64,000 nt of DNA, taken from assembly GCA_030145245.1 (NCBI GenBank), contig JAQYWC010000001.1, positions 124,001 to 188,000 on the forward strand. Direction: 5' to 3'. This DNA comes from Desulfobacterium sp. GTDB taxonomy: Bacteria > Desulfobacterota > Desulfobacteria > Desulfobacterales > Desulfobacteraceae. Shown here one piece after another: positions 1 through 64,000 of the stretch (its first letter is position 1; the number at the start of each line of letters is the position of its first letter). Both the position numbers and the translations under genes were made by a program. The notes under the pieces were generated by a model that ran no database searches, was not told the origin of the DNA, and saw only the letters and a list, made by a program, of their open reading frames with translations.

Positions 1-159
1 GTCTTGTTCAGAGATCTTTTTACCGCTTCATTTCATGAACAGGCCATGGATGAAAACAAAGGGCAAAATCCATTGTTATCGTCCTTTACGATTTTGATAA
101 ATTATCAGGTTTTTTTTAAAAAAAACTATTTTAAAACCCGGAACAATGGGATAGGATAA
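1..159 (+). CDS. 3' end of an unidentified upstream gene (partial)
   Basis: The frame is open from the first base of the window to a TAA at 157-159, giving 52 residues. The sequence is mixed polar and hydrophobic and ends in a basic, aromatic-rich tail. It is in the same orientation as the efflux operon that follows 85 bp later, so it may be the C-terminus of a regulator of that operon, but I cannot recognise a family. The assignment rests only on open frame and position. Confidence 0.35.
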   Translation, partial: VLFRDLFTASFHEQAMDENKGQNPLLSSFTILINYQVFFKKNYFKTRNNGIG

Positions 160-244
160 GCCGATCATTGGTCTTGCACTGTAAGGTTCCGTAACCATAA
201 ACAACCATGACTGGGTTGTCTTGAACACCCTTGGTTGAAAAGAG

Positions 245-1408
245 ATGAAAATGAGAAAAGAGTGTATTGTTTTCCTTATGTCGGCAGTCTTTCTGATGCT
301 CTCTGCCTGCCAGAAACCGGAAGAGGCTCCCAAGGCACCACCGCCTCCTGAGGTAAGTGTTTTCACTACCCGGGCAGAAGATGTTCCCATTTATAAGACC
401 TTTGTGGGCCAGGCCTACGGGGCTAAGGATATTGCCATCCGCGCCCGGGTGGAAGGGTTTCTAAAGGGGATTCATTTTAAAGAGGGCTCCCGGGTCAAAG
501 CAGGTGACCTGCTCTATATCATTGACAGTCAATCCTTTGAAGCCCAGGTGGCTTCTAAAATGGGGAATCTGGCAGAAGCCAATACCATGCTGGTCAAGGC
601 CAAACGGGATCTGGACCGATACCGGCCCCTGGCCGAGAAAAATGCCGTCTCCCAAAGCGACCTGGACGGGGTTGAGGCTGCCCATGAGGCGGCCCAGGCC
701 ACTGTGGAAGCGGCCCAGGCCAATGTCCGGTCTGCAGAAATTCAATTGGGATATACCAAAATTTATTCTCCCATCAGTGGAATAATCGGCAAAACACAGG
801 CCAAGGTGGGGGATTTTGTGGGAAGGGAACCCAACCCGGTCATCCTGAACATGGTCTCCAATACCGACAGTGTACTCGTGGAGTTCTTTCTCACGGAAAG
901 CCAGTATCTCGGAATTGCCCGTCATCTGGCCGAGGTGGGAAAACTTGAGGCCAGGAAAGAGTATGATCCGGATCTCCGGCTCATTCTGTCAGATGGATAT
1001 CTCTATCCCCATAAAGGGACGCCCAATTTTCTGGACCGGGAGATAGATCCCACCACCGGGGCCATCCTGGTCCAGGTTTCCTTTCCCAATCCGGACAATA
1101 TGATCCGGCCCGGCCAGTTCGCCAGGGTCAAACTCAAGGCAGAGGATGTGAAAGACGGAATTTTGATACCCCAGCGCTCCGTAAGCGAACTCCAGGGCAG
1201 AAACCGGGTTTTTGTGGTGGATGATCAGAACAAGGTGGCTGAGCGCCAGGTGAAGTTGGGGCCCACCGTGGATAATTTCTGGCTGGTACTCGAGGGCCTG
1301 AAGCCCGGTGAAAAAGTGATCTATGAGGGGCTGCAGAAGGTGCGTGACGGCGCAACCGTGGTGCCTGAGGATACTGATGTGAAACGCATTTCCCAGGACG
1401 GCCAATAA
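245..1408 (+). CDS. RND efflux periplasmic adaptor lipoprotein (AcrA/MexE type)
   Basis: This is the membrane fusion protein of a tripartite drug or solvent efflux pump, linking the inner-membrane RND pump to the outer-membrane channel. Residues 1-22 form a lipoprotein signal ending in the lipobox LSAC, so Cys22 is probably lipidated. The split lipoyl domain (about residues 65-100 and 165-200) flanks an alpha-helical hairpin rich in Ala, Glu and Gln, followed by beta-barrel and membrane-proximal domains. The length of 387 aa is normal for the family. The stop overlaps the start of the pump gene by one base (TAATG), indicating translational coupling. Substrate cannot be told from the sequence. 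Confidence 0.93.
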   Translation: MKMRKECIVFLMSAVFLMLSACQKPEEAPKAPPPPEVSVFTTRAEDVPIYKTFVGQAYGAKDIAIRARVEGFLKGIHFKEGSRVKAGDLLYIIDSQSFEAQVASKMGNLAEANTMLVKAKRDLDRYRPLAEKNAVSQSDLDGVEAAHEAAQATVEAAQANVRSAEIQLGYTKIYSPISGIIGKTQAKVGDFVGREPNPVILNMVSNTDSVLVEFFLTESQYLGIARHLAEVGKLEARKEYDPDLRLILSDGYLYPHKGTPNFLDREIDPTTGAILVQVSFPNPDNMIRPGQFARVKLKAEDVKDGILIPQRSVSELQGRNRVFVVDDQNKVAERQVKLGPTVDNFWLVLEGLKPGEKVIYEGLQKVRDGATVVPEDTDVKRISQDGQ

Positions 1409-4400
1409 TGGGTGCTTTTTTTGTCAGGCGGCCCATTGTCGCCATGGTTATGGCTATTATCATGGTTATCGTGGGAATACTGTCCCTGTTGGGTCTTCCC
1501 ATGGAGCAATACCCCAATATCACCCCTCCCATTGTTGAGGTAAGGGCGTCATACGTCGGCGCCAATGCCACCAATGTGGAGCAGTCCGTTGCCACCCCCC
1601 TGGAGCAGCAGATCAACGGGGTGGACAATATGATCTATATGAAGTCGGTCAATGCCAATGACGGCACCATGACCATTCAGACCTCTTTTGAGGTGGGATC
1701 GGATCCGGATATGAATACCGTTTTCACCCAGAACCGGGTCTCGGCTGCCACGGCCAAACTTCCTGAAGAGGTCAAGCGCATGGGGGTGACCACTGAAAAA
1801 TCCCTGCCCAATATTCTCATGCTGGTGGCCCTCACGGATGAGAACAAACAGTATGACCAGACCTTTTTAAATAATTATGCCCTGATTAACATCAAGGATA
1901 CCCTGTCCCGGATCAAAGGCATCGGCCGGGTAAATGTGCTGGGGGCATCCGACTATTCCATGCGCATCTGGATCAAGCCCGACCGCCTGGCCCAGCTGGG
2001 CATGACCGTGCCTGAAATAATCGCTGCCATCCGGGCCCAGAATGTGATTGTCCCGGGCGGTAAATTCGGGGCTGAACCTGCCCCCCCGGGTACGGAGTTT
2101 ACCTATACGGTCCGTCTGCCTGACCGTCTTCAGTCGGAAAAACAATTTGGCGAAATTGTGGTCAGGACCGCAGAAAGCGGTGCCCAGGTCAAAATACGTG
2201 ATATCGCCAGGGTGGAACTGGGGGTGGAAACCTACCATACCTTTACCCGGCTCAACGGTGAGGCCTGTTCCATTGTTTCCCTGTACCAGGCCCCCGGGTC
2301 CAATGCGGTCCAGCTGGCAGAAGATGTGAAGACTGCCATGGTCGAATTGTCCAAATCCTTTCCCAAGGGCATAAAATACGATGTGTCCCTGGATGCCACC
2401 CTGCCCATTACAAAAGGGATTGAGGAAATTGTAGAAACCCTGTTCATTGCCCTGGGGCTGGTGATCCTGGTGGTCTTTATTTTTATCCAGGACTGGCGGG
2501 CAACCCTCATCCCCACCCTGGCCATTCCGGTTTCCCTGCTGGGGGCATTTATCGCTTTTCCCCTGCTGGGGTTCACTGTGAATACCCTTTCCCTGCTCGG
2601 TCTGGTCCTGGCCATCGGGATCGTGGTGGATGATGCCATTGTGGTGGTGGAGGCCGTCCAGGTCAATATTGCCAAGGGCATGGATTCAAAGGAGGCCACG
2701 GTAAAGGCCATGGAGGAGGTAACCGCCCCGGTTATTGCCACCACCCTGGTCCTTGTGGCCGTGTTTCTGCCCGTGGCTGTCATGGGGGGGATTACCGGCC
2801 GGCTCTATCAGCAGTTTGCCATTACCATTGTGGTGTCCGTGCTTTTCTCCTCGATCAATGCCCTGACCCTGAGCCCGGCTCTCTGCGGGCTTTTGCTGAA
2901 GGAGCCCAAACCCTACCGGGGCCCTCTGGGCTGGTTTTTTGCAGCCTTTAATAAAATGTTCGACCTTTCCACCAATGTCTATATGGGGGTGACCAAAATG
3001 GTGGCCCGGAAGATCGGTATGGGCATCATCTTTATCCTGGTTGTGACCCTGGCCACGGGTATGGTTACTAAAATGGTGCCGGGCGGGTTTGTCCCGGCAG
3101 AAGACATGGGGTATCTGTTTGTCAATATTCAGCTTCCCGATGCTGCCTCCCTGCAGCGATCCGATGCCGTGGCAAAAAAGGTGGAGGCCATCATTGGAAA
3201 ATATGAAGAGGTTAACTTTACTACCACAGCCACGGGATTCAGCATGCTCTCCGGTTCCATGGGAACCAATGCCGCCTTTCTCTTTTTGTCCCTGAAAGAC
3301 TGGGCTCAGCGGGAGAAAACCGTGAGGGATCTGGTCAATAACCTGAACCGGGATTTTTTCCTGGGGGTGAACGAGGCCCAGGTCTTTGCCTTTGGTCCGC
3401 CGGCTATCCCCGGCCTTGGATCCGGATCCGGATTTACCTTTATGCTCCAGGACCGGTCAGGCAATACCCCGGCCTATCTTGGAGAGCAGGCAGCCCGTTT
3501 TATCCAGGCAGCCCGGAAACGTCCTGAAATCGGGTCTATTTTTACTACCTTCCGGCCCGGTGTGGCCCAGAAGCTCATTGAGGTGGACCGGGACAAGACC
3601 CTTAAGGCCGGGATCTCCCTGGATGAGATGTACACCACCATCGGGGCGTTTCTCGGCGGTGCCTATGTCAATGACTTTAACCGGTTTGGCCGGTTGTACA
3701 AGGCTTATATCCAGGCAGAACCCGAGTATCGGCAAAATGAGGAACAGATCAATCTGTTCTTTATCAAAAACAAGAAGGGCGAGAGTGTGCCCCTGTCTGC
3801 ATTTGTCAAAGTAAAGACCGTCTTCGGGCCGGATTATACCAACAGATTCAACCTGCTCCGGTCAACGGAACTGACCGGCGGACCGGCCGAGGGATACACC
3901 TCTGCCCAGGCCATGACAGCCCTGGAAGAGGTGGCTGCCCAGGTACTGCCCGATGACATGACCTATTCCTGGAGTAATATGTCCTATCAGGAAAAAGAGG
4001 CAGCAGGTTCCGGTGCCATGGTTTTTGTATTCTCTCTGGTCTTTGTCTTCCTGATTCTGGCTGCCCAGTATGAGAGCTGGTCTCTGCCCTTTTCCATCCT
4101 TCTGGGGACGCCCTTTGCCATATTCGGTGCCATGGCCGCAGTGTTTCTGGCCCGGTACTACGACCTGGCCTATGAAAACAACGTGTTTACCCAGATCTCC
4201 CTGGTCATGCTCATTGGTATGGCTGCCAAAAATGCCATTCTTATTGTTGAGTTTGCCAATATCAAGTTTAATGAAGGCATGGGGCTTTATGAGGCTGCCG
4301 TGGAATCGGCAAAACTGAGGTTCAGGCCGATTCTCATGACGGCCTTTTCCTTTATCCTGGGGATTCTGCCCCTGGTCGTTGCAACAGGGGCAGGGGCTGA

Positions 4401-4566
4401 AGCCCGGAAGGTTATGGGGATGTCACTTTTGGGCGGTATGACCCTGGCCACCCTATTGGGGGTGTTTTGCTATCCCATGCTCTTTGTCCTGATCGGAAAG
4501 CTGGGTCGGTATGAAAAGAAACGGGACCAGAAAAATAATCTGGAAAATAAGAGGGAAATCGCATGA
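1408..4566 (+). CDS. RND efflux pump, HAE-1 family (AcrB type)
   Basis: This is the proton-driven inner-membrane pump of the tripartite system. The N-terminus (FVRRPIVAMVMAIIM) is the usual first transmembrane helix, followed by the porter domain, and the two-fold repeated 12-TM topology is evident. The proton-relay residues are present: the adjacent Asp pair in GIVVDDAIVVVEA at about residues 408-409 and the Lys in AAKNAILIVEF at about residue 941. At 1052 aa it is full length. It overlaps the adaptor gene by one base and the outer-membrane channel gene by four bases (ATGA), so the three are a single operon. By family it exports hydrophobic or amphiphilic compounds. Confidence 0.95.
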   Translation: MGAFFVRRPIVAMVMAIIMVIVGILSLLGLPMEQYPNITPPIVEVRASYVGANATNVEQSVATPLEQQINGVDNMIYMKSVNANDGTMTIQTSFEVGSDPDMNTVFTQNRVSAATAKLPEEVKRMGVTTEKSLPNILMLVALTDENKQYDQTFLNNYALINIKDTLSRIKGIGRVNVLGASDYSMRIWIKPDRLAQLGMTVPEIIAAIRAQNVIVPGGKFGAEPAPPGTEFTYTVRLPDRLQSEKQFGEIVVRTAESGAQVKIRDIARVELGVETYHTFTRLNGEACSIVSLYQAPGSNAVQLAEDVKTAMVELSKSFPKGIKYDVSLDATLPITKGIEEIVETLFIALGLVILVVFIFIQDWRATLIPTLAIPVSLLGAFIAFPLLGFTVNTLSLLGLVLAIGIVVDDAIVVVEAVQVNIAKGMDSKEATVKAMEEVTAPVIATTLVLVAVFLPVAVMGGITGRLYQQFAITIVVSVLFSSINALTLSPALCGLLLKEPKPYRGPLGWFFAAFNKMFDLSTNVYMGVTKMVARKIGMGIIFILVVTLATGMVTKMVPGGFVPAEDMGYLFVNIQLPDAASLQRSDAVAKKVEAIIGKYEEVNFTTTATGFSMLSGSMGTNAAFLFLSLKDWAQREKTVRDLVNNLNRDFFLGVNEAQVFAFGPPAIPGLGSGSGFTFMLQDRSGNTPAYLGEQAARFIQAARKRPEIGSIFTTFRPGVAQKLIEVDRDKTLKAGISLDEMYTTIGAFLGGAYVNDFNRFGRLYKAYIQAEPEYRQNEEQINLFFIKNKKGESVPLSAFVKVKTVFGPDYTNRFNLLRSTELTGGPAEGYTSAQAMTALEEVAAQVLPDDMTYSWSNMSYQEKEAAGSGAMVFVFSLVFVFLILAAQYESWSLPFSILLGTPFAIFGAMAAVFLARYYDLAYENNVFTQISLVMLIGMAAKNAILIVEFANIKFNEGMGLYEAAVESAKLRFRPILMTAFSFILGILPLVVATGAGAEARKVMGMSLLGGMTLATLLGVFCYPMLFVLIGKLGRYEKKRDQKNNLENKREIA

Positions 4567-5984
4567 GAAAATCACCTGGATTCATCTTAATACTTCTTGG
4601 TCTGACAGTATTTCTATTCCAGGGGTGTACGTCTGTGGGACCGAATTTCGTCCCTCCTGAAGTGAGCTCCCCTGAAACATTCAGATATGCCCCACAGGAT
4701 GCCCAGGCAGTTAAGGACCTGAAATGGTGGGAACTGTTTGACGATCCTGTCCTTGTGGAGCTGGTGAGAACGGCCCTGGACAACAACAAAGAGCTGAAGA
4801 TCTCCCTGAGCCGGATTGAAGAGGCCCGGGCTGCCTTTGGATTTGTAAAAGCAGATCAATACCCTCGGGTCGATCTTGAGGCCGGGGTAAGTGGCGGTAA
4901 TTTTTCAGGGGCAAGATCCCAAGATAACAACAGCACTGCCTATATCGCCCCCATGCTCAAATGGGAAATCGATTTCTGGGGAAAATTTAAGCGGTCCACA
5001 GCTTCGGCCCAGGCTGAGATGCTGGCTTCCGAGCATGGTTTGAGAGCGGTCCGGATCGCTTTGATTTCAGATGTGGTTGCCAGCTATTATCAGCTCCTGG
5101 ATTTTCGCCAGCGGCTGGAGATCTCAAAAATCACCCTGAAATCCCGTCTGGACAGTATGGATATTATCCAGCAGCGGTTTGACAAGGGGATTATTCCCGA
5201 GATCGATCTGAACCAGGCCCAGATCCAGAAAGAGATTGCGGCAGGTGCCATTCCAAAGTATGAACGGTTTATTGCAAAGACAGAACATGTTCTGAACATT
5301 CTTTTGGGCCAACTGCCCCAGAGCGTCCAGGCCGGAACAGCCCTGGGCCGGCAGTCGCCGCCTCCCTTTGTTCCCACGGCCATGCCCTCCGCCCTGTTGG
5401 AACGGCGGCCGGAGATTCAGCAGGCCCTGGCCCTGCTCCATGCACAGAATGAACAGATCGGTGTGGCCGTGGCCCAGCGGTTCCCGGCCATCAGCCTTAC
5501 TGCGGGATTCGGGCTTGCCTCCAGTGAATTGTCCAACATCACCAATGAGGGCGGGATCTGGACAGCCGGGGCCGGTCTTCTTGCCCCCCTGTTTGATTAT
5601 AATAAAAACAAAAGACGGGTGGAAATCCAGGAGGAAAAGACCCGCCAGGCCTTATTCTCCTATGAGAATATTGTGCTCACAGCCTTTGCCGAGGTGGAGG
5701 ATGCCCTGGTTGAAGTGGATACCTACAGCAGGGAATTGAAGGCCGCGCGCAGAAAGGTGGCCGCAGCGGAAAATGCAGCGTCCCTCTCCTTTGAGCGCTA
5801 TGACAAAGGGGTCAGCTCCTACCTGGAAGTCCTGGACTCAGAGCGGACCCTTTTTTCGGTCAAACTGGAGCTTTCCGAGATAAAGCAGCAGTTTTTCACT
5901 GCCTATGTGAAATTGTATAAATCCCTTGGGGGAGGGTGGCTGGATGAATCAGAGGCCCGGCCTGCGGACACCCCATCTGAATAA
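4563..5984 (+). CDS. Outer-membrane efflux lipoprotein, NodT/OprM family
   Basis: This is the TolC-like exit duct of the RND system. The signal peptide ends in the lipobox FQGC (Cys22). The following CTSVGPNFVPPE start is typical of NodT-type outer-membrane factors, and two long OEP repeats follow (about residues 70-260 and 285-455), each with heptad-rich helices. The length of 473 aa matches the family. Its ATG overlaps the pump stop codon. A strong hairpin lies 35 bp downstream of its stop, so transcription of the operon probably ends there. Confidence 0.94.
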   Translation: MRKSPGFILILLGLTVFLFQGCTSVGPNFVPPEVSSPETFRYAPQDAQAVKDLKWWELFDDPVLVELVRTALDNNKELKISLSRIEEARAAFGFVKADQYPRVDLEAGVSGGNFSGARSQDNNSTAYIAPMLKWEIDFWGKFKRSTASAQAEMLASEHGLRAVRIALISDVVASYYQLLDFRQRLEISKITLKSRLDSMDIIQQRFDKGIIPEIDLNQAQIQKEIAAGAIPKYERFIAKTEHVLNILLGQLPQSVQAGTALGRQSPPPFVPTAMPSALLERRPEIQQALALLHAQNEQIGVAVAQRFPAISLTAGFGLASSELSNITNEGGIWTAGAGLLAPLFDYNKNKRRVEIQEEKTRQALFSYENIVLTAFAEVEDALVEVDTYSRELKAARRKVAAAENAASLSFERYDKGVSSYLEVLDSERTLFSVKLELSEIKQQFFTAYVKLYKSLGGGWLDESEARPADTPSE

Positions 5985-6018
5985 AGAACAACTCGAAATT
6001 TTATTCTTCTGACTAAGC

Positions 6019-6052
6019 CCGGGGCTGGCACAGCATGTTGTGTCAGCCCCGG
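6019..6052. terminator. Strong hairpin between convergent genes
   Basis: A 14-bp stem (6019-6032 with 6039-6052, one G-T wobble) with a 6-nt loop sits between the efflux operon and the convergent gene ending at 6061. It lacks a clear T-tract on either strand, so it is either a bidirectional terminator of modest strength or a 3'-end stabiliser. Confidence 0.7.
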
Positions 6053-6060
6053 TTATCTGC

Positions 6061-8166
6061 CTATTGACGCAGCTGCCCGCGTCTGTTTCCCGGCGCCCTT
6101 CGGGAACGTACATTGCCGCGCTCCCGGGCCCGGTGCTCCCGGTTTAATTGAGATGGCACCCGATTCGCTTTAGGCTGTATCTTTTGCTTCACTTGCGGAA
6201 CGGATTTTTCACCGGACCATTTACCATCCTGACGACCCTCCCAGCCTTTTTCGGTACGGCGGTGGATATTGCCGGCTTTGTCTGTATAGACATTATTCGG
6301 TTTGTTTTTTACCGCCTTCGGGGTCACCCTGTCCCTTGAAGCAGGCCTTTGTATATTATTTTTTCGGTTTTCCTTGCGGTTGTAAATATTCGTCTCATTA
6401 CGCCCTATCCTCGTGTTCCGGTCCCCAATGTTTATATCGCCCGTGTTGATATTTATGTTGCGGTTGACGTTGATTTCGGTTTTCCGGTAACTGCGATAGG
6501 GATAGGGCCGATATCGCCCCGGGCCATAGTAGCCGCCGCCGAAACCGACTGTGAGCCGGAAAGGGCCTGCGGAGTAACTTATACCGTAACACCAGCCGGT
6601 CCAGGGATTGTAGCGCACATGAAAACCCCAGGTGCATGGGCGCGGGTAATAATACACGGGTCCCCAGTATGGATCGTAGTAATACCCCGTGCCGTAAACA
6701 ACGCAGGGACCGTAAACATAACTACCCATATAGGCCGGTGTGTAACCCACATAAACCACCTCCGGCGTGGAATCGTAGATATAGACATATTTGACATTGT
6801 AATGGGGGTTGTCCGCCGGGATATCCTGAACATCGTCCGGCACCTTGGTAGCAATCGCCCAGGAGCCGGCCGGGTTGTCGGAAACATACCAGACGGCTTC
6901 ATAACAGCAATAGAATCTCTTTTCAATTTTCAGCACTGCGTAACTTGTGTTGACGGCATAAGCCATTGCAGTGCCTTTTATCTTTTTAAACTCCGGGTCA
7001 CCATCATAAATCACCTTAAGAGATGCATCCTTACGCTTTATGGTTGAGGTCTGTGGAACCTGGTTATCCATAACCATCTCTTTTGCCTGGTCCGTCCCTG
7101 CAACAAAAGCCAGCAGATGGCCGTTGGCGGATTCATAAGGAATTTTTAGAAAGTTTGGAGGAAGCTTGTCAGGCGCCACATATTTCCAGCTATCGTCCAG
7201 GGCTTTGCTGGTATACCAGCGCCCGGACAGCAAAACAAAATACTTCTGCGTGGGTATCTCCAGCAGAATATCGCTCTCGCTGTTAGACATGTAAAGCAGA
7301 TCAGTACCACTGATGGGAGAGAATTTGGGTTCGCCTTCGCAAACCAGCAGTTCAGCCGGCTTTGTGGAAACAAATATTTCAGGAATTGCTTTAGATTCAT
7401 CCGCTGCGCCCACGGAAGCACGGGTATCTTCATTCTTTTTTACCTGGGCAGCCACTTCTTCAGGAGGGGTATCAATATACTGCCAGGGGCCCTTGGCATC
7501 GGCAGCTTTGTACCAGATCTCACCGCCGCTTAAGTAGTAGGTGTTTGATGCGGTTTCCAATATAACCGGAAGCGGAGTGTTGACCACACGCATCATGTCG
7601 GAGTTTTCTATTTTCCTCAACTGCGGCTCTCCATCATAGCTGAGAAGCACCGCAGGCTCAGAACTGAAAATGATTTTTGGCGGATCATTTTTAAGGTTTT
7701 TAGCGGCGGCCTGCTCTTTCTCCACAGCAGCCAGGGTAGCCGTTAAATTCTCCAGTGAAATATCCAGCTCCCATTTGGGAATTTCCCTTTCCAGCAATTC
7801 TTTCAGCTTGGAGGTCTGTTGGTCTGTTGCATCCGGAAAACGAATATTATGAACATTAATATCTACTACCGTAACGATTCCCGCATCCCGGTCGGTTTCC
7901 ACCCGGGCGTCTATCCATATTGCGCCAAACACCGGTTCTTTAACATCCTTTAATGTTACACCAACTGCGGCACGGGCTGTTAATTTATTTTCTTCAAAAG
8001 TTTCCGGCTGTGGCTGGTATATTATAATCTCCGCTTTCGATGTTTTTATCTGCCGGGGCCAGCCTTCTTCCGCACTGAGTAGTGTGGTGTTACCGCAAAG
8101 GATAATGGTTAATAACGACAGGATCAGGGACCAGGCTAACTTGATTTTGATAATACGTTGCAGCAC
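6061..8166 (-). CDS. Secreted repeat protein with Tyr/Gly-rich segment
   Basis: The 701-aa protein starts with a hydrophobic signal segment (about residues 10-32). Residues about 165-420 contain three divergent tandem repeats of some 80 residues, each with a core like I-x-x-x-x-P-A-x-L-L-x-x-x-G-E-P and ending in a W-Y/W-K/W-A segment. This is followed by a Tyr/Gly-rich stretch (about 455-560), an Asn/Ile-rich stretch with NINTGDINIGDRN-type repeats, and a very basic C-terminus. Similar proteins in Proteobacteria are often labelled carbohydrate-binding family V/XII, but no function is established. It is probably envelope-associated or secreted. It stands alone, convergent to the efflux operon. 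Confidence 0.7.
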   Translation of the reverse strand: MLQRIIKIKLAWSLILSLLTIILCGNTTLLSAEEGWPRQIKTSKAEIIIYQPQPETFEENKLTARAAVGVTLKDVKEPVFGAIWIDARVETDRDAGIVTVVDINVHNIRFPDATDQQTSKLKELLEREIPKWELDISLENLTATLAAVEKEQAAAKNLKNDPPKIIFSSEPAVLLSYDGEPQLRKIENSDMMRVVNTPLPVILETASNTYYLSGGEIWYKAADAKGPWQYIDTPPEEVAAQVKKNEDTRASVGAADESKAIPEIFVSTKPAELLVCEGEPKFSPISGTDLLYMSNSESDILLEIPTQKYFVLLSGRWYTSKALDDSWKYVAPDKLPPNFLKIPYESANGHLLAFVAGTDQAKEMVMDNQVPQTSTIKRKDASLKVIYDGDPEFKKIKGTAMAYAVNTSYAVLKIEKRFYCCYEAVWYVSDNPAGSWAIATKVPDDVQDIPADNPHYNVKYVYIYDSTPEVVYVGYTPAYMGSYVYGPCVVYGTGYYYDPYWGPVYYYPRPCTWGFHVRYNPWTGWCYGISYSAGPFRLTVGFGGGYYGPGRYRPYPYRSYRKTEINVNRNININTGDINIGDRNTRIGRNETNIYNRKENRKNNIQRPASRDRVTPKAVKNKPNNVYTDKAGNIHRRTEKGWEGRQDGKWSGEKSVPQVKQKIQPKANRVPSQLNREHRARERGNVRSRRAPGNRRGQLRQ

Positions 8167-8440
8167 AATACGGGTCTCCTCTTAAACTTCGTAAAGAAAT
8201 GTTTGAAGAAATGTAAATGTGAATTCCATTTATTTTCTATGATGATCATCATCATTATAGCCTAGTGGATTGGTAGGAAATTCCTGGTTTTGTGAATTTG
8301 AACGTAGCGATTTATTACGGGTGTGTCAACCATAATTCACCGCCTGAATTCGACGCCTGACCAAGGGTGAGTCGGATGAAAAATTTCTGGTTCGCCTAGG
8401 CCTTTTAAAATTCACTTACGAAGAGCGAAGCGGCTCGATT

Positions 8441-9610
8441 TTAATATGTTAAAATCATCACCTGTTTTACCCTTGCCGCGTGTATTTTAAAATTGCCGAA
8501 ACATGTTTCTCCGGTGATTTCCTCGCTGTTGTTCAGTTCGAGTTCTATCAAATCTCCGTTTTTAAGGGTGACTCCGGCAAGCGTGGGGGCTTGGCTGGCG
8601 CAGATCTCAAAGGATCGGATCCGGGCAAGGGGGACCTGCAGTTCTCCTTCAAGGTATTTCCCGCAAATATAATCCGCTCCGCTGATGCGCAGGTTGTTCA
8701 GGTCTATGGTGTTGCCGCTGCAGTCGGTGATCCTTGCCCGTCTTTTTTCCGGGGGAGATGCCGGTGCCGGGGGGGGCTTTACGCCCAGGGCATGGGCGAT
8801 AAAATCTTCCACGGCTGAGAACCCTTTTTCGATGTCATAGTCCGGGTCTGTGATGATCCGCTGGCCCAGGGTTTCATTGATTCCAAGCAGCAGGTAGGCG
8901 GCAAGGTCCACATCCACCTCCCTTGCCACCCCTGCATCAATGGCCAGTTGCAGGTCTTTTTTCAAGGGTCTGACGAGTAACCGGAGGCTCTCCGCCGCCC
9001 GGGCGGCCAGTTTTTTGTCATCTCCGGTCAGGGCCAGTCTTGCGTGATTTAAAATTCCAATGTAGCTTGGGAAGGCGTTGAGCAATGCATAGCCCCGTTT
9101 TCGGAGACGCTTGAGATAGTCGGTCTCTTTTTTTACCTCCTCCCATGCTTCCCTCGGCACCAGTACCTTGGGCAGTCTGTCAAGGCAGCTCAGAAAAAGC
9201 TCCTCCTTGCTCTTGAAATAGAGGTAGAAGGTTCCGCTTCCCATGTGAAGTTCATCGGTGATGTCACTGATTTTTGTGCTCCGGTAGTTCTTTCTGGAGA
9301 AAAGCTCCAGGGCTTTGTCGATAATCTGGTTTTTGACCCCTGGATATTTTGTGGGCGGCTCTTTTCCGGTATTTTCCGAAAGGGTTACCTCTTGTTTGAT
9401 CTGGCTGAGATTCAGTTTCTTCTCCTCGCGCAGATAACGGATCCGTTGAAGGCGTGCAAGATGGCTTTCATCGAAAAAAGCCTTTGTGGGGCCTTTCTTT
9501 AACGGCGGATGGAGGATGCCTGAGCGGAGGTAATCGTAGAGTGTTGAGATGCTGAATCCCGACAGGTGTGCCAGTTGGTCCATTTTTAAATGATCCTGGG
9601 TTGGTTTCAT
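8441..9610 (-). CDS. MerR-TetR fusion transcriptional regulator with C-terminal beta domain
   Basis: The protein combines two DNA-binding modules. Residues about 8-76 are a MerR-type helix-turn-helix (MDQLAHLSGFSISTLYDYLR, then LARLQRIRYLREEKKLNLSQIK). Residues about 92-285 are a TetR/AcrR unit (KALELFSRKNYRSTKISDI, then GSGTFYLYFKSKEELF) with its ligand-binding region. Residues about 290-389 form an unassigned, beta-rich tail containing LKNGDLIELELN and EITGETCFGNFKIH. It is divergent from the acyl-CoA dehydrogenase gene at 9918, so it probably senses an acyl-CoA or fatty acid and controls that gene. That role is inference from position. Confidence 0.85.
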   Translation of the reverse strand: MKPTQDHLKMDQLAHLSGFSISTLYDYLRSGILHPPLKKGPTKAFFDESHLARLQRIRYLREEKKLNLSQIKQEVTLSENTGKEPPTKYPGVKNQIIDKALELFSRKNYRSTKISDITDELHMGSGTFYLYFKSKEELFLSCLDRLPKVLVPREAWEEVKKETDYLKRLRKRGYALLNAFPSYIGILNHARLALTGDDKKLAARAAESLRLLVRPLKKDLQLAIDAGVAREVDVDLAAYLLLGINETLGQRIITDPDYDIEKGFSAVEDFIAHALGVKPPPAPASPPEKRRARITDCSGNTIDLNNLRISGADYICGKYLEGELQVPLARIRSFEICASQAPTLAGVTLKNGDLIELELNNSEEITGETCFGNFKIHAARVKQVMILTY

Positions 9611-9917
9611 CCTAGGATGTTTACCAGAGTGTCTTTTAAAAGAAAAGCTGTTTCTCGTAATAAATGAATTGAGTTCAATGTCTTCCGGAATGAGAGGGTG
9701 CTTTCCTATATCTATGGATGTGGATAAAATTCTTGACTTTTCAGACCATAGTTCGTAGGTATTTTTAGAATTAATGATTGGTTATTCATATTTTATGGAC
9801 CAGATGTTTGCTCCTCACCAACGCGGTTAAATGGAACGCCCGGCCCAATGGGCAGCCATTAAAATATAGTGCGGCCTGAAATTTCCGGCCAAAATTTTTT
9901 GTTTTGAAGGAGAAAAG
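9611..9917. promoter_or_regulatory. Divergent promoter region, regulator / acyl-CoA dehydrogenase
   Basis: This 307-bp non-coding stretch separates the divergent regulator and acyl-CoA dehydrogenase. On the + strand a TTGACT at about 9733 is followed after 17 bp by TAGGTA, a plausible sigma-70 promoter. A GAAGGAG ribosome site lies 6 bp before the dehydrogenase ATG. I did not find a convincing long inverted repeat for the regulator. Confidence 0.4.
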
Positions 9918-11615
9918 ATGATTCTGTTAAATCCCAAAAAATTCAACCGTGAATATCCCGATGCCAAGTCAAAAGATCTGATGGTGAAAACCATTGAATT
10001 CCTAGAGAATAAAGGTTTGAAAAATCTCAAGAAAGATTACCATGAAAAGGTGTGGAACTACGATTTCGTTGAGTTTATGAAAAAGGAGCAGGTTCTGGCC
10101 ACCCTAATGACTCCCGAGGGGTATGGAGCAGAGGATTCCAGGTGGGATACATACAGAAACGCGCACTTTGCCGAAGTGACAGGTTTCTATGGTATTACCT
10201 ACTGGTATACATTTCAGGTCACCATGCTTGGCCTTGGCCCCATTTTCCTCGGAAGCAACGAGGAGGTGAAACACAAAACAGCAAAGCTTCTTCAGGAGGG
10301 CGGTGTTTTTGCGTTTGGGCTTTCTGAGAAAGAGCACGGTGCGGACATCTACTCTTCCGATATGATGCTTGCCCCCAATGCCGACGGTACCTACACAGCC
10401 AACGGGGACAAGTACTACATCGGTAACGGTAACGAAGCGGCCTATGTCTCCACATTCGGAAAAATGTCAGATACCGGTGACTATGTCTGGTTTGTTGCGG
10501 ATTCCAAGCATGAGAAATATGAGTGCATAAAAAATGTGGTGGAGCACCAGAACTACGTGTCCGAGTATGCCCTCCATGATTATCCCATCACCGAGGGTGA
10601 AGTCCTTCAGAAGGGCGCCAGGGCATGGGACGATATGCTCAACACCATCAATCTCTGCAAGTTCAACCTGGGCTGGGGTGCCATCGGAATGTGTACCCAT
10701 GCCTTCTATGAAGCCATTGACCATGCGGCGAACCGATTTGTCTACGGCAAGTACGTGACAGACTTTCCCCACGTGAAGCGGCTCTTTACCGATGCTTACT
10801 GCCGTCTTATCTCCATGAAACTCTTCTCGGAGAGGGCACGGGATTACATGCGGTCTGCCAATGCCGGTGACAGACGCTACCTCCTCTTCAATCCCATGGT
10901 GAAAATGAAGGTTACCTGTCAGGGTGAGGATGTGATCAACCTGCTTTGGGATGTCATCGCAGCCAGAGGGTTTGAAAAAGAGCCTTTCTTCGAATCTGCG
11001 ACCCAGGAGATCCGAATGCTTCCCAAGCTTGAAGGAACCGTTCATGTGAACATGGCATTGATTGTCAAGTTTATGAAGAACTACTTCTTCAATCCCAAAG
11101 CGTTTGATGAAGTACCGTTCAGAAACGATGCCGCCAACGATGACTTCCTCTTTGACCAGGGCCCCACAAGCGGTCTTGGCAAGGTTCAGTTCCATGACTA
11201 CAACATCGCATACAACAGCGTCGATCTTCCCAATGTGAATACCTTTAAGGAGCAGATTGCCGTGTTCAAAGAGTTCCTTATGAACGCCTCCCCCGACAAG
11301 GGACAGAGCAGGGACATCGATTATCTCCTGGCGGTGGGGGATATCTTCACACTGGTTGCATATGGCCAGCTGATTATCGAGAACAAGGCCCGCTTCGACG
11401 TTGAAGACGATCTCATGGATGAAATCTTCGATGTCATGGTCAGGGACTTTTCGAAATATGCCCTTGAACTCTTTTCGAAACCCAGCAGCTCCGATGCCCA
11501 GAAAGAGTACTGTATGAAGATGATCAAGAGCCCTGTGGCCAATGCCGAACGGTTTGACAAGATCTGGAAAGAGCATGTGTATGCCCTTAAAGGTCAGTAC
11601 ACCATGAACGATTAA
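9918..11615 (+). CDS. Acyl-CoA dehydrogenase
   Basis: This FAD enzyme should oxidise acyl-CoA to trans-2-enoyl-CoA, with electrons passing to ETF. The middle domain carries FGLSEKEHGADIYSSDMML (about residues 133-153), the typical FAD/substrate region, and the helical C-terminal domain extends to residue 565. That is longer than classic 380-aa short-chain enzymes and resembles the 560-600 aa group common in Desulfobacterota and Actinobacteria. A good GAAGGAG precedes the ATG. It is monocistronic, with its own terminator 24 bp downstream, and is divergent from the MerR-TetR regulator. Chain-length preference cannot be read. Confidence 0.9.
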   Translation: MILLNPKKFNREYPDAKSKDLMVKTIEFLENKGLKNLKKDYHEKVWNYDFVEFMKKEQVLATLMTPEGYGAEDSRWDTYRNAHFAEVTGFYGITYWYTFQVTMLGLGPIFLGSNEEVKHKTAKLLQEGGVFAFGLSEKEHGADIYSSDMMLAPNADGTYTANGDKYYIGNGNEAAYVSTFGKMSDTGDYVWFVADSKHEKYECIKNVVEHQNYVSEYALHDYPITEGEVLQKGARAWDDMLNTINLCKFNLGWGAIGMCTHAFYEAIDHAANRFVYGKYVTDFPHVKRLFTDAYCRLISMKLFSERARDYMRSANAGDRRYLLFNPMVKMKVTCQGEDVINLLWDVIAARGFEKEPFFESATQEIRMLPKLEGTVHVNMALIVKFMKNYFFNPKAFDEVPFRNDAANDDFLFDQGPTSGLGKVQFHDYNIAYNSVDLPNVNTFKEQIAVFKEFLMNASPDKGQSRDIDYLLAVGDIFTLVAYGQLIIENKARFDVEDDLMDEIFDVMVRDFSKYALELFSKPSSSDAQKEYCMKMIKSPVANAERFDKIWKEHVYALKGQYTMND

Positions 11616-11638
11616 GAATTCATGTAAAATGAATTATC

Positions 11639-11673
11639 AAAGGCCTTCCGGATATACCAGCCGGAAGGCCTTT
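11639..11673 (+). terminator. Rho-independent terminator after acyl-CoA dehydrogenase
   Basis: A perfect 13-bp stem (11639-11651 with 11661-11673) encloses a 9-nt loop. The stem ends in TTT and is followed by AAATTTT. Being A-rich on the other side, it may also serve the convergent hemerythrin gene. Confidence 0.85.
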
Positions 11674-11772
11674 AAATTTTCAAATATGAGATCAAACATA
11701 ATTGAAAATCCCCCCCCTCCGCCACTTTAATATCAAAAGGGTATCGGTAGAGACCCGAATAGCTTTCCCCGT

Positions 11773-12177
11773 CTACCTTGAATCCGTTGCATATTTTTGA
11801 TCTTCTGTCAGGATATGGTCAATGAGCCAATTTTCAATCAATTTTATAATTTCAGAATTCATAACAAAGGTACCTTCCTGAATGTCTGAGGAGATCCGAT
11901 CCAGTTTCATAACAAAAGCTTGATGGAGCCTTTTGTGCTCTTCATACCCTGGGAAACCATTTTTTTTCATGAATTCTTCTTCCGAGAAGAAGTGGTACTT
12001 TGTGTATTTGATCATTTCTATTAGAGCCGTTTCGCCAATTCCAAGAGTATCATCTTCTGGTATCTCCCCCATCATCTGGCCATGGGCTCTATTAAAAATT
12101 TCGATCCACTTTTCATGCTGGTCATCAAGTGTTTTATTGTGAACACTAAAGCTATCCATCCATTCTATTTTCGGCAT
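11773..12177 (-). CDS. Bacteriohemerythrin
   Basis: This is a di-iron oxygen-binding protein of the McHr/DcrH type. From the ATG at 12177 (MPKIEWMDSF, with GGAGG upstream) it has 134 residues, the family's usual size. Conserved iron ligands are visible: His in DDQHEKWIEIFN, His and Glu in YTKYHFFSEEEFM, the pair in HKRLHQAF, and His plus Asp in WLIDHILTEDQKY. Proteins like this store, deliver or scavenge O2 in anaerobes and often partner with chemoreceptors. It lies downstream of the chemoreceptor gene at 12488 on the same strand, which fits that role but does not prove it. Confidence 0.92.
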   Translation of the reverse strand: MPKIEWMDSFSVHNKTLDDQHEKWIEIFNRAHGQMMGEIPEDDTLGIGETALIEMIKYTKYHFFSEEEFMKKNGFPGYEEHKRLHQAFVMKLDRISSDIQEGTFVMNSEIIKLIENWLIDHILTEDQKYATDSR

Positions 12178-12225
12178 TTCTTTTCCTTTCCTCCTGGCAT
12201 AAAACAATAAATCTTACGGTTCTTT

Positions 12226-12369
12226 TCAATCGTTGCAAACAACCCGCATCCCCAAGGCCCGCCCGGTATATTCGATCAACGACTTCCCACAATTTGGGCA
12301 ATGGATGGCTTCGGCGTCCTCGATCTTTATAGTGGTCCCGTGCCTGTTGTTAATGAGGCAAGCAAACAA
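12226..12369 (-). CDS. Possible small zinc-ribbon protein or remnant
   Basis: On the minus strand a 47-codon frame reads into HCPNCGKSLIEYTGRALG and ends VVCND. It carries a CxxC knuckle and a lone later Cys, resembling the first half of Com-like small zinc-ribbon proteins. The only start candidate is a TTG at 12369 with a weak ribosome site, and the second CxxC is incomplete, so this may be a decayed gene. It ends 48 bp before the hemerythrin start. Function unknown. Confidence 0.3.
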   Translation of the reverse strand: MFACLINNRHGTTIKIEDAEAIHCPNCGKSLIEYTGRALGMRVVCND

Positions 12370-12431
12370 GAATCCAGATCAAGGAGTCCTGAGCGCAACA
12401 TGCCAAGCTGCGTGAAAAGGCAAGCCCTTTA

Positions 12432-12448
12432 ATCAATTGTAAATTGAT
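12432..12448. repeat. Short inverted repeat downstream of chemoreceptor gene
   Basis: ATCAATT and AATTGAT are separated by 3 bp (12432-12438 and 12442-12448). The position is just downstream of the chemoreceptor stop at 12488. The stem is AT-rich and weak as a terminator, so an operator or chance remains possible. Confidence 0.3.
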
Positions 12449-12487
12449 ATTACCCCCATGGAATGAAAAGGAACCGTTTTGTTTTCC

Positions 12488-14224
12488 TTATTCTATTACA
12501 AAGGTATCTACAATAATTTTCAGTTTTTCAGCCATTTCTTTTAGCTGGGCAGCACTATCTTTAACTGTCTTGCTATTAGAGGTCATTTCTGTAGACGCAG
12601 AATTAACATTTGAAATATCTTCTGATATTTGAGTTGCGACCACGGAACTCTGGCTTACATTCTCATTCACTTCTTGTATCCCCATGGAGAGCTGTTCAAT
12701 ATTGGTAGAGATTTCCTGGGTGGCCGCGGATTGTTGAGTCACTGCGGCGGCAATAGTGGAAATCATCTCCTTAGCTGTGTCTATAACTTGAATCACCTCA
12801 CTGATGGATGTTGCTGTAGAGGTAGAAACAGTTTGAACATTTTCAATCTGTTGCTTTATGTCAAGCGTTGCCCCTGCTGTTTGGTTCGCCAGATCTTTAA
12901 TTTCGTTTGCGACAACGGCAAAGCCCTTGCCGGCCTCCCCAACCCTGGCGGCTTCAATCGTGGCATTCAGAGCCAACAGGTTGGTCTGGTTGGAAATATC
13001 TGTGATTGTTTCCGTCACCTGCCCAATTGCTTTTGCGGCCACACTGAGGTCTTTTATCATATCCCCAGCCTTGGCCGCTTTTAAAGAAGCTTCTTCTGAA
13101 GTTGATCTGGTCCTTTCTGCATTACCTGCAATTTCATTTATGGTGGAACTCATCTCCTCTGCAGCAGAAGCTACGAGGTTTACATTTTGAGATGATTCTT
13201 CCATGGCAGCAGCAACACTGTTGAGACTGGAACTCATCTCCTCTGATGCAGATGCAACACTGTCTGCCTGCTCTGATGTGTTTTGCGCCACATCGGTCAT
13301 ACCCCCAGATATCCCTGAAAGGTCATTGGATGCATGGTCAACCCCAATGGATTCCTTTGCTATCTGTTTAATGATGCCTTGAAGTTTTTCCAGAAAAAGA
13401 TTAAGCCACTTTGCAAGTTCTCCCAATTCATCCTTTGAAGTGACTTCAACCCGTTTTGTTAAATTTCCTTCACCCTCGGCAATATCCTGTACACTCAAAA
13501 TCATGCTTTTTAAAGCTTTGGTGATGCCGAAAACAATAAATAAGCATTGGGTTGTAATGACGACAAAAAGGAGACCTGCGATACCCAGCATCTGGATTGT
13601 CATAGACTTAACCTTCTCACTGATGCTTGATTCCATGGTCGCAGCGTATGCTTCTATGTTATCCAGATAAACTCCTGTTCCAATCCAGAAATCTGATCCA
13701 GGAATCATTTCAGCATAGCCTAATTTTGAAACGTCTCCGGCACCGGGCTTAGGCCAAATCCAAGTCAAAAAACCACCCCCATTTTTTGATAAATCTCTTA
13801 ACTCTTTTACAAGATAAACACCATTAGCATCCTTTGTATTCTTCAAATCTTTACCCTGAAGTTCTTTTTTGGGCGGTAAAGCAACATTGGTTGTATTTTG
13901 ATAAACAAAAAAATACCCTGACTTGTCTTGTTCAAATCTTATATCGTCTACGGCTAATCGAATGAGTTCTATCTTTTCTTGTTCATTTTCGATTTTTTCT
14001 AAACTCTTTCCAATTGCTACAGCTATAGAATGTGTGGCAACCTTCAACTTGTCCTTTTGATCCTCAAGCATTACTTTGGCAACATCATTAACAGCAATAT
14101 CCCTGACATTGTTTGAACCATTGATTGAAAACCACACCATTCCTATGAACAAGGCAAAAAACAAAGCAATGATTAAAAACATACGTTGTTTAATTGAAAA
14201 CCGATCTAACATGTTTACCCCCAA
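12488..14224 (-). CDS. Methyl-accepting chemotaxis protein with Cache sensor domain
   Basis: This transmembrane chemoreceptor signals to CheA/CheW. It has an N-terminal TM helix (about 12-32), a periplasmic sCache_2-type domain (about 35-195, with [10 protein letters not shown] and [13 protein letters not shown]), a second TM helix (about 205-230), a HAMP domain and a long cytoplasmic coiled-coil. The conserved hairpin tip is visible as [28 protein letters not shown]. The length of 578 aa is typical. No C-terminal CheR-binding pentapeptide is seen (it ends DTFVIE). sCache_2 domains often bind small carboxylates, but the ligand is unknown. Confidence 0.94.
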
Positions 14225-14260
14225 ATTTACATTTTTTTACAAAAAAAGTTTGATTATACA

Positions 14261-14948
14261 TCAGTGGTGTCCGGTTAGAATTTTGCATGCACAGCCCTTT
14301 GTCTTTTCTGTGTTTTGACTAACCCTTGATCTGACCTTCTAACAGGATAGAGCTCACAAACGGACGCTCGGCACCATTGCCTTTCGTCAGATAGATTTTC
14401 ATCGGGATTTTGTGGTTGACGTCAAAACCAAAATGTCCTTTGGCCTTTTTTGCCCCCTTCCTATAATCTGCCCAATACATGGAAAGGACAGCATCAATTA
14501 AAGAGCCGTCAATTGAAACGAGATCACCGAGGTCAGAATATTGTGAAGGTAGAACGCCCTGGGCTTTTTTGCAAAGTTCTTGAAAGACGTATTGGAGCTG
14601 CTCGAGCCCACGGAAATTGATGACCTCTGAAAAGCTGCTGCGGCTGATACCGCCATCCGGGGCTATGCATTCTTTTGCAAAATCGTCCTCCTCAAGATAT
14701 TGCACAAGATCTCGAGCGGACTCATGCTCCTGAAGGTGGAAAAATATCAATGCATGGAGTTGATCTTCAAAATTCATTTTGAGTGGCCTATTCCCTATCG
14801 ACTCAAGAGTTGGGGTGTTTGGAAAAAATCCCGTAAGGGCAAAAGATATTGAGCGTAGGAACGAGAGTCAAAATTTTCCTTTGGCAGGTGAAATTCAATT
14901 TTTTTTTGCATGTTTTTTTCAGACAATTTTCTAACCGGACACCACTGA
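14261..14948 (-). mobile_element. Internally deleted IS4-type insertion element, 688 bp
   Basis: Perfect 20-bp terminal inverted repeats (TCAGTGGTGTCCGGTTAGAA) bound the element at 14261-14280 and 14929-14948. Inside lies only the N-terminal third of an IS4-family transposase (14319-14777). The remainder of the gene is missing although both ends are intact, so the element is a deletion derivative that could only move in trans. No convincing target-site duplication is seen in the flanks. The right end overlaps the 3' end of the chemoreceptor gene at 14931. Confidence 0.88.
14319..14777 (-). pseudogene. Truncated IS4-family transposase
   Basis: The 152-aa product starts normally (MNFEDQLHALIFFHLQ) and reaches the first catalytic Asp region (LVSIDGSLIDAVLSMYW) and the conserved KIYLTKGNGAERPFV segment. 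It then stops after LLEGQIKG, without the second Asp or the YREK-type Glu region. Full transposases of this group are around 370-400 residues. The frame itself is undamaged, so the loss is an internal deletion rather than point decay. Confidence 0.88.
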
Positions 14949-17168
14949 TTTTAACTTAAACCTGCTGACCATTTCATTAAGCTTTTCAGCCAACTCAGAT
15001 AATCCCGACGCACTTGAATTCACTTGAAGGCTTCCCTCGTTCATCTCCTCGGCAGCCTGGCTCACCTTGTGGACATCCTCGGTAACCTCTCCAGCCACAG
15101 CAGACGTCTGGTTGACATTTTCGCTTACTTCCTGAACTCCGGCAGCTGCCTGGCTGACGTTGTTCGAAATTTCCTGTGTGGTGGCCGACTGTTCTTCTAT
15201 GGCGGTTGCTACGGATGTAACAATGGTATTGATCTCATTGATGATATCAACGATGGATCCAATGTCTGATATAGTCTCCCGGGTGCTTGCCTGTACGTCA
15301 CCAATCCTTGAACCGATTTCACCGGTGGCCTCTGCCGTCTGCTGGGCAAGGGCCTTGATCTCCCCGGCAACTACGGCAAATCCCTTGCCTGCCTCACCCG
15401 CTCTTGCCGCTTCTATGGTGGCGTTGAGTGCAAGCAGATTCGTCTGTTCGGAAATATCTGAAATGGTTTCCGTGACCTTGGAAATTTCCAAAGCAGCCTT
15501 GCCCAGGGAATCTACTTTTCTGGAAATCTGTTCTGCTTTGTCAACCGCCTCTGAAGTCGTCTGGCTTCCTTTGGCTGTATTATTAGCAATTTCATTAATC
15601 GTGGCAGACATCTCCTCTGCTGCCGAAACAATCATTTGCAGATTGGCAGTGGTCTGTTCCGTGGCCGCGGCCACACTGTTCATACTGTTCGCCATCTCTT
15701 CGGCTGCCGAAGCGACACTATTGGCTTTCTCCCTTGATTGCTCCGAACCTGAAGCCATTTGTTGTGAAATGGCGGAAAGCTCTGTGGAAGAAGATGTTAA
15801 TGTCTGGACGCCACCTGTAATCTCCTTGAACATGCGGGTCAGGTTTTCTGCCATATCTTTCATATTGCCATACACCCCCGTGATTCTTTTACCGCCTGCA
15901 TCAAACTCAACGGTAAGATCTCCTTTGGCAATGCTGTCGGCAATTCTGGCAATTTCAGACGGATCCTCCCCAAGTTGGTTCATAATCCCCCGGGCCACCA
16001 GGATCCAGACAAAAATGGCTGCAACGATGGAGACACCAATCAGGACCAAAAGGGCAATGTTGCTTTTCCGTGAACTTTCAGCAATCAGAAAGGCTGATTC
16101 AATAAATTCATCCTCAAAACTGCCTGCACTGATAATCCAGTCCCATTTTTTAAAATAAACAGCTTTTACTTTTTTGGTTTTAACCATATTATCACTGGCG
16201 TCCTTCCACTGATATGTATGGTCTGCGATTTTACCGTCTTTTAGTGCTGACGCTTTGGTGATTAACTCCTTGATGAAATACCGACCATTCTCATCCCGGC
16301 TGTCCATTATGTTTTTGCCATCCTGTTCGCCATTTTTGGAAATGACGTAGTCGCCGATTTTATCCAGGACGTAAACATATCCTGTTTTACCGATGGTCAT
16401 GTTCATAATAACATCACGAAGGGTGGTGGTGCTCTCCTGGGGGATTCCGACATAGAGCATGCCGGCAAGCTGCTGGTTTTCATCATAAATGGGCTTATAC
16501 GCGGTTATATACCATCCGTTTACGACATAGGCTCTTCCAATGTAGGTTTGACCCCGTTTAACGCTTGAAATAACCGAATTGTATGAACCATCCGGATTGA
16601 TACTGGGGATATAGCTCCCAATGGACCGTTTACCGTTTTTATTGATAACATTGGTTGCAACCCGCAACATATCTCCGTCGGAGTTCATCATCTGAAACAC
16701 CGTGCAGGTTGTTCCAACTAATTTCAGCACCTCATCCACCAGGGGGGCTGTTTGGTTTCTATTGCTGATTTTACCCAGCCAGGTGTCCCCAATCTGCATT
16801 TGGGGAAGAGTCACAGAAGAAACCTTTTTTGAATATTGATCTGTCGCATCCCAGGTCTGGGACTCAAGGCTGAATTGAATACCACCTGCTTTTGCCAACA
16901 GATCTTCTGCCACATTTAACGAGTTCTCAAGGTTTTTTTCGATCACCTCCTGCTGGGTCCTGGCAAGGGTATAAATGCTTTCAACAATGTGTTGAAGGTC
17001 TGCATCGGCCAATTTAATGCTTTCCTGTTTTGCCAGTTCTGTTTTGGCTTTGTTCTGATTGAAAACAAAGCCAAAAGCACAGAGCATGGGGATAACAGTC
17101 AGCGAAATCCCAATGAGCAATAGCTTTTGGTTGAGTTTAAGATTTTTCAGCATTTGATTTGTCTCCAA
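14931..17168 (-). CDS. Methyl-accepting chemotaxis protein with Cache_3/Cache_2-type sensor
   Basis: This 745-aa chemoreceptor has TM1 (about 15-35), a large periplasmic double Cache region (about 40-370, with [20 protein letters not shown] and [16 protein letters not shown]), TM2 (about 375-398), HAMP, and a signalling hairpin tip [28 protein letters not shown]-type (about 590-620). The last five codons and stop (S-V-V-S-G-stop) are written in the terminal repeat of the IS at 14261-14948, so the native C-terminus has been replaced. The signalling core is intact. A start six residues further in is also possible. Confidence 0.92.
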
Positions 17169-17280
17169 AACGATGTTTGTTTATAAATTAAGCGAGTAAG
17201 GGGACCGGGCACTATAGTGCATAACGCTCACTGTTCTATTATATAGAGAATGATATCTTTTACCAGTTAATGGTAAACAA

Positions 17281-18630
17281 TTATAATGACAAACCGCTCA
17301 TGACCCGGACCTGGGCAAATTGCCGGTGGCCATCAAGGGAGCCGTGAAAGCCAAAACCGCTTTGCTTCGCACCGACCCATGGCGCATCGCCGGAACCACC
17401 AACTCCCTGGTTAATGCTAACCATACCGGCTTCCAGTTGATGGGCAACCTCGTGTGCGTCCTTGCCGCCAAACACAACAGAACCCAGCCCATATGTGGAA
17501 TCGTTGGCCCGTGAAATGGCTTCTTTAATATCGGAATACCTGCCCATGGCCACAACCGGTCCAAATGTTTCCGAATGCTCCATTAACATGTCGCCGGTCA
17601 TACCACTGATGACGGTGGGGGTGATGTATGGTTGCTTTTGCTGTGGCCCCCCCAATAAGATTTTGGCGCCTTTTTCTTCAGCATCACGAATATGTTCGAT
17701 GATCTTGCGATGCTGATCTGCATTGATGATGGGGCCGATATTAACGCCCGGCATATGCCAGGGACCTACTTTGTAGTTCGAGGCTATCTCAACCACCCGT
17801 TTTTCGAACTGGTCTGCAATATTTTCATCAACATAAATACGCTCTGTTGACGTACACATCTGACCGGCATTTTCAAAGCTGCTGGCAACGGCAAAGCGGG
17901 CTGCCGCCTCAAAATTGGCATCATTCATTACGATCATGGGATCGTTGCCGCCAAGTTCCATTACAAGGCGTTTCAGTTGACCTGATGCACGCGCCATAAT
18001 ATCTTTACCAACGGCTTGGGACCCCGTAAATGCAATCATGCTGACGTTGCTTTCAACCAACTTTTTACCCTGTTCACCATCACCATGCACAATCTGCAAA
18101 ACGTGTTCTGGCAGGATCTCATTTAAGTACTCAACAAGCGCCTGGGCGATAAGGGGAGTTTCTTCAGAGGGCTTAAAGACCACTGTATTACCGGCCACCA
18201 GAGCCGGTACGATGAGATTGTTGGCCATGGCCAGGGGATAATTCCAGGGTGAGATTATTGCTGCAACCCCCAGGGGCTTGTACTCGATTTGCGTTCCGTA
18301 TCCTATATTGCGGGTTTTAATCGCTGCCATTGCTGTTTCTGCAATATAAGGCCCCCCGTGTATCGTGCCGTTAACTTCTCCCGTGGCCCGTTGAATATCC
18401 TTGCCCATTTCCCGGCTGAGTAATACAGCCAGTTTATTGATGTGCGGCTCGGCATTCGCATAGGCGTCTTTCAGAAGGCTGACCCTTTCACCCGCAGATA
18501 GTTTTCTCCAGCTTTTGGCAGAAGCATGCGCCTGGTTGACAACCTGGCTGAGCTGTTTATCCTGGGTCACCTGAACTTCACCTATCAACTCGCCATTACT
18601 TGGATCGTATGACGCTATTTTTTTTTTCAT
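17281..18630 (-). CDS. NAD(P)-dependent aldehyde dehydrogenase (succinate-semialdehyde dehydrogenase-like)
   Basis: This soluble enzyme oxidises an aldehyde to the carboxylic acid. The catalytic residues are visible: the general-base Glu in MELGGNDPMIV (about residue 224) and the nucleophilic Cys in ENAGQMCTSTERIYV (about residue 256), with the cofactor segment FTGSQAVGKDI before them. At 449 aa it is slightly short, like the SSADH subgroup. It follows the radical SAM gene by 21 bp on the same strand, behind the TetR operator at 19848, so the two are probably co-regulated. Substrate is not determined by the sequence. Confidence 0.88.
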   Translation of the reverse strand: MKKKIASYDPSNGELIGEVQVTQDKQLSQVVNQAHASAKSWRKLSAGERVSLLKDAYANAEPHINKLAVLLSREMGKDIQRATGEVNGTIHGGPYIAETAMAAIKTRNIGYGTQIEYKPLGVAAIISPWNYPLAMANNLIVPALVAGNTVVFKPSEETPLIAQALVEYLNEILPEHVLQIVHGDGEQGKKLVESNVSMIAFTGSQAVGKDIMARASGQLKRLVMELGGNDPMIVMNDANFEAAARFAVASSFENAGQMCTSTERIYVDENIADQFEKRVVEIASNYKVGPWHMPGVNIGPIINADQHRKIIEHIRDAEEKGAKILLGGPQQKQPYITPTVISGMTGDMLMEHSETFGPVVAMGRYSDIKEAISRANDSTYGLGSVVFGGKDAHEVAHQLEAGMVSINQGVGGSGDAPWVGAKQSGFGFHGSLDGHRQFAQVRVMSGLSL

Positions 18631-18651
18631 GTCAATCTTCTCTTTCGTTAT

Positions 18652-19806
18652 TTAGATAAAACGCTTCATCATCTCATCTGTGAATTCTTCCAGATTATCT
18701 GTTGATATCTTATACCTGTTTTTTGTATCTTCTGCGTGTTTCAGCAGTTCCGGATTTTTCATGTCATCCAGTTTTGAGAAAATGCCTGTCCGTCTGCCAA
18801 TCCTGTAAATCATCTGTTCATCGGCATTCATGAGTAAAAAACTGTGTATGGATGCCATCATCTGTTCTTTGTCATTGGGCAGGCAACCTTCCACTTCCTG
18901 GAAAAGATTCAAGATATGATCGCTTTTTACGGTACTGGTAATTCCACTCAGATTATCAAGGAAAAGCCGGAGTTCTTCTGTCGTCTGTAGATCACCGATT
19001 TTTGAAAATGTTCCGGCCTGGCAGTCTTTAAACAATTCCGAGCTCTCCGGGGTTGCCAGGGTTCTTATTCGTATGAAATCCGGATTGATTTGATTCATGG
19101 CATCGGCTGTATGGAGAGCATTCTGTCTTGAGTATTTCTCCCCTCCAAGTCCGGGCATGAAATATTCAGACAGCTCGATGCCGGCACGTTTCACTTTCTG
19201 GCCGGCAATAATATGTGTTTTTTTATCCACGCCTTTTTTAACAAACGCCAGAACCTCATTGCAAGCCGATTCCATTCCGATGTGAATTCGATTCAGACCG
19301 GCATTTGCTATGCGGGTCATGTTCTCTTCTGAGATGCGGGCAATTGTGTGAGAACGGGCATAGGAGGTGATCCTCTCAACCTGGGGGAAGGATTTTTGTA
19401 CATGGAGAAGAATTTTAATAAGATCATCAGGTTTGATGATCATGGTATTGGCGTCCTGAAGGAAGATCGATTTTTTTTTGCCCCGGATCCAGTTCAGGGC
19501 GGAATGAAAAGCCATTTGTTCATTTTCAGGTCGCCCTGCCTGCAGGGTGATTAAATCCTGTTTGTTTCCCGGGCCGGACGGTCCCATGATTTTCTGAATT
19601 TCATCGACATAATATCTAATCGCATCAATATCTTTAATGACGTGATTGACAGGACGGGCGCTGAATTTTTTACCCTTATAGAGACTGCAAAACTTACACT
19701 TGTTCCAAGGACAGTTTCTTGTGATCCTGAGCATCAGGCTTTTTGCTTCACTCGGAGGTCGAATAGGGCCTGTCTCAAATCCCTGGTAGTTTTCTGACGG
19801 TTTCAT
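18652..19806 (-). CDS. Radical SAM protein
   Basis: The cluster-binding motif CPWNKCKFC (CxxxxCxxC as written, near residue 30-40 from the chosen start) marks a radical SAM enzyme. The TIM-barrel follows, with RIHIGMESACNEVL typical of the HemN/Elp3-like subset. The C-terminus is helical and lacks further Cys clusters. I chose the ATG at 19806 (MKPSENYQGFETGPIRPP) because it has an AAAGG site. An upstream TTG at 19848 would lie in the TetR operator. It is the first gene of a two-gene unit with the aldehyde dehydrogenase. The reaction is unknown. Confidence 0.85.
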   Translation of the reverse strand: MKPSENYQGFETGPIRPPSEAKSLMLRITRNCPWNKCKFCSLYKGKKFSARPVNHVIKDIDAIRYYVDEIQKIMGPSGPGNKQDLITLQAGRPENEQMAFHSALNWIRGKKKSIFLQDANTMIIKPDDLIKILLHVQKSFPQVERITSYARSHTIARISEENMTRIANAGLNRIHIGMESACNEVLAFVKKGVDKKTHIIAGQKVKRAGIELSEYFMPGLGGEKYSRQNALHTADAMNQINPDFIRIRTLATPESSELFKDCQAGTFSKIGDLQTTEELRLFLDNLSGITSTVKSDHILNLFQEVEGCLPNDKEQMMASIHSFLLMNADEQMIYRIGRRTGIFSKLDDMKNPELLKHAEDTKNRYKISTDNLEEFTDEMMKRFI

Positions 19807-19847
19807 TTTATACCTTTTGTACGCTGATACAGGCTTCTGTCTTCTCA

Positions 19848-19861
19848 ACCTATCAGTAGGT
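19848..19861. promoter_or_regulatory. TetR-type operator, copy 1
   Basis: ACCTATCAGTAGGT is an inverted repeat (ACCTA-N4-TAGGT) 42 bp upstream of the radical SAM start. An identical box extended to AGG lies before the tetR gene at 20458. The pair suggests that the TetR at 19887 represses both its own gene and the radical SAM/aldehyde dehydrogenase unit. Confidence 0.75.
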
Positions 19862-19886
19862 AGGTTGAGCGGTTAAAAAAAAAGGA

Positions 19887-20450
19887 CTACTTTTCCCAAC
19901 TTAAAATCATTGCTTCTGTTGCACTACGAAAGGATTTTTCACCGCCGTGTGCACGCGCTGTAATTTGTGCCCCTAACAGAAAGGAAAAAAAAGCGTAGGC
20001 CGTTTCTTCATCTGTGCCTGCAAAAGAGAGAGAACCCTCTTCCCGTCCCTGTTTGAAGGCGATCATAAAGATCCTCACTGTATTCCGGATCGTTGCTTCA
20101 AGAATGGCGCGGGAACTGTCTTGAAGGGTATTCAGATCGGCGCTGATCGTTCCAACTAAACAGAGTTGTTGTTTTTGCAAGCCATCTGCAAAAACACCTG
20201 CAAGCTGTCTTAGTTTTCCAGGAGCATGCCCGGAACCCTCAACAATTCTTTGGTAATTATTCCCGTATGATACCTGGCACCTGTTCAGCAGTTCCTGGAC
20301 CAGATTTTCTTTCTTCGGGAAATGATGATGAATACTGGCTTTCCGAATACCAACCCCATCACTGATATGTTTATAACTCATGGCGTTGCACCCAACCTGC
20401 TGGATTAGTTTTTCCGCCACATCGAGAATTTTTGTCCGTGTACTGTTCAT
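19887..20450 (-). CDS. TetR/AcrR-family transcriptional regulator
   Basis: The 187-aa protein begins with a TetR helix-turn-helix (ILDVAEKLIQQVGCNAMSYKHI, then GIRKASIHHHFPKKENLVQELL, residues about 8-55), followed by an all-helical ligand-binding domain. It lies directly upstream of the radical SAM and aldehyde dehydrogenase genes on the same strand. Identical palindromes flank it at 19848 and 20458, so autoregulation and control of the downstream pair are likely. The inducer is unknown. Confidence 0.9.
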   Translation of the reverse strand: MNSTRTKILDVAEKLIQQVGCNAMSYKHISDGVGIRKASIHHHFPKKENLVQELLNRCQVSYGNNYQRIVEGSGHAPGKLRQLAGVFADGLQKQQLCLVGTISADLNTLQDSSRAILEATIRNTVRIFMIAFKQGREEGSLSFAGTDEETAYAFFSFLLGAQITARAHGGEKSFRSATEAMILSWEK

Positions 20451-20457
20451 GGCTCTT

Positions 20458-20474
20458 ACCTATCAGTAGGTAGG
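20458..20474. promoter_or_regulatory. TetR-type operator, copy 2
   Basis: ACCTATCAGTAGGTAGG starts 7 bp upstream of the tetR ATG at 20450 and matches copy 1 exactly over 17 bp. A protein bound here would block tetR initiation, consistent with autorepression. Confidence 0.75.
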
Positions 20475-20495
20475 CGGGATGTCAATAAAAAACAT

Positions 20496-20573
20496 ATCAT
20501 CATAGCCGACCTGTATTGCAATTTTTTCAATACGACGGTTTTTCTTTTCAAGAATATTTTTTGCTGCGTCCAT
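20496..20573 (-). pseudogene. Relic of an AraC-type DNA-binding domain
   Basis: Read on the minus strand this stretch encodes AAKNILEKKNRRIEKIAIQV and then GYDDM. It closely matches the second helix-turn-helix of the neighbouring GlxA-type regulator (AAKEILEKKNSSIGEIAHQV, GYDDM). It has no start, no upstream domain and no downstream continuation. It is a fragment of a second, diverged copy left between tetR and the intact regulator. Confidence 0.75.
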
Positions 20574-20585
20574 GGGGCACTTTGA

Positions 20586-21569
20586 TTAACTACGATGTGT
20601 TTTAAACCTTTGGCGATATATGCTGGGGCTCACTCCGGTATGCCGAACAAAGAGTTTACGAAAAAAACCCATATCATCATAGCCAACCTGATGTGCAATT
20701 TCGCCAATACTACTGTTTTTCTTTTCAAGAATCTCTTTTGCTGCGTCTATCCGGAACCGCTGCAGGTAAACCAGTGGTGAATCCCCCGTGGCCTTTTTAA
20801 ATCTGCGTTTAAAATTTCTAATACTCATTCCGACATGTGCTGCAATATCGTCAAGTTGGCAATTTTTATGAAAACAGTTTTCTATCCATTCCTGGGCTTT
20901 TATAATATCAGAATCCTTATGGTTTTTCTGATGATTGAACATTGTAAATGGGGTTTGAAAGTCACGACTTCTTTCCAGAAGCAGGAATTTTGCGCATCTG
21001 GTTGCGATTTTCTGACCGCAGTATCTCTCGATTAAATAGAGGCAAAGATCAAAACCTGCGCTGCCTCCTCCTGAACAGATAGTGTTCCCGTCTTCCGTTA
21101 TTATTTTTTCAGGCGTTAAAATTATTTCAGGGTATTTTTTTTGGAACCAGTCTGCAAGCGCCCAATGGGTTGTGGCTTTTTTTCCATTCAGAATTCCGGC
21201 TTCTGCAAGCAAAAAAACACCTGTGCAGACCCCGGCAATTTTCGTCCCATTTTGATTGTGAAACTTAACCCAGTCTAACATCTCCCTGGGATATGAGCCG
21301 ATAGTATCAATATCATATCCACTTGAAGGGACCATGATCAGGTCGGTATGGTTGACCTCTGAAAACGCGCGATCCGGTTTTATTTCCACGTGTTTTGAAT
21401 ATTTTATCGGCTTGCCGGCCATGGAAACAATTTCAATGTCAAATGGAGAATTAAGGTCAGTTTCCGGAGATTTGTCCCATAAAAAGCAAGCCATTTGAAA
21501 AAGATCTGTAAAAGAGACAATTGCTGCAGGCATGGACTGTTCAATCATTAAAATAGTAATTTTTTTCAT
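20586..21569 (-). CDS. GlxA-type transcriptional regulator (DJ-1/PfpI domain plus AraC HTH)
   Basis: Residues about 1-190 form a DJ-1/PfpI-like amidotransferase fold, with the nucleophile-elbow region GTKIAGVCTGVFLLAEAG containing Cys. Residues about 225-325 carry two AraC helix-turn-helix motifs (LDDIAAHVGMSIRNFKRRFK and IGEIAHQVGYDDMGFFRKLF). The length of 327 aa is normal for the family, which includes regulators of amine and carnitine catabolism. It is divergent from the SDR gene at 21733, which is a possible target. Confidence 0.9.
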   Translation of the reverse strand: MKKITILMIEQSMPAAIVSFTDLFQMACFLWDKSPETDLNSPFDIEIVSMAGKPIKYSKHVEIKPDRAFSEVNHTDLIMVPSSGYDIDTIGSYPREMLDWVKFHNQNGTKIAGVCTGVFLLAEAGILNGKKATTHWALADWFQKKYPEIILTPEKIITEDGNTICSGGGSAGFDLCLYLIERYCGQKIATRCAKFLLLERSRDFQTPFTMFNHQKNHKDSDIIKAQEWIENCFHKNCQLDDIAAHVGMSIRNFKRRFKKATGDSPLVYLQRFRIDAAKEILEKKNSSIGEIAHQVGYDDMGFFRKLFVRHTGVSPSIYRQRFKTHRS

Positions 21570-21732
21570 TTTTTAATCCTTTACGATAAGGCCCGATCGA
21601 CTCTCTATATTGTCCTTTGTGCCACTTTTAAAAATATTTCGCAAGTTGTATAAATAATTTATCAAAGAGCAATGGGACTAAAATACAATCTTGATACTGT
21701 GCATACGGTGCCGGAGAATGAAGGGGGTTGAG

Positions 21733-22509
21733 ATGAATAGAACGGTTTTAATAACAGGATGCTCATCAGGTATTGGCAAGGAGACAGCACTGTTTTTTCA
21801 GGAAAAAGGGTGGAATGTAGCGGCAACCATGCGATCTCCGGAAAAGGAAAAGAGCCTGGGCAAACTTGAGAATGTAAAAACCTTCAAGCTTGATATTTTT
21901 GACAATGATTCGATCCATGCTGCTGTTCAGGGTAGTCTTAGTTATTTCGGCAATGTCGATGTGCTTGTCAATAGCGCAGGTTCCGGATTTATGGGACCGT
22001 TTGAAGCTGCATCAAAGGGTAAGGTCGCACAACAGTTCGGAACAAATGTTTTCGGTAATTTTAATGTTCCCAGGGAAGTTATTCCTCATTTCAAGGAGAA
22101 TAATAACGGTACCATAATTAATATTTCATCGGTCATCACGAGCGCTGATTTTCCATGCTACAGTTTGGACGCAACAACAAAGCATGCCATGGAAGGTTTT
22201 TCATGTTCCCTTTCCTATGAGTTAAGAAAGAATAACATTAAGGTGAAAGTAGTTCTTCCGACAGGTGCCCATGGTCAATCCCACGGCGCATCCAAGGGGT
22301 TTGCTGATTTTGACGAGTCTCCTGGATACCTTGATTATATGAAAAAAGTAAGAACAAAAAGTGATGATGTTGTCGAAAAAACAGGATCAAGGTCTTTCAT
22401 GGTGGCAAAGGTTATTTTCAAGGCCGCAACAGCGGATAAATTAAAGGCGCGTTCTCCTGCTAAAAATTCGCCAAAACAACTGCTGTTTATGAGAAAAATC
22501 TTCCGTTGA
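21733..22509 (+). CDS. SDR-family protein with replaced catalytic Tyr
   Basis: The short-chain dehydrogenase fold is clear: the cofactor motif TGCSSGIG near the N-terminus, the NSAG segment after strand 4, and ISSV with the catalytic Ser region. The active-site motif normally reads YxxxK. Here FPCYSLDATTKHAMEGFS places Asp146 (GAC) where Tyr (TAC) is expected, four residues before Lys150. A single base change explains this, so the protein is probably not a normal oxidoreductase. I start at the ATG at 21733, which has an AGGGGG site, not at the earlier 21691. It is divergent from the GlxA-type regulator. Confidence 0.85.
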   Translation: MNRTVLITGCSSGIGKETALFFQEKGWNVAATMRSPEKEKSLGKLENVKTFKLDIFDNDSIHAAVQGSLSYFGNVDVLVNSAGSGFMGPFEAASKGKVAQQFGTNVFGNFNVPREVIPHFKENNNGTIINISSVITSADFPCYSLDATTKHAMEGFSCSLSYELRKNNIKVKVVLPTGAHGQSHGASKGFADFDESPGYLDYMKKVRTKSDDVVEKTGSRSFMVAKVIFKAATADKLKARSPAKNSPKQLLFMRKIFR

Positions 22510-22561
22510 GGCATTTAAGGAAATGACCGGCAAAGTGATGGGGAGTGAGGAAAACCTCAGA

Positions 22562-23629
22562 TTAAAGCACGCCCCTTTTCCGGGCCATGCAGATCATTTG
22601 CTCAACCGTGTTTGAAGGGGGCATACGAATCTCGGCCTCGGCTTTAGGTACGAGTTTTAACGCTTCCGTTGGGCATGTGGTCACGCACAGTCCGCAACCG
22701 ATGCAGCGGTCGGTATCAACCGTTGCAATACCGTCATCGTTCATGCTGAGCGCATTCATCTGGCATCTGTCCAGGCACGCTTCACAGCCGGTGCAATCTT
22801 CATCTTCCGTGACAGCCAAATAGTTGGAAAAAACGATTTTCGCCGGTTTGGGGTGTTTGTTCAATGCCCGCAGCACACCGCAGCAATCGCCGCAACAGTT
22901 GCACATTCCTCCCGGGTTTTCTGACGTCGCCGGTTGCGTCACAAGGCCGGCGTCCCGGCATTTTGTGAGGATGTCCGTTGCTTCTTCCAGGGTAATCTTC
23001 CTGCCCATGTCACGGTCGAGATAGTACTGCCCCATGGAGCCGAACATAAAACAGGCTTCCATGGGCTTGCCGCAATCCTGGTCCACGACCTCGGCCGCTT
23101 TACGGCAAATGCAATCCGTAATTACAATAAGCTTTTTTTTCCGCAGAATTTCGACGGCATCTTCATAGCTGGCAATATTATGGGTCAGGTCGACGGATTG
23201 TTGAACCGGGATGGTTCGCAGAAAATAATCGGCACCGTCCTGCATGGCGTTGTCAAACGCCTCTTCGAAATATTGGTTTGCCATTTCAATAAAATCTTGT
23301 TCGAGATTCCTGACCTGAAACTCAAAAAGTCCGTGCACAAAGGGGATGGCGCCGTACTTAGCTGTATCCTCTTTTTTTAACCTGAACAGCAGGCCTCGCT
23401 CTGCCATGTCATCCAGATGTGCGGCAACGTCGGAAAGGGGCTTATCCAGGCGTGAAGCCACCGTTACCGGGGTCTCCAGCATGGGGGTCAAACCAATAAA
23501 CATCATTGCATCCGCCTCTGAAAACAGATACTTGAGAATTCTTAATTCGATTCCGGATGCAGTCGCCGGGAAACCCATGGAATATTGATTCAATTGTTGT
23601 TGCAGTTGGCGATAAACCTTCTCTTGCAT
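22562..23629 (-). CDS. Winged-helix and 4Fe-4S ferredoxin-domain protein
   Basis: The N-terminal part (about residues 20-105) looks like a winged helix (TPVTVASRLDKPLSDVAAHLDDMAERGLL in two pieces). A central region has clustered Cys (TDCICRKAAE, then GGMCNCCGDCCG). The C-terminus is a 2x[4Fe-4S] ferredoxin domain (CTGCEACLDRC and CIGCGLCVTTCP). Proteins of this layout are common in Desulfobacterota and are annotated only as 4Fe-4S binding proteins. It may be a redox-sensing or electron-carrying protein. It is convergent with the SDR gene, and function is not established. Confidence 0.8.
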   Translation of the reverse strand: MQEKVYRQLQQQLNQYSMGFPATASGIELRILKYLFSEADAMMFIGLTPMLETPVTVASRLDKPLSDVAAHLDDMAERGLLFRLKKEDTAKYGAIPFVHGLFEFQVRNLEQDFIEMANQYFEEAFDNAMQDGADYFLRTIPVQQSVDLTHNIASYEDAVEILRKKKLIVITDCICRKAAEVVDQDCGKPMEACFMFGSMGQYYLDRDMGRKITLEEATDILTKCRDAGLVTQPATSENPGGMCNCCGDCCGVLRALNKHPKPAKIVFSNYLAVTEDEDCTGCEACLDRCQMNALSMNDDGIATVDTDRCIGCGLCVTTCPTEALKLVPKAEAEIRMPPSNTVEQMICMARKRGVL

Positions 23630-23724
23630 TATTTGCTCTCCTCAAGCTTGATTTTGGTCAGAACCTCTTTTTCATCCGGTGGAATGCCTGCAGAGGCCCG
23701 GGCACCCCTTTTATAAAATTAAAC

Positions 23725-24810
23725 TCAAGAATCGTACCGGGCAGATAACCGCTTTAATCCGGCTTGAATGGGTTTTTCAATGGCTGTTTTTATAATGGAA
23801 CCCAGGAGGAAAAAAGGCGGTTTTGGTTCGAAATCCACCCGGTAAGTGAGCCGGGTTTTGCCATTTATATCTGCAAACTCCATTCGCCCCATGTGATTTT
23901 TTATGGGACTTCCTTTACTGACCTTATACTCCATAAGCTGATTTGGCTCGAATGTGATAACGGATTCCTCAAAGGCTGGGGCTGGAAAAGCCTGAATTCG
24001 CCTGACCGACCCCAGGCCATTTTTATTTTCGCCCCGACTGTCAATCACCCGTTTTATTTTTGCATTTAATATCCGCCCGAACGCTTCATGGTCTGTTAAG
24101 ATGTTAAAAATCGTTTCAACGGGTGCATTGAATACCTGGGTAATTATTATCTTCTGTTTGTTCGGTTTTATCTTGCTTCCCAGAATTCTGAGCATATTGA
24201 CCGGCAGTAAAAAAAAGTGTTTCCAGTCTGCAGAATTTCCTTTGGTTATCATATTCATTGACGTTCGCCAATTACTTTTAGGAGATGGAATAATCCATGA
24301 TTTTTTCGGTCCTGTCTGCATTTTGTGACCGGTATCCTTATGGAGCTGTTCCAGAAAAGACAACTCGTCCGTCAGGTCAACACGATTGACTGTGCCGTCA
24401 AGAGATCGATAACAGATTTTTCCTTTTGGGTTGATAATGAACGTTGCCGGATAGGCAATGCCTCCATGCTCAAACGGGTTTCTGAGTTTAAACAGATCAA
24501 CAACCTTTCTGTCTTCATCACAGAGAAGCGTTAATGAGAAGTTCATTTTTTTGATGATACCTGCGGACTGCTTCGGCGAATCAGTGGAAAGCGCAAACAC
24601 CTTTGTATTCAGCTTTGTATAGGTGTCATAATTCCTTTGTATTTCCGCCAACTGGTGGATGCAAAAGGGTCACCAGTGCCCCCGGTAAAACATCAGTTTA
24701 ACAGTCTTACCGGATTTTAGTTCCTCACTGAGTTTGAATATTTTACTGTCTGACGTCAACACTTCAAAATCTGGTGTGTCCTGGCCGATATCCGGGATAC
24801 TTTGATTCAT
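23725..24810 (-). CDS. Selenocysteine-containing peroxiredoxin-like protein fused to an SRPBCC domain
   Basis: The frame runs from an ATG at 24810 (GGAG upstream) through an in-frame TGA at 24670-24672 to a stop at 23725, giving 361 residues. Before the TGA is MFYRGHW and after it PFC, so the family's RGHWCPFC active site has Sec47 in the peroxidatic position and Cys50 as partner (UxxC). The thioredoxin fold continues to about residue 165 (KVFALSTDSPKQSAG, AYPATFIINPKGKI). Residues about 215-361 form an SRPBCC/polyketide-cyclase-like lipid-binding domain (ITQVFNAPVETIFNILTDHE). Predicted role: thiol-dependent peroxide or hydrophobic-substrate reduction. A SECIS-like hairpin follows the UGA. 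A non-Sec frame starting after the TGA would lack the active site. Confidence 0.88.
24634..24668 (-). promoter_or_regulatory. Bacterial SECIS-like hairpin
   Basis: Immediately after the UGA the mRNA folds into a long hairpin. CCUUU pairs with AAAGG, one U is bulged, G-C and AU-AU pairs follow, then CC-A-CC against GG-C-GG encloses the apical loop AGUU. The loop begins 17 nt after the UGA. Bulged U and a GU in the loop are hallmarks of bacterial SECIS elements that bind SelB. The fold is by eye. Confidence 0.75.
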
Positions 24811-24909
24811 TGGGTTCTCCATAATAAAAGATTTTTCATAGACCAATCAATTGTGTGTCAAACAGCGTACAAGGTCTTGGCAGGAAGATGCTTTTGGGAA
24901 GGAAAAATG

Positions 24910-25539
24910 CTAAACGCCTTTCACCACAAGCACTGCGGCCACCTCCGCAAGGGTTTTGTAGTCCAGCTGGTTCTCACAGGCCACAGACTGGATGACCAAT
25001 CCGTCCAACATGGCCACCCAAATACGTGCGATCCCCTTGGGTAAAGGCTCTTGCCGTCCCATTCTGCAATACATCTCTTCAATGAGATGGAACCAGTTTT
25101 CATAGGTGGCTTCAAGCCTGTCCCTTAAGGCCGGGCCACCGGAAAGGGATTCATGGATAAGGTAAAGGTGGAGCCGGCTTCGGGTCTTTGATCCCAATAG
25201 CCGTTCAAAAAGAGTCGCGAGAATCTCCTTCCAGGAAGGGGTGGGGCGGCCATTCTCCAGCATGGCGAATAAATTATCGGTGATATCCAGCATGTGGATA
25301 CCGGCAATATCAAACACAAGGTCATGCTTGGTGGGAAAGTAGTAATAGAGGGTCCCTTTGCTGATGCCGGCCCGCCTGGCCACATCGGTAAGGGTGGTTT
25401 TGTCCACTGATTTTTCGCTGAAGCACTGCTGTGCTGAGGCGATGATCAGCTCTTTGCATTCGCCTTTTTTTAGGCCCCGTTTCACATTCACCTGCCCCTG
25501 AATGCTCTGTAACCACCGTTGAAAGGCAAATGTACCCAC
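24910..25539 (-). CDS. TetR/AcrR-family transcriptional regulator
   Basis: A TetR helix-turn-helix is clear (LIIASAQQCFSEKSVDKTTL, then RRAGISKGTLYYYFPTKHDL), followed by a helical ligand-binding domain. The furthest in-frame start is a GTG at 25539. A GTG at 25485 (VKRGLKKGECKEL) has a GGGGCAGG site and fits the family's N-terminus better, so the true protein may be 191 aa. It is divergent from another TetR gene at 25788. The target is unknown. The selenoprotein gene just downstream is a candidate by proximity only. Confidence 0.85.
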   Translation of the reverse strand: MGTFAFQRWLQSIQGQVNVKRGLKKGECKELIIASAQQCFSEKSVDKTTLTDVARRAGISKGTLYYYFPTKHDLVFDIAGIHMLDITDNLFAMLENGRPTPSWKEILATLFERLLGSKTRSRLHLYLIHESLSGGPALRDRLEATYENWFHLIEEMYCRMGRQEPLPKGIARIWVAMLDGLVIQSVACENQLDYKTLAEVAAVLVVKGV

Positions 25540-25627
25540 TCCGGAATTACGAGCTGTTAATATGCGATTTAAATTTTCCCGAACCAGAGGAGGGGGCTTT
25601 TTACAGCATCACCGGGAACCTGACAAG

Positions 25628-25710
25628 ATCCCCCCGCATGTTCGGCAAAGAGCATATATAATTCCAAACGGTGTGTCCACAATCTTTTTGTTCTCCTTGG
25701 AAGGTCCGGG
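25628..25710 (+). repeat. Dispersed repeat, copy C (partial)
   Basis: About 80 bp containing ACGGTGTGTCCACAATCTTT and the following TTTGTTCTCC matches the start of repeat copy B at 28926-28998, including the preceding AGC-ATAT segment. It lies between two divergent tetR genes and lacks the ferredoxin-derived portion present in copies A and B. Confidence 0.7.
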
Positions 25711-25761
25711 GGCGCACATTTGGCTTGGTGGTCAAAGAAAATAAAAACCCCCTTGCATTAA

Positions 25762-25776
25762 AAGACGACCGGTCTT
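25762..25776. promoter_or_regulatory. TetR-type operator of the Old Yellow Enzyme locus, copy 1
   Basis: AAGAC-GACCG-GTCTT lies 12 bp before the tetR ATG at 25788. The same core occurs before the flavin oxidoreductase at 26433, supporting autoregulation and control of that operon. Confidence 0.75.
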
Positions 25777-25787
25777 ATACTTTCTCC

Positions 25788-26387
25788 ATGGGACGACCAA
25801 GAAAAAGCGAACATACACGGCAAAAACTTCTGGAAATGGGGGTTGGGTTGCTGTCGGAACACGGGTACCACGGATGCGGCCTGAAAAAGATCCTGGACAC
25901 GGTGCAGGTTCCAAAGGGCTCCTTTTACAACTATTTCGAGAGTAAAGAGGCATACGTGTCGGAGATCATCCAGTTCTATAGCCAGGGACTGATCGCGCGG
26001 TTGGACGCCTACCTTGAAACCACCGCCGACGATCCGGTCTCCACGATTCGGAATATCTATACAGCAGCGGCCGGTGAGCTGGAAGCCCATGGCAGGCAGG
26101 GCTGCCTGATCGGCAATCTGGCCGCCGAACTCGGGAGCTCCAGCAACCTGTGCCGACTCACCATGCAGCAGTCGTTTGAGGGCTGGAAGAATCGAATTGT
26201 CCCCTTGATTCGAGCGGGTCAGGAGAGCGGGCAGATCCGGGATGATCTGTCAGCTGAAATTTTGACGGACGTGTTCTGGAACACCTGGCAGGGCGGGCTT
26301 CTGAGGATGAAGATTGACGGGGATGCCGCACATTTACGGGATCTTCCCCATCTGGTTTTGGATGTTCTGTTTGTACCCTGCCGGTAA
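25788..26387 (+). CDS. TetR/AcrR-family regulator of the Old Yellow Enzyme operon
   Basis: From the ATG at 25788 (MGRPRKSEHTRQKLLEMGVG) the protein is 199 aa, with an AcrR-type helix-turn-helix (LKKILDTVQVPKGSFYNYFE, residues about 30-50). The C-terminal domain (about 80-195, GCLIGNLAAELG) is of the TetR_C_6 or YxaF type typical of regulators next to flavin-dependent reductases. A longer upstream reading is possible but would run through the operator. The same palindrome precedes this gene and the Old Yellow Enzyme at 26465, making that pair the likely target. Electrophilic enones are typical inducers in related systems, but this is inference. Confidence 0.9.
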   Translation: MGRPRKSEHTRQKLLEMGVGLLSEHGYHGCGLKKILDTVQVPKGSFYNYFESKEAYVSEIIQFYSQGLIARLDAYLETTADDPVSTIRNIYTAAAGELEAHGRQGCLIGNLAAELGSSSNLCRLTMQQSFEGWKNRIVPLIRAGQESGQIRDDLSAEILTDVFWNTWQGGLLRMKIDGDAAHLRDLPHLVLDVLFVPCR

Positions 26388-26432
26388 ATAAAAGGTATCA
26401 TCGGAGAGTTTTGATTTTTTTTGGCTAAATAA

Positions 26433-26447
26433 TAGACGACCGGTCTA
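26433..26447. promoter_or_regulatory. TetR-type operator of the Old Yellow Enzyme locus, copy 2
   Basis: TAGAC-GACCG-GTCTA is a 15-bp inverted repeat 17 bp upstream of the flavin oxidoreductase ATG. AAGGAG follows it at about 26453. Binding here would block transcription start or elongation of the operon. Confidence 0.75.
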
Positions 26448-26464
26448 ATGCTAAGGAGAGCGCC

Positions 26465-27700
26465 ATGAATGAAACAGGTATCGTTTCCACCCCCCTGGAC
26501 CTTGCCCGGGGCAGGGTTGTTAAAAACCGTCTTTTTAAATCCGCCATGAGCGAACAGCTGGGAGACAGGGATCACAATCCGGAAAAGGAGTTGGTGAAGC
26601 TGTATGAAACCTGGGCAGAGGGCGGCATCGGAATCTCGGTCACTGGGAACGTGATGGTGGACCGCCAGGCCCTGGGAGAACCCAAAAATGTGGTTCTGGA
26701 CGGGGAAAGTGACCTGGCTGGGTTTGCGGCCTGGGCTGAAGCGGGTACCCGAAATGGCACCCAGCTCTGGATGCAGCTGAATCACCCCGGCAAACAGAGC
26801 CCGAGTTTCCTGAGCAAAGAGCCCGTGGCCCCCTCGGCGGTTCCTTTGATCGGAGCCCTTAAATCGGCTTTCAGCCCGCCCCGGGAACTGACAGAGACAG
26901 AAATCCAGGGGATAATTTCCAAATTCGCCCAAAGTGCCGCCCTGGCTAAAAAAGCTGGATTTTCAGGCGTTCAGATGCACTGTGCCCACGGCTATCTGCT
27001 CAGTCAGTTCCTCTCCCCCTGGCACAACCGGCGGGAGGACGATTGGGGAGGAACCCCGGAAAAACGGATGCGATTTCCTGTGGCCGTTTATCGCGCCATC
27101 CGGGGGGCGGTGGGGAACGATTACCCCGTTGGCCTGAAGATGAACTCGGCGGACTTTAAAAACGGCGGGTTCACCATGGAGGAATCCATGGACGTGGCCC
27201 TGACCATGCAGGAGGAGGGGATTGACCTGATCGAGATCTCCGGAGGCACCTACGAAAACCCAAGCATGACCGGCCACGGTACCCGGTCCTCTGACCGGGA
27301 GGCGTACTTTATTGAATATGCCGATGCCATGCGTAATAAACTGACAGTTCCCCTGGTGGTTACCGGAGGGTTTCGGTCTGGCCCGGCCATGGCGTCTGCC
27401 CTCACATCCGGCGTGACCGATATGATCGGTTTAGCCAGACCCCTGGCCGTGGAGCCTGATTTCCCAAACCGATTGATTGCGGACCCGGCCTATGTTTCGA
27501 ACCTGAAACGTCCCACTACGGGCATCCGTCCCCTGGATCGCGCAGCCATGGTGGATATCACCTGGTATGAGTTTCAGCTTTACAGGATCGGTCGGGGAAA
27601 AAAGGCCAACCCGGACCTGAGCGCCTGGAAGGCCGTGTTTCAGACCTTCTGGAGAATGGGGGGGCACGCTTTTAAACAGAGACGCGCCAAAGGAAACTAA
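26465..27700 (+). CDS. NADH:flavin oxidoreductase, Old Yellow Enzyme family
   Basis: This FMN enzyme of 411 aa reduces activated C=C bonds such as those of enones or enoates. It has the (beta/alpha)8 barrel with LFKSAMSEQLGD near the N-terminus, the substrate/flavin His-rich segment MHCAHGYLLSQFLSPWHNRR, RREDDWGGTPEKRMRF, and the phosphate-binding GFRSGPAMASAL near the end. There is no C-terminal Fe-S domain, so it is the short OYE form. It lies directly behind the TetR operator and 91 bp before a second family member. Physiological substrate unknown. Confidence 0.92.
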   Translation: MNETGIVSTPLDLARGRVVKNRLFKSAMSEQLGDRDHNPEKELVKLYETWAEGGIGISVTGNVMVDRQALGEPKNVVLDGESDLAGFAAWAEAGTRNGTQLWMQLNHPGKQSPSFLSKEPVAPSAVPLIGALKSAFSPPRELTETEIQGIISKFAQSAALAKKAGFSGVQMHCAHGYLLSQFLSPWHNRREDDWGGTPEKRMRFPVAVYRAIRGAVGNDYPVGLKMNSADFKNGGFTMEESMDVALTMQEEGIDLIEISGGTYENPSMTGHGTRSSDREAYFIEYADAMRNKLTVPLVVTGGFRSGPAMASALTSGVTDMIGLARPLAVEPDFPNRLIADPAYVSNLKRPTTGIRPLDRAAMVDITWYEFQLYRIGRGKKANPDLSAWKAVFQTFWRMGGHAFKQRRAKGN

Positions 27701-27791
27701 AAATACGGATTCAGGAGAGGGAGGGGGCGGTAATGGCGGGCCCTTCCCCTGAAACAAGTAGCAAGATCATTGATATCAAGGAGATGGCAAC

Positions 27792-28925
27792 ATGAGTAAA
27801 ACCCCATTTGAAAGCGCCACCATCGGCGGCATCAAGGTTAAAAACAGAATCTTCCGGTCGGCGACCCATGAAAGCACAGCGCTTCCTGGCGGTGGTGTCA
27901 GCGAGGCAATCACCGACATGTACCGGGACCTGGCCAAAGGGGAGGTGGGCTTGATCATTACCGGGTATATGAGTTTCTCAAAGGAGGATAACCCCTCCGG
28001 GTCAACGGTTTTGATTGGCGATGATTCGGCTGTTCCAGGGCTGAAGGAGTTGACGGAAACGGTTCACCAGGGAGGCAGCCGGATTGTCACCCAGCTTGCC
28101 CATGTGGGATCCCAGTTGACCCACCCGCCAACGGGAGCGATTTTCGCTCCGTCTGATGTGGTGGACCCTGTTAATGGCATTAAACCGGAACCGTTCTCCA
28201 GGGAGCAGATTCAGACCCTGGTCAAAGAGTTCGGGGATGCCGCCGTCCGGGCAAAGGCGGCCGGGTTTGACGGGGTACAGATCCATGGTGCCCATGGTTA
28301 CCTGATCAGCAAGTTTTTAAGCCCTGAATTCAATCGGAGAGAGGATGAATACGGGGGGACCCCGGAAAAAAATGTTCGGGTAGCCGTTGATATTCTGAAG
28401 GAGATTAAAGCCAGGTGCGGTGCAGATTACCCTGTATGGATTAAAATGAACTGTTCCGATTTTTTGGCGGAGAATCGGGGACTTGCCTTTGAGGGGGCGC
28501 TTGTGGCGGCCAGGACCCTTGCCGACGCCGGGATCGATGCCATTGAGCTGAGCGGCGGGACTTTTGCGAGTGAGCATACCCCCTGCAGATCCCGGAAGCA
28601 TGTGGCCTATCATCTGGAGTATGCGAAGCGGTTGACCCAGGAGATTGATACGCCGGTGATCCTTGTGGGCGGAATCCGGGAAATAGAAGTCATTGAAAAG
28701 ATTTTGGGGGACACCGATATTGAGGCGATTTCCCTTTCACGTCCCCTTATTCGGGAGCCGGGTCTTGTGGGGCGCTGGAAGGGGGGAGACAGATCCAAGG
28801 CCGCCTGTGTGGCCTGTAACGGTTGTTTCAATCCCACGGGCTGCGTCTGTTTTTTTACCCTGGACGGTGAGGCCAGGGAGGCGCAGAAGCAACGTCTCAA
28901 GCAGCGTTTTGGAAAAAAATCATGA
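27792..28925 (+). CDS. NADH:flavin oxidoreductase, Old Yellow Enzyme family, with C-terminal Cys cluster
   Basis: This second OYE homologue (377 aa) has KNRIFRSATHES, VQIHGAHGYLISKFLSPEFN, RREDEYGGTPEKN and the phosphate-binding region ILVGGIREIEVIE. The C-terminus carries CVACNGCFNPTGCVCFF, four closely spaced Cys that could bind metal or an Fe-S cluster. The first homologue lacks this. AAGGAG precedes the ATG. It is probably co-transcribed with the upstream OYE under the TetR. The two enzymes differ enough to suggest different substrates. Confidence 0.92.
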   Translation: MSKTPFESATIGGIKVKNRIFRSATHESTALPGGGVSEAITDMYRDLAKGEVGLIITGYMSFSKEDNPSGSTVLIGDDSAVPGLKELTETVHQGGSRIVTQLAHVGSQLTHPPTGAIFAPSDVVDPVNGIKPEPFSREQIQTLVKEFGDAAVRAKAAGFDGVQIHGAHGYLISKFLSPEFNRREDEYGGTPEKNVRVAVDILKEIKARCGADYPVWIKMNCSDFLAENRGLAFEGALVAARTLADAGIDAIELSGGTFASEHTPCRSRKHVAYHLEYAKRLTQEIDTPVILVGGIREIEVIEKILGDTDIEAISLSRPLIREPGLVGRWKGGDRSKAACVACNGCFNPTGCVCFFTLDGEAREAQKQRLKQRFGKKS

Positions 28926-29099
28926 GATGCCCCCTGGCACAGCGCATATGGATTTCCTAACGGTGTGTCCACAATCTTTTTGTCCTCCCGGGAAGGGGAA
29001 AGGCGCGGTGGGGTAAACCTCCACACGCGCCTTCCAGGGGGCAGGGGGTAACCCTGGGACGTCACGGGCCGTGGCTCCAGGGCGATGGCATCGGCAGGG
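28926..29099 (+). repeat. Dispersed repeat, copy B (contains a ferredoxin-gene 3' fragment)
   Basis: Positions 28983-29099 match 31246-31364, which cover the last codons and terminator of the ferredoxin gene. On the minus strand copy B still spells PADAIALEPRPVTS but reads past the native stop. Positions 28926-28998 instead match copy C at 25628. The segment is therefore a mosaic left from a duplicated ferredoxin gene end joined to another repeat. It fills the gap between the second OYE gene and the aldo/keto reductase. Confidence 0.75.
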
Positions 29100-29137
29100 G
29101 GTGTACATTGACCCCTGCTTTTTTTAAACTTGTAGAT

Positions 29138-30130
29138 TTATTTGGAGACCCCTTTCATGCCTTCCGATGGATAACGGTCTCCGGATATTGCCTCTACGGT
29201 AAAAATGTTTTCCAGGTAGTTTCTATCTGTTGAAGATAAAGGCAAATCAATTGATCCCAGGTTAGCTTCAAGATATTGGATCCTCCGTGTTCCGGGGATG
29301 GGTACAATATCATCACCCTGTGCCATGACCCAGGAGAGGGCAATCTGGGCAGGCGTGCAACCCTTCTCTTCTGCAAGTTTCTTTACAGAGTTCACCAGTT
29401 CCAGATTCCGATTCAGATTTCCTCCCTGAAAACGTGGCGATTTACGTCTGAAATCATTTTGATCAAGACTGTCAGTGGTTGTTATTGAACCGGTAAGAAA
29501 TCCCCTGCCCAGGGGGCTGTATGGAACAACCGTAACTCCAAGTTTCCGGCATGTTTCAAGAACTCCGTTTGTTTCAATATTCCTGGTCCAGAGGGAATAT
29601 TCACTTTGAACTGCAGAAACCGGATGGATTTTGTGAGCAGCCCTTAGCTGTTCGCCTGAAACCTCACTCAGGCCGATTGCCCTGATTTTTCCCTCCTTCA
29701 CCAAGCTTGCAAGCTCTGTCATCATTGCTTCAATACTATGGTCCGGGTTCAAACGGTGGGCATAATACAGATCGATACAATCTATCCCAAGACGCTTTAA
29801 AGAAGCTTCACATGCGGAGCGGACATATTCAGGGCTATTATCAAGACTACGTTCGTAAGCCCCCTTTTCTTTTCGTACAATACCGAATTTTGTCGCTATG
29901 ACAATACTCTCCCGCCTGCCTTTCATGAATTTGCCTAAAAGTTCCTCATTGTGACCATGTCCATACTGATCTGCCGTATCGAAAAAGTTTACGCCCATTT
30001 CAAGGGCATGCTCCAATATCTTGATGGAGTTTTCATCATCGGACGGACCATAGAATTCGGACATGCCCATGCATCCGAATCCCAAATTAGATAGTTTGAT
30101 ATTTGTATCAGCAAGATTCCTATATTTCAT
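29138..30130 (-). CDS. Aldo/keto reductase
   Basis: This NADPH-dependent reductase of 330 aa has the expected catalytic tetrad: Asp and Tyr in FFDTADQYGHGHNEELLG, Lys in IVIATKFGIV, and His in DLYYAHRLNPD. The C-terminal cofactor segment VPIPGTRRIQYLEANLGS is typical of the AKR11/AKR13-like group. It reduces aldehydes or ketones to alcohols, with the real substrate unknown. It is convergent to the OYE genes. An inverted repeat at 30302 lies in its upstream region. Confidence 0.92.
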   Translation of the reverse strand: MKYRNLADTNIKLSNLGFGCMGMSEFYGPSDDENSIKILEHALEMGVNFFDTADQYGHGHNEELLGKFMKGRRESIVIATKFGIVRKEKGAYERSLDNSPEYVRSACEASLKRLGIDCIDLYYAHRLNPDHSIEAMMTELASLVKEGKIRAIGLSEVSGEQLRAAHKIHPVSAVQSEYSLWTRNIETNGVLETCRKLGVTVVPYSPLGRGFLTGSITTTDSLDQNDFRRKSPRFQGGNLNRNLELVNSVKKLAEEKGCTPAQIALSWVMAQGDDIVPIPGTRRIQYLEANLGSIDLPLSSTDRNYLENIFTVEAISGDRYPSEGMKGVSK

Positions 30131-30509
30131 TTTTAATGCTCCTCTAATTTTTTAGAAAATAATCTATAACTTCGGTTAATTTTACAGGTTCTTCCATTGG
30201 GTTCATAGAACGTTCTTTCTTCAGTTTATGGGTGGTAATTGATGTTTGGCAATACTGGTTAGCTGCCTAGCTATTGTTGCAAAAAAAATATGCACAGATA
30301 ATAGTTAGTGGGCTAACTAATGTCAATCTTTTATTTTCATCCAACTCTTTATTCTATTCAAGCAACTCCATTCAGGGGGCCAGGATCAAGGCTGACTGGG
30401 ACAGATGTGGTCACCGCTATATTTCAGGTATCCTCAACCGGATATTTTGTGATAGATTAGCCCCTTTTGAAAATTATGATCGATAAAATAGACAAATTGG
30501 AGAAATAGA
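30131..30509. promoter_or_regulatory. Divergent intergenic region with a TAGTTAG palindrome
   Basis: The 379-bp AT-rich gap between the aldo/keto reductase and the siroheme-type gene contains TAGTTAG-TGGG-CTAACTA (30302-30319), a perfect 7-bp inverted repeat resembling a TetR/MarR-type operator. No regulator gene sits next to it. Nothing else convincing is visible in the gap. Confidence 0.5.
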
Positions 30510-31136
30510 TTGAAAAGAAACACACCGAATCTTCCAGGAACCCCCATGGGGATTGTATCACCGGATCAGCTTGAAAACATGGCCAGGGTTGCCAGAAAAT
30601 ACAAGGTCGAAACCCTGAAAATCACCACCGGCCAGCACCTGAAAATGCTGGGGGCGGACCCGGATGACCTGCCCCTGATCATGGAGGAACTCGGTGGTAG
30701 CCTTCCTTCAGCCCCCCCCCACGCCAAAGTAGGGCTTCACAATGTCCAGGCTTGTTCCGGCTCACCCCTTTGCAGCTTTGCAAAAGGAGATACCCTGGAA
30801 ATGGGTGAAAGAATCCAAAAAACATTTGCAGACCTTGTGGTACCGGGAAAAATCAAGGTGGCTGTTTCAGGGTGCGCATTCAACTGCTGTGAAGGGTATG
30901 TCCGGGACCTGGGACTTTTTGCCAAAAAATCCGGCTGGACCCTGATCTTCGGAGGAAACGCTGCGTCCAGACCGCGCATCGGGGATGTGATCGCAGACAA
31001 ACTGAGCGATGAAGCAGTGATCCCGTTAATCGAAAAATGTCTTGGTTACTATTGCGACAATGCCAAAAAAGGAGAACGGGCCGGCCATATGGTTGCCCGC
31101 CTGGGAGTGGATAGCCTCCTGCAGGCAGTCAAATAA
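30510..31136 (+). CDS. Small nitrite/sulfite reductase-like siroheme/4Fe-4S protein
   Basis: This 208-aa protein corresponds to the nitrite/sulfite reductase half domain. The cluster and siroheme Cys motifs are present as CSGSPLC (Cx5C) and CAFNC (Cx3C) about 40 residues later, within KVAVSGCAFNCCEGYVRDLG. The ferredoxin-like half domain precedes it (SPDQLENMARVARKYKVETLKIT in pieces). The size matches the small assimilatory-type sulfite reductase-like proteins of anaerobes. The start is a TTG at 30510 with GGAG 9 nt upstream. It is monocistronic. Substrate is uncertain. Confidence 0.85.
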   Translation: MKRNTPNLPGTPMGIVSPDQLENMARVARKYKVETLKITTGQHLKMLGADPDDLPLIMEELGGSLPSAPPHAKVGLHNVQACSGSPLCSFAKGDTLEMGERIQKTFADLVVPGKIKVAVSGCAFNCCEGYVRDLGLFAKKSGWTLIFGGNAASRPRIGDVIADKLSDEAVIPLIEKCLGYYCDNAKKGERAGHMVARLGVDSLLQAVK

Positions 31137-31245
31137 ACGCCCCTCCTGACAGATCCCAGGTCAAACGAGCCTTGCCGTTATTGCCTGGGATCTGCTATTC
31201 GCTACCACATGGGAAGAACCGGCGAAGGATAGGACGTTACTTTAG

Positions 31246-31364
31246 TCCTCCCGGGAAGGGAAAGGCGCGACGGTGGCAAAATACCTTTGCACGCGCCTTC
31301 CAGGGGGCAGGGGGCAACCTAGGACGCCACGGGCCGTGGCTCCAGGGCGATGGCATCGGCAGGG
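31246..31364 (-). repeat. Dispersed repeat, copy A, with hairpin terminator after the ferredoxin gene
   Basis: This segment covers the last 15 ferredoxin codons and the 3' flank. GGAAAGGCGCG (about 31257) can pair with CGCGCCTTCC (about 31293) to form a GC-rich hairpin downstream of the ferredoxin stop, a possible terminator for the AOR operon. The same segment is copied at 28983-29099. Confidence 0.65.
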
Positions 31365-31744
31365 CACTCTGCCACACAGAGCCCGCACCCCAGGCACCTG
31401 CCCATCTCCGCCAGGAGGGGGTACCCATTGGGATCTTTCCCCGCAGGTTTTCCCAGGGCAAGGCAGCCCGTGGGGCATGCATCCAGGCAGATGACACACG
31501 CCATGCAGGTTTTTGTATCAAACACCGGGGCAAGCCAGGCTTTCTTTTTGAGGCGTTGCTGCACAATGCCAAAGGGATCCTGAACCGCCCCGGCCGGGCA
31601 TATTCGGCCACAACTGCCACATTCAATACAAAGTTCCGGGTTCACCCCATGGGGCTGCTTTTTCTCCCCGGAAATGGCACCTGTCGGGCAAATCCGGCGG
31701 CAGCCGCCGCACCCTGTGCACGTCTGGGTTATGATATACGACAT
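31319..31744 (-). CDS. Polyferredoxin with four [4Fe-4S] Cys motifs
   Basis: From the ATG at 31744 (AGGGGAG upstream) the protein has 141 residues and begins MSYIITQTCTGCGGCRRICP. Four ferredoxin motifs are visible: CTGCGGCRRICP, CIECGSCGRICP, CMACVICLDACP and CLGCGLCVAECP. It follows the AOR gene by 13 bp and is probably the dedicated electron carrier or electron-transfer subunit for that tungsten or molybdenum enzyme, as in AorA/AorB-type pairs. The 3' end is part of a repeat found again at 28983. Confidence 0.9.
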   Translation of the reverse strand: MSYIITQTCTGCGGCRRICPTGAISGEKKQPHGVNPELCIECGSCGRICPAGAVQDPFGIVQQRLKKKAWLAPVFDTKTCMACVICLDACPTGCLALGKPAGKDPNGYPLLAEMGRCLGCGLCVAECPADAIALEPRPVAS

Positions 31745-31757
31745 GTTTTCTCTCCCC

Positions 31758-33713
31758 TTACAACCCGGCTTCGAGTTCTTTAATGGTCTCTTCAAAGGGC
31801 TTTCCCGTGAGGGGGTCCCACCCAAACTGGGTCCAGTAATCCTGCATCATCACCTCAATCTCCACACTTCGGCCTTTATTGGCGCCCTTGCTCTGGGCCG
31901 GTCGTCCCAGGGCCCGGTCAGACAGTTTGAAATCTTTTGGTTCAATCCCGTGGCGCACATTAAAGGCCTGGCGCAGGGTCTGCACATTGGCCCCAATGTC
32001 CATGTACTCGTTGGGGGTAAGGGACCAGCCCGTGGCCGCGTTGATCCAATCGAACACCCGGATCCGTCTGGCCCCCAGGAAGGACCCGAAAAGACAGAGC
32101 CCGGTCCCGTTAACCACGTTCATGAACTGGCTGTTGGCAGCCCCCTCCCGTGCCTTTTCTTCATCGGCCTTGTATTTGCTTTTTTTCATGTGGAAAGGAG
32201 GGACCTTGGGGAGGCCGTCCACCACCTGCCACAGTTTGAACATTTCATAATAGAGGCCGGAACCCACGGTATGCTTACCCGGTGAGGGCTCCACGCTGTA
32301 GTGAAGGGCAAACCCGGGGTCGTTCCGGGAGTCGTGCATGGCTGGCTCCTGGCCCCCTGCATGGACTGCAAATGCCCCGGCCCCGTTGCCGATCCGAAGG
32401 GCCGCCTGTTTGACCCCATCGGCCAGAAGGTGGCCTATGCCCTCACGGGCCACCATCTTTTCGATCAGGGAGACAATGGCTTTGCTGTTGCCCCAGGTGA
32501 GCTCAAGGCCATCCGTATCCGCTTTGGTTAGGATCCCTTCCTCATAACATTCAATGGCAAAGGCCACGGCATGACCCGCGCTGATGGAGTCCATGCCCGC
32601 CCGGTTCAAGAGCTCATTGAGGTAAAAGATGGCGTCCACGTCCTTGTTTAAAAGCAGGCCCCCCAAGGCGAGAACCGTCTCGTACTCAGGCTTGTGGGTT
32701 TCCTGGAACTTGCCCTTGGTGGAGCAGATCCCCCCGCATCCCAGGGGGCATGAATAGCAGTGGTACTTCACCTGTTCGCATGAGGTGAACAGATCCGGGT
32801 TGGAGCTGTGGGATTTAAAGATCCCCCAATCCTTGTTTGTCCCCTTCCAGTTTTTGATGGGGGAGTCCCCCATCTCAACGGACATCTGGTTCATGGAGAC
32901 CGTGCCCCATTTTTTCAGCATTATTTTGTAGAGAAGCCCATCCTGGGCCATGACGCTTGGCAACATGCGCATCAACGCCCCGGTTCCGGCCATCATGGCC
33001 GCTGTCATAAAGGGGGGCTGGAACTGCACCCACTTGTTGCAGATGGCGCTGATCCGTTTCATCTCCTTACGGTTGTGGGGCACAATCCGTTTGTTCCCGG
33101 CCAGAACCACCGCTTTTAACCGCTTGGAGCCCATGACCGCGCCCAGGCCTGAGCGGGCAGCCATGCGGCCATTATCCGTAGAAACTCCGGAAATAAGGGA
33201 AACCTTCTCCCCGGCAGGACCAATGCAGGCGATGCCCAGATGGCGGCCCTGCCAGTTTGACCGGAAATGGGCCTCGGTCTCCACCGTGTCTTTGCCCCAT
33301 ACATCCGAGGCATCCCGCAACTCTGTCACCTGGTCGTCAATATAAAGGATCACCGGCGTTTTGCTGATCCCCCGCACAAAGATGCCGTCATACCCGCAAC
33401 GCTTGATGGCGGGAGAGAAGGTGCCCCCGCAATTGGCATCCCCCCACCCGCCGGTGAGGGGCGATTTTCCCACAAGGGTCCACCGGCCGGTGAAGAGGCT
33501 TCCGGTTCCCGTCAGAAGCCCGGAGACAAACCCGAGCATGTTCGCAGGTCCAAGGGGGTCGGCCCCCGGGGGAATATGTTTGTAAAGCATGTACGCCCCA
33601 AGCCCCATGCCCGAGAGGTACTGTTCATATATACGGTCCGGAATCTCTTCTTCGGTGATCTCCCTGGTGTCAAGGTCCACAATCAGAACCCTGCCCATGT
33701 ATCCTGTTCCCAT
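31758..33713 (-). CDS. Aldehyde:ferredoxin oxidoreductase
   Basis: This is a tungsto- or molybdo-bispyranopterin enzyme interconverting aldehydes and carboxylic acids with ferredoxin. The N-terminal domain reads MGTGYMGRVLIVDLDTREI and KSPLTGGWGDANCGGTF. The [4Fe-4S] ligands are CYSCPLGC (CxxCxxxC, about residues 318-325) plus Cys in GTGLCLF near residue 545. I chose the ATG at 33713 because AAGGAG lies just upstream. Earlier ATGs add 19 residues. It sits between two Fe-ADH homologues and a polyferredoxin, so the operon can link alcohol, aldehyde and acid pools. Confidence 0.93.
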   Translation of the reverse strand: MGTGYMGRVLIVDLDTREITEEEIPDRIYEQYLSGMGLGAYMLYKHIPPGADPLGPANMLGFVSGLLTGTGSLFTGRWTLVGKSPLTGGWGDANCGGTFSPAIKRCGYDGIFVRGISKTPVILYIDDQVTELRDASDVWGKDTVETEAHFRSNWQGRHLGIACIGPAGEKVSLISGVSTDNGRMAARSGLGAVMGSKRLKAVVLAGNKRIVPHNRKEMKRISAICNKWVQFQPPFMTAAMMAGTGALMRMLPSVMAQDGLLYKIMLKKWGTVSMNQMSVEMGDSPIKNWKGTNKDWGIFKSHSSNPDLFTSCEQVKYHCYSCPLGCGGICSTKGKFQETHKPEYETVLALGGLLLNKDVDAIFYLNELLNRAGMDSISAGHAVAFAIECYEEGILTKADTDGLELTWGNSKAIVSLIEKMVAREGIGHLLADGVKQAALRIGNGAGAFAVHAGGQEPAMHDSRNDPGFALHYSVEPSPGKHTVGSGLYYEMFKLWQVVDGLPKVPPFHMKKSKYKADEEKAREGAANSQFMNVVNGTGLCLFGSFLGARRIRVFDWINAATGWSLTPNEYMDIGANVQTLRQAFNVRHGIEPKDFKLSDRALGRPAQSKGANKGRSVEIEVMMQDYWTQFGWDPLTGKPFEETIKELEAGL

Positions 33714-33770
33714 AATCACTCCTTGCATGCGGATGTCCGGCCCCAAAGCCAAGGTTTGGGGCGTCATCAT

Positions 33771-35018
33771 TTAAGCGGTTTTTACAAGATCCATGTCGAG
33801 AGGAAGCCCTTCCCAGGCCGTTTCCATCACCATCAGGGCATCCTCAAAATCCAGCTCTTCGGGGTTGTAAAATATGGAGCCGTCCCCCAGGGCGGTTTTG
33901 GCAATGTCAGCAAGCGCCTCCCGGGGAACTGCAGGGGAGCCGTCACGGGTTGTCACCTCTTTGAAACACCGGCTGTGCCTGCCCCCCGTGGCTTTATACA
34001 GGGCTTCGTTGAACTCCCTGAGCCAGGCCACGGTCTTCTCCGCCCGCAGTTCAGGGGGCGTGGCCGCGTAAATGGTTTCGCCGGCAATGGGTAAAAGAAG
34101 TTCTCCGGTCCACGGGCCGCTTTTGTGCATGTTGTACTCCAACCCATAGGGCAAAAGAATTGACATGCACGTTCCATGGGGCACATGACATACCCCACCC
34201 ACAGAGTGCCCCAGGGTATGCACCATTCCCACCATGGAGTTGGAAAATGCAACCCCGGCCAGATTGGCGGCAACGGCAAGGGCCAGGCGCCCCTCTTTGT
34301 CATCCGGTTGATTCACCACAGGGAGCAGATGTTTGGAGATAAGGGAGATGGCCTCCACGGCAAAGGCATCGCTCATGGGGTTTTTGGCAAGGCAGGTGTA
34401 GGCTTCAATGGCATGGGTCATGGCATCCATGCCTGTCGCCGCCGTTAAATGGGGCGGCAGGGTCAGGGTCATACGGGGGTCGAGGATGGCGATGTCGGGA
34501 AGCAGAAAGGGAGAACTGAAGAGTAATTTACGGTTAATGGAAGGGTCATTGATCACAGCCACAAGGGTCACCTCAGACCCTGTTCCAGCTGTTGTGGGAA
34601 CGGCCACCAGGGGTTTCAAGGGACGCTTAAGGACACCGGTTCCAGAAAAATCGAGCAGGCTTTCGGCCTCTTCTGAGACCATAATATTGACCCCTTTGGC
34701 CGTGTCCATCACCGACCCGCCGCCCACGGCAATCAAGGCGTCACAACCCTTGCCGCAATATGCACCGGCAATGCGGTGGACCGTGGTCACATCCGAGTCC
34801 ACGGGTACATCATCCTCCACCGCCACAACCGGCATGTCCGGGGAAAGGGCCTCCTCCACAATGGCCACAAGTCCTGCGGCCACCACCCCTTTGTCTGCAA
34901 TGATCATGGGTTTTGAAGCGCCAAGGTCCCGGAGCAGACCGGGGATGCACTCCAATGCCTGGTGGCTCGCAACGGTTTTCACCCCGCAAAAAAAATCATA
35001 GTAGCCTGGATTGTGCAT
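33771..35018 (-). CDS. Iron-containing alcohol dehydrogenase
   Basis: This 415-aa group III alcohol dehydrogenase has the NAD-binding ALIAVGGGSVMDTAK and PTTAGTGSEVT segments. All four metal ligands are present: Asp and His in GMDAMTHAIEAY and the two His in LGHSVGGVCHVPHG. It should interconvert an alcohol and its aldehyde, the latter being a substrate for the neighbouring AOR. Its ATG overlaps the stop of the upstream ADH homologue by one base, so the two are coupled and may form a heteromer. Substrate unknown. Confidence 0.93.
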   Translation of the reverse strand: MHNPGYYDFFCGVKTVASHQALECIPGLLRDLGASKPMIIADKGVVAAGLVAIVEEALSPDMPVVAVEDDVPVDSDVTTVHRIAGAYCGKGCDALIAVGGGSVMDTAKGVNIMVSEEAESLLDFSGTGVLKRPLKPLVAVPTTAGTGSEVTLVAVINDPSINRKLLFSSPFLLPDIAILDPRMTLTLPPHLTAATGMDAMTHAIEAYTCLAKNPMSDAFAVEAISLISKHLLPVVNQPDDKEGRLALAVAANLAGVAFSNSMVGMVHTLGHSVGGVCHVPHGTCMSILLPYGLEYNMHKSGPWTGELLLPIAGETIYAATPPELRAEKTVAWLREFNEALYKATGGRHSRCFKEVTTRDGSPAVPREALADIAKTALGDGSIFYNPEELDFEDALMVMETAWEGLPLDMDLVKTA

Positions 35019-36262
35019 TATACCACCTCCTGCATATAACTATTTTCCAACATTTCAGGGTGAACCCCGCCCCCTTCGTAGGCGGTCAAAAGCAGGGCCT
35101 CAATCTCCTGGGAATCCCATCCTTCAATGGCTGAGGCAACCCCTTGGCAACACTCCAAAAGACCTTCCCTTGGGATGCCCGCCTCTTCCAAGGTCCGGGG
35201 CAGGCGGGTCTCTGTCGCAAGCCAGATCCGGTTGATCTTCTCCTGCAACAGGGCCAGGCCCGCCTTGGTGCGCTGGGGTTCAGGGGTGGCACAAAGGCGC
35301 TCCATATCCCCCATGGCCCTGAGCATGGACGAGAGATCCCGTCCCTTTTGTTCGTGGGCATGGTTCAAAACCCAGGGTAAAAGCACCCCAGCCAACACCT
35401 CTGCTGAGACCCGGCTTAAAGGGGCCAACGCATTGGCCAGCCCAAAGGTGAGGCTTTTCTTTGCCCCGGGCTCAAGGGAGCCTGCGACAGCCATGGCAGT
35501 CACATGGGCCACCTCCTCCTCCCGGCCTTTTTCCTTGCGGAACCAGCGAAGAGCACCTTTTGGGGGTGTCTCCCGGGGCTGCATCAAGGGGAGCAACCCC
35601 TCCATGACCTGACGAACACTGAGCTGTACATAGGGGCGGATTAAGCCATGGATCTCTCCTTTTTCATAGGGGCACAGGGCCGTGGCCAATGCCCCCAGAC
35701 CCGCTTCAGCCACGGCGTAGGGATCCCGGGAGGAGAGCATGCGCGGATCAATGGCGATGATATTGGGGCTCAGGGCCGTTCCGTTAATCCGTTTCCCCCC
35801 AAGACATGCCCGGGGAGCCGAATCCCCGCACGTGGCATCCAGGGTGGGGACCCAGGCAAAGGGCACTGTTTTTGAAACCGTGCCCCCTTCATGCAACAGC
35901 TCGCGAAGGAGATCTGGGGTGTTGGCTCCAGCGACGGCAAGGCACTTGGCCACGTCCATCACCACTCCACCCCCCACGGCAATGAGGGCATCATATCCCC
36001 CTTCGTGATAATGGGTCCACGCTTCCCGAACCGTTTCCATGGTGGGCGTGGCCTCCATGGCATACACCCCAAAGGTGAGGCCTGATCCCCGAAAGGCATC
36101 TTCCAGGGGGGTCAGTTCCCCATCCGCATCAACGGATTCCAGACAAACCACCATGGGACGCACGGCCCCAAATCCACTGAGGTCATAGGGCAAATGCTCC
36201 ATTGCCCGGGTACCCGCACCAATCTTTGATGGGAAAACAAACTGGGTAACATTCCTATTCAT
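35018..36262 (-). CDS. Fe-ADH family protein lacking all metal ligands
   Basis: The 414-aa protein keeps the family fold and the dinucleotide motif ALIAVGGGVVMDVAK. At the metal site GMDAMTHA of its neighbour becomes GLGALATA (Asp to Gly, His to Thr). The LGH and VPHG His positions become LAN and VSAE (Asn and Ala). All four iron ligands are therefore gone and no standard alcohol dehydrogenase activity is expected. The frame is long and undamaged and the gene is coupled to the active ADH, which points to a conserved structural or regulatory partner rather than a pseudogene. Confidence 0.85.
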   Translation of the reverse strand: MNRNVTQFVFPSKIGAGTRAMEHLPYDLSGFGAVRPMVVCLESVDADGELTPLEDAFRGSGLTFGVYAMEATPTMETVREAWTHYHEGGYDALIAVGGGVVMDVAKCLAVAGANTPDLLRELLHEGGTVSKTVPFAWVPTLDATCGDSAPRACLGGKRINGTALSPNIIAIDPRMLSSRDPYAVAEAGLGALATALCPYEKGEIHGLIRPYVQLSVRQVMEGLLPLMQPRETPPKGALRWFRKEKGREEEVAHVTAMAVAGSLEPGAKKSLTFGLANALAPLSRVSAEVLAGVLLPWVLNHAHEQKGRDLSSMLRAMGDMERLCATPEPQRTKAGLALLQEKINRIWLATETRLPRTLEEAGIPREGLLECCQGVASAIEGWDSQEIEALLLTAYEGGGVHPEMLENSYMQEVV

Positions 36263-36278
36263 TGTGCATGCCTCCTTT

Positions 36279-36806
36279 TTAAATGCCGGTCACAGTTCTC
36301 AGGTAAACCACGCTCCGCCCCAGGATATGACGCCGCCAGGACCAAACCGGGTACCTCTTTACGGCCAGCTTCGCTATCACCTTTGGCAGCAGATAAACCT
36401 GGACAATGTCTAATACCCGGACCACGGCACAGGCCTCGGGCACGCCACCGTCCACAAAAAGCCGTGCCCGGGCATTCGCGGTTGCGGTGCTCTCTTGAAA
36501 CGAAAAGATCATGAAAAAAGCCTGGAGATGCTTGATGGTGAGGTTTAAATCAATGTCCACCCCTTTGCCTTGGCCCAAATACCGGACCTTGCCCCCGGCC
36601 TTTTTTTGAATCACCATGCGAGGCCCTGAAGGGAGTGAGCCCAATGAGAACGTGAACCCGTCCGGCAATGCATCAAATTCTTGTTTTACATCCTTGTCCG
36701 CCTTGGATGCGGCCACAATGGCCCGTCCCACAAACCAGAGCATGACGGCAATATAGAGCCTTTGCACCACCCTGCGTCCCGGCGTAACCTCACGAAAATG
36801 TCCCAT
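36279..36806 (-). CDS. SCP2-like or unknown protein, first gene of the AOR operon
   Basis: From the ATG at 36806 (AAGGAG 5 bp upstream) the protein has 175 residues. The pattern DGFTFSLGSLPSGPRMVI, then VDIDLNLTIKHLQAFFMIF, then ARARLFVDGGVPEACAVVRV resembles sterol-carrier-protein-2-type lipid-binding domains. This is judged by general pattern, not a certain match. The C-terminus is basic. It precedes the ADH homologue by 16 bp and is the promoter-proximal gene of the operon, so a role in binding a hydrophobic alcohol or aldehyde is possible but unproven. Confidence 0.6.
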   Translation of the reverse strand: MGHFREVTPGRRVVQRLYIAVMLWFVGRAIVAASKADKDVKQEFDALPDGFTFSLGSLPSGPRMVIQKKAGGKVRYLGQGKGVDIDLNLTIKHLQAFFMIFSFQESTATANARARLFVDGGVPEACAVVRVLDIVQVYLLPKVIAKLAVKRYPVWSWRRHILGRSVVYLRTVTGI

Positions 36807-36939
36807 GGTTGCTCCTTGATAACCTATGAATTTGTTTTTGCCACAGATCCCCGACACAACATTTCATCTAAGCTGCCAACAGCGGTTACTCTCTTCATCA
36901 AAACGAGACGTATGCCACGGTTTGCAGGTCAGATGACGG

Positions 36940-36963
36940 TTTGTCGGCCAGCTGGCCGACAAA
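36940..36963. promoter_or_regulatory. 24-bp perfect palindrome upstream of the AOR operon
   Basis: The half-site TTTGTCGGCCAG is followed directly by its exact reverse complement CTGGCCGACAAA. It has no loop and no T-tract on the transcribed strand, so it is an operator rather than a terminator. It lies 134 bp upstream of the first operon gene. A TetR-type regulator is the usual binder of such sites, but none is encoded next to it. Confidence 0.7.
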
Positions 36964-37090
36964 AAAACCATATAGCAAACCATCGGCTCTGTCAATAACA
37001 GACAGGAAGTTGTTTTTTCTCAACAAAAGCATTAACAAAAGATAAGGCTGGAATGTGCGCCAAGCCCTGTTCCGGGAAATCCAAATAAAA

Positions 37091-37118
37091 ACAGCAGAGC
37101 CATTTCTGACCCTGCTGT
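37091..37118 (-). terminator. Rho-independent terminator after the CBS-domain gene
   Basis: Read on the minus strand, ACAGCAGGGTCA pairs with TGGCTCTGCTGT around a GAAA loop and is followed by TTTTT. It lies 60 bp after the stop of the gene ending at 37179. A closely similar terminator follows the gene at 52405. Confidence 0.85.
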
Positions 37119-37178
37119 CTAAATATACATTTTGATGGCGAAGAATCGCTTTTTTCTATTAGGACATCGGCTATTGTA

Positions 37179-38249
37179 TCATCGGCATCCATCCTGGCAA
37201 TGGGTTGAATGCTCCTTCATCATCCTGCGTGCCCTTGCCTGCCATTTGGAATGTGCAAGGGCCTGCATATCTTCTGTTGTATCAAGCTCATCAACAATCT
37301 CCATGCCCAGCAGGGTCTCAACTATGTCCTCCAGGGTCACTATGCCTGCGGTCCCGCCGTATTTATCAACGACAAGGGAGAGGTGTTCCCGGCGATTCAG
37401 CAGGAAGTCAAATATATTGGGAAGGGACATGGTTTCGGGAACCGTGTTTATTGCCCTTTTCAGCTTTGAAACGGGTGTGTCGTGTTTGTCCTGGGCAGAG
37501 GATTTCAGGATCTCGTGTTTCATTACATAGCCGGTTATCCGGTCAATGTTGCCGCTGTAAACCGGAATCCTAGAGAAGATCATGTCAGGATGTCTTTCCA
37601 GGATATCCTTGATAACCATCTCCTCATCCAGTGCAAATACAACGGTCCTGGGAGTCATGACATCTTCCACATGAAGGGAGTTGAACCTGAAGAGGCTTCG
37701 CAAAATCCTGGCTTCCTGCTTTCTCAGCTTTCCCGATTTTTCACCAAGTTCCGCCATGGCTGTAAACTCCTCCTTGCAGAAACTGTGTGAACTCTCCTTT
37801 GATGAGAAGAGTGCGGTAATGAATTTGGATATCCATACAAAGGGAAGCATAATGGGAATCAGGTAGTTCAGGCTGACGGATACCGGCTTGGCAAGCTGCC
37901 TCCAGTAGGACGCCCCCAGGGATTTGGGGATGAGTTCCGATATAACAAGAATCAACAGGGTCAGGACAGCAGAGATAACGCCGACGAACTGGTTGCCGAA
38001 AACGGCAACCGCCTGGGCACCTGCACCTGCAGCCCCGGCAGTATGGGCAATGGTGTTAAGGCTGAGTATGGCGGCCAGGGGCCTGTCAATATTGGTTTTA
38101 TGGGTGCGGAACTGCTTTCCGGTCTTTGGGTTGTTTTTTTCCATTACAGCTATGTATGAATGGGGGACGCTCAGGAGAACCGCCTCCATAAGGGAACACA
38201 TGAAAGAGAAAAAAAGGGCGATAAAAATATAAAAGATTAAAAGAGCCAT
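37179..38249 (-). CDS. CNNM/CorC-type membrane protein with CBS domain pair
   Basis: The N-terminal half (about residues 1-150) is a DUF21/CNNM transmembrane domain with about four TM helices (MALLIFYIFIALFFSFMCSL; LILVISELIPKSLG). The second half carries two CBS motifs (VEDVMTPRTVVFALDEEM and HLSLVVDKYGGTAGIVTLED). There is no C-terminal CorC_HlyC domain, so it ends at 356 aa. Members of this family are Mg2+/Co2+ or Na+/Mg2+ transport or resistance proteins gated by nucleotide binding to CBS. It is monocistronic, with its own terminator. Confidence 0.9.
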   Translation of the reverse strand: MALLIFYIFIALFFSFMCSLMEAVLLSVPHSYIAVMEKNNPKTGKQFRTHKTNIDRPLAAILSLNTIAHTAGAAGAGAQAVAVFGNQFVGVISAVLTLLILVISELIPKSLGASYWRQLAKPVSVSLNYLIPIMLPFVWISKFITALFSSKESSHSFCKEEFTAMAELGEKSGKLRKQEARILRSLFRFNSLHVEDVMTPRTVVFALDEEMVIKDILERHPDMIFSRIPVYSGNIDRITGYVMKHEILKSSAQDKHDTPVSKLKRAINTVPETMSLPNIFDFLLNRREHLSLVVDKYGGTAGIVTLEDIVETLLGMEIVDELDTTEDMQALAHSKWQARARRMMKEHSTHCQDGCR

Positions 38250-38448
38250 TAATCAGACCTTTATAAGGTTATTAGTTAAAAGTGTTACATAAGGGTTCTG
38301 CACCTGACATTCAAGCATAAGTATCATTAATCGGTTTCTGAGTCGACAGTTGATATCTTTTCTACTTGACGTTTAACCGGGCTGTATGTTCGGGTGTCTC
38401 TTCAATGGTCGCCCAGGGCCAGATTGGGGAGTTATGTTCATGTCGGCA

Positions 38449-39192
38449 TTAACTTTTAGTCACCTTGTTTCTCCCGCCTTTTTTGCTTTTGTAAAGATTC
38501 CCATCTGCCCTGTCTATTTGGGCTTTTAGACTTTCACCATGATTTAAAGCCGTGACCCCGAAACTTGCCGTAATTTGAGTTAAGTCTTTGAACTGATGAT
38601 TTTCTATGGACTTTCTAAGTCTTTCTGCGAGATTGTATGCGTTATCTGAATTTGTTTTTGGGCATAAAATCATAAATTCTTCCCCACCCCATCTGATTAA
38701 TACATCAAATTCCCTGCTTTCCTTTTTAGTAATTGATGCTATCTTTTTTAAAACATAATCACCTGTATCATGTCCGTATGTATCGTTGATGCTTTTGAAG
38801 TTGTCGATATCAAACATAATTATAGATGATGGTTTGCCAGGTAAATTCGACCGGTCTATTGCGCTCTTAATTAAATCGCTGCCTTTTCTCCTGTTGAGAA
38901 TCCCAATCAGGGGATCTGTGTTGGCTTGAATCATAACTCTTTTTAACTCGAAAAATCTTCTCAGGGTGTAAATTAAAAGGTAAAATGATGAAATTGCAAT
39001 TGTAAGTATGATTTCGTCAAGATCGTAATATTCTTGTTTTCGCGTAAATTCATAAAATGATTCAGTTGCTTCAGCATAGTGTAAATATATACCAGTTGTT
39101 ATGATAGCAACGATTAAAACAACGGTGTCCACCACAATTGCTTTGTTTTCACGGTAGTAATTTATTGTTTTTTTAATTAGAAATAAATTCAC
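38449..39192 (-). CDS. Membrane-bound diguanylate cyclase (GGDEF)
   Basis: The protein synthesises c-di-GMP. Two TM helices (about 20-38 and 62-80) frame a short periplasmic loop, followed by a GGDEF domain (about 90-245). The active-site signature is intact as RWGGEEF, with metal-binding Asp in IIMFDIDNFKSIND. An inhibitory I-site RxxD (REFD) sits five residues before it, so product feedback is likely. At 247 aa it has no further sensor domain. The window also holds a cyclic-dinucleotide riboswitch (54162), which makes this cyclase a possible source of signal. Confidence 0.93.
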   Translation of the reverse strand: MNLFLIKKTINYYRENKAIVVDTVVLIVAIITTGIYLHYAEATESFYEFTRKQEYYDLDEIILTIAISSFYLLIYTLRRFFELKRVMIQANTDPLIGILNRRKGSDLIKSAIDRSNLPGKPSSIIMFDIDNFKSINDTYGHDTGDYVLKKIASITKKESREFDVLIRWGGEEFMILCPKTNSDNAYNLAERLRKSIENHQFKDLTQITASFGVTALNHGESLKAQIDRADGNLYKSKKGGRNKVTKS

Positions 39193-39282
39193 GTTATCCC
39201 CAACTTGTTTGCTATGTCATAGCATAGCCTTCAGGGTTGCATAGTGAAACTTTTGGCCACCACGGCGTCTTGATACCGCATG

Positions 39283-39709
39283 AATCATAGTTTCAAGGCT
39301 GCCCCGCAAACCATGGCTGCGAGTATCTCTTCAGCCTCCCTGAAGGTCATGGAATTTCCAAGAGGTGCCACCCATTTGCCGTTTTTTCTTTTGGATAGTT
39401 AAGGTGCATAAATGCTTTGCAGCCTTCCAGGTGGATCACATTCAGAAGCTTTTTGATTCCCTGTTCATGCTCTTCCCGGTCAAACCGGAGCTGATGTTCC
39501 CCTTTGTAAACTCCTGGATAATCCAGGCAGGGACAGTCAAGAACAATCAGCGCAACCTGGCACTTTGCTCTTGCCTTGTAAAATGCCAGCATTCTTTGGT
39601 TTACTTTGCTGTCTGTTGCATATTTCGTGGGAAAAAGGGGCATGATGATTCTGTTTTTCAAGGTACAGCTTCCTATCTGCCCGGACGAAAAAAGATGTGG
39701 AAGGTTCAT
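39283..39709 (-). pseudogene. Truncated Old Yellow Enzyme-type flavin oxidoreductase
   Basis: The first 110 codons match the N-terminus of OYE/BaiCD-like enzymes (LFSSGQIGSCTLKNRIIMPLF, then YKARAKCQVALIVLD). After FMHLNYPKEKTANGWH the frame ends at 39347. A short downstream stretch in another frame (MTFREAEEILAAMVCGAA) resembles the later AEEIL segment of the family. Most of the barrel is missing, so this is a deletion relic of a gene that would have been 370 or more residues. It lies behind asnA on the same strand. Confidence 0.75.
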
Positions 39710-39753
39710 ATCTTTCCCCTGTAATGCTTTTTGCCATTCACCACCAGTGGTGT

Positions 39754-40884
39754 TTATTCGAGCACATGGATGTTGTTCTTTGCGCAGATATCCTTGAGCA
39801 CCTTTGGCCAGACGGATACGGTAACCTCCCCGATATGAGCCGTCCGCAAAAGATACATGAAGGTCCGTGACTGTCCGATGCCGCCTCCGATGCTGAGTGG
39901 AATCTGATCGTTCAGAATGGCCCGGTGATAGGGGAGATCCAGAAAATCCTCCTGGCCTGACATCCTGAGCTGAATTCTGAGCGTCTCTTTTGTGACCCGT
40001 ATGCCCATGGAGGTCAGCTCATGGCGACGTTTTGTTACGGGATTCCAGACCAGGATATCGCCGTTCAACCCATGGTATTGGTCACCGTTTTTAGCCATAC
40101 TCGGGACAGCCCAATCATCGTAATCAGCGGCCCGCAGCTCGTGGGGGTAGCCGTCTTTCAGGGGCCAGCCAATGCCGATGATGAAGACCGCCGGAGCTTT
40201 CTCCAAAAGAATCCGTGTCTCACGCTCTTTCCGGGGCAGGTCCGGGTACAGGTCAAGAATCTCTTCGGCATGATAAAAGGTGAGTTCTTTGGGGATATCA
40301 GGGTATTGGGAAGTTTTGAGTTGAGGAAACATTTCCTGCACCATCTCCCCGGCACCCCGGATCACCTTCCATATCCTGGTGACGATATTTTTTAGAAAGT
40401 CGAGTGTCCGGTCTTCATCTTTAATAACAAGTTCCCAGTCCCACTGATCCACGTACGCGCTGTGGTCATGATCCAGAAAGTAGTCCTTACGCACAGCCCT
40501 CATGTCGGTACAGATGCCTTCACCGGTTTTGCAGCCGAACTGGGCAAGGGCCATGCGTTTCCATTTTGTGGCAGCCTGGACAACCTGGGCCTGTATGGGG
40601 GGGTCGAGCCCAAGCCCACAAGGGAATTCCACGGGTGTCCGCGATCCATCGCGATCCAGGTAATCATTCACGCCACTGTCCCTGTCGACGATAAGGGGAA
40701 CCTGGACCATCTGCAGATTGAGTTCATCGCAAAGGTTTGCCTCAATATAATTTTTTATTGCAAAGACAGCCTTCATTCTTTCCATGGGCGTAAGAAGGGC
40801 CTTGTAGTTCTTGGGCAGCTCACCGGCCAGAAGACTGTAATCTCCTATTCCCGGTCCGGCCAGGTCTCTTTTCTTGTCTGTCAT
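39754..40884 (-). CDS. asnA: Aspartate-ammonia ligase (asparagine synthetase A)
   Basis: This ATP-dependent enzyme makes asparagine from aspartate and ammonia. The class II aminoacyl-tRNA synthetase-like fold is marked by NLQMVQVPLIVDRDSGVND, VEFPCGLGLDPP, TDMRAVRKDYFLDHDHSAYVDQWDWE (in pieces) and the C-terminal GGGIGQSRTFMYLLRTAHIGEV. The length of 376 aa is slightly longer than the 330-aa E. coli enzyme. It follows the 98-aa thiamine-binding-type gene by 18 bp and is probably co-transcribed with it. Confidence 0.94.
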   Translation of the reverse strand: MTDKKRDLAGPGIGDYSLLAGELPKNYKALLTPMERMKAVFAIKNYIEANLCDELNLQMVQVPLIVDRDSGVNDYLDRDGSRTPVEFPCGLGLDPPIQAQVVQAATKWKRMALAQFGCKTGEGICTDMRAVRKDYFLDHDHSAYVDQWDWELVIKDEDRTLDFLKNIVTRIWKVIRGAGEMVQEMFPQLKTSQYPDIPKELTFYHAEEILDLYPDLPRKERETRILLEKAPAVFIIGIGWPLKDGYPHELRAADYDDWAVPSMAKNGDQYHGLNGDILVWNPVTKRRHELTSMGIRVTKETLRIQLRMSGQEDFLDLPYHRAILNDQIPLSIGGGIGQSRTFMYLLRTAHIGEVTVSVWPKVLKDICAKNNIHVLE

Positions 40885-40902
40885 GTTGTTTCACCTTTGT
40901 GG

Positions 40903-41199
40903 CTATAGCTTTTCCCTGACGCTGGTGACCTTGTCGGCCATGGTCTGATCCCGGTCAGTCCTGGTGCCGGCCTTGATGGTGGTGGTTATCCTGGGAGCAC
41001 CCATCTCGTGGATTTTTTCGTGGCATTCCTTAACCACACGAAAAACATGGTCCCAATCCCCTTCGATATTGGTGCCATAGGCATGGAGTTCAGATTTCAG
41101 CCCGGCTGCATTGATGATTTCATGACAGGCTGCAACGTATTTGGAAACAGACAGCCCCACACCCAGGGGCACCACACACAGATCAATGATAACCTTCAT
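40903..41199 (-). CDS. MTH1187-family thiamine-binding protein (DUF77)
   Basis: This 98-aa protein matches the MTH1187/YkoF-like family: MKVIIDLCVVPLGVGLSVSK at the N-terminus, LHAYGTNIEGDWDHVFRVVK in the middle and ITTTIKAGTRTDRDQTMADKV at the C-terminus. Family members have a ferredoxin-like fold and bind thiamine or a related hydroxymethylpyrimidine. It is upstream of asnA on the same strand, a pairing with no obvious biochemical link. Confidence 0.9.
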   Translation of the reverse strand: MKVIIDLCVVPLGVGLSVSKYVAACHEIINAAGLKSELHAYGTNIEGDWDHVFRVVKECHEKIHEMGAPRITTTIKAGTRTDRDQTMADKVTSVREKL

Positions 41200-41328
41200 T
41201 TTTCGCTCCTTATTTTTATTCCGGTTAAAAAAGAACCTTTGATAAGCATGCCATTTTATCCTTGTCCCTGCAAGGGGAACCGGGCTTCAACCATATCACA
41301 TGACACTTTACTTCCTTCAAATTTTACT

Positions 41329-41570
41329 ACTCAGTCTCCGATACCGATACCGATACCGGCATCGGCATCTCTGAAGAGTAACTGCCTTTTATCTTTGAAC
41401 GGTTCTATCGTGCCGATAAGGCCCGGTCAAGAAGCGAGGGCGGAAGCGGGTTGGGACTTGCCATCTGCAAGCACATCGTTGACAGCCATGGCGGTCGGAT
41501 AAACGTTGAAAGACGGCTTGGAATGGGAAGCTCATTCCGTATTCAATTTCCAATAAGTAAGCCATGTTGA
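41329..41570 (+). pseudogene. Decayed histidine kinase C-terminal fragment
   Basis: The frame reads SVSDTDTDTGIGISEE, a TAA, then [20 protein letters not shown] and [20 protein letters not shown] to a TGA at 41568. These are the G1, F and G2 boxes of a HATPase_c domain. An in-frame TAA replaces the residue after EE, and a GATACC hexamer is repeated three times in the G1 box, adding DTDT. There is no upstream kinase sequence. It is a relic of a kinase different from the intact one at 42532. Confidence 0.8.
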
Positions 41571-41597
41571 TCGTTTTACCGTAGTGGATTGTCCTGG

Positions 41598-41645
41598 TGT
41601 CCCAAGGCTTTTTAACAAAAGAGTCCACTTTTACTTGACCAGGTC
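41598..41645 (-). mobile_element. Orphan IS3-type element end
   Basis: Read on the minus strand, this begins TGACCTGGTCAAGTAAAAGT and continues GGACTC-TTTTGTTAAAAAGCC. The first 24 bases are identical to the left end of the IS3 derivative at 54679, and the next 20 are similar. No transposase or second end is nearby, so it is the scar of a related element. Confidence 0.65.
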
Positions 41646-41709
41646 AGGGGGGGGCTGGTCTTATGATAGGGGACGAATGTTAAAATCCTTTTTTGTTTGT
41701 GAACCAAAT

Positions 41710-41727
41710 TGTAAAGATTTGGTAAAG
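41710..41727 (+). promoter_or_regulatory. OmpR-type direct repeat before the two-component operon
   Basis: TGTAAAG-ATTT-GGTAAAG has half-sites 11 bp apart, the spacing expected for an OmpR/PhoB-type response regulator dimer. It lies 71 bp upstream of the response regulator ATG. Very similar boxes occur at 49385 and 51760. Autoregulation by the adjacent regulator is inferred. A 25-bp direct repeat of the type ATTGTCC-GGTGTC-CCAAGG also occurs at about 41588 and 41730. Confidence 0.55.
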
Positions 41728-41797
41728 TGCATTGTCCCGGTGTCACCAAGGGTGTAAAACAGGGCATTGAATTTTTATTGAAAGGGCAGGGGGACCA

Positions 41798-42535
41798 ATG
41801 ACCGATCAAGGGAGTGTGCCGACCGGCATGAACATTCTGATTGTCGACGATGACAAGAAACTTTGCCGGCTTGTGGCGGACTACCTCGGGCCCATGGGAT
41901 ACAAGGTGGAGGCAGCCCACAACGGAAACCAGGGGCTTGAAATGATACTGAACGGTGACTATCACGCGGTGATCCTGGATGTGATGATGCCGCAGGTGGA
42001 CGGATTCGAGGTGTTGAAGCGGTTGCGCAGGTCATCCGACATACCGGTTTTGATGCTCACCGCCCGGGGGGAGGAGACCGACAGGATCGTGGGGCTTGAG
42101 CTGGGGGCCGATGATTATCTGCCCAAGACCTTTTCCTCCCGTGAGCTTTTGGCACGCCTTCGTGCCGTGACCCGCCGATATGTCTTATCCGCATCCCGGG
42201 CGGCAGCCACAGCCACGGAGAAGATCTTGATATTCGGGGATCTGGAAATAGAGCAAAGCGCTCGAACCGTTCGTTTCCATGGGAAAGAACTGAGCCTGAC
42301 CCCCATCGAATACGACCTCCTGACCTGTTTGGCCGGGGCTGCCGGGCGGGTTCTGAACCGGGATCAGCTTTTGGATGCCGTGGCCGGCCGCAGTTATGAC
42401 GTGTTTGATCGTACCATTGATGTCCATATCTCCTCCCTGCGGCGGAAGCTTGGTGAAGATCCCCGCAACCCCGGGTTCATTCAAACTGTCCGGAGCGTCG
42501 GGTATATGTTCAAGACGCCCGGGGAGCAGCCATGA
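41798..42535 (+). CDS. OmpR/PhoB-family response regulator
   Basis: The receiver domain (about residues 11-125) has ILIVDDDKKL, the phospho-acceptor Asp61 in HAVILDVMMPQVDGFEV, and the conserved Thr/Lys regions (VLMLTARGEE, DDYLPKTFSS; the usual Pro after Lys is Thr). The C-terminal winged helix (about 145-240) has LTPIEYDLLTCLAGAAGRVL and DVHISSLRRKLGEDPRNPGF. An AGGGGGA site precedes the ATG, and an internal ATG at codon 11 is possible. It overlaps the kinase gene by 4 bp. The direct repeat at 41710 is its likely operator. Confidence 0.93.
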   Translation: MTDQGSVPTGMNILIVDDDKKLCRLVADYLGPMGYKVEAAHNGNQGLEMILNGDYHAVILDVMMPQVDGFEVLKRLRRSSDIPVLMLTARGEETDRIVGLELGADDYLPKTFSSRELLARLRAVTRRYVLSASRAAATATEKILIFGDLEIEQSARTVRFHGKELSLTPIEYDLLTCLAGAAGRVLNRDQLLDAVAGRSYDVFDRTIDVHISSLRRKLGEDPRNPGFIQTVRSVGYMFKTPGEQP

Positions 42536-44046
42536 TCAAACCTGTGTCGTCCCTGTTCTCAAAGATCGTGGGCTGGTTCTTTCTCAACCTGACCCTGGTG
42601 GCAACGGTTCCGGTCGTCTTTGTTGTGTTCCAGCCCCAGGTTAATCTCCATGCTGTTTTCGGAGAACAAGTGTTGAACCGCCTCCGGACCGCCAGTATGC
42701 TGATGGCCCATGACCTGGAACAGACGTCCAGGAATAACTGGTCCAAGGTGCTTGCCAGGCATGCAGGGATTCACCAGGTGGATTTCGCACTTGTGCTTGA
42801 AGACGCATCCTGTTTCTCTTCCATGGAAACGGATCTGCCTGAAGAGGTGATCGCAAGGGCGAGGGAGGCGTTGGGGCCAAAACCGCCTCCGGGACATGTG
42901 CCGCCTCCTGATTGGTTCGGGGACCCTGAAAGGCGGCCTCACCCTCCCGGGGAAGGCGATCCCCGGGACTTTATCAGAAACGGACCCATGGGGGAAAAAC
43001 CGCATCTGATAATGCGGACACGGCACCCGGTCCGCTATTGGACCGGGATTCGAATCCCGTTACCCCCTGGACCGTCCCGCCGGCCAAGCCATGCCCTTTT
43101 TCTGGCCGTATCGGATTCCGTAACGGGAAACGGTTTTTATATCGATCCACTGCCCTGGATGATTACCGCCCTGGCGATGATGCTGATCTCAGTTCTCTTG
43201 TGGATCCCCATGGTCAGAAGCATCACCCGGCCCCTTGCCCGCATCACCCTTGCCACCGAGGAGATTGCCAAGGGGCGCTTCCATGTGTCCATCCATGAAC
43301 CCAGGAGCGATGAGATCGGCCGCCTGGCAAGGGCGGTCACCCACATGACCGCACGGTTGGAAGCCTTTGTGAAAGGCCAAAAACGATTCCTGGGAGATGT
43401 GGCCCATGAACTGGGCTCACCCATTGCCCGGATTCAGTTTGGCTTGGGGGCACTGGAACAGCGAACCCGGACAGAAAACCGGGAGCGGGTGATGGATGTG
43501 ATGGAAGATGTGGACCACTTGTCCAAACTGGTCCGGGAACTCCTCGCCTTTTCCCGGGCCGATATGAACAGCAAAACGGTCAGGCTGGAATCCATTAACC
43601 TTGGGTCCGTGGTTCAGGCAGCGGTGAAGCGGGAGAGCACACCGGCCGTAGAGATCATCACCACCATGGATCCGGGGATTCGGGTGGTTGCATCCGTGGA
43701 GCTGTTGACCCGGGCGATTGCCAACCTTTTGCGAAACGCTGTCAAATACGCCGGGGAGGCCGGCCCGATCCATGTTGCCGCCGAAAGAAGAAACCATGGG
43801 GTGGCCATCGAGGTCAGGGATCTCGGCCCCGGTGTGCCCGGGCATCTCCTGGATCAGCTGTTCGAGCCTTTCTTCCGCCCGGAACCCTCCCGGGATCGGG
43901 ATTCCGGCGGGGTCGGCCTTGGACTGGCCATCGTGAAAACCTGTATTGAAACCTGTAAAGGGTCGGTCTCGGCCCGGAATCTTAAATCCGGCGGGTTTGC
44001 GGTTACAATCATCCTGACCACCGACTTAAGCCGGGACACGGTGTAA
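42532..44046 (+). CDS. Sensor histidine kinase with Pro-rich periplasmic domain
   Basis: The 504-aa kinase has TM1 (about 12-33), a periplasmic domain of about 170 residues with a Pro-rich segment (GPKPPPGHVPPPDWFGDPER), and TM2 (about 205-225). HAMP follows, then the phospho-acceptor box FLGDVAHELGSPIARIQ, and the ATPase boxes NLLRNAVKYAGEAG, VRDLGPGVPG and SGGVGLGLAIVKT. It is translationally coupled to the response regulator. A CpxA-like envelope-stress role would fit, but no signal can be read. A fragment of a second copy of this gene survives at 49404-49511. Confidence 0.93.
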   Translation: MIKPVSSLFSKIVGWFFLNLTLVATVPVVFVVFQPQVNLHAVFGEQVLNRLRTASMLMAHDLEQTSRNNWSKVLARHAGIHQVDFALVLEDASCFSSMETDLPEEVIARAREALGPKPPPGHVPPPDWFGDPERRPHPPGEGDPRDFIRNGPMGEKPHLIMRTRHPVRYWTGIRIPLPPGPSRRPSHALFLAVSDSVTGNGFYIDPLPWMITALAMMLISVLLWIPMVRSITRPLARITLATEEIAKGRFHVSIHEPRSDEIGRLARAVTHMTARLEAFVKGQKRFLGDVAHELGSPIARIQFGLGALEQRTRTENRERVMDVMEDVDHLSKLVRELLAFSRADMNSKTVRLESINLGSVVQAAVKRESTPAVEIITTMDPGIRVVASVELLTRAIANLLRNAVKYAGEAGPIHVAAERRNHGVAIEVRDLGPGVPGHLLDQLFEPFFRPEPSRDRDSGGVGLGLAIVKTCIETCKGSVSARNLKSGGFAVTIILTTDLSRDTV

Positions 44047-44172
44047 AATCAGGTGTTGATTTGTGCCCGCCCGGTAAAATTTCCTATGATACAAAGGGCT
44101 TGATTTAATTCAATTCAACAAATATGGGACTGGTATATTGCACAATTCGCAGATATGGGATAACATCCCAAC

Positions 44173-44568
44173 ATGTTGAATCAAAGCCAGCTTGATGCCA
44201 TAGACCATGCGATTGAAACCCATTTGATCGCCGCCGGAATTGATCATGTGATCTATATGGAGATGAGCGGAAACACCATTGCCAAGCATGACAATGGAAA
44301 GGCCCTCCTGGATTCCACTGCTTTTGCAGCCTTGGCAGCAGGCAATTTCGCAGCCGTAGATGCCATGGCTAAGCTGGTGGGTGAATCCGAATTTTCCCTG
44401 TTGTTTCATAAGGGTGAAAATTTAAGCATCCATTTCAGCAAAGTCAGCAAAGACACCCTGCTTGTTTCCATGTTCAACAAAAATATTTCACTTGGAATTG
44501 TGAGACTGAAAGTAGCTGAGACCATCAAGGAAATTATTCGGGTGCTGGGCGATCCGGATATCCCATGA
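44173..44568 (+). CDS. Roadblock/LC7-type protein
   Basis: The 131-aa protein has the roadblock/LC7 fold pattern: an N-terminal helix (LNQSQLDAIDHAIETHLIAA), IDHVIYMEMSGNTIAKHD, then a central helix FAALAAGNFAAVDAMAKLVG, and strands FSLLFHKGENLSIHFSKVS and LLVSMFNKNISLGIVRL. Roadblock proteins act as partners or GAPs of small GTPases (MglB for MglA). An MglA-like GTPase gene follows 68 bp downstream on the same strand. It is probably the first gene of a six-gene signalling operon. Confidence 0.82.
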   Translation: MLNQSQLDAIDHAIETHLIAAGIDHVIYMEMSGNTIAKHDNGKALLDSTAFAALAAGNFAAVDAMAKLVGESEFSLLFHKGENLSIHFSKVSKDTLLVSMFNKNISLGIVRLKVAETIKEIIRVLGDPDIP

Positions 44569-44636
44569 GATATTGAGCCAAGGAATCAGCCCGGGCAGAA
44601 CCGGTTTACCAAACCCGGAACCTTAAGGGGGAAAAT

Positions 44637-45242
44637 TTGGCGCTCATCAATGTAAAGACCAAGGAAGTACAGATCAAAATTGTTTACTATGGTCCGGGAA
44701 GGGGAGGGAAAACAACAAACCTTGAGTATATCAACCGGATCTACCGGGAGCAGATCAAGACCGAAATGGTCAGTCTTAAAACCCAAGACGACCGAACCCT
44801 TTTTTTTGACTTTCTGCCCTTTGACGTGGGGCAGATAAAGGGATTTGATGTGGCCATCCAATTGTACACCGTTCCCGGTCAGGTAAAGTACAATGCCACC
44901 CGCAGGCTGGTGCTGCGGGGGGTAGACGGTATTGTTTTTGTGGCCGATGTTCAGCAATCCCAGCGGAAAAAAAATATCGAGTCTTTAAATCAACTATATG
45001 AAAATCTGGAAACCTATAAGCTTGATCTGTTTAACATCCCACTGGTTATGCAATATAATAAAATTGATTTAAAAAAATCCGATATTCCCACCCTCTCCTC
45101 ACAAATGCTGCAAAAGGACCTGAACAGCCTTTTAAAAGTTCCTGCATTTGAGGCAAGCGCTTTAAACGGGGGGAACGTGATTCCTACCTTGAAAAAGATC
45201 ATATCCATTACACTGGCATCCATCCAGGAGCATCTATTCTAA
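44637..45242 (+). CDS. MglA-like small Ras-superfamily GTPase
   Basis: This 201-aa GTPase has the P-loop GPGRGGKTTNLEYI (residues about 19-32), switch II region YTVPGQVKYNATRRLVLRGV, DGIVFVADVQQSQ and the guanine motif NKID (YNKIDL). These match the bacterial MglA group that controls polarity and motility. The start is TTG at 44637 with a strong AAGGGGG site; no ATG fits the conserved N-terminus ALINVKTKEVQIKIVYYG. It is flanked by a roadblock protein and a repeat protein, so it probably switches in a complex encoded here. Compared with MglA there is no extra domain. Confidence 0.9.
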   Translation: MALINVKTKEVQIKIVYYGPGRGGKTTNLEYINRIYREQIKTEMVSLKTQDDRTLFFDFLPFDVGQIKGFDVAIQLYTVPGQVKYNATRRLVLRGVDGIVFVADVQQSQRKKNIESLNQLYENLETYKLDLFNIPLVMQYNKIDLKKSDIPTLSSQMLQKDLNSLLKVPAFEASALNGGNVIPTLKKIISITLASIQEHLF

Positions 45243-45252
45243 GGAGGGCGTT

Positions 45253-46866
45253 TTGAATTCTCTTGAGAACATCAAACAGATTATTGGTTCCATGGAATCC
45301 GGCGTAACGGCTGATGATGTAAAGGACTTTCAAAGACAGGTCGCAGACCTTGAAACCCAGGTCAGGGGCAATGACCCCGCAGCCTCTTTTGGGAAAATGC
45401 TGCACTCCATTGGCAAATACCTGGCATCTGAAATAAATAACGCCCATAAAGATACCGTGCCGGTCCTCCGTACGTTGGTGGAACTCCTGGACAGTCTCGT
45501 TCACCTTCCCCGGGAGAGTCCCGGGAAAGCCGATGAAATACTGGCCCGGGGAATCCAATCCTTTAAACGTTTCAAGGCCGGGATATCTGGAGTACCCCTG
45601 GTATCCGAAAAGGAAATAGAGGCGCTTAAGGCAGTGATCCTTTCCATCGACTGGGAAATCTCAGACATCACCCTGGAAAGTTTTAATGCTGTGATTGAAC
45701 CGCTGGCTTCAAAAATGAAGTCCCATAAAATTCATTCTTCATTTTTGAAAATCATGCACAGTATCGGGGGATATGTCGCCCGGAATAAGGCCGATGCCCA
45801 TAAGGACTCCATCGCGCTTTTGCATTCTGTTTTTCAAAGTTATGAACGTATGGTCCGGAATCCGGATCTGACGGCTGCTGATCAAAAACAGATGCTTGAA
45901 GCCGATATCCGTGCGTTTCAAGAATTTAAGCGTGAAATAGCCCGACCCCCTATGACCAAGCCTGTCCGGGATCCAGTGGATGAAGAGGTGGCACCGGCCT
46001 TGTCGCATCTTAAAGCCGCACCCTCAACCGGGGATTCGGTTCCCCTGAACAGACTTCCGGAAGAGGAGATCTCATTTCCCGCATCCCACCGGGCCGATGA
46101 TGACATCCCCCCGGCCCTGGCCGGAAAGGGAAAGGAAGTATCTGATTCGAGGGATATGCTGGATGACCTTTTCATGGCCAAAGAGTCTCCTGCAGACAAG
46201 CTTTTGGATGCCATCCACCTGGCTGAAATTCACGGACCCGACCAGGAATATGGCATGGATATGCCCGGGGCGGCAGAAGACACGGATCAGAAAGAAGGGG
46301 TTCATAGCGTTACTCCCCAGCGAATGAACAAGGAGCCCATACCGGAAATAGAAAGCAGCCTTGATGCATTTTTCAACCTGGATGTTTCGGAAAAGAAAAT
46401 AAAAGCGCCTGCCGTAGATACGGACCAAAGCATGGAAAATGACCGGCTCGCCGATGGGGCCGAGAGTGACCCGCCTGATGACCAGGAGGCCATTGTCCCT
46501 TTCCAATATGAAGATGAATCCTTTGGGGAAGAGGAAGAAGACCAGGCGTCACGTCTCCTGGAAAGGTTAAGGGTTTGCCTTAAAAAACCGGGCGGGTTAA
46601 CAGAGGAAACGGTTTTCACGGCTTTTACTGAAGATGTGTCCCTTTTAAAAGCGGAATGGCGGGAGGACCCGGATAAGATCTCACTCCTGGAACTGCTGGC
46701 CTCCCTTGCCCGGTACAGACATGCCCCGGAAAAGGGAGACCTCACGGAACCCCGTTCGGATCCTGAAATCCAAATGGAGACAGTGGCAGAAGAGGGGGCT
46801 ACGGATTCGGCAGAACCGAAGGCAGGAGGGTTCTGGGCAAAAATAAAATCACTGTTCCGTAACTGA
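45253..46866 (+). CDS. Unknown protein with duplicated helical domain and acidic linker
   Basis: I do not recognise this 537-aa protein. Its N-terminal 230 residues contain two copies of one helical domain, compare MLHSIGKYLASEINNAHKDT with IMHSIGGYVARNKADAHKDS, each followed by a conserved FKRFK or FQEFK segment. Residues about 235-430 are acidic, low in order and rich in Asp, Glu and Pro. A short helical domain (about 430-485) and a C-terminal segment ending FWAKIKSLFRN follow. The start is TTG at 45253 with AAGGAGGG upstream, 10 bp after the GTPase stop. It is a likely effector or scaffold of the GTPase. Confidence 0.75.
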   Translation: MNSLENIKQIIGSMESGVTADDVKDFQRQVADLETQVRGNDPAASFGKMLHSIGKYLASEINNAHKDTVPVLRTLVELLDSLVHLPRESPGKADEILARGIQSFKRFKAGISGVPLVSEKEIEALKAVILSIDWEISDITLESFNAVIEPLASKMKSHKIHSSFLKIMHSIGGYVARNKADAHKDSIALLHSVFQSYERMVRNPDLTAADQKQMLEADIRAFQEFKREIARPPMTKPVRDPVDEEVAPALSHLKAAPSTGDSVPLNRLPEEEISFPASHRADDDIPPALAGKGKEVSDSRDMLDDLFMAKESPADKLLDAIHLAEIHGPDQEYGMDMPGAAEDTDQKEGVHSVTPQRMNKEPIPEIESSLDAFFNLDVSEKKIKAPAVDTDQSMENDRLADGAESDPPDDQEAIVPFQYEDESFGEEEEDQASRLLERLRVCLKKPGGLTEETVFTAFTEDVSLLKAEWREDPDKISLLELLASLARYRHAPEKGDLTEPRSDPEIQMETVAEEGATDSAEPKAGGFWAKIKSLFRN

Positions 46867-46867
46867 T

Positions 46868-47332
46868 ATGATTTTCTTTTGTGAAGAGTGCGGGGAAAAA
46901 AACGATCTGGAGGGGTCGGCCTTTTCAAATGGGAAAGCCGTCTTTCAATGCCGTGCATGCGGTTATCGTAATGCCTATTCTTTTTGTCCCCGTAAAAAGG
47001 AAATCCACCGGGATAAAGGCAGGATTCTGAAAACAATCTGCTCTTTTTCTGAAGTTATCGGTGTCTTTTTATACGATACGGAAAACGGGGTCAGAGAGAC
47101 CCGAATGCCGGACGTTTTAACCCGGGCAGATATTGAAATCCTTGGCAGGGAGTTCTTCCGCAGCTACACCAGCGGCCAATCCGCCTATCCGGATATCCAG
47201 GGCATGTGCATCCGGATTGCGGATAAGTATTTCATGGTTCACAGGATGCCGGACCACCTGTTGGTTGTAATTGTCACCAGGACACCAACCCTGCCGGATG
47301 CTGTTCATAAATTCATCCTCGACCTTGCATAA
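46868..47332 (+). CDS. Zinc-ribbon protein with roadblock-like C-terminal domain
   Basis: The 154-aa protein opens with a zinc ribbon (FFCEECGEKNDLEG, then VFQCRACGYRNAYSFC), giving CxxC and CxxC pairs about 27 residues apart. The rest (about 55-154) has alternating strands and helices (ILKTICSFSEVIGVFLYDTE; MVHRMPDHLLVVIVTRT) that resemble a roadblock/profilin-like fold, judged by pattern. It starts one base after the preceding stop, so the genes are coupled. Its role is unknown, probably within the GTPase complex. Confidence 0.72.
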   Translation: MIFFCEECGEKNDLEGSAFSNGKAVFQCRACGYRNAYSFCPRKKEIHRDKGRILKTICSFSEVIGVFLYDTENGVRETRMPDVLTRADIEILGREFFRSYTSGQSAYPDIQGMCIRIADKYFMVHRMPDHLLVVIVTRTPTLPDAVHKFILDLA

Positions 47333-47335
47333 AAA

Positions 47336-47680
47336 GTGGAAAAAACGATGGTGTTAATGGATTGTTTTTCAGATATTGGCCGGATCAAGGGCGTTGATCA
47401 GTACGTTCTGGTGGATAACAGGGGAAATATCATGATTCATGATATGACAGAATTCGAAACCGTCGCTGAAGTGGTATGGTCCTGCGGCCGGAGTCTGTCT
47501 GTCCTGGGAAAGAATAAATTTAAATATGCCGCTTTTTTACGAAAAAACAAAAACGATTTTTTAATTTTTCCCGTTGGCAAGTACTATCTTGGAGTGGTAG
47601 AAAGAAAGGGTTTCGTGACCGATGAAGTGGCAGACGCCGTTATGGATTTTCTGAATACCCGTTTTGATGAAATAGGTTAA
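47336..47680 (+). CDS. Second roadblock-type small protein
   Basis: The 114-aa product reads IKGVDQYVLVDNRGNIMIHD, an N-terminal strand-turn-strand typical of roadblock/LC7 proteins, followed by VAEVVWSCGRSLSVLGKNKF and FLIFPVGKYYLGVVERKG. It is encoded 3 bp after the zinc-ribbon gene stop. The start could be GTG at 47336 or ATG at 47348. A second roadblock partner in one operon suggests a heteromeric regulator of the MglA-like GTPase. Confidence 0.72.
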   Translation: MEKTMVLMDCFSDIGRIKGVDQYVLVDNRGNIMIHDMTEFETVAEVVWSCGRSLSVLGKNKFKYAAFLRKNKNDFLIFPVGKYYLGVVERKGFVTDEVADAVMDFLNTRFDEIG

Positions 47681-47692
47681 AATGGAGGATCA

Positions 47693-47968
47693 ATGACCGC
47701 ACAAACGATCATATCGATTTTCACTCTGGTAATTTATCTAATTATTATTTTTGTCTTTAACAAGGGCCGGGTCAAGTACGCCGGGGGGAAAGTCGGGAAG
47801 GTGATTAATTTGATCCTGGTCACGGTCTGCCTTTTGTTTATCGCCGATTATGTTGCGATTTTTAATCCGTTTGTGGACGAAGAGGTGTTGGATATTATCC
47901 GTGCCCTTTTCCGGACAGCTGCCCTTTCCTTCCTGGCCTACGGGGGGGGGAAGCTATCGGATTCATAG
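47693..47968 (+). CDS. Small membrane protein
   Basis: The 91-aa protein has three hydrophobic stretches (about 5-22, 38-57 and 66-84) with a short basic loop (NKGRVKYAGGKVGK) after the first. GGAGG precedes the ATG. It is the last gene of the GTPase operon and could anchor the complex in the membrane. No family recognised. It converges tightly with the DUF4388 gene, whose stop is 12 bp away. Confidence 0.7.
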   Translation: MTAQTIISIFTLVIYLIIIFVFNKGRVKYAGGKVGKVINLILVTVCLLFIADYVAIFNPFVDEEVLDIIRALFRTAALSFLAYGGGKLSDS

Positions 47969-47979
47969 ACTTGGGAGGA

Positions 47980-49209
47980 TCATGAGAAAAGGGAAAAGAT
48001 CCCCTTTGGGGGCTTTCCCTGGCGTTTGCCTGCATTGAACTGTGAACGGATACCGTCCATGGCGGTTTTCATGTCAATGACGATTCTATCCTTTTCTTTT
48101 GATCCGGTTTGGTAGGTCTGAACATACCCCAGAACTTTTTCAATATCATTCAGGGTTTTCATCAGTGGGCTCGAACCTATAATCTTGCCGACACTTATCA
48201 ACACCTGCTCACAATACTCGATAAAGCCTGAGATGATCAACTCTTTCTGGTCCTTAATTTCGTCCATGGACTTTAAGACGGACTCAATGGCCTGGAGATT
48301 CTCGTTTTTTGTATTATCCGGATGAAAATTTTCAAATATTTTCTTGATCGGGGTCCCCAGTTCGGATTTGCTTTCCTGGAAAAGCGAGTGGGTTCTTTCC
48401 CCCAACTCTTCGGCAACGTTTTTTTTAATGGTCTGGAGTATGTCGTTGAAAACCGTGATAATGGCGGATAACCCGTTGCCGGTTTCCCCGTTATTGAGCT
48501 GGATCTCTTCTTTTTGCTCGATCAGCCCCGATGATATCACAGAGAAAAAAATTTTATAAACGGCAAACTCATCGTAACCGCTTTCCGTGATCACCTGCCG
48601 CACGGACCGGGATCCGTCAATCAGGGAAAGCACACGCCATTCATTGGCATTGAGTTTGATTTCTTCTTTGGTTTGAACTTTTCCTGACATTTTAAATACC
48701 AGTTTGTCACTGGGGATTACTTTTTTCAGGACGGATAATTCGTCGATTCTCCTTGAGGCTTCAAGGATCAGCTTCATGGGATTGAGTTGGGTAACAATCA
48801 TATTTTTAAGGTTCAACCTGACATCTTTATATTCAAATTTTCCTTTTTCCCAGAAAAGAAGGTCATACAGGATGGTCTCCACCTGTTTGGTATTGTATTT
48901 TTTCAGGGTCTCCAGGGAAATATACCCTTTTTCAACCAGAATTTTACCCAGATGGATTTTCTCTTCTTTGGCAAGGGCAAGACATTTTTGAAGCTGCTGG
49001 GCAGAGATGATGCCATCGGTGCGCAGTAAAAAACCAAGCCTTGCCTGTTTTAGAGAAGCAGAAGCATAGATAATGGTTCCATGGTCAAAAAATACCCGGC
49101 TTTCAACATTCTCCCGGGTAACGGCCAGGATTCCGGTTTTCTGATCATTACACAAAAGTTGAAGAATACTGGCAAGTGTTAACCCTTCAAAATCGCCCTG
49201 TAGATTCAT
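47980..49209 (-). CDS. DUF4388 (PatA N-terminal-like) protein
   Basis: From the ATG at 49209 the protein has 409 residues. It begins with DUF4388 (MNLQGDFEGLTLASILQLLC, then NDQKTGILAVTRENVESRVF), followed by a type II secretion/GspE-N-like segment (GILSAQQL-type: TDGIISAQQLQKCLALAKEE, KILVEKGYISLETLKKYN) and a winged-helix-like region (RVLSLIDGSRSVRQVITESG). A long helical C-terminus completes it. DUF4388 proteins accompany bacterial Ras-like GTPases and two-component systems. It is convergent with the MglA-like operon and probably functions with it. Confidence 0.82.
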   Translation of the reverse strand: MNLQGDFEGLTLASILQLLCNDQKTGILAVTRENVESRVFFDHGTIIYASASLKQARLGFLLRTDGIISAQQLQKCLALAKEEKIHLGKILVEKGYISLETLKKYNTKQVETILYDLLFWEKGKFEYKDVRLNLKNMIVTQLNPMKLILEASRRIDELSVLKKVIPSDKLVFKMSGKVQTKEEIKLNANEWRVLSLIDGSRSVRQVITESGYDEFAVYKIFFSVISSGLIEQKEEIQLNNGETGNGLSAIITVFNDILQTIKKNVAEELGERTHSLFQESKSELGTPIKKIFENFHPDNTKNENLQAIESVLKSMDEIKDQKELIISGFIEYCEQVLISVGKIIGSSPLMKTLNDIEKVLGYVQTYQTGSKEKDRIVIDMKTAMDGIRSQFNAGKRQGKPPKGIFSLFS

Positions 49210-49339
49210 GGTAGCCGTTCCTCTATCATGGGTACCTGGATTTAAGCCTCCATAGATCCATACTATGCCACAATATTTCCGGCAATACAATCGTCAAAAA
49301 CCATGGGAAGGAACAGCCATAAGGCATTTGATGACGGTT

Positions 49340-49402
49340 TCAGGCAGTTTAAAAATCGCCGATTAGCCCAAAATATAAGATAGATGTAAAGAATTTGTAA
49401 AG
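49340..49402 (+). repeat. Copy of the EF-hand/two-component promoter segment
   Basis: The stretch CAGGCAGTTTAAAAATCGCC through the box TGTAAAG-AATT-TGTAAAG (49385-49402) matches 51681-51735 upstream of the EF-hand gene, with the same 11-bp half-site spacing as the box at 41710. It is followed directly by fragments of the kinase gene, so it is part of a decayed copy of that locus. Confidence 0.6.
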
Positions 49403-49403
49403 A

Positions 49404-49511
49404 GGCAAGGGCGGTCACCCACAGGACCGCCCGGTTCATGTCGTCGTGAAAACCTGTATTGAAATCTGCAAAGGGTCGGTCTCGGCCCGGAATCTCAGAT
49501 CCTGCAGGTTT
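49404..49511 (+). pseudogene. Two joined fragments of a histidine kinase gene copy
   Basis: 49404-49436 matches the end of the HAMP region of the intact kinase (about 43325-43357). 49444-49511 matches its extreme 3' part (about 43932-43999), including GGGTCGGTCTCGGCCCGGAA. About 570 bp between them has been deleted. The fragment abuts the 3' end of hisG. It shows that a second copy of the two-component locus existed here and collapsed. Confidence 0.82.
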
Positions 49512-50343
49512 TAATACAGGTTGCAATAATGCCTTTTGCACCCAGCTTCACAAGTTCATCCATGATGCCGTTAATCTCCTCTTTCCGGATCATGGATTTC
49601 ACCGCATACCAGTTGTCCTTCCGAAGGGGGGCCACGGTGGGGGCTTCAATCCCGGGAGTCACCACACAGGCGCTCTCGAGGTTCTTTTTCTCCACGTCAT
49701 ACTCAATCATCACATATTCACGGGCGACAATAATTCCCCGAAGTCTCTCGATAAACACAGAAACCTGATCCTTGTCAGCCACATCACTGGTTCGGCCCAC
49801 AAGCACGGCCTCGGAGTCGAGAACGGACCCCCCGACTGTTTTCAACCCCGCCTCAACCATGGTCCTTCCCGTCTGAACCACATCGGCAATGGCATCGGCA
49901 ACTCCCAGGTTGATGGAGATTTCAATGGCACCGTCCAGTCGGATAATCTTGGCATCGATGTTCCGTTTCGCAAGATCCCCGGCAACAAGATTTGGATAGG
50001 ATGTGGCAATGGTGATACCGGAAAATGTTTCAGGGCTCAGGTCACTCTCATTGGGAACCGCATAGAAGAATTTGGACTTGGCAAACCCCATGGAGAGAAG
50101 TTCCGCAAGATTGGCCTCACTGTCAATGGCAAGATCCCTGCCCGTGATCCCGAGATCGAGGATGCCATTGCTGACATAAACGGCAATATCCCTCGGCCTT
50201 AAAAAGATAAACTCCACATCATTTGCCGCATCAATAATTTTAAGTTCACGGCCGTATCGCTTGCAGTTATACCCTGCCTCGGAAACAAGACGGATGGCAC
50301 CTTCAGAAAGAGAGCCTTTGTTCGGAAGAGCTATTTTTAACAT
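49495..50343 (-). CDS. hisG: ATP phosphoribosyltransferase, long form
   Basis: This is the first enzyme of histidine biosynthesis, joining ATP and PRPP. The 282-aa length with a C-terminal ACT-like regulatory domain (about 210-282) defines the HisG-L form that works without HisZ and is inhibited by histidine. Recognisable segments are LKIALPNKGSLSEGAIRLVS, ILDLGITGRDLAIDSEA, the PRPP-binding region VADAIADVVQTGRTMVEAGL and VMIEYDV. Its stop overlaps a kinase-gene relic, and the last residues (IKTCRI) may be slightly altered from the usual end. It lies 18 bp after hisE on the same strand. Confidence 0.93.
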   Translation of the reverse strand: MLKIALPNKGSLSEGAIRLVSEAGYNCKRYGRELKIIDAANDVEFIFLRPRDIAVYVSNGILDLGITGRDLAIDSEANLAELLSMGFAKSKFFYAVPNESDLSPETFSGITIATSYPNLVAGDLAKRNIDAKIIRLDGAIEISINLGVADAIADVVQTGRTMVEAGLKTVGGSVLDSEAVLVGRTSDVADKDQVSVFIERLRGIIVAREYVMIEYDVEKKNLESACVVTPGIEAPTVAPLRKDNWYAVKSMIRKEEINGIMDELVKLGAKGIIATCIKTCRI

Positions 50344-50361
50344 AATAAAAAATCCTTATCG

Positions 50362-50625
50362 CTACAGATATTTATACACATCTTCAAGGGAGAGATCACA
50401 GGCAATCATCATCACCTGCAGATGGTACAAAAGCTGGGAAATCTCCTCGGCGGTTTTTTCACGGCCTTCATATTCCGCCGCCATCCAAACCTCACCGGCC
50501 TCTTCAATGATTTTTTTTCCGATAAAATGCTTACCCTTCTCAAGTTCCTTTACCGTTCCGGATTCGGGATCCTTTGACTCTGCCTTGGCTTTCAACTCGC
50601 TGAACAACTCTTCAAAACGTTTCAT
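50362..50625 (-). CDS. hisE: Phosphoribosyl-ATP pyrophosphatase
   Basis: This 87-aa enzyme performs the second step of histidine biosynthesis, hydrolysing PR-ATP to PR-AMP. The MazG-like helical core is present as [20 protein letters not shown] and [20 protein letters not shown], with the EExxE and ExxQ-D metal-binding pattern. It stands alone rather than fused to HisI. It is followed by hisG after 18 bp, so PR-ATP synthesis and hydrolysis are co-expressed. Confidence 0.92.
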
Positions 50626-50665
50626 AGCAACTCTTTTTTAAACCACATTTTTTTAAAACAAAAAA

Positions 50666-50692
50666 GACGGGCCGATCACTGAATGGCCCGTC
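50666..50692 (-). terminator. Rho-independent terminator of the decayed isomerase gene
   Basis: On the minus strand GACGGGCC pairs with GGCCCGTC around an 11-nt loop and is followed by TTTTTT. It lies 13 bp after the stop of the small-subunit relic at 50705, and upstream of hisE. Confidence 0.85.
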
Positions 50693-50704
50693 CCTGTTTT
50701 ATAA

Positions 50705-51048
50705 TTAGTATTTTGAATCGGCATAACCGATCCATCCTCTGGCTTCCACCAGGGCCTGGTAAAATCCGGATATCTCAAATGAAAATGTCTCCTCTGCACC
50801 ATCCGCCTTCAGGACAAACACCCTCTTCTTCATATCGGTTTCAAGTACAGTCTTTCTGCCGGCAAACCTTTCAAATATCCCATCCAGGGTCTCCAGAGAA
50901 AGTTAGTCGGGCATCATACCACAATTAAACATGTTCTGCCTGAAAATCCTTGCAAAACTTTCACCGATGGTTTGCCCGGTTTTCCGGCTCCCCGTACCGG
51001 CGGTCTGCCCGTGGACGAAGTTAAACAGGGGGGCCGGAAAATGAGCTT
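50705..51048 (-). pseudogene. Decayed aconitase/3-isopropylmalate dehydratase small-subunit-like gene
   Basis: Minus-strand translation gives GTGSRKTGQTIGESFARIF, RQNMFNCGMMPD, a TAA at 50903-50905, then LSLETLDGIFERFAGRKTVL and EISGFYQALVEARGWIGYAD to the stop at 50705. SFARIFRQN and the FEI-xx-F ending match the swivel domain of LeuD-like small subunits. The N-terminus is missing and a stop interrupts the frame, so it is not functional. The intact terminator still follows it. The exact family member is uncertain. Confidence 0.6.
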
Positions 51049-51057
51049 ACGCCTTCA

Positions 51058-51555
51058 TCAGGCCGTTTGATTCAGCAGGGTTTCGACCTCATCGCTGTAG
51101 CCGTAGGCGCTGCTGACTTTTTCGAGGAGCTGGGCATACCATTCTTCCGAGGTGGATGTTTCAGAGGTGGATGTCTCCTCTTCAAGCAAAAATGACGATT
51201 GGGTGGGTGGTGGGGGGTGCATCATCTTACCCCCGCCCTTGGATGGGCCACCGCCCCCCTGACCAGGCCCGGACGGGGAAGGCTGGAGTCCATACTCGGA
51301 GACCAGGGTGAACAACTCTTCTCCGCTCAGCTGGTCATCGCCGTCCAGGTCATAGCTTTCCATGGCCGTTTCGGTATCAATGGCCGTGCCGGTGGTTTCT
51401 TCCATGCTTGACGCAAAGCTTTCAAGTTCGGAAGTTGAAATGCCGCCACTTGAGTCGGTGTCTGCGGACTGGAACCGATCTTCCGGCCCTTGCCCCGCTT
51501 GATTCGGGCGCATTAAGGGCATGTAACTGTTCATACTGCCAACGCTGCTTATCAT
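51058..51555 (-). CDS. EF-hand calcium-binding protein
   Basis: From the ATG at 51555, which has an AAGGAGG site, the protein has 165 residues. Two EF-hand loops are visible: DTDSSGGISTSEL and DLDGDDQLSGEEL, 47 residues apart. A Gly/Pro-rich segment (GPGQGGGGPSKGGG, HPPPPTQSS) and a Ser/Thr/Glu-rich C-terminus follow. There is no obvious signal peptide. The upstream region carries the same direct-repeat box as the two-component operon, so it may belong to that regulon. A longer reading to 51747 would run through the promoter and is rejected. Confidence 0.82.
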   Translation of the reverse strand: MISSVGSMNSYMPLMRPNQAGQGPEDRFQSADTDSSGGISTSELESFASSMEETTGTAIDTETAMESYDLDGDDQLSGEELFTLVSEYGLQPSPSGPGQGGGGPSKGGGKMMHPPPPTQSSFLLEEETSTSETSTSEEWYAQLLEKVSSAYGYSDEVETLLNQTA

Positions 51556-51884
51556 TTGATCCTCCTTTAATGATCGTGTCGTATTTTCCAGGTCGGCGCC
51601 TGTCGCCAACCCCGCCTTTAACGTGTGCTTCCATTCCTCCTCTTTTATCTTTTTGGACAGGTTTTGAGCCAAAAAACATTTCAAGCAGTTTAAAAAATGC
51701 CGGTTCAGCCCAAAAATATATGAAAGATGTAAAGAAAGTTTGTTCATCGGAGATAAGGTTGTAAAGATTTTGTAAAGAAGGGGGCACCCCCTAACCGTAC
51801 CGGAAAGATAGGTTTTTTTCTAAAAATAAAAAAACAGGTTGCATTATTGGGGGGAATGAAGTAGAAGACTTGAGCACTTCACAC
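51556..51884. promoter_or_regulatory. EF-hand gene upstream region with direct-repeat box
   Basis: This region holds the segment shared with 49340-49391 (51681-51735) and the box TGTAAAG-ATTT-TGTAAAG at 51760-51777, with 11-bp half-site spacing, about 205 bp upstream of the EF-hand ATG. GGGGG-CA-CCCCC follows at about 51780. No other gene is seen before the tRNA. Confidence 0.55.
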
Positions 51885-51961
51885 AGGCCAGTAGCTCTAA
51901 TTGGTAGAGCACCGGACTCCAAATCCGGGTGTTGGGGGTTCGAATCCCTCCTGGCCTGCCA
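51885..51961 (+). tRNA. tRNA-Trp (anticodon CCA)
   Basis: The cloverleaf folds by eye: acceptor AGGCCAG/CTGGCCT, D-arm GCTC/GAGC, anticodon stem CCGGA/TCCGG with loop CTCCAAA, and T-arm with TTCGAAT. The CCA anticodon is at 51919-51921, and the 3' CCA is encoded at 51959-51961. No integrase or att duplication is seen beside it. Confidence 0.96.
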
Positions 51962-52353
51962 TTGTAAAATCAAGGCTTTCAGCGTTTTTCGTTGGGGGCC
52001 TTTTTTGTTAGGGGGGTACCGGATGTTGATCAAGGTCCCTCTTTGTGGAATACAAGTCGCCATCTGATCCCCGGGAATTTTCCAGTGACAGTTACCCATA
52101 GTATCACAAAAAGACCATCCCCGGATCCGACAATGGATATTTTTAATTCAAGCTTGCTTCCACGGAAAATGAGTTTTTGAAATCTCTCCGTAATAGGAGC
52201 AAAAGCCGCAAAAGGCCCCCCCTGGTGATCACCATTGGCCCGGTGAGATCAATGGCATAAAAAAAACATCCCCCGGCAAAGCCTATAAAAAACGAAATTA
52301 TATTTAAAACCCTGTCAAAAAGATATACCTTGTTAGCGCTCGACAAAATAAAA
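51962..52353. other. Non-coding region after tRNA-Trp
   Basis: Just after the tRNA, AAGGC and GGCCTTTTTT (about 51970-52008) could form a weak terminator. The rest of this stretch has no convincing coding sequence, repeat or RNA motif. A short frame on the minus strand overlaps the terminator of the next gene and looks spurious. Confidence 0.4.
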
Positions 52354-52379
52354 AAGCAGAGCCATTTTTGACTCTGCTT
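52354..52379 (-). terminator. Rho-independent terminator of the secreted-protein gene
   Basis: On the minus strand AAGCAGAGTCA pairs with TGGCTCTGCTT around a 4-nt A-rich loop, followed by a T-rich tract. It lies 25 bp after the stop at 52405. It closely resembles the terminator at 37091. Confidence 0.88.
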
Positions 52380-52404
52380 CATGTTCTAACATTTTAAGGT
52401 CAGC

Positions 52405-53940
52405 TTATAGGTTTGCTCTCAAAAATGTATCCACGACAGATTTAGCCGCAATTACACTTGCAGGATCATTGGTTACACCCGAAACAAATCCGACAAAATT
52501 AGATAAATCTGTAACGTCGGGAACTACATCCACGGTGCTTGCTGTATAATTGGATATTTCTACTTTGTTATTAAACCGATCCTGGGCCACACCCGCGCAG
52601 CCAGGGTTTTGAGTTGCGTCAATCAGGCTGGCAATACTCACCCCTTTTGACATCCCGCCGTTGAGAGCTCCCACCCAGAAGTCAATACCGGCTGGATCAT
52701 CCGAATAAGTTTTCCCAAGGGTGTTGAGGTAAACATGCTCGATAAAAGTCTGATTGGAGTCCAAGGAATTACCGAAATACTCTTTTGCGCGTGATGAATC
52801 CAACATAGACTCGGCTGCCACCTCCATGCTGGTTGCGTTCATCCAGAATCGATTTCCAGCTCCTTCAGAAGCCCGACCAAAAATAGTAACATAAAGCCGT
52901 GATACTTGGGTTTGAGTTAAATGGTCTTCATATATGACTGGCAAATCATTACCATTGCAGTCTTGGTCAATCCCATCTCCCCTGATTTCGGCAGCTCCTG
53001 GATGTATGCTTGAATCATAATCGTTGCAGTCGGTGTTATCTGTTACATATCCTGAAGGTTGAGAAGATGCCTCATATGGGCTATTCGGGTCTCCGTATCC
53101 GTCGTTGTCACTGTCACGGTAATATGTAGCGTTAACACCGGGGTTGGACGTACCAGGTTCTGAAATAAATTCATAGGTCACGTGGATCGATTCATTATCG
53201 TCCCCATACACGTTTAAAACCAAACCGATTCCAAGGGCATTCCAGGTGGTCTCCGTGGTGGTTTTCGTCCCCCCGTTAATGTACAGCTCAATCTCATCGG
53301 CGGCGGCGTCCCCGATCACATCCCGGTAGGTCTCCTTATCTAATCCGAGCAGCTTCAGGTAAGCCTCCAGATCAAGTCCACCGGCGGCCTCCATCTGTTC
53401 GGTCCGTTGGATTTCCACCTTGAGGGCGTTGGGATAGATGCCAAAGTCCGTTGTTACATCCTCATAATTGAGAATACGGTGTGTTTCAGAAATGGTTTTG
53501 GATGTGTCGGAATTCGTGTACGTTTGCGACCACTGATCTCCCAATGCCATGCCGTATTTCCATTCAATGAGATAGGGGGTATAAATTGTTTGGGAATGCT
53601 GGTCTCCAAAAAAACCTTCCTGCATATAGCAGCGATATTCATTATCGATGATGGCATAATAACCTATGCCGTAATTATCCGTTACAAAAAAACCGTCATC
53701 TGAATCAAACATACGCCAGCACTCAACGCCTGCCACGGTTTGTTTCCCATCGACCCAATAATAGTGAATCCTGTCCGTATTTCCGGAAGTAAATTTAAAC
53801 CGCCAGGTGCCGATGGTTTGCATGTCGCCATGTAAAAAAGAAGGCGGGTCATATTCGTCAGAAACTTGAGAATACACGCTGTTTGAAAAAAACAGCAAAA
53901 CAAAAAACAGATAGATCCAAACAGAAAAAAAGCGTTTCAT
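52405..53940 (-). CDS. Secreted protein with MopE-type metal motif and DUF4214 domain
   Basis: The 511-aa protein has a Sec signal peptide (about 1-24, ending VYSQ). Residues about 25-260 form an uncharacterised extracellular domain. Residues about 275-330 are a MopE-like Asp-rich calcium or copper motif ([16 protein letters not shown], then [16 protein letters not shown] and [10 protein letters not shown]). Residues about 340-505 are a DUF4214 domain ([27 protein letters not shown]-type motif, [11 protein letters not shown]), frequent in large exported adhesin or S-layer-type proteins. Expression is under a cyclic-dinucleotide riboswitch about 200 bp upstream, linking it to attachment or surface lifestyle. 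Confidence 0.83.
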
Positions 53941-54136
53941 TTTAAATTCCCTTTTTTAATCGTAAAAGATTCCTATGATGAATGTTTATTTCTCTATTTT
54001 GAATTCGGTCAATATCTAAAATAGTGACGAATAAATTAGGGTTGATCAGAAGGTGGCCACTTATATGGATACTGAGTTCATATCATGTTCAAGTATCTCC
54101 AGTGGATTTTATTTTTATCCCCAATTATCCATTAAT

Positions 54137-54171
54137 AAAAAAAGCCGAGCACCTTTGTTAAGGCAACTCGG
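54137..54171 (-). terminator. Riboswitch-associated intrinsic terminator
   Basis: On the minus strand GCCGAG pairs with CUCGGC with inner CC-GG pairs, followed by a run of U. Its left arm uses the GGCCGAG segment at the end of the aptamer P2 helix, so aptamer folding and termination compete. This predicts that ligand binding turns the downstream gene on. Confidence 0.75.
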
Positions 54172-54249
54172 CCATCTCCCCATGAGACCCGTGGCTTTCC
54201 GTCCTCTGATCGCTCAAAGTTTGGCTTTAACATATGAATTGTGGATACC
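54162..54249 (-). promoter_or_regulatory. GEMM-I cyclic-dinucleotide riboswitch aptamer
   Basis: On the minus strand the RNA shows the family features in order: CCAAAC, a 6-bp P1 hairpin CUUUGA-GCGA-UCAGAG with a GNRA tetraloop, then GACGGAAAGCCACGGGUCU, and the closing AGAUGGCCGAGUUGCC. These match the tetraloop, AAAGCC-GGGUCU receptor strand and GAUxGCC-GGGUUGCC end of c-di-GMP-I aptamers. A terminator follows and the next gene, 200 bp on, encodes the secreted DUF4214 protein. Whether c-di-GMP or cGAMP is preferred cannot be settled by eye. Confidence 0.85.
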
Positions 54250-54610
54250 ACATCTGTGCATATTAAAATCATGTCGTCAAGAAAAATCGTATTATCGCAA
54301 AATAGTATTTTCGGGTAGGCAAGATTTGACATAAGCCTCAAAAGGGAAAGGGCCCCCGAACCTACTTAAAGGGAGCCCTTAACCAAAGTTATAGGAGGGC
54401 TGGTATTGCTCTCAAGAACACTGTGCTAAAAGATGAACGATACGCCAAATCCAAATTTGCAACCCTTAACCTGGCTTTGACCAGGGGGGGCAGTGTCGAA
54501 TGAAAAAGGCTTCTGGGTGGAGCTAAAAGAAAGCCCCCTGAAAGACTGTCCCAAGTATTACGTTGGATGTGGGATAAATAATCATTACCCGGCTATGGAC
54601 CAATAGTCTT
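54250..54610. other. Non-coding region between riboswitch and intron relic
   Basis: The promoter of the riboswitch transcript must lie in its left part (minus strand). A GGGAGCCCTT / AAGGGCTCCC-like inverted motif occurs near 54350-54391. No coding sequence is supported. The right part (about 54480-54610) may belong to the group II intron relic that follows. Confidence 0.35.
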
Positions 54611-54613
54611 AGT

Positions 54614-54649
54614 GAACCGCCTTATGCGGACCCGCTTATGGGGGTGGTG
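54614..54649 (+). ncRNA. Group II intron domain V-like hairpin (relic)
   Basis: GAACCGCCTTATGCG, a GACC loop and CGCTTATGGGGGTGGT form a hairpin with the AGC/ACC-type base, internal bulge and tetraloop layout of bacterial group II intron domain V. The GGTGGTGTGTGAG tail is also as expected before domain VI. No maturase gene is nearby, and an IS3 derivative starts 30 bp downstream. It is best read as the 3' remnant of an intron. The call rests on motif resemblance only. Confidence 0.45.
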
Positions 54650-54678
54650 TGTGAGCTATAGGAAAAAATAACTTGATA

Positions 54679-55210
54679 TGACCTGGTCAAGTAAAAGTGG
54701 ACACTTGTGTTAAGCAGCCTTTTTGAAAAGCCACAGCATTTCAAATTCTTTAGGGCTCACATAGCCCAGATAAGAATGCCGCCTGTTGCTATTGTAAAAC
54801 ATTTCAATGTAATCAACGACGTCTCTTTTGGCGTTTTTCCGGGTCGAATAGTTTGCAAAAAAGATTCTTTCAGTCTTCAAGCTACCGAAAAAACTCTCTG
54901 CTACGGCATTGTCCCAGCAGTTCCCTTTCCGGAGGCGGCTCAACTCTGCCTTCATCGCCGCCCCTCCTTGTATACCAGGGGCGTCTTCGCCACCTCCTTC
55001 AAGCTCACGTTTCCAGCGCCCCAACATGGTTGCATTGACCCCAAGATTCCGGGCAGCCTCGGTAATCTTATAACCCTGTTCAGTGATCAGTTTAACCGCG
55101 TCTTCTTTGAATTCAGATGAATATTTCTTTCTATTCTTGTCCATTTGACACCTCCATGTGGGTTCATAACCCACTCTTAAGAAAGTGTCCACAAATACCC
55201 TACCACCTCA
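54679..55210 (-). mobile_element. Internally deleted IS3-family element, 532 bp
   Basis: The ends form 28-bp imperfect inverted repeats: left TGACCTGGTCAAGTAAAAGT-GGACACTT, right (inward) TGAGGTGGTAGGGTATTTGT-GGACACTT, beginning TGA as in IS3-family elements. A complete element would be about 1.2-1.5 kb with orfA and orfB. Here a single short gene remains. No 3-5 bp target duplication is evident. An orphan copy of the left end is at 41598-41645. Confidence 0.8.
54710..55144 (-). pseudogene. In-frame OrfA-OrfB deletion fusion of an IS3 transposase
   Basis: From the ATG at 55144 (GGAGG upstream) the 144-aa product starts with the OrfA helix-turn-helix ([36 protein letters not shown]). At about residue 75-90 it passes directly to the OrfB C-terminus ([20 protein letters not shown], then [20 protein letters not shown]). 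The final catalytic Glu is kept but both Asp residues are lost. The junction keeps the frame. It cannot catalyse transposition but could still bind element ends. Confidence 0.85.
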
Positions 55211-55375
55211 GTACAGAGTGCCATAATAAAAATAATCACAAGTATCCCTGCCACATAGCGGTAGGTGCGTTATAGCATCCATAAAGCATTTGTAGTTTTC
55301 ATGTGAAAAATCATTTTTATCAGACGTTCTGTTTTTCATAGACGGAAATAAGGCACCGGGGATAAAGCCACAACA
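55145..55375. other. Intergenic region with IS end and unassigned sequence
   Basis: The first 66 bp are the right end of the IS3 derivative. The remaining 165 bp, up to the phospholipase stop, show no gene or strong hairpin. Confidence 0.4.
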
Positions 55376-56431
55376 TCAATTCCAGTCCGTTAGGATGAAT
55401 CCGATCCCCAGGCGGTTTACGGTGTGATCATAGTCCAGGAGGCTTTCTCCGTATCCCGTATAATACTGGAGGTACCCGCTGATCCGGTCGTTCAGGGGAA
55501 AGCTCCATTCCACCTGGAAGGCACTGCGGTTCTCGTTGAAATCCAGGTTGTTCCTGACCATCATCCCGAACCTGTGTTTTTCCCACAGGTAATACCCCCA
55601 GATCTCGCCATACCCAAGGTAATCTTCAATATCCGGATTGTCGTCATCTTTTGAGCTTTCGGGAATCCGGTACCAGGTTTTCAATTGCAAAACTGCGGTG
55701 TCTCCACCGGAGAAGAGGTTTTCCTTTTCAAATCCGAAATTGGCCACGATCCGGTTCCAGCTCCTGGACAGGGAGCCGGCCCTGCCGTTGGACTGGTGGT
55801 TGATTCCAAAATTGACGGTTCGCAGGGTCATCCCCAGCAGGTCTGTGGACATGGGCAGGTTGAGCAGAAGCTCAGGTTCATAGTTGGTTTCACGGAAGGG
55901 CGATGAATTGGAATTGTAGAGCTGCCAGAAGGAGCGCTGGGTGTATCCGACCCACAGGTCCATATCCTTTCCCATGACTCCCTTCCACAGCTTGGACTTG
56001 ATGCTCAGCTGGAACGCCACTTCAGACTTGTGCACATCCATGTCTGGGTCTATTCCATGGATCGGGCCATTATTGGGGGACCGGTTGTAAGTGAAGGGCA
56101 GGATATAATTGGAACGATGCATCTTAATGGTAAATTTGCTCCGGGATTTACTCTTGTCCATTTCCCACAGGTCCGACAGGGCGGAGACTTTACGCGGCCC
56201 CGGGGGAGGGGGAGCGCTTGCTGTTTGTACGGGCTCATCCCCCTTGGGCGTAATCCGGCCTGCTACCTCATCGTAACATTGCAGGCGCAGGGCCTCATCT
56301 TTGATTGCGGCGCATCCGCTCAGGCTATTTTGAAGGTCTGCCCAAAGATCGCCCGTTGGCAGGCAGAGCAGAAAAAAGGTGAAAAATAGGGTGGGGACAA
56401 TTTTTACGGGGCCGGTTTTGAAATGTGGCAT
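55376..56431 (-). CDS. pldA: Outer-membrane phospholipase A1
   Basis: This calcium-dependent lipase of the outer membrane removes misplaced phospholipids. The N-terminus has a signal peptide (about 10-31) and a periplasmic segment. The 12-strand barrel follows from about residue 90. The active-site sequence GINHQSNGRAGSLSRSWNR contains the catalytic His and Ser of the NHxSNG motif and the Asn of SRSWNR. The last residue is Asn after Trp rather than a Phe end, but the final strand is amphipathic. It follows the zinc deacylase gene by 14 bp. Confidence 0.9.
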   Translation of the reverse strand: MPHFKTGPVKIVPTLFFTFFLLCLPTGDLWADLQNSLSGCAAIKDEALRLQCYDEVAGRITPKGDEPVQTASAPPPPGPRKVSALSDLWEMDKSKSRSKFTIKMHRSNYILPFTYNRSPNNGPIHGIDPDMDVHKSEVAFQLSIKSKLWKGVMGKDMDLWVGYTQRSFWQLYNSNSSPFRETNYEPELLLNLPMSTDLLGMTLRTVNFGINHQSNGRAGSLSRSWNRIVANFGFEKENLFSGGDTAVLQLKTWYRIPESSKDDDNPDIEDYLGYGEIWGYYLWEKHRFGMMVRNNLDFNENRSAFQVEWSFPLNDRISGYLQYYTGYGESLLDYDHTVNRLGIGFILTDWN

Positions 56432-56445
56432 AAAGCGTCCTTTGT

Positions 56446-57624
56446 CTAGGGTTTCAGTACCGTCTTTTCCTTAGCTTCCTGTTTCAGTTTTTCGGGGGTG
56501 CTCTGTATTCCGAGATGAAAAATAGCGAATCCCGGACTGACAAACTGATTCTGTGCCCGGCCCAGGATAACACCGTCAAAGGGTGCCGGTACAGGGGTAG
56601 AATCATTACTGATCGGGTCTCTGATCTCTGCCAGCTGATCTCCCTTTTTAACCTTCTGCCCCAGTTCTTTATCATTTATCAGGATACCGCCGATGTCGCT
56701 GCGAATCCATTTTGATGAATAAAAAACCGGTTGAGGGGTTGTCCAGAAGTTAACTTTCCGGAGCATGCCCAGGGAGCCCAGCAGGGTGCGTATACTTTTT
56801 GCTCCAAAATCGACTATCTCCGGATCAAGACTCAAGGGACCGCCGATCTCCATAACAACGGCCGGTATCCCGGCTGAAGTTGCCGCACGGCGCAGGCTGC
56901 CTGTGGGCCCCGTACTTTGGAGGGCTGTGATCGACCCAAACGCATTGACCATCTCCGAAACCTGGGGGATGGTAATATCGGCGCGAAGCTGGGGAAGATT
57001 TTCCTTGTAGTAGGATCCGGTATGCAGATCCACAAGAGCATCACAATGGATGACGATTTTATTAAACAGGGAACAGGCTATCCGGCTTGCATGGGAGCCG
57101 TGGGGCTGTCCCGGGAAAAACCGGTTCAGATCACGCCTGTCTCCGATATAGCGTTCCTTACGCCAGAATCCATCAATATTTACTACGGGTATGCCGACCA
57201 CCGTACCGCTGAGCTTTTCCGGATCAATGTCATGGATAACCTGGCGAACAATTTCAATTCCATTTAACTCATCACCATGGATCGCTGCAGTCAGACAGAT
57301 AACCGGCCCGGGTTTGGCGCCGTTCACGACAACAACGGGTATGGGAACTACAAAACTTCCGATGGATTGCCCGGACCGCCATTTAAGAGACCGGGTTTGT
57401 CCCGGCGGGATTATACTGCCCAGAATCTTGAAGGGTTCTGCTTCAGCCTGGTTGAATTTTTCCGCAATAATATGTTTTTCAGGAACCGGCGTAATAACAA
57501 CAGCTTCTTCCTCCTCACTGGTTTCATCAACGATTTCCGTTGAATATGCCATGGAGGGATAAAGCAGCAGTAATGCCGCAACCATCGGGAAGCCTGTTTT
57601 AAGAATACTTTTTTTAAACTGCAT
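56446..57624 (-). CDS. Periplasmic succinylglutamate desuccinylase/aspartoacylase-family protein
   Basis: From the ATG at 57624 the protein has 392 residues with a signal peptide (MQFKKSILKTGFPMVAALLL, ending AYST). The M14-like zinc site is visible as TAAIHGDELNGIE (HxxE) and, later, ALVDLHTGS (His), with R in RDLNRFFPG. The C-terminus (about 315-385) is a beta domain with IGGILINDKELGQKVKKGDQ. Family members hydrolyse N-acyl amino acids or peptide-like amides. It follows the ATP-grasp gene and slightly overlaps it in region, so it may act on the product of that ligase. Confidence 0.82.
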   Translation of the reverse strand: MQFKKSILKTGFPMVAALLLLYPSMAYSTEIVDETSEEEEAVVITPVPEKHIIAEKFNQAEAEPFKILGSIIPPGQTRSLKWRSGQSIGSFVVPIPVVVVNGAKPGPVICLTAAIHGDELNGIEIVRQVIHDIDPEKLSGTVVGIPVVNIDGFWRKERYIGDRRDLNRFFPGQPHGSHASRIACSLFNKIVIHCDALVDLHTGSYYKENLPQLRADITIPQVSEMVNAFGSITALQSTGPTGSLRRAATSAGIPAVVMEIGGPLSLDPEIVDFGAKSIRTLLGSLGMLRKVNFWTTPQPVFYSSKWIRSDIGGILINDKELGQKVKKGDQLAEIRDPISNDSTPVPAPFDGVILGRAQNQFVSPGFAIFHLGIQSTPEKLKQEAKEKTVLKP

Positions 57625-57661
57625 GGAATGAAAGGGTCTCCCAGGTATCAGGTTTGAGATT

Positions 57662-58612
57662 TCAGTATTCGTTTTTAAATGTGCCCATGGAAAAATCAAC
57701 TCTTTCAGCGGGGCCCCGTTTATGATGGAGTTCTTTTTCGACCATATCAATCCGTGACTGCAGGCCCATCCCGTTTGCAACCTGGATGGCCAGCCCCGGC
57801 CTTGCATTCAGTTCCAGAACCTGGGGCCCCTTGTTAACATCAAGAACAATATCCGCACCCAGGTATCCAAGGTTTGTAATTTCATAACAGCGGGACGCAA
57901 GCATTAAAAAGGACCGCCATTCCGGCACACTGAAAATGGACAAATCCTTGCCTGTGTCCGGATGGTGTGTCACCGGCCTGCCAAACTGAACCGCCTTTAA
58001 TGCACAGCCTGCGGCAATATCAATGCCAACACCAACAGCACCCTGGTGAAGATTGGCTTTGCCGTCCGAGTCCTTTGTGGAGAGCCGGGTCATTGCCATT
58101 ATGGGATAGCCTTTATACACAATAATCCGGATATCGGGAACTCCCTGGTATGAGAACCCATCGAAAACGTCTGAGAACTCAACCATCTCCTCTATCATGG
58201 CAACATCGGTATTGCCGCCCAGGCTGAAAAGGCCGCTGAGGGTATTGGAGGCATGGCGCTGGACATCCCGTATCTCAACCTTTGATCCGCTGGGTTTCAA
58301 AAAAGCATTTCCGTCCTTGCCGCTGATAACAAGAATGCCCTTACCGCCGCTGCCCCTTGCAGGTTTGATGACAAACGAAGATTTGTCGGCCAGGAACGCT
58401 TCAAGTTCACGGACATTGCCCTGGGTTTTTACAACACCTAACAGTTCAGGTGCGGCAAGCCCTGCTTTTTCAAGAATGATTTTTGTTTTCAGCTTATTAT
58501 CCACCAGGGGATAGAGGTGCCGCGGATTGTTTTGCGCTATCATAACCACGTTACGCTTATTCATGCCGACAACACCGGCTTTCTTAAGTTGTGAAGGAGA
58601 GGCAAAAAACAT
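57662..58612 (-). CDS. ATP-grasp alpha-L-glutamate ligase-like protein (RimK-related)
   Basis: The 316-aa protein has an ATP-grasp fold: DNKLKTKIILEKAGLAAPEL, the nucleotide loop FVIKPARGSGGKGILVI, and metal-binding GADIVLDVNKGPQVLELNARPG. Such alpha-L-glutamate ligase homologues join an amino acid to an acceptor with ATP. It is encoded 2 bp from a 7TM inactive transglutaminase-like protein and next to a retropepsin-type protease, a conserved gene set in Proteobacteria. The acceptor is unknown. Confidence 0.88.
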   Translation of the reverse strand: MFFASPSQLKKAGVVGMNKRNVVMIAQNNPRHLYPLVDNKLKTKIILEKAGLAAPELLGVVKTQGNVRELEAFLADKSSFVIKPARGSGGKGILVISGKDGNAFLKPSGSKVEIRDVQRHASNTLSGLFSLGGNTDVAMIEEMVEFSDVFDGFSYQGVPDIRIIVYKGYPIMAMTRLSTKDSDGKANLHQGAVGVGIDIAAGCALKAVQFGRPVTHHPDTGKDLSIFSVPEWRSFLMLASRCYEITNLGYLGADIVLDVNKGPQVLELNARPGLAIQVANGMGLQSRIDMVEKELHHKRGPAERVDFSMGTFKNEY

Positions 58613-58614
58613 GT

Positions 58615-60126
58615 TTACTCCTTTACCAGTGGTTCGAATCGTCTCAATTCCGTTAACCTGTATCCGGAATAACTGCCGATCATAATAATCACCGCCAATA
58701 CCACCAGAAGAAGCTCGGGAAACGAATAGGTCAGGTGGCCGATATACTTATTTTCCATGGCAAGATAAATCAGGGATGCAGCAAAAAGGCTGCCCCCGCC
58801 CTGGATGAAAACATCCTTGGGGCTCTCTTCTTCCCATAAAATAGACATGCGTTCTATGGTCCATGAAATAATGATCATGGGAAAGAACGTAACCTTAAGC
58901 CCTGCCTCAAAACCCATTTTGATACTGATGACACTGATGACCACATAGATTATGATAACAAAAACCAGTACCGCAGAAATTCGAGGAACTAGCAAAAGAT
59001 TTAAATGACTCAGGTAGGACCGCAAAACAAGCCCAACGCTGACAACCGTTAAAAAGAGGCAAATTCCTGTCAGCAGGCTGGTTTGAAGTAAAACCATGGC
59101 GATCAGAATGGGCATGAATGTTCCGGAAGTAGCAATCCCGACCAGGTTCCTCAAGATGACGATTATAAGGGCACCGATTGGAATGAGAAGCAAAAGTTTA
59201 AATGTGTTCTGATCCGCAACAGGCAGGCTGTATATGGAAAAGTCTATGAGCGCGTTTTTCTCAAACTTTCCGTGTTCAACAGCGGCACGTTTGGCAAGAA
59301 CGCTGCTCGATAATACTGAAAAACTGACTTTTCCTCCGGACCCGCCGGTGATCTCAAGGAGAGACTCGTCATTGTGCTGCCAGACAAGAAAATCGGCTCT
59401 GTTCTCGATCTCTGCTGTCCGGGGATTGATGAATATCCAGTTATTATTGTCTTTTACCTCAAGATACCCTTTGAGCTTTTGATTTCTTCTTTCCTCTTCA
59501 AGCCAGAGCCCTTTGATGGCCCTTGATTGAATACCGGCAAGCTGCAGCAGGCGTCTGGCAAGGTTGAGCTTATCGCCATACTCATCAGCCTGGCTTAAAA
59601 GATATTTTGCATTGGTATTGTCCGGTGAATTCAGCAAGGTCAGCAACCGGATGGTAATTTCGGCAGCGCTTCCGCCCTGGCCAGCTGCCTCGGTGACAAC
59701 CTGGTCCGCAGCTTCTTTAAGGGCATCTTCGAAAAAAGGCAGACCCTGTTTAACAGGCTTTGGGTTGAAGGTTATCTCTTTGTTCTGTTTTCGATAGGAC
59801 GTTGTCCTGAAGAAAATCTTTTGCGGCCCCTGGGCCGTTTCTTTCTTCCAGATCAAGCGCCCGTTTTCATGCCCCTGGGAATAGTCCTGATCAACACTTT
59901 TAACATCCAGGACTGCCATGCTGTCGTTTTCATCGGGTGTGTTCATGGAGACGGTAACCGGGCCGTCATCAGCCTCAAAGGTTATTACCGCTTCCACCGT
60001 CCAGACTTTCTTATGCTGGTCCGGTAAAAACGAGAACCCAAGCACCCTGTTTTTGTAAATAGCTGCGCCTGCTCCTACGGTAATAAGCACAAGCACTATG
60101 ATTGTAAGCTGGATTTTATTTTTCAT
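58615..60126 (-). CDS. Inactive transglutaminase-like domain fused to 7 TM helices
   Basis: The protein has an N-terminal TM anchor (about 5-25), a periplasmic transglutaminase-like region (about 40-290: YLLSQADEYGDKLNLARRLL, WIFINPRT) without the usual Cys-His-Asp triad, and a C-terminal block of about seven TM helices (about 305-500: IPIGALIIVILRNLVGIATS and onward). This architecture is the recognised inactive transglutaminase/7TM family found with ATP-grasp and retropepsin partners. It overlaps the protease gene by 11 bp. It is likely to sense or present a peptide at the membrane. Confidence 0.88.
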   Translation of the reverse strand: MKNKIQLTIIVLVLITVGAGAAIYKNRVLGFSFLPDQHKKVWTVEAVITFEADDGPVTVSMNTPDENDSMAVLDVKSVDQDYSQGHENGRLIWKKETAQGPQKIFFRTTSYRKQNKEITFNPKPVKQGLPFFEDALKEAADQVVTEAAGQGGSAAEITIRLLTLLNSPDNTNAKYLLSQADEYGDKLNLARRLLQLAGIQSRAIKGLWLEEERRNQKLKGYLEVKDNNNWIFINPRTAEIENRADFLVWQHNDESLLEITGGSGGKVSFSVLSSSVLAKRAAVEHGKFEKNALIDFSIYSLPVADQNTFKLLLLIPIGALIIVILRNLVGIATSGTFMPILIAMVLLQTSLLTGICLFLTVVSVGLVLRSYLSHLNLLLVPRISAVLVFVIIIYVVISVISIKMGFEAGLKVTFFPMIIISWTIERMSILWEEESPKDVFIQGGGSLFAASLIYLAMENKYIGHLTYSFPELLLVVLAVIIMIGSYSGYRLTELRRFEPLVKE

Positions 60127-60724
60127 TACTGCTCTCTTCGTTCATGGGGGAAGTGGAATTTTTACGGCTGACATCAACAATCCATTTGCCGTCAAGAAAG
60201 TTGCGCCCGATAAGGATGGGATATTTAAAGGATGAACGGTCGGTCAGGGAGAACTCACCCTTTTGCTCCTGGGTTCCCAACATGGCCCGTAATTTAACCA
60301 CAGGTCTTTCTATAGGCTGCCCGCCGTGTCTTTTGATCTTTACTATACGAACCAGTTTGCTTTCAATTTCAGCGGTCTTCCCGCTTTTGGGATCCTTGAC
60401 CGTAAATTTAACCCAGCGTTTGCCGTCCCGTTCAAATACAATGATATCCACCGCATCCAGTGATGACGTTTGAGCGCCTGTATCAATACGTGCCGGCATG
60501 GTAAAACCGGTCTTTTTAATCATTACGGGTTCAACCTCCCCAATTATAAACCTGTCATCCAATAGGTGTGTTTTATCTTTATCCCCAGGAACAGGGACAG
60601 GTACTGGTTTATTGCCGGACACACATCCGCTGGAAATGACGACCAATAAGGCAAAAGACAATACGCTTAAAAGTCTGACATAAAGGTCACTGCCAGGCCT
60701 TTTGGTCCGCTTAATCGAAATCAT
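60116..60724 (-). CDS. Retropepsin-like aspartic protease lipoprotein
   Basis: This 202-aa protein carries a lipobox (LLVVISSGC, Cys34) and a single-lobe aspartic protease domain with active-site RIDTGAQTSSLDA, flap-like region and the later hydrophobic ILIGRNFLDGKWIVDVS. It belongs to the group once called putative ATP-dependent zinc proteases and now recognised as retropepsin-like. As a monomer has one Asp, it should work as a dimer in the periplasm. It is the first gene of the four-gene unit. Confidence 0.87.
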   Translation of the reverse strand: MISIKRTKRPGSDLYVRLLSVLSFALLVVISSGCVSGNKPVPVPVPGDKDKTHLLDDRFIIGEVEPVMIKKTGFTMPARIDTGAQTSSLDAVDIIVFERDGKRWVKFTVKDPKSGKTAEIESKLVRIVKIKRHGGQPIERPVVKLRAMLGTQEQKGEFSLTDRSSFKYPILIGRNFLDGKWIVDVSRKNSTSPMNEESSNEK

Positions 60725-60919
60725 AATAAGTTAACTCTCCTCAATTACACTGGAATTTTCCTTCGTTGGATATCAGAGCATCGCTTTATTTACAAGAAAT
60801 AATTTTTATTCGCTGTCGGCGATGACGGCGGGGGGAGCCGTTCATGGATCCCCTGCCATATGACATTCCGCAGGTTGGAAATCAGATGGGAGCAGGAGGG
60901 GACGGCCGGTAATAAACGG

Positions 60920-62428
60920 CTATTTTGACATGATTTCCGAAGCGGACTCGGTGGTGGGCAAAGAAACCGTAAATATGGTTCCCTTGTCCGGATTACTCGT
61001 TAAATGAATATAACCACCTAATTTTTTGATTATGCCCTGGGAGACGGATAGTCCTAACCCTGTGCCTTTGCTCTGGGCTTTGGTGGTGAAAAACGGATCG
61101 AATATCCGGCCCTGGATATGCTCGGGAATGCCCGGCCCATTGTCCTTAACCGTGACCAGTACATAGCCGGGGGTCTGATCTTTTTGAACATGGATCCGGA
61201 TCTGACCCCCCGGCGTCAGCACATCCACTGCATTCAGAATCAGGTTCACAAAAACCTGCTTCAGCTTCTGTTCATCACCATGAATCCTGGGAAGATTGGT
61301 TTCACAGTTGAGTTCCAGGTTCACCTTGGCAAATTTAACCTGGTTGACAACCAGACGGGTCGAATCTTCTACGATTTTACCAATTTCCAGCGGTGCTATT
61401 GCGGTCTCGCCCTCCCTGGCAAAATCCAGCAGGTTTTTCACGACCCGCTGGGCCCTTTCAGTTTCATTTATCACATCATTGACCATTTCCATCTTTTCTT
61501 CTTCGGAAAGCGTATGAAAATCCTCTGTAAGCATTGACGCTGTGAGCAAGGTGTTGTTCAGTGGGTTATTCAGCTCATGGGCCACGCCTGCGACCAGGGT
61601 CCCGATGGCCCTGAGCTTGTGGGATTCGAGCAGCACATTATGTTTGTGGTCGAGTTCCTTGATCATATGATTAAAAGCCTCAGCCAGTTTTGTGAACTCA
61701 TCTTTATATTTCCGTGCCGGCAATATGGGGGAGAAGTCACCTTCCCCGATCCGTTTCGTGTACTCCATGAAACGGTTCAGGGTCAGCAACAGCTGCCGGG
61801 CTAAAAACATTAAAACAAAAGACATTAAAACAAACAATACGGACATGAAATACAGGGGGACACGTTTGGCCAGTAAAAACATCCGTTTTGCTGAAATTTG
61901 TTCCTTTTCAACAAATTCTCCTGCAAATGAAACCATCTGGCTGCCGAACTGGCGAAGCATGGGGACAATTAACTCTTTTTCCTTGTCATTTTTTGCACTT
62001 CTAAGTAAAACCAGCTGGTTGTGGTATTTTGACATGTAGGTGACCATGGTCTTGAAATGCTCTTTTTCCAGGATTTTTTCAATTTGCTCATTTTTTTGTT
62101 TCAGAATTGCATCAGCCGTTTTCAGATGCTCCAATGCCTCTTCCAGATCGGTGCTGTACAGCAGATAGTTCTTTTCAAAACGGCGGGCCTGCTGAATCTC
62201 AGCCATATAATTATCTGCAATTTCGAGGAAATCGATTTTAGTTTCTAGTTTTGTGAGTATCCAGTAAGACCACCCGGTTACGGTAAATGACAAAATAAAA
62301 AAAAGGGAAAAAGAGATCGCAACTTTGGCCCGGATACTTATTGAGGGCCGCTCATGGAGCGACATGTTCTCCGGGTCATTTTCGTGATTAATCTCCGGAT
62401 TTTTAATATCTGTTATATGCATATCCAT
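60920..62428 (-). CDS. Sensor histidine kinase (HAMP, HisKA, HATPase)
   Basis: The 502-aa kinase has a cytoplasmic N-terminus, TM1 (about 35-58), a helical periplasmic domain (about 60-190, MAEIQQARRFEKNYLLYSTD) of four-helix-bundle/HBM type, TM2 (about 192-212), HAMP, and the H-box VAGVAHELNNPLNNTL. The ATPase boxes are NLILNAVDVLTPGG, VKDNGPGIPE and GTGLGLSVSQG. No response regulator is adjacent, so it is an orphan in this window. A start two codons further in (ATG at 62422) is equally possible. Confidence 0.92.
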   Translation of the reverse strand: MDMHITDIKNPEINHENDPENMSLHERPSISIRAKVAISFSLFFILSFTVTGWSYWILTKLETKIDFLEIADNYMAEIQQARRFEKNYLLYSTDLEEALEHLKTADAILKQKNEQIEKILEKEHFKTMVTYMSKYHNQLVLLRSAKNDKEKELIVPMLRQFGSQMVSFAGEFVEKEQISAKRMFLLAKRVPLYFMSVLFVLMSFVLMFLARQLLLTLNRFMEYTKRIGEGDFSPILPARKYKDEFTKLAEAFNHMIKELDHKHNVLLESHKLRAIGTLVAGVAHELNNPLNNTLLTASMLTEDFHTLSEEEKMEMVNDVINETERAQRVVKNLLDFAREGETAIAPLEIGKIVEDSTRLVVNQVKFAKVNLELNCETNLPRIHGDEQKLKQVFVNLILNAVDVLTPGGQIRIHVQKDQTPGYVLVTVKDNGPGIPEHIQGRIFDPFFTTKAQSKGTGLGLSVSQGIIKKLGGYIHLTSNPDKGTIFTVSLPTTESASEIMSK

Positions 62429-62615
62429 CGGAAATATGTTTTCCTTAATTTGAATTTTTCAAACGACCAGAATTAGAGGCAGAAGCACAATAAAACAGGA
62501 AAGTGTATCCACTACTAAAAATTGTTCGAATTGAAGATATTCTATTCAATATCAAAATCTGCACAAATTGTCTTCATCCTTTTCCCTTCCCTCCGGCTTC
62601 TTCCCCAGGAGATAC

Positions 62616-64000
62616 TCAGACGAACCTCTTAAACTGTTCCCGAAGAAAGTAATCCGCATAAAGTTTAACGGACCTGTCACTTCTGAGAGCCACGTCCAGC
62701 TGCCGGGCACAGATGATCAGCCTCCCGAGAAATTCAAGGGCATTCTCTGAATCATTTTGTGGGTAATGTCTGAACCAGGCCGTCACCAGATCTCCGCTGC
62801 GATCCACGCCGAAACCGGACGGTCGCAGGACCTGTTCCAGAAAACGTGCACGCCTTTTTCTGTTTTCATCACCGGCTCCTCCGCCCCTGAACCTTAAGTG
62901 CACATAATTGTGCTCCGTGCCCGGCCCCACCATTGCGTCGACCATGGCGTAATGATACGCAAACCGTGCATTCAGGTTCATGTAATCTTTTGCAATAATG
63001 GCATAATTCTTATCTGAAGCGCGTCTTGGTCCCCTGTTGCCGCCAAGAACGGCTTCCTGGAAATCAGCCGGCATCCCCCTCATGGTTTTTTCCCAGCGCT
63101 CGGGCCAGAACAGCCTTTCATCCATAATTCCGCGCCATAAGGCCTTGAACGGAGTACTTTCGACATTCTCCGGGGGGACGTTGTTTGAATTTTCAAGGAC
63201 GGATCCATCCAGATCTATTAACTGAAGTTTTATGGGTAAACCGGTGATCAGTTTTTTGCTTTTTCTGTTCCAGCCCCGGTTTTGTTTATCCCCGAAATCG
63301 AACATGGAACGGACGGACATTTCGTGCATGAACCGGAGTGTGTCATGGACGGACCGGCATGATTTAGCCTTAAATGACGCAGCATCCGGATCCAGAAGAT
63401 TCAGGGCCAGAACAAGGTCGTAAAGGGGCCCGGACTTTTCCTGATGGCGGTTTCCGGCAGAGATTCGGGCAAGCACTCTCTCCCTGATACCCGGCCATCG
63501 CATGCCGGCGTAAACGGTTCTTTTGGTGGCATTCACACTGATGATGTTTTTCCCATGCAGTATGTTTTCGTTTTTTCCAAGCCTGAAAATGCAGGGCACT
63601 GAGAATTCCCGGATCAACGTTGCCAGATGGCCGACCGGGTCGCCTTCCACGACCAGTAGTGCTGCGATTTTCGGCAGGATTGATGACAGCTCCGGCCGGG
63701 GATGCTCCACAACCACGATCGCCCCCTCAGGCACCTCCGACATGTCGGCCCCGGGGCTTAAAAAGGTTACCGGCCCTTCGGCCCGGCCTGGAAATATCGT
63801 AATTCCGGCCTCTATGACCGGCAGGTTCTCTTTTCTTTTGGATGCTTCGGTGATCTCCGGATTCTCTATCCGGGGGATGTTCAGCTGGCGCGCCTGCAAA
63901 AACCGCACGTTATTGTTTTTATCAACCGCCCATTCAATATCCAGCTCATGGCCGAATTTAGCAACCGCCTGGCCGGTGATTTTTGCAATTTCAAAAATTT
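62616..64000 (-). CDS. PEP-utilising-enzyme-domain protein (partial, 5' end beyond window)
   Basis: The frame is open to the end of the window. The upstream part reads KITGQAVAKFGHELDIEWAV and DKNNNVRFLQARQL, the C-terminal end of a pyruvate/PEP synthase ATP-grasp domain. It is followed by the mobile phosphohistidine domain (ITIFPGRAEGPVTFL; GDPVGHLATLIREFSVPCI with the expected His). After it comes a region of some 270 residues unlike the PEP-binding TIM barrel. The gene is therefore a variant phosphotransfer protein, not a normal PEP synthase. The true start lies outside. Confidence 0.75.
   Translation of the reverse strand, partial: IFEIAKITGQAVAKFGHELDIEWAVDKNNNVRFLQARQLNIPRIENPEITEASKRKENLPVIEAGITIFPGRAEGPVTFLSPGADMSEVPEGAIVVVEHPRPELSSILPKIAALLVVEGDPVGHLATLIREFSVPCIFRLGKNENILHGKNIISVNATKRTVYAGMRWPGIRERVLARISAGNRHQEKSGPLYDLVLALNLLDPDAASFKAKSCRSVHDTLRFMHEMSVRSMFDFGDKQNRGWNRKSKKLITGLPIKLQLIDLDGSVLENSNNVPPENVESTPFKALWRGIMDERLFWPERWEKTMRGMPADFQEAVLGGNRGPRRASDKNYAIIAKDYMNLNARFAYHYAMVDAMVGPGTEHNYVHLRFRGGGAGDENRKRRARFLEQVLRPSGFGVDRSGDLVTAWFRHYPQNDSENALEFLGRLIICARQLDVALRSDRSVKLYADYFLREQFKRFV

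Follow-up and report, generated by a model that had tools for sequence, protein, structure and literature searches.

The gene under study lies on the minus strand at positions 23725-24810 of the window (the whole stretch of 64,000 nucleotides from Desulfobacterium sp., a sulfate-reducing bacterium, that was analysed) and encodes a redoxin fused to an SRPBCC domain. The minus strand is the coding strand, a point absent from the initial annotation, and all the features of the window located below are on it. The gene starts with ATG (24810-24808), comprises 361 codons (24810-23728) of which one is an in-frame UGA, and ends with the stop TGA (23727-23725). With the internal TGA read as a residue the frame gives 361 residues and no further stop, its own stop being also TGA. 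The ribosome binding site is GGAG (24817-24820), 6 nt 5' of the ATG; GGAG-type sites also precede the homologues in the same genome (the paralogue G000:C4), in Desulfobacterium sp. MAG9 (G001) and in G071, and a weaker one was identified in G066. MAG9 contains the same 361-residue fusion, 83% identical and with UGA at the same codon. This copy, together with the frame and the GGAG, bears out the initial annotation in its proposal that the ATG and ribosome site lead to a 361-aa product across the UGA.

The first part of the protein is an AhpC-TSA (peroxiredoxin-like) domain, PF00578, covering residues 8-134 (24409-24789; E 4.4e-28, 98.2 bits against a cut-off of 26). It is followed by a C-terminal extension of the redoxin with two predicted helices (residues 161-215, 24166-24330), which forms the C-terminus of the stand-alone Sec redoxins of the clade, and by an SRPBCC domain without Cys (residues 216-361, 23728-24165). 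The latter was identified in Pfam as Polyketide_cyc2, an SRPBCC family, at residues 220-358 (E 4.8e-15, 56.5 bits against a cut-off of 27.4), and both Pfam domain matches exceed the curated cut-offs. No NCBIfam model reaches its cut-off for the window protein or for the four relatives scanned; for the window protein the best was ResA (44.6 bits against a cut-off of 170), followed by the Bcp type of thiol peroxidase (42.5 against 140), SelL_rel_redox (37.9 against 120) and PrxU (33.1 against 270). The AlphaFold model of the whole protein, built from 20 sequences, has a mean pLDDT of 87.7 and a pTM of 0.60, and over residues 3-161 it fits the solved structures of peroxiredoxins (best Z 22.4, rmsd 1.5, 153 aligned). 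Residues 214-361 modelled alone (5 sequences, pLDDT 86.8) present the SRPBCC (helix-grip) fold and are closest to 7tmu (Z 18.5, rmsd 2.0, 137 aligned), then to the TcmN aromatase/cyclase and to plant hormone receptors. By eye, the window protein has neither a signal peptide nor an N-terminal anchor, and it is probably cytosolic.

The gene is flanked on the same strand by a regulator-like gene upstream (24910-25539, TetR type by eye, 99 nt before the ATG) and by a ferredoxin-like gene with 4Fe-4S binding motifs downstream (22562-23629). No regulator-like gene was seen by eye beside the other fusions, and no conserved operon was found around the fusions. In L031:1353-8537 the C4 paralogue is preceded by genes that encode cytochrome b, a multihaem cytochrome c and, by eye, a Rieske-like protein; DUF3108 and DUF362 genes come after it. 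DUF362 is the sole shared neighbour noticed: it adjoins the MAG9 fusion (L032:6137-7366) and lies two genes after the C4 paralogue, with 69% identity. No relative of DUF362 was matched in the window at E 1e-6, in a search that covered about 35 loci.

The UGA codon of residue 47 (24670-24672) is the first residue of UxxC in YRGHW-U-PFC, and Sec at this position is well supported by the comparisons that follow. The genes selA, selB, selD and tRNA-Sec (selC) were identified above cut-off in the genome itself and in four relatives (5/5 each), the tRNA-Sec of the former having the anticodon TCA. The selB and selC genes, whose absence the initial annotation had named as evidence against its reading, are thus both present. 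In all five genomes selD itself presents an in-frame TGA (the copy of the window's genome being G000:C33:156-1079). A second SelB above cut-off adjoins a second tRNA-Sec, also with anticodon TCA, in G071 (G071:C31:144350-146832; L046, L054), a genome whose ordinary selB and tRNA-Sec lie at another site.

Genome contigs were scanned with two peptide patterns, which led to 188 confirmed loci and, from these, to a set of the best 80; since only these two patterns were sought, fusions with neither would escape. Among the best 80 of 188 loci the codon after RGHW is UGA in 71 and Cys in 9. RGHW itself is no evidence because it belonged to one of the search patterns; the codon that follows it is. UxxC is present in all 71 Sec forms and CxxC in every Cys form (9) but one, L131 (RGHWCPAD). 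By their titles, the records with Sec loci belong to Desulfobacterales, Acidobacteriota, Myxococcota, Gemmatimonadota, Planctomycetota and other groups. A set of 22 homologues (18 Sec and 4 Cys, overlapping with the 80 loci) has Cys or Sec at position 47 in every one. Homologues with Cys at residue 47, which the initial annotation had proposed to look for, were therefore found, Cys versions of the fusion included; many homologues are without the SRPBCC domain, and none of those is without both Cys and Sec.

UGA 47 could instead be a true stop, the downstream part being translated alone or the gene decaying. A TTG start is present after the UGA, and stop codons are possible in decaying genes. 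This reading is nevertheless extremely improbable and was rejected on four grounds: the full Sec machinery of the genome, the UGA at the identical codon or Cys in its place among the best 80 loci, a hairpin that is kept with the UGA and was not seen in 4 Cys homologues, and a dN/dS that stays below 1 before and after the UGA. Between the window gene and that of MAG9 this ratio is 0.37 before the UGA, 0.27 at residues 48-215 and 0.15 in the SRPBCC part. SelB and tRNA-Sec would decode UGA 47 as selenocysteine, aided by the adjacent downstream hairpin, as these features strongly indicate.

The SECIS-type hairpin (24644-24659) has a stem of six pairs and the loop AGUU (24653-24650), which begins 16 nt past the UGA. 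It was analysed in 19 close-clade Sec sequences (the window and 18 loci) in a gapless alignment, and the AGUU loop is present in 19/19. On average 5.47 of the 6 pairs form, and a synonymous redrawing of the codons gives 3.84 +/- 0.20 (2000 draws, highest 4.47). The 4 Cys homologues present 3.0 pairs, against 3.35 +/- 0.43 expected, and four different loops, one of them AGUU. Paired cells amount to 91.2%, against 85.2 +/- 1.8 in shuffles (1/500 reaches 91.2%); sliding the partner by 1-3 columns leaves 60.5% at the most. Two-sided changes were identified in 8 cells, 7 of which turn the C-G of one and the same pair into A-U or G-U. Two of the five shuffle measures were unremarkable: pairs with a two-sided change were as high in 189/500 shuffles and further pair types in 258/500. 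Relatedness inflates the remaining shuffle measures, so the argument is carried by the slid control and the synonymous null. One stem place is unpaired in 6/19 sequences, the window included, where it is an A-C mismatch. The initial annotation had described a bulged-U, GU-loop hairpin; the hairpin and its loop, as AGUU, hold, but the bulged U does not, the U at the stem foot being invariant in the 19 sequences and paired there. Distant Sec loci have other sequences after the UGA, often CAGCTCGG..GAGCTG, which by eye would give another hairpin. Rfam gave 0 matches at E up to 5 over positions 22000-26500, a result that says little on bacterial SECIS.

Aligned with PDB entries for AhpE and PrxQ/Bcp-type peroxiredoxins, directly and as a profile, the protein has U47 at the Ser/Thr of T/SxxC, Cys50 (24661-24663, the second residue of UxxC) at the peroxidatic Cys of true peroxiredoxins and Pro121 (24448-24450) at the catalytic Arg, which in AhpE is R116 according to the title of entry 4xih. 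The UGA had been placed by the initial annotation exactly where the peroxidatic Cys is expected; it is three residues off, and this placement was ruled out by the AhpE, PrxQ/Bcp and ResA alignments. The peroxiredoxin pattern PxxxT/SxxC(U) plus Arg is not present, its positions being occupied by R43, U47, C50 and P121. In the alignment to ResA, U47 and Cys50 correspond to the CxxC pair and Pro121 to the Pro of LPTTFLINP (the LPTTF segment). In peroxiredoxins and ResA these positions are established as the catalytic residues and the cis-Pro. Since U47 and Cys50 correspond to the CxxC pair and Pro121 to the ResA Pro, the active site is, as judged from these alignments, a thioredoxin/ResA-type UxxC on a peroxiredoxin-like scaffold.

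The window protein is assigned on this basis to the Prx-like thiol:disulfide oxidoreductase selenoproteins, a class whose activity is a predicted one. In PMC1088965 the Prx-like class is defined by UXXC instead of TXXU, the published Sec peroxiredoxins carry TxxU and the glutathione peroxidases have Sec in first position, as UxxT. The class has been in bioinformatic lists since at least 2005 (PMC1088965), is named 'Prx-like 1' in PMC2398784 and appears also in PMC1794560, PMC9312934 and PMC13188914. The occurrence of UGA in related redoxins, taken as known by the initial annotation, corresponds to this published class. A 2026 review (PMC13188914) presents the functions of the Prx-like UxxC and other predicted families as largely uncharacterised, and the D. 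autotrophicum genome report (PMC2702500) gives 31 selenocysteine proteins and mentions a Sec peroxidase.

The window protein shares with the Prx-like UxxC selenoproteins the AhpC-TSA domain, the UxxC in place of TxxU, a SECIS-type hairpin right after the UGA and the existence of Cys homologues, but adds to them a 55-residue extension and the C-terminal SRPBCC domain. It shares with the peroxiredoxins (PrxQ/Bcp, AhpE) the fold over residues 3-161, and differs in having U47 for the Thr/Ser of T/SxxC, Pro121 for the catalytic Arg and Arg43 for the Pro of the motif. ResA/TlpA have their CxxC at the place of the UxxC and a Pro at the place of Pro121, whereas the window protein has Sec for the first Cys and an SRPBCC partner and, by eye, is without signal peptide and N-terminal anchor. 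With the SRPBCC/Polyketide_cyc2 proteins it has in common the Pfam match above cut-off, the SRPBCC fold and stand-alone relatives 58-80% identical, the difference being that its SRPBCC domain is fused to a selenoredoxin.

L131 (5001-5657) is a one-Cys form inside the Sec clade, where residue 47 is kept and residue 50 lost; as it keeps residue 47 alone, position 47 is suggested as the attacking residue. The same form, with the peroxiredoxin fold, Sec in first position as in the glutathione peroxidases (the UxxT of PMC1088965) and a partner domain from a family known for hydrophobic ligands, would agree with a selenium-dependent lipid hydroperoxide peroxidase in which U47 attacks and the SRPBCC domain is the lipid holder, GPX4-like in function. 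Such an enzyme is rather unlikely here: the Pro, Thr and Arg of peroxiredoxins are missing and Cys at position 50 alone remains, the published Sec peroxiredoxins are TxxU and not UxxC, and the 6 Pfam families that reach E 1 or better for the window protein include no GSHPx/GPX family. The thiol:disulfide type of site is preferred. The U47 selenolate would attack, as its oxidised substrate, a disulfide, some oxidation product of a thiol or perhaps a peroxide, Cys50 would resolve the adduct as a Se-S bond and a thioredoxin-type reductant would then reduce this bond, as expected for a ResA-type site.

The fusion to an SRPBCC domain, claimed by the initial annotation, is confirmed by the Pfam match above cut-off and by the same joint in MAG9, which also rules out an assembly artefact at the joint. 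Over all searches the fused forms comprise the window gene, that of MAG9, the C4 paralogue of the same genome and three Cys forms: those of MAG DeMMO2_10 (G149), Desulfatibacillum alkenivorans DSM 16219 (G098) and Desulfatibacillum sp. MAG7 (G109). The initial annotation had proposed a search for the same fusion in other Desulfobacterota, and these Sec and Cys versions answer it. The C4 paralogue is a Sec form whose SRPBCC domain (a Pfam match) is only 23% identical to that of the window. The three Cys fusions have the same domain order and the extension, but differ from the window protein in the Cys at position 47, in being without SECIS-type pairing and in an identity of 30-34%.

The class sample comprises 389 genomes, searched with the redoxin part (E up to 1e-12) and the SRPBCC part (E up to 1e-8). 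The redoxin was identified in 21 genomes, the SRPBCC in 28 and both in 8, in 5 of these as a fusion. Strict co-occurrence of the two was not seen in these 389 genomes, 13/21 redoxin genomes having no SRPBCC match and 20/28 SRPBCC genomes no redoxin match. In the phylum sample (395 genomes) at least 4 end-to-end matches were identified in 3 genomes, among the matches listed. The fusion is present in 3/9 genomes of the family of D. alkenivorans DSM 16219 and in 2/3 genomes of the genus of the window, the third (G002) being without a close homologue.

Ten intact Sec homologues without SRPBCC end at about 215-240 residues (L003, L072-L076 and L078-L081), and three more stand-alone Sec homologues have about the same length (L125, L127 and L129, about 215-240 residues). 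L077 is of the stand-alone type with an in-frame TAA. Given these stand-alone Sec relatives and the 13/21 genomes with no SRPBCC match, the SRPBCC domain is not required for the function of the redoxin. The close stand-alone relatives of the SRPBCC part (58-80% identical) start right at the fusion joint. Two other stand-alone SRPBCC proteins, from the Desulfatibacillum family (L202 and L219, in G103 and G223), match the fusion model from about position 195, inside the redoxin extension. A near relative in a MAG titled Desulfuromonadales (L121:256-714) is cut short, with similarity stopping at about residue 139.

Other fusion partners are on record for Prx and Prx-like selenoproteins: PP2C, a distant Secretin_N and domains of no known kind (PMC2398784), and DsbC (PMC9402790). 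No description of a redoxin-SRPBCC fusion was found among the publications listed, nor any publication treating SRPBCC together with selenocysteine, in a search mostly outside subscription journals; PMC8638967 mentions SRPBCC and peroxiredoxin once each. What appears to be new is the architecture, a selenoredoxin with an SRPBCC domain, the class and its fusions to other domains being already known.

The redoxin tree comprises 29 rows, L121 and L130 being left out for their missing ends. Monophyly of the six fusions was rejected on this tree (AU p 0.0118; 3 state changes), and so was that of the five fusions without the C4 paralogue (AU p 0.0128). A single origin of all fusions, rejected by these values, is not rejected by the SRPBCC tree, where a single clade of the five fusions (C4 left out beforehand) has p 0.057. 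The three Sec fusions as one clade were not rejected on the redoxin tree (p 0.215). The Cys fusions are on long branches, and long branches meet in these trees. The Sec fusions and the Cys fusions probably arose apart, and the distant SRPBCC of the C4 paralogue probably comes from a further joining or from a partner swap; loss of the SRPBCC domain in between is an alternative course compatible with the trees. With p 0.057 on the SRPBCC tree, p 0.215 for the Sec fusions and the long Cys branches, the number of joining events is uncertain.

The extension of residues 161-215 is common to the fused and stand-alone forms of the clade, N186, G191 and W196 being invariant among the six fusions, and the aligned Acidobacteriota homologues end before the point where it ends in the clade. 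Its charge and hydropathy were measured in 19 of 20 rows (L081, with no DWKH motif, was out, and L077, L121 and L130 were not included). In 13 stand-alone tails (12 Sec and the one-Cys L131) the net charge after the most hydrophobic 15 residues is +3 to +7; by the same measure it is +4 to +5 in the three Sec fusions and 0 to +2 in the three Cys fusions. The mean hydropathy of 15 residues in the 13 stand-alone tails is 0.21 to 1.67, three being below 0.5, and the hydrophobic moment is modest. The extension may possibly be a peripheral membrane contact, placing the redoxin against the membrane; the weak hydropathy of some tails and the modest moment leave this as a suggestion.

The SRPBCC domain has no Cys and is therefore not a thiol relay. 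In 5/10 loci viewed, several of them with short flanks, members of its subfamily accompany a radical SAM protein: in frame in L038:4290-6032 (G019) and as neighbours in L039, L098, L100 and L104. Radical SAM and SPASM were identified by Pfam in L039, the one locus of the five so scanned, the other four loci being alike by eye, and this points to a radical SAM protein as second enzyme partner of the subfamily. As the subfamily occurs also alone and with radical SAM proteins, it may serve generally for ligand binding or docking. A role of the domain in regulation or docking, as ligand sensor or as protein-protein contact and with no turnover of a hydrophobic substrate, is consistent too with its being without Cys and with the hormone receptors among the structures near its model. 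Different SRPBCC domains on the same redoxin family favour instead a shared kind of ligand or workplace, with which a sensor is still compatible, and a purely regulatory or docking role is considered improbable.

The reading preferred, and a fairly likely one, is that of a UxxC selenoredoxin, probably cytosolic, which would receive its Sec through SelB, tRNA-Sec and the hairpin, and whose SRPBCC domain would either hold a hydrophobic ligand or dock with a hydrophobic partner, and so bring the selenoredoxin to its place of action. Binding of a hydrophobic ligand by the SRPBCC domain would be in keeping with its family. More speculatively, and with no great probability, the protein may be a two-part selenoenzyme of Desulfobacterota, whose UxxC selenoredoxin is handed oxidised hydrophobic molecules at the membrane by the lipid-pocket domain: lipid peroxides, quinone-type molecules or lipid-linked disulfides. 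It would then match lipid-protecting selenoenzymes such as GPX4 functionally and not by ancestry, and would have arisen more than once through the joining of SRPBCC domains to one redoxin family. The Cys fusion of D. alkenivorans DSM 16219 would offer a Sec-free way to what the SRPBCC pocket binds. For a class of selenoproteins with a predicted activity, the SRPBCC fusion, found with Sec and with Cys and with distant SRPBCC partners, is a hint at the substrate side, which may be hydrophobic or at the membrane.
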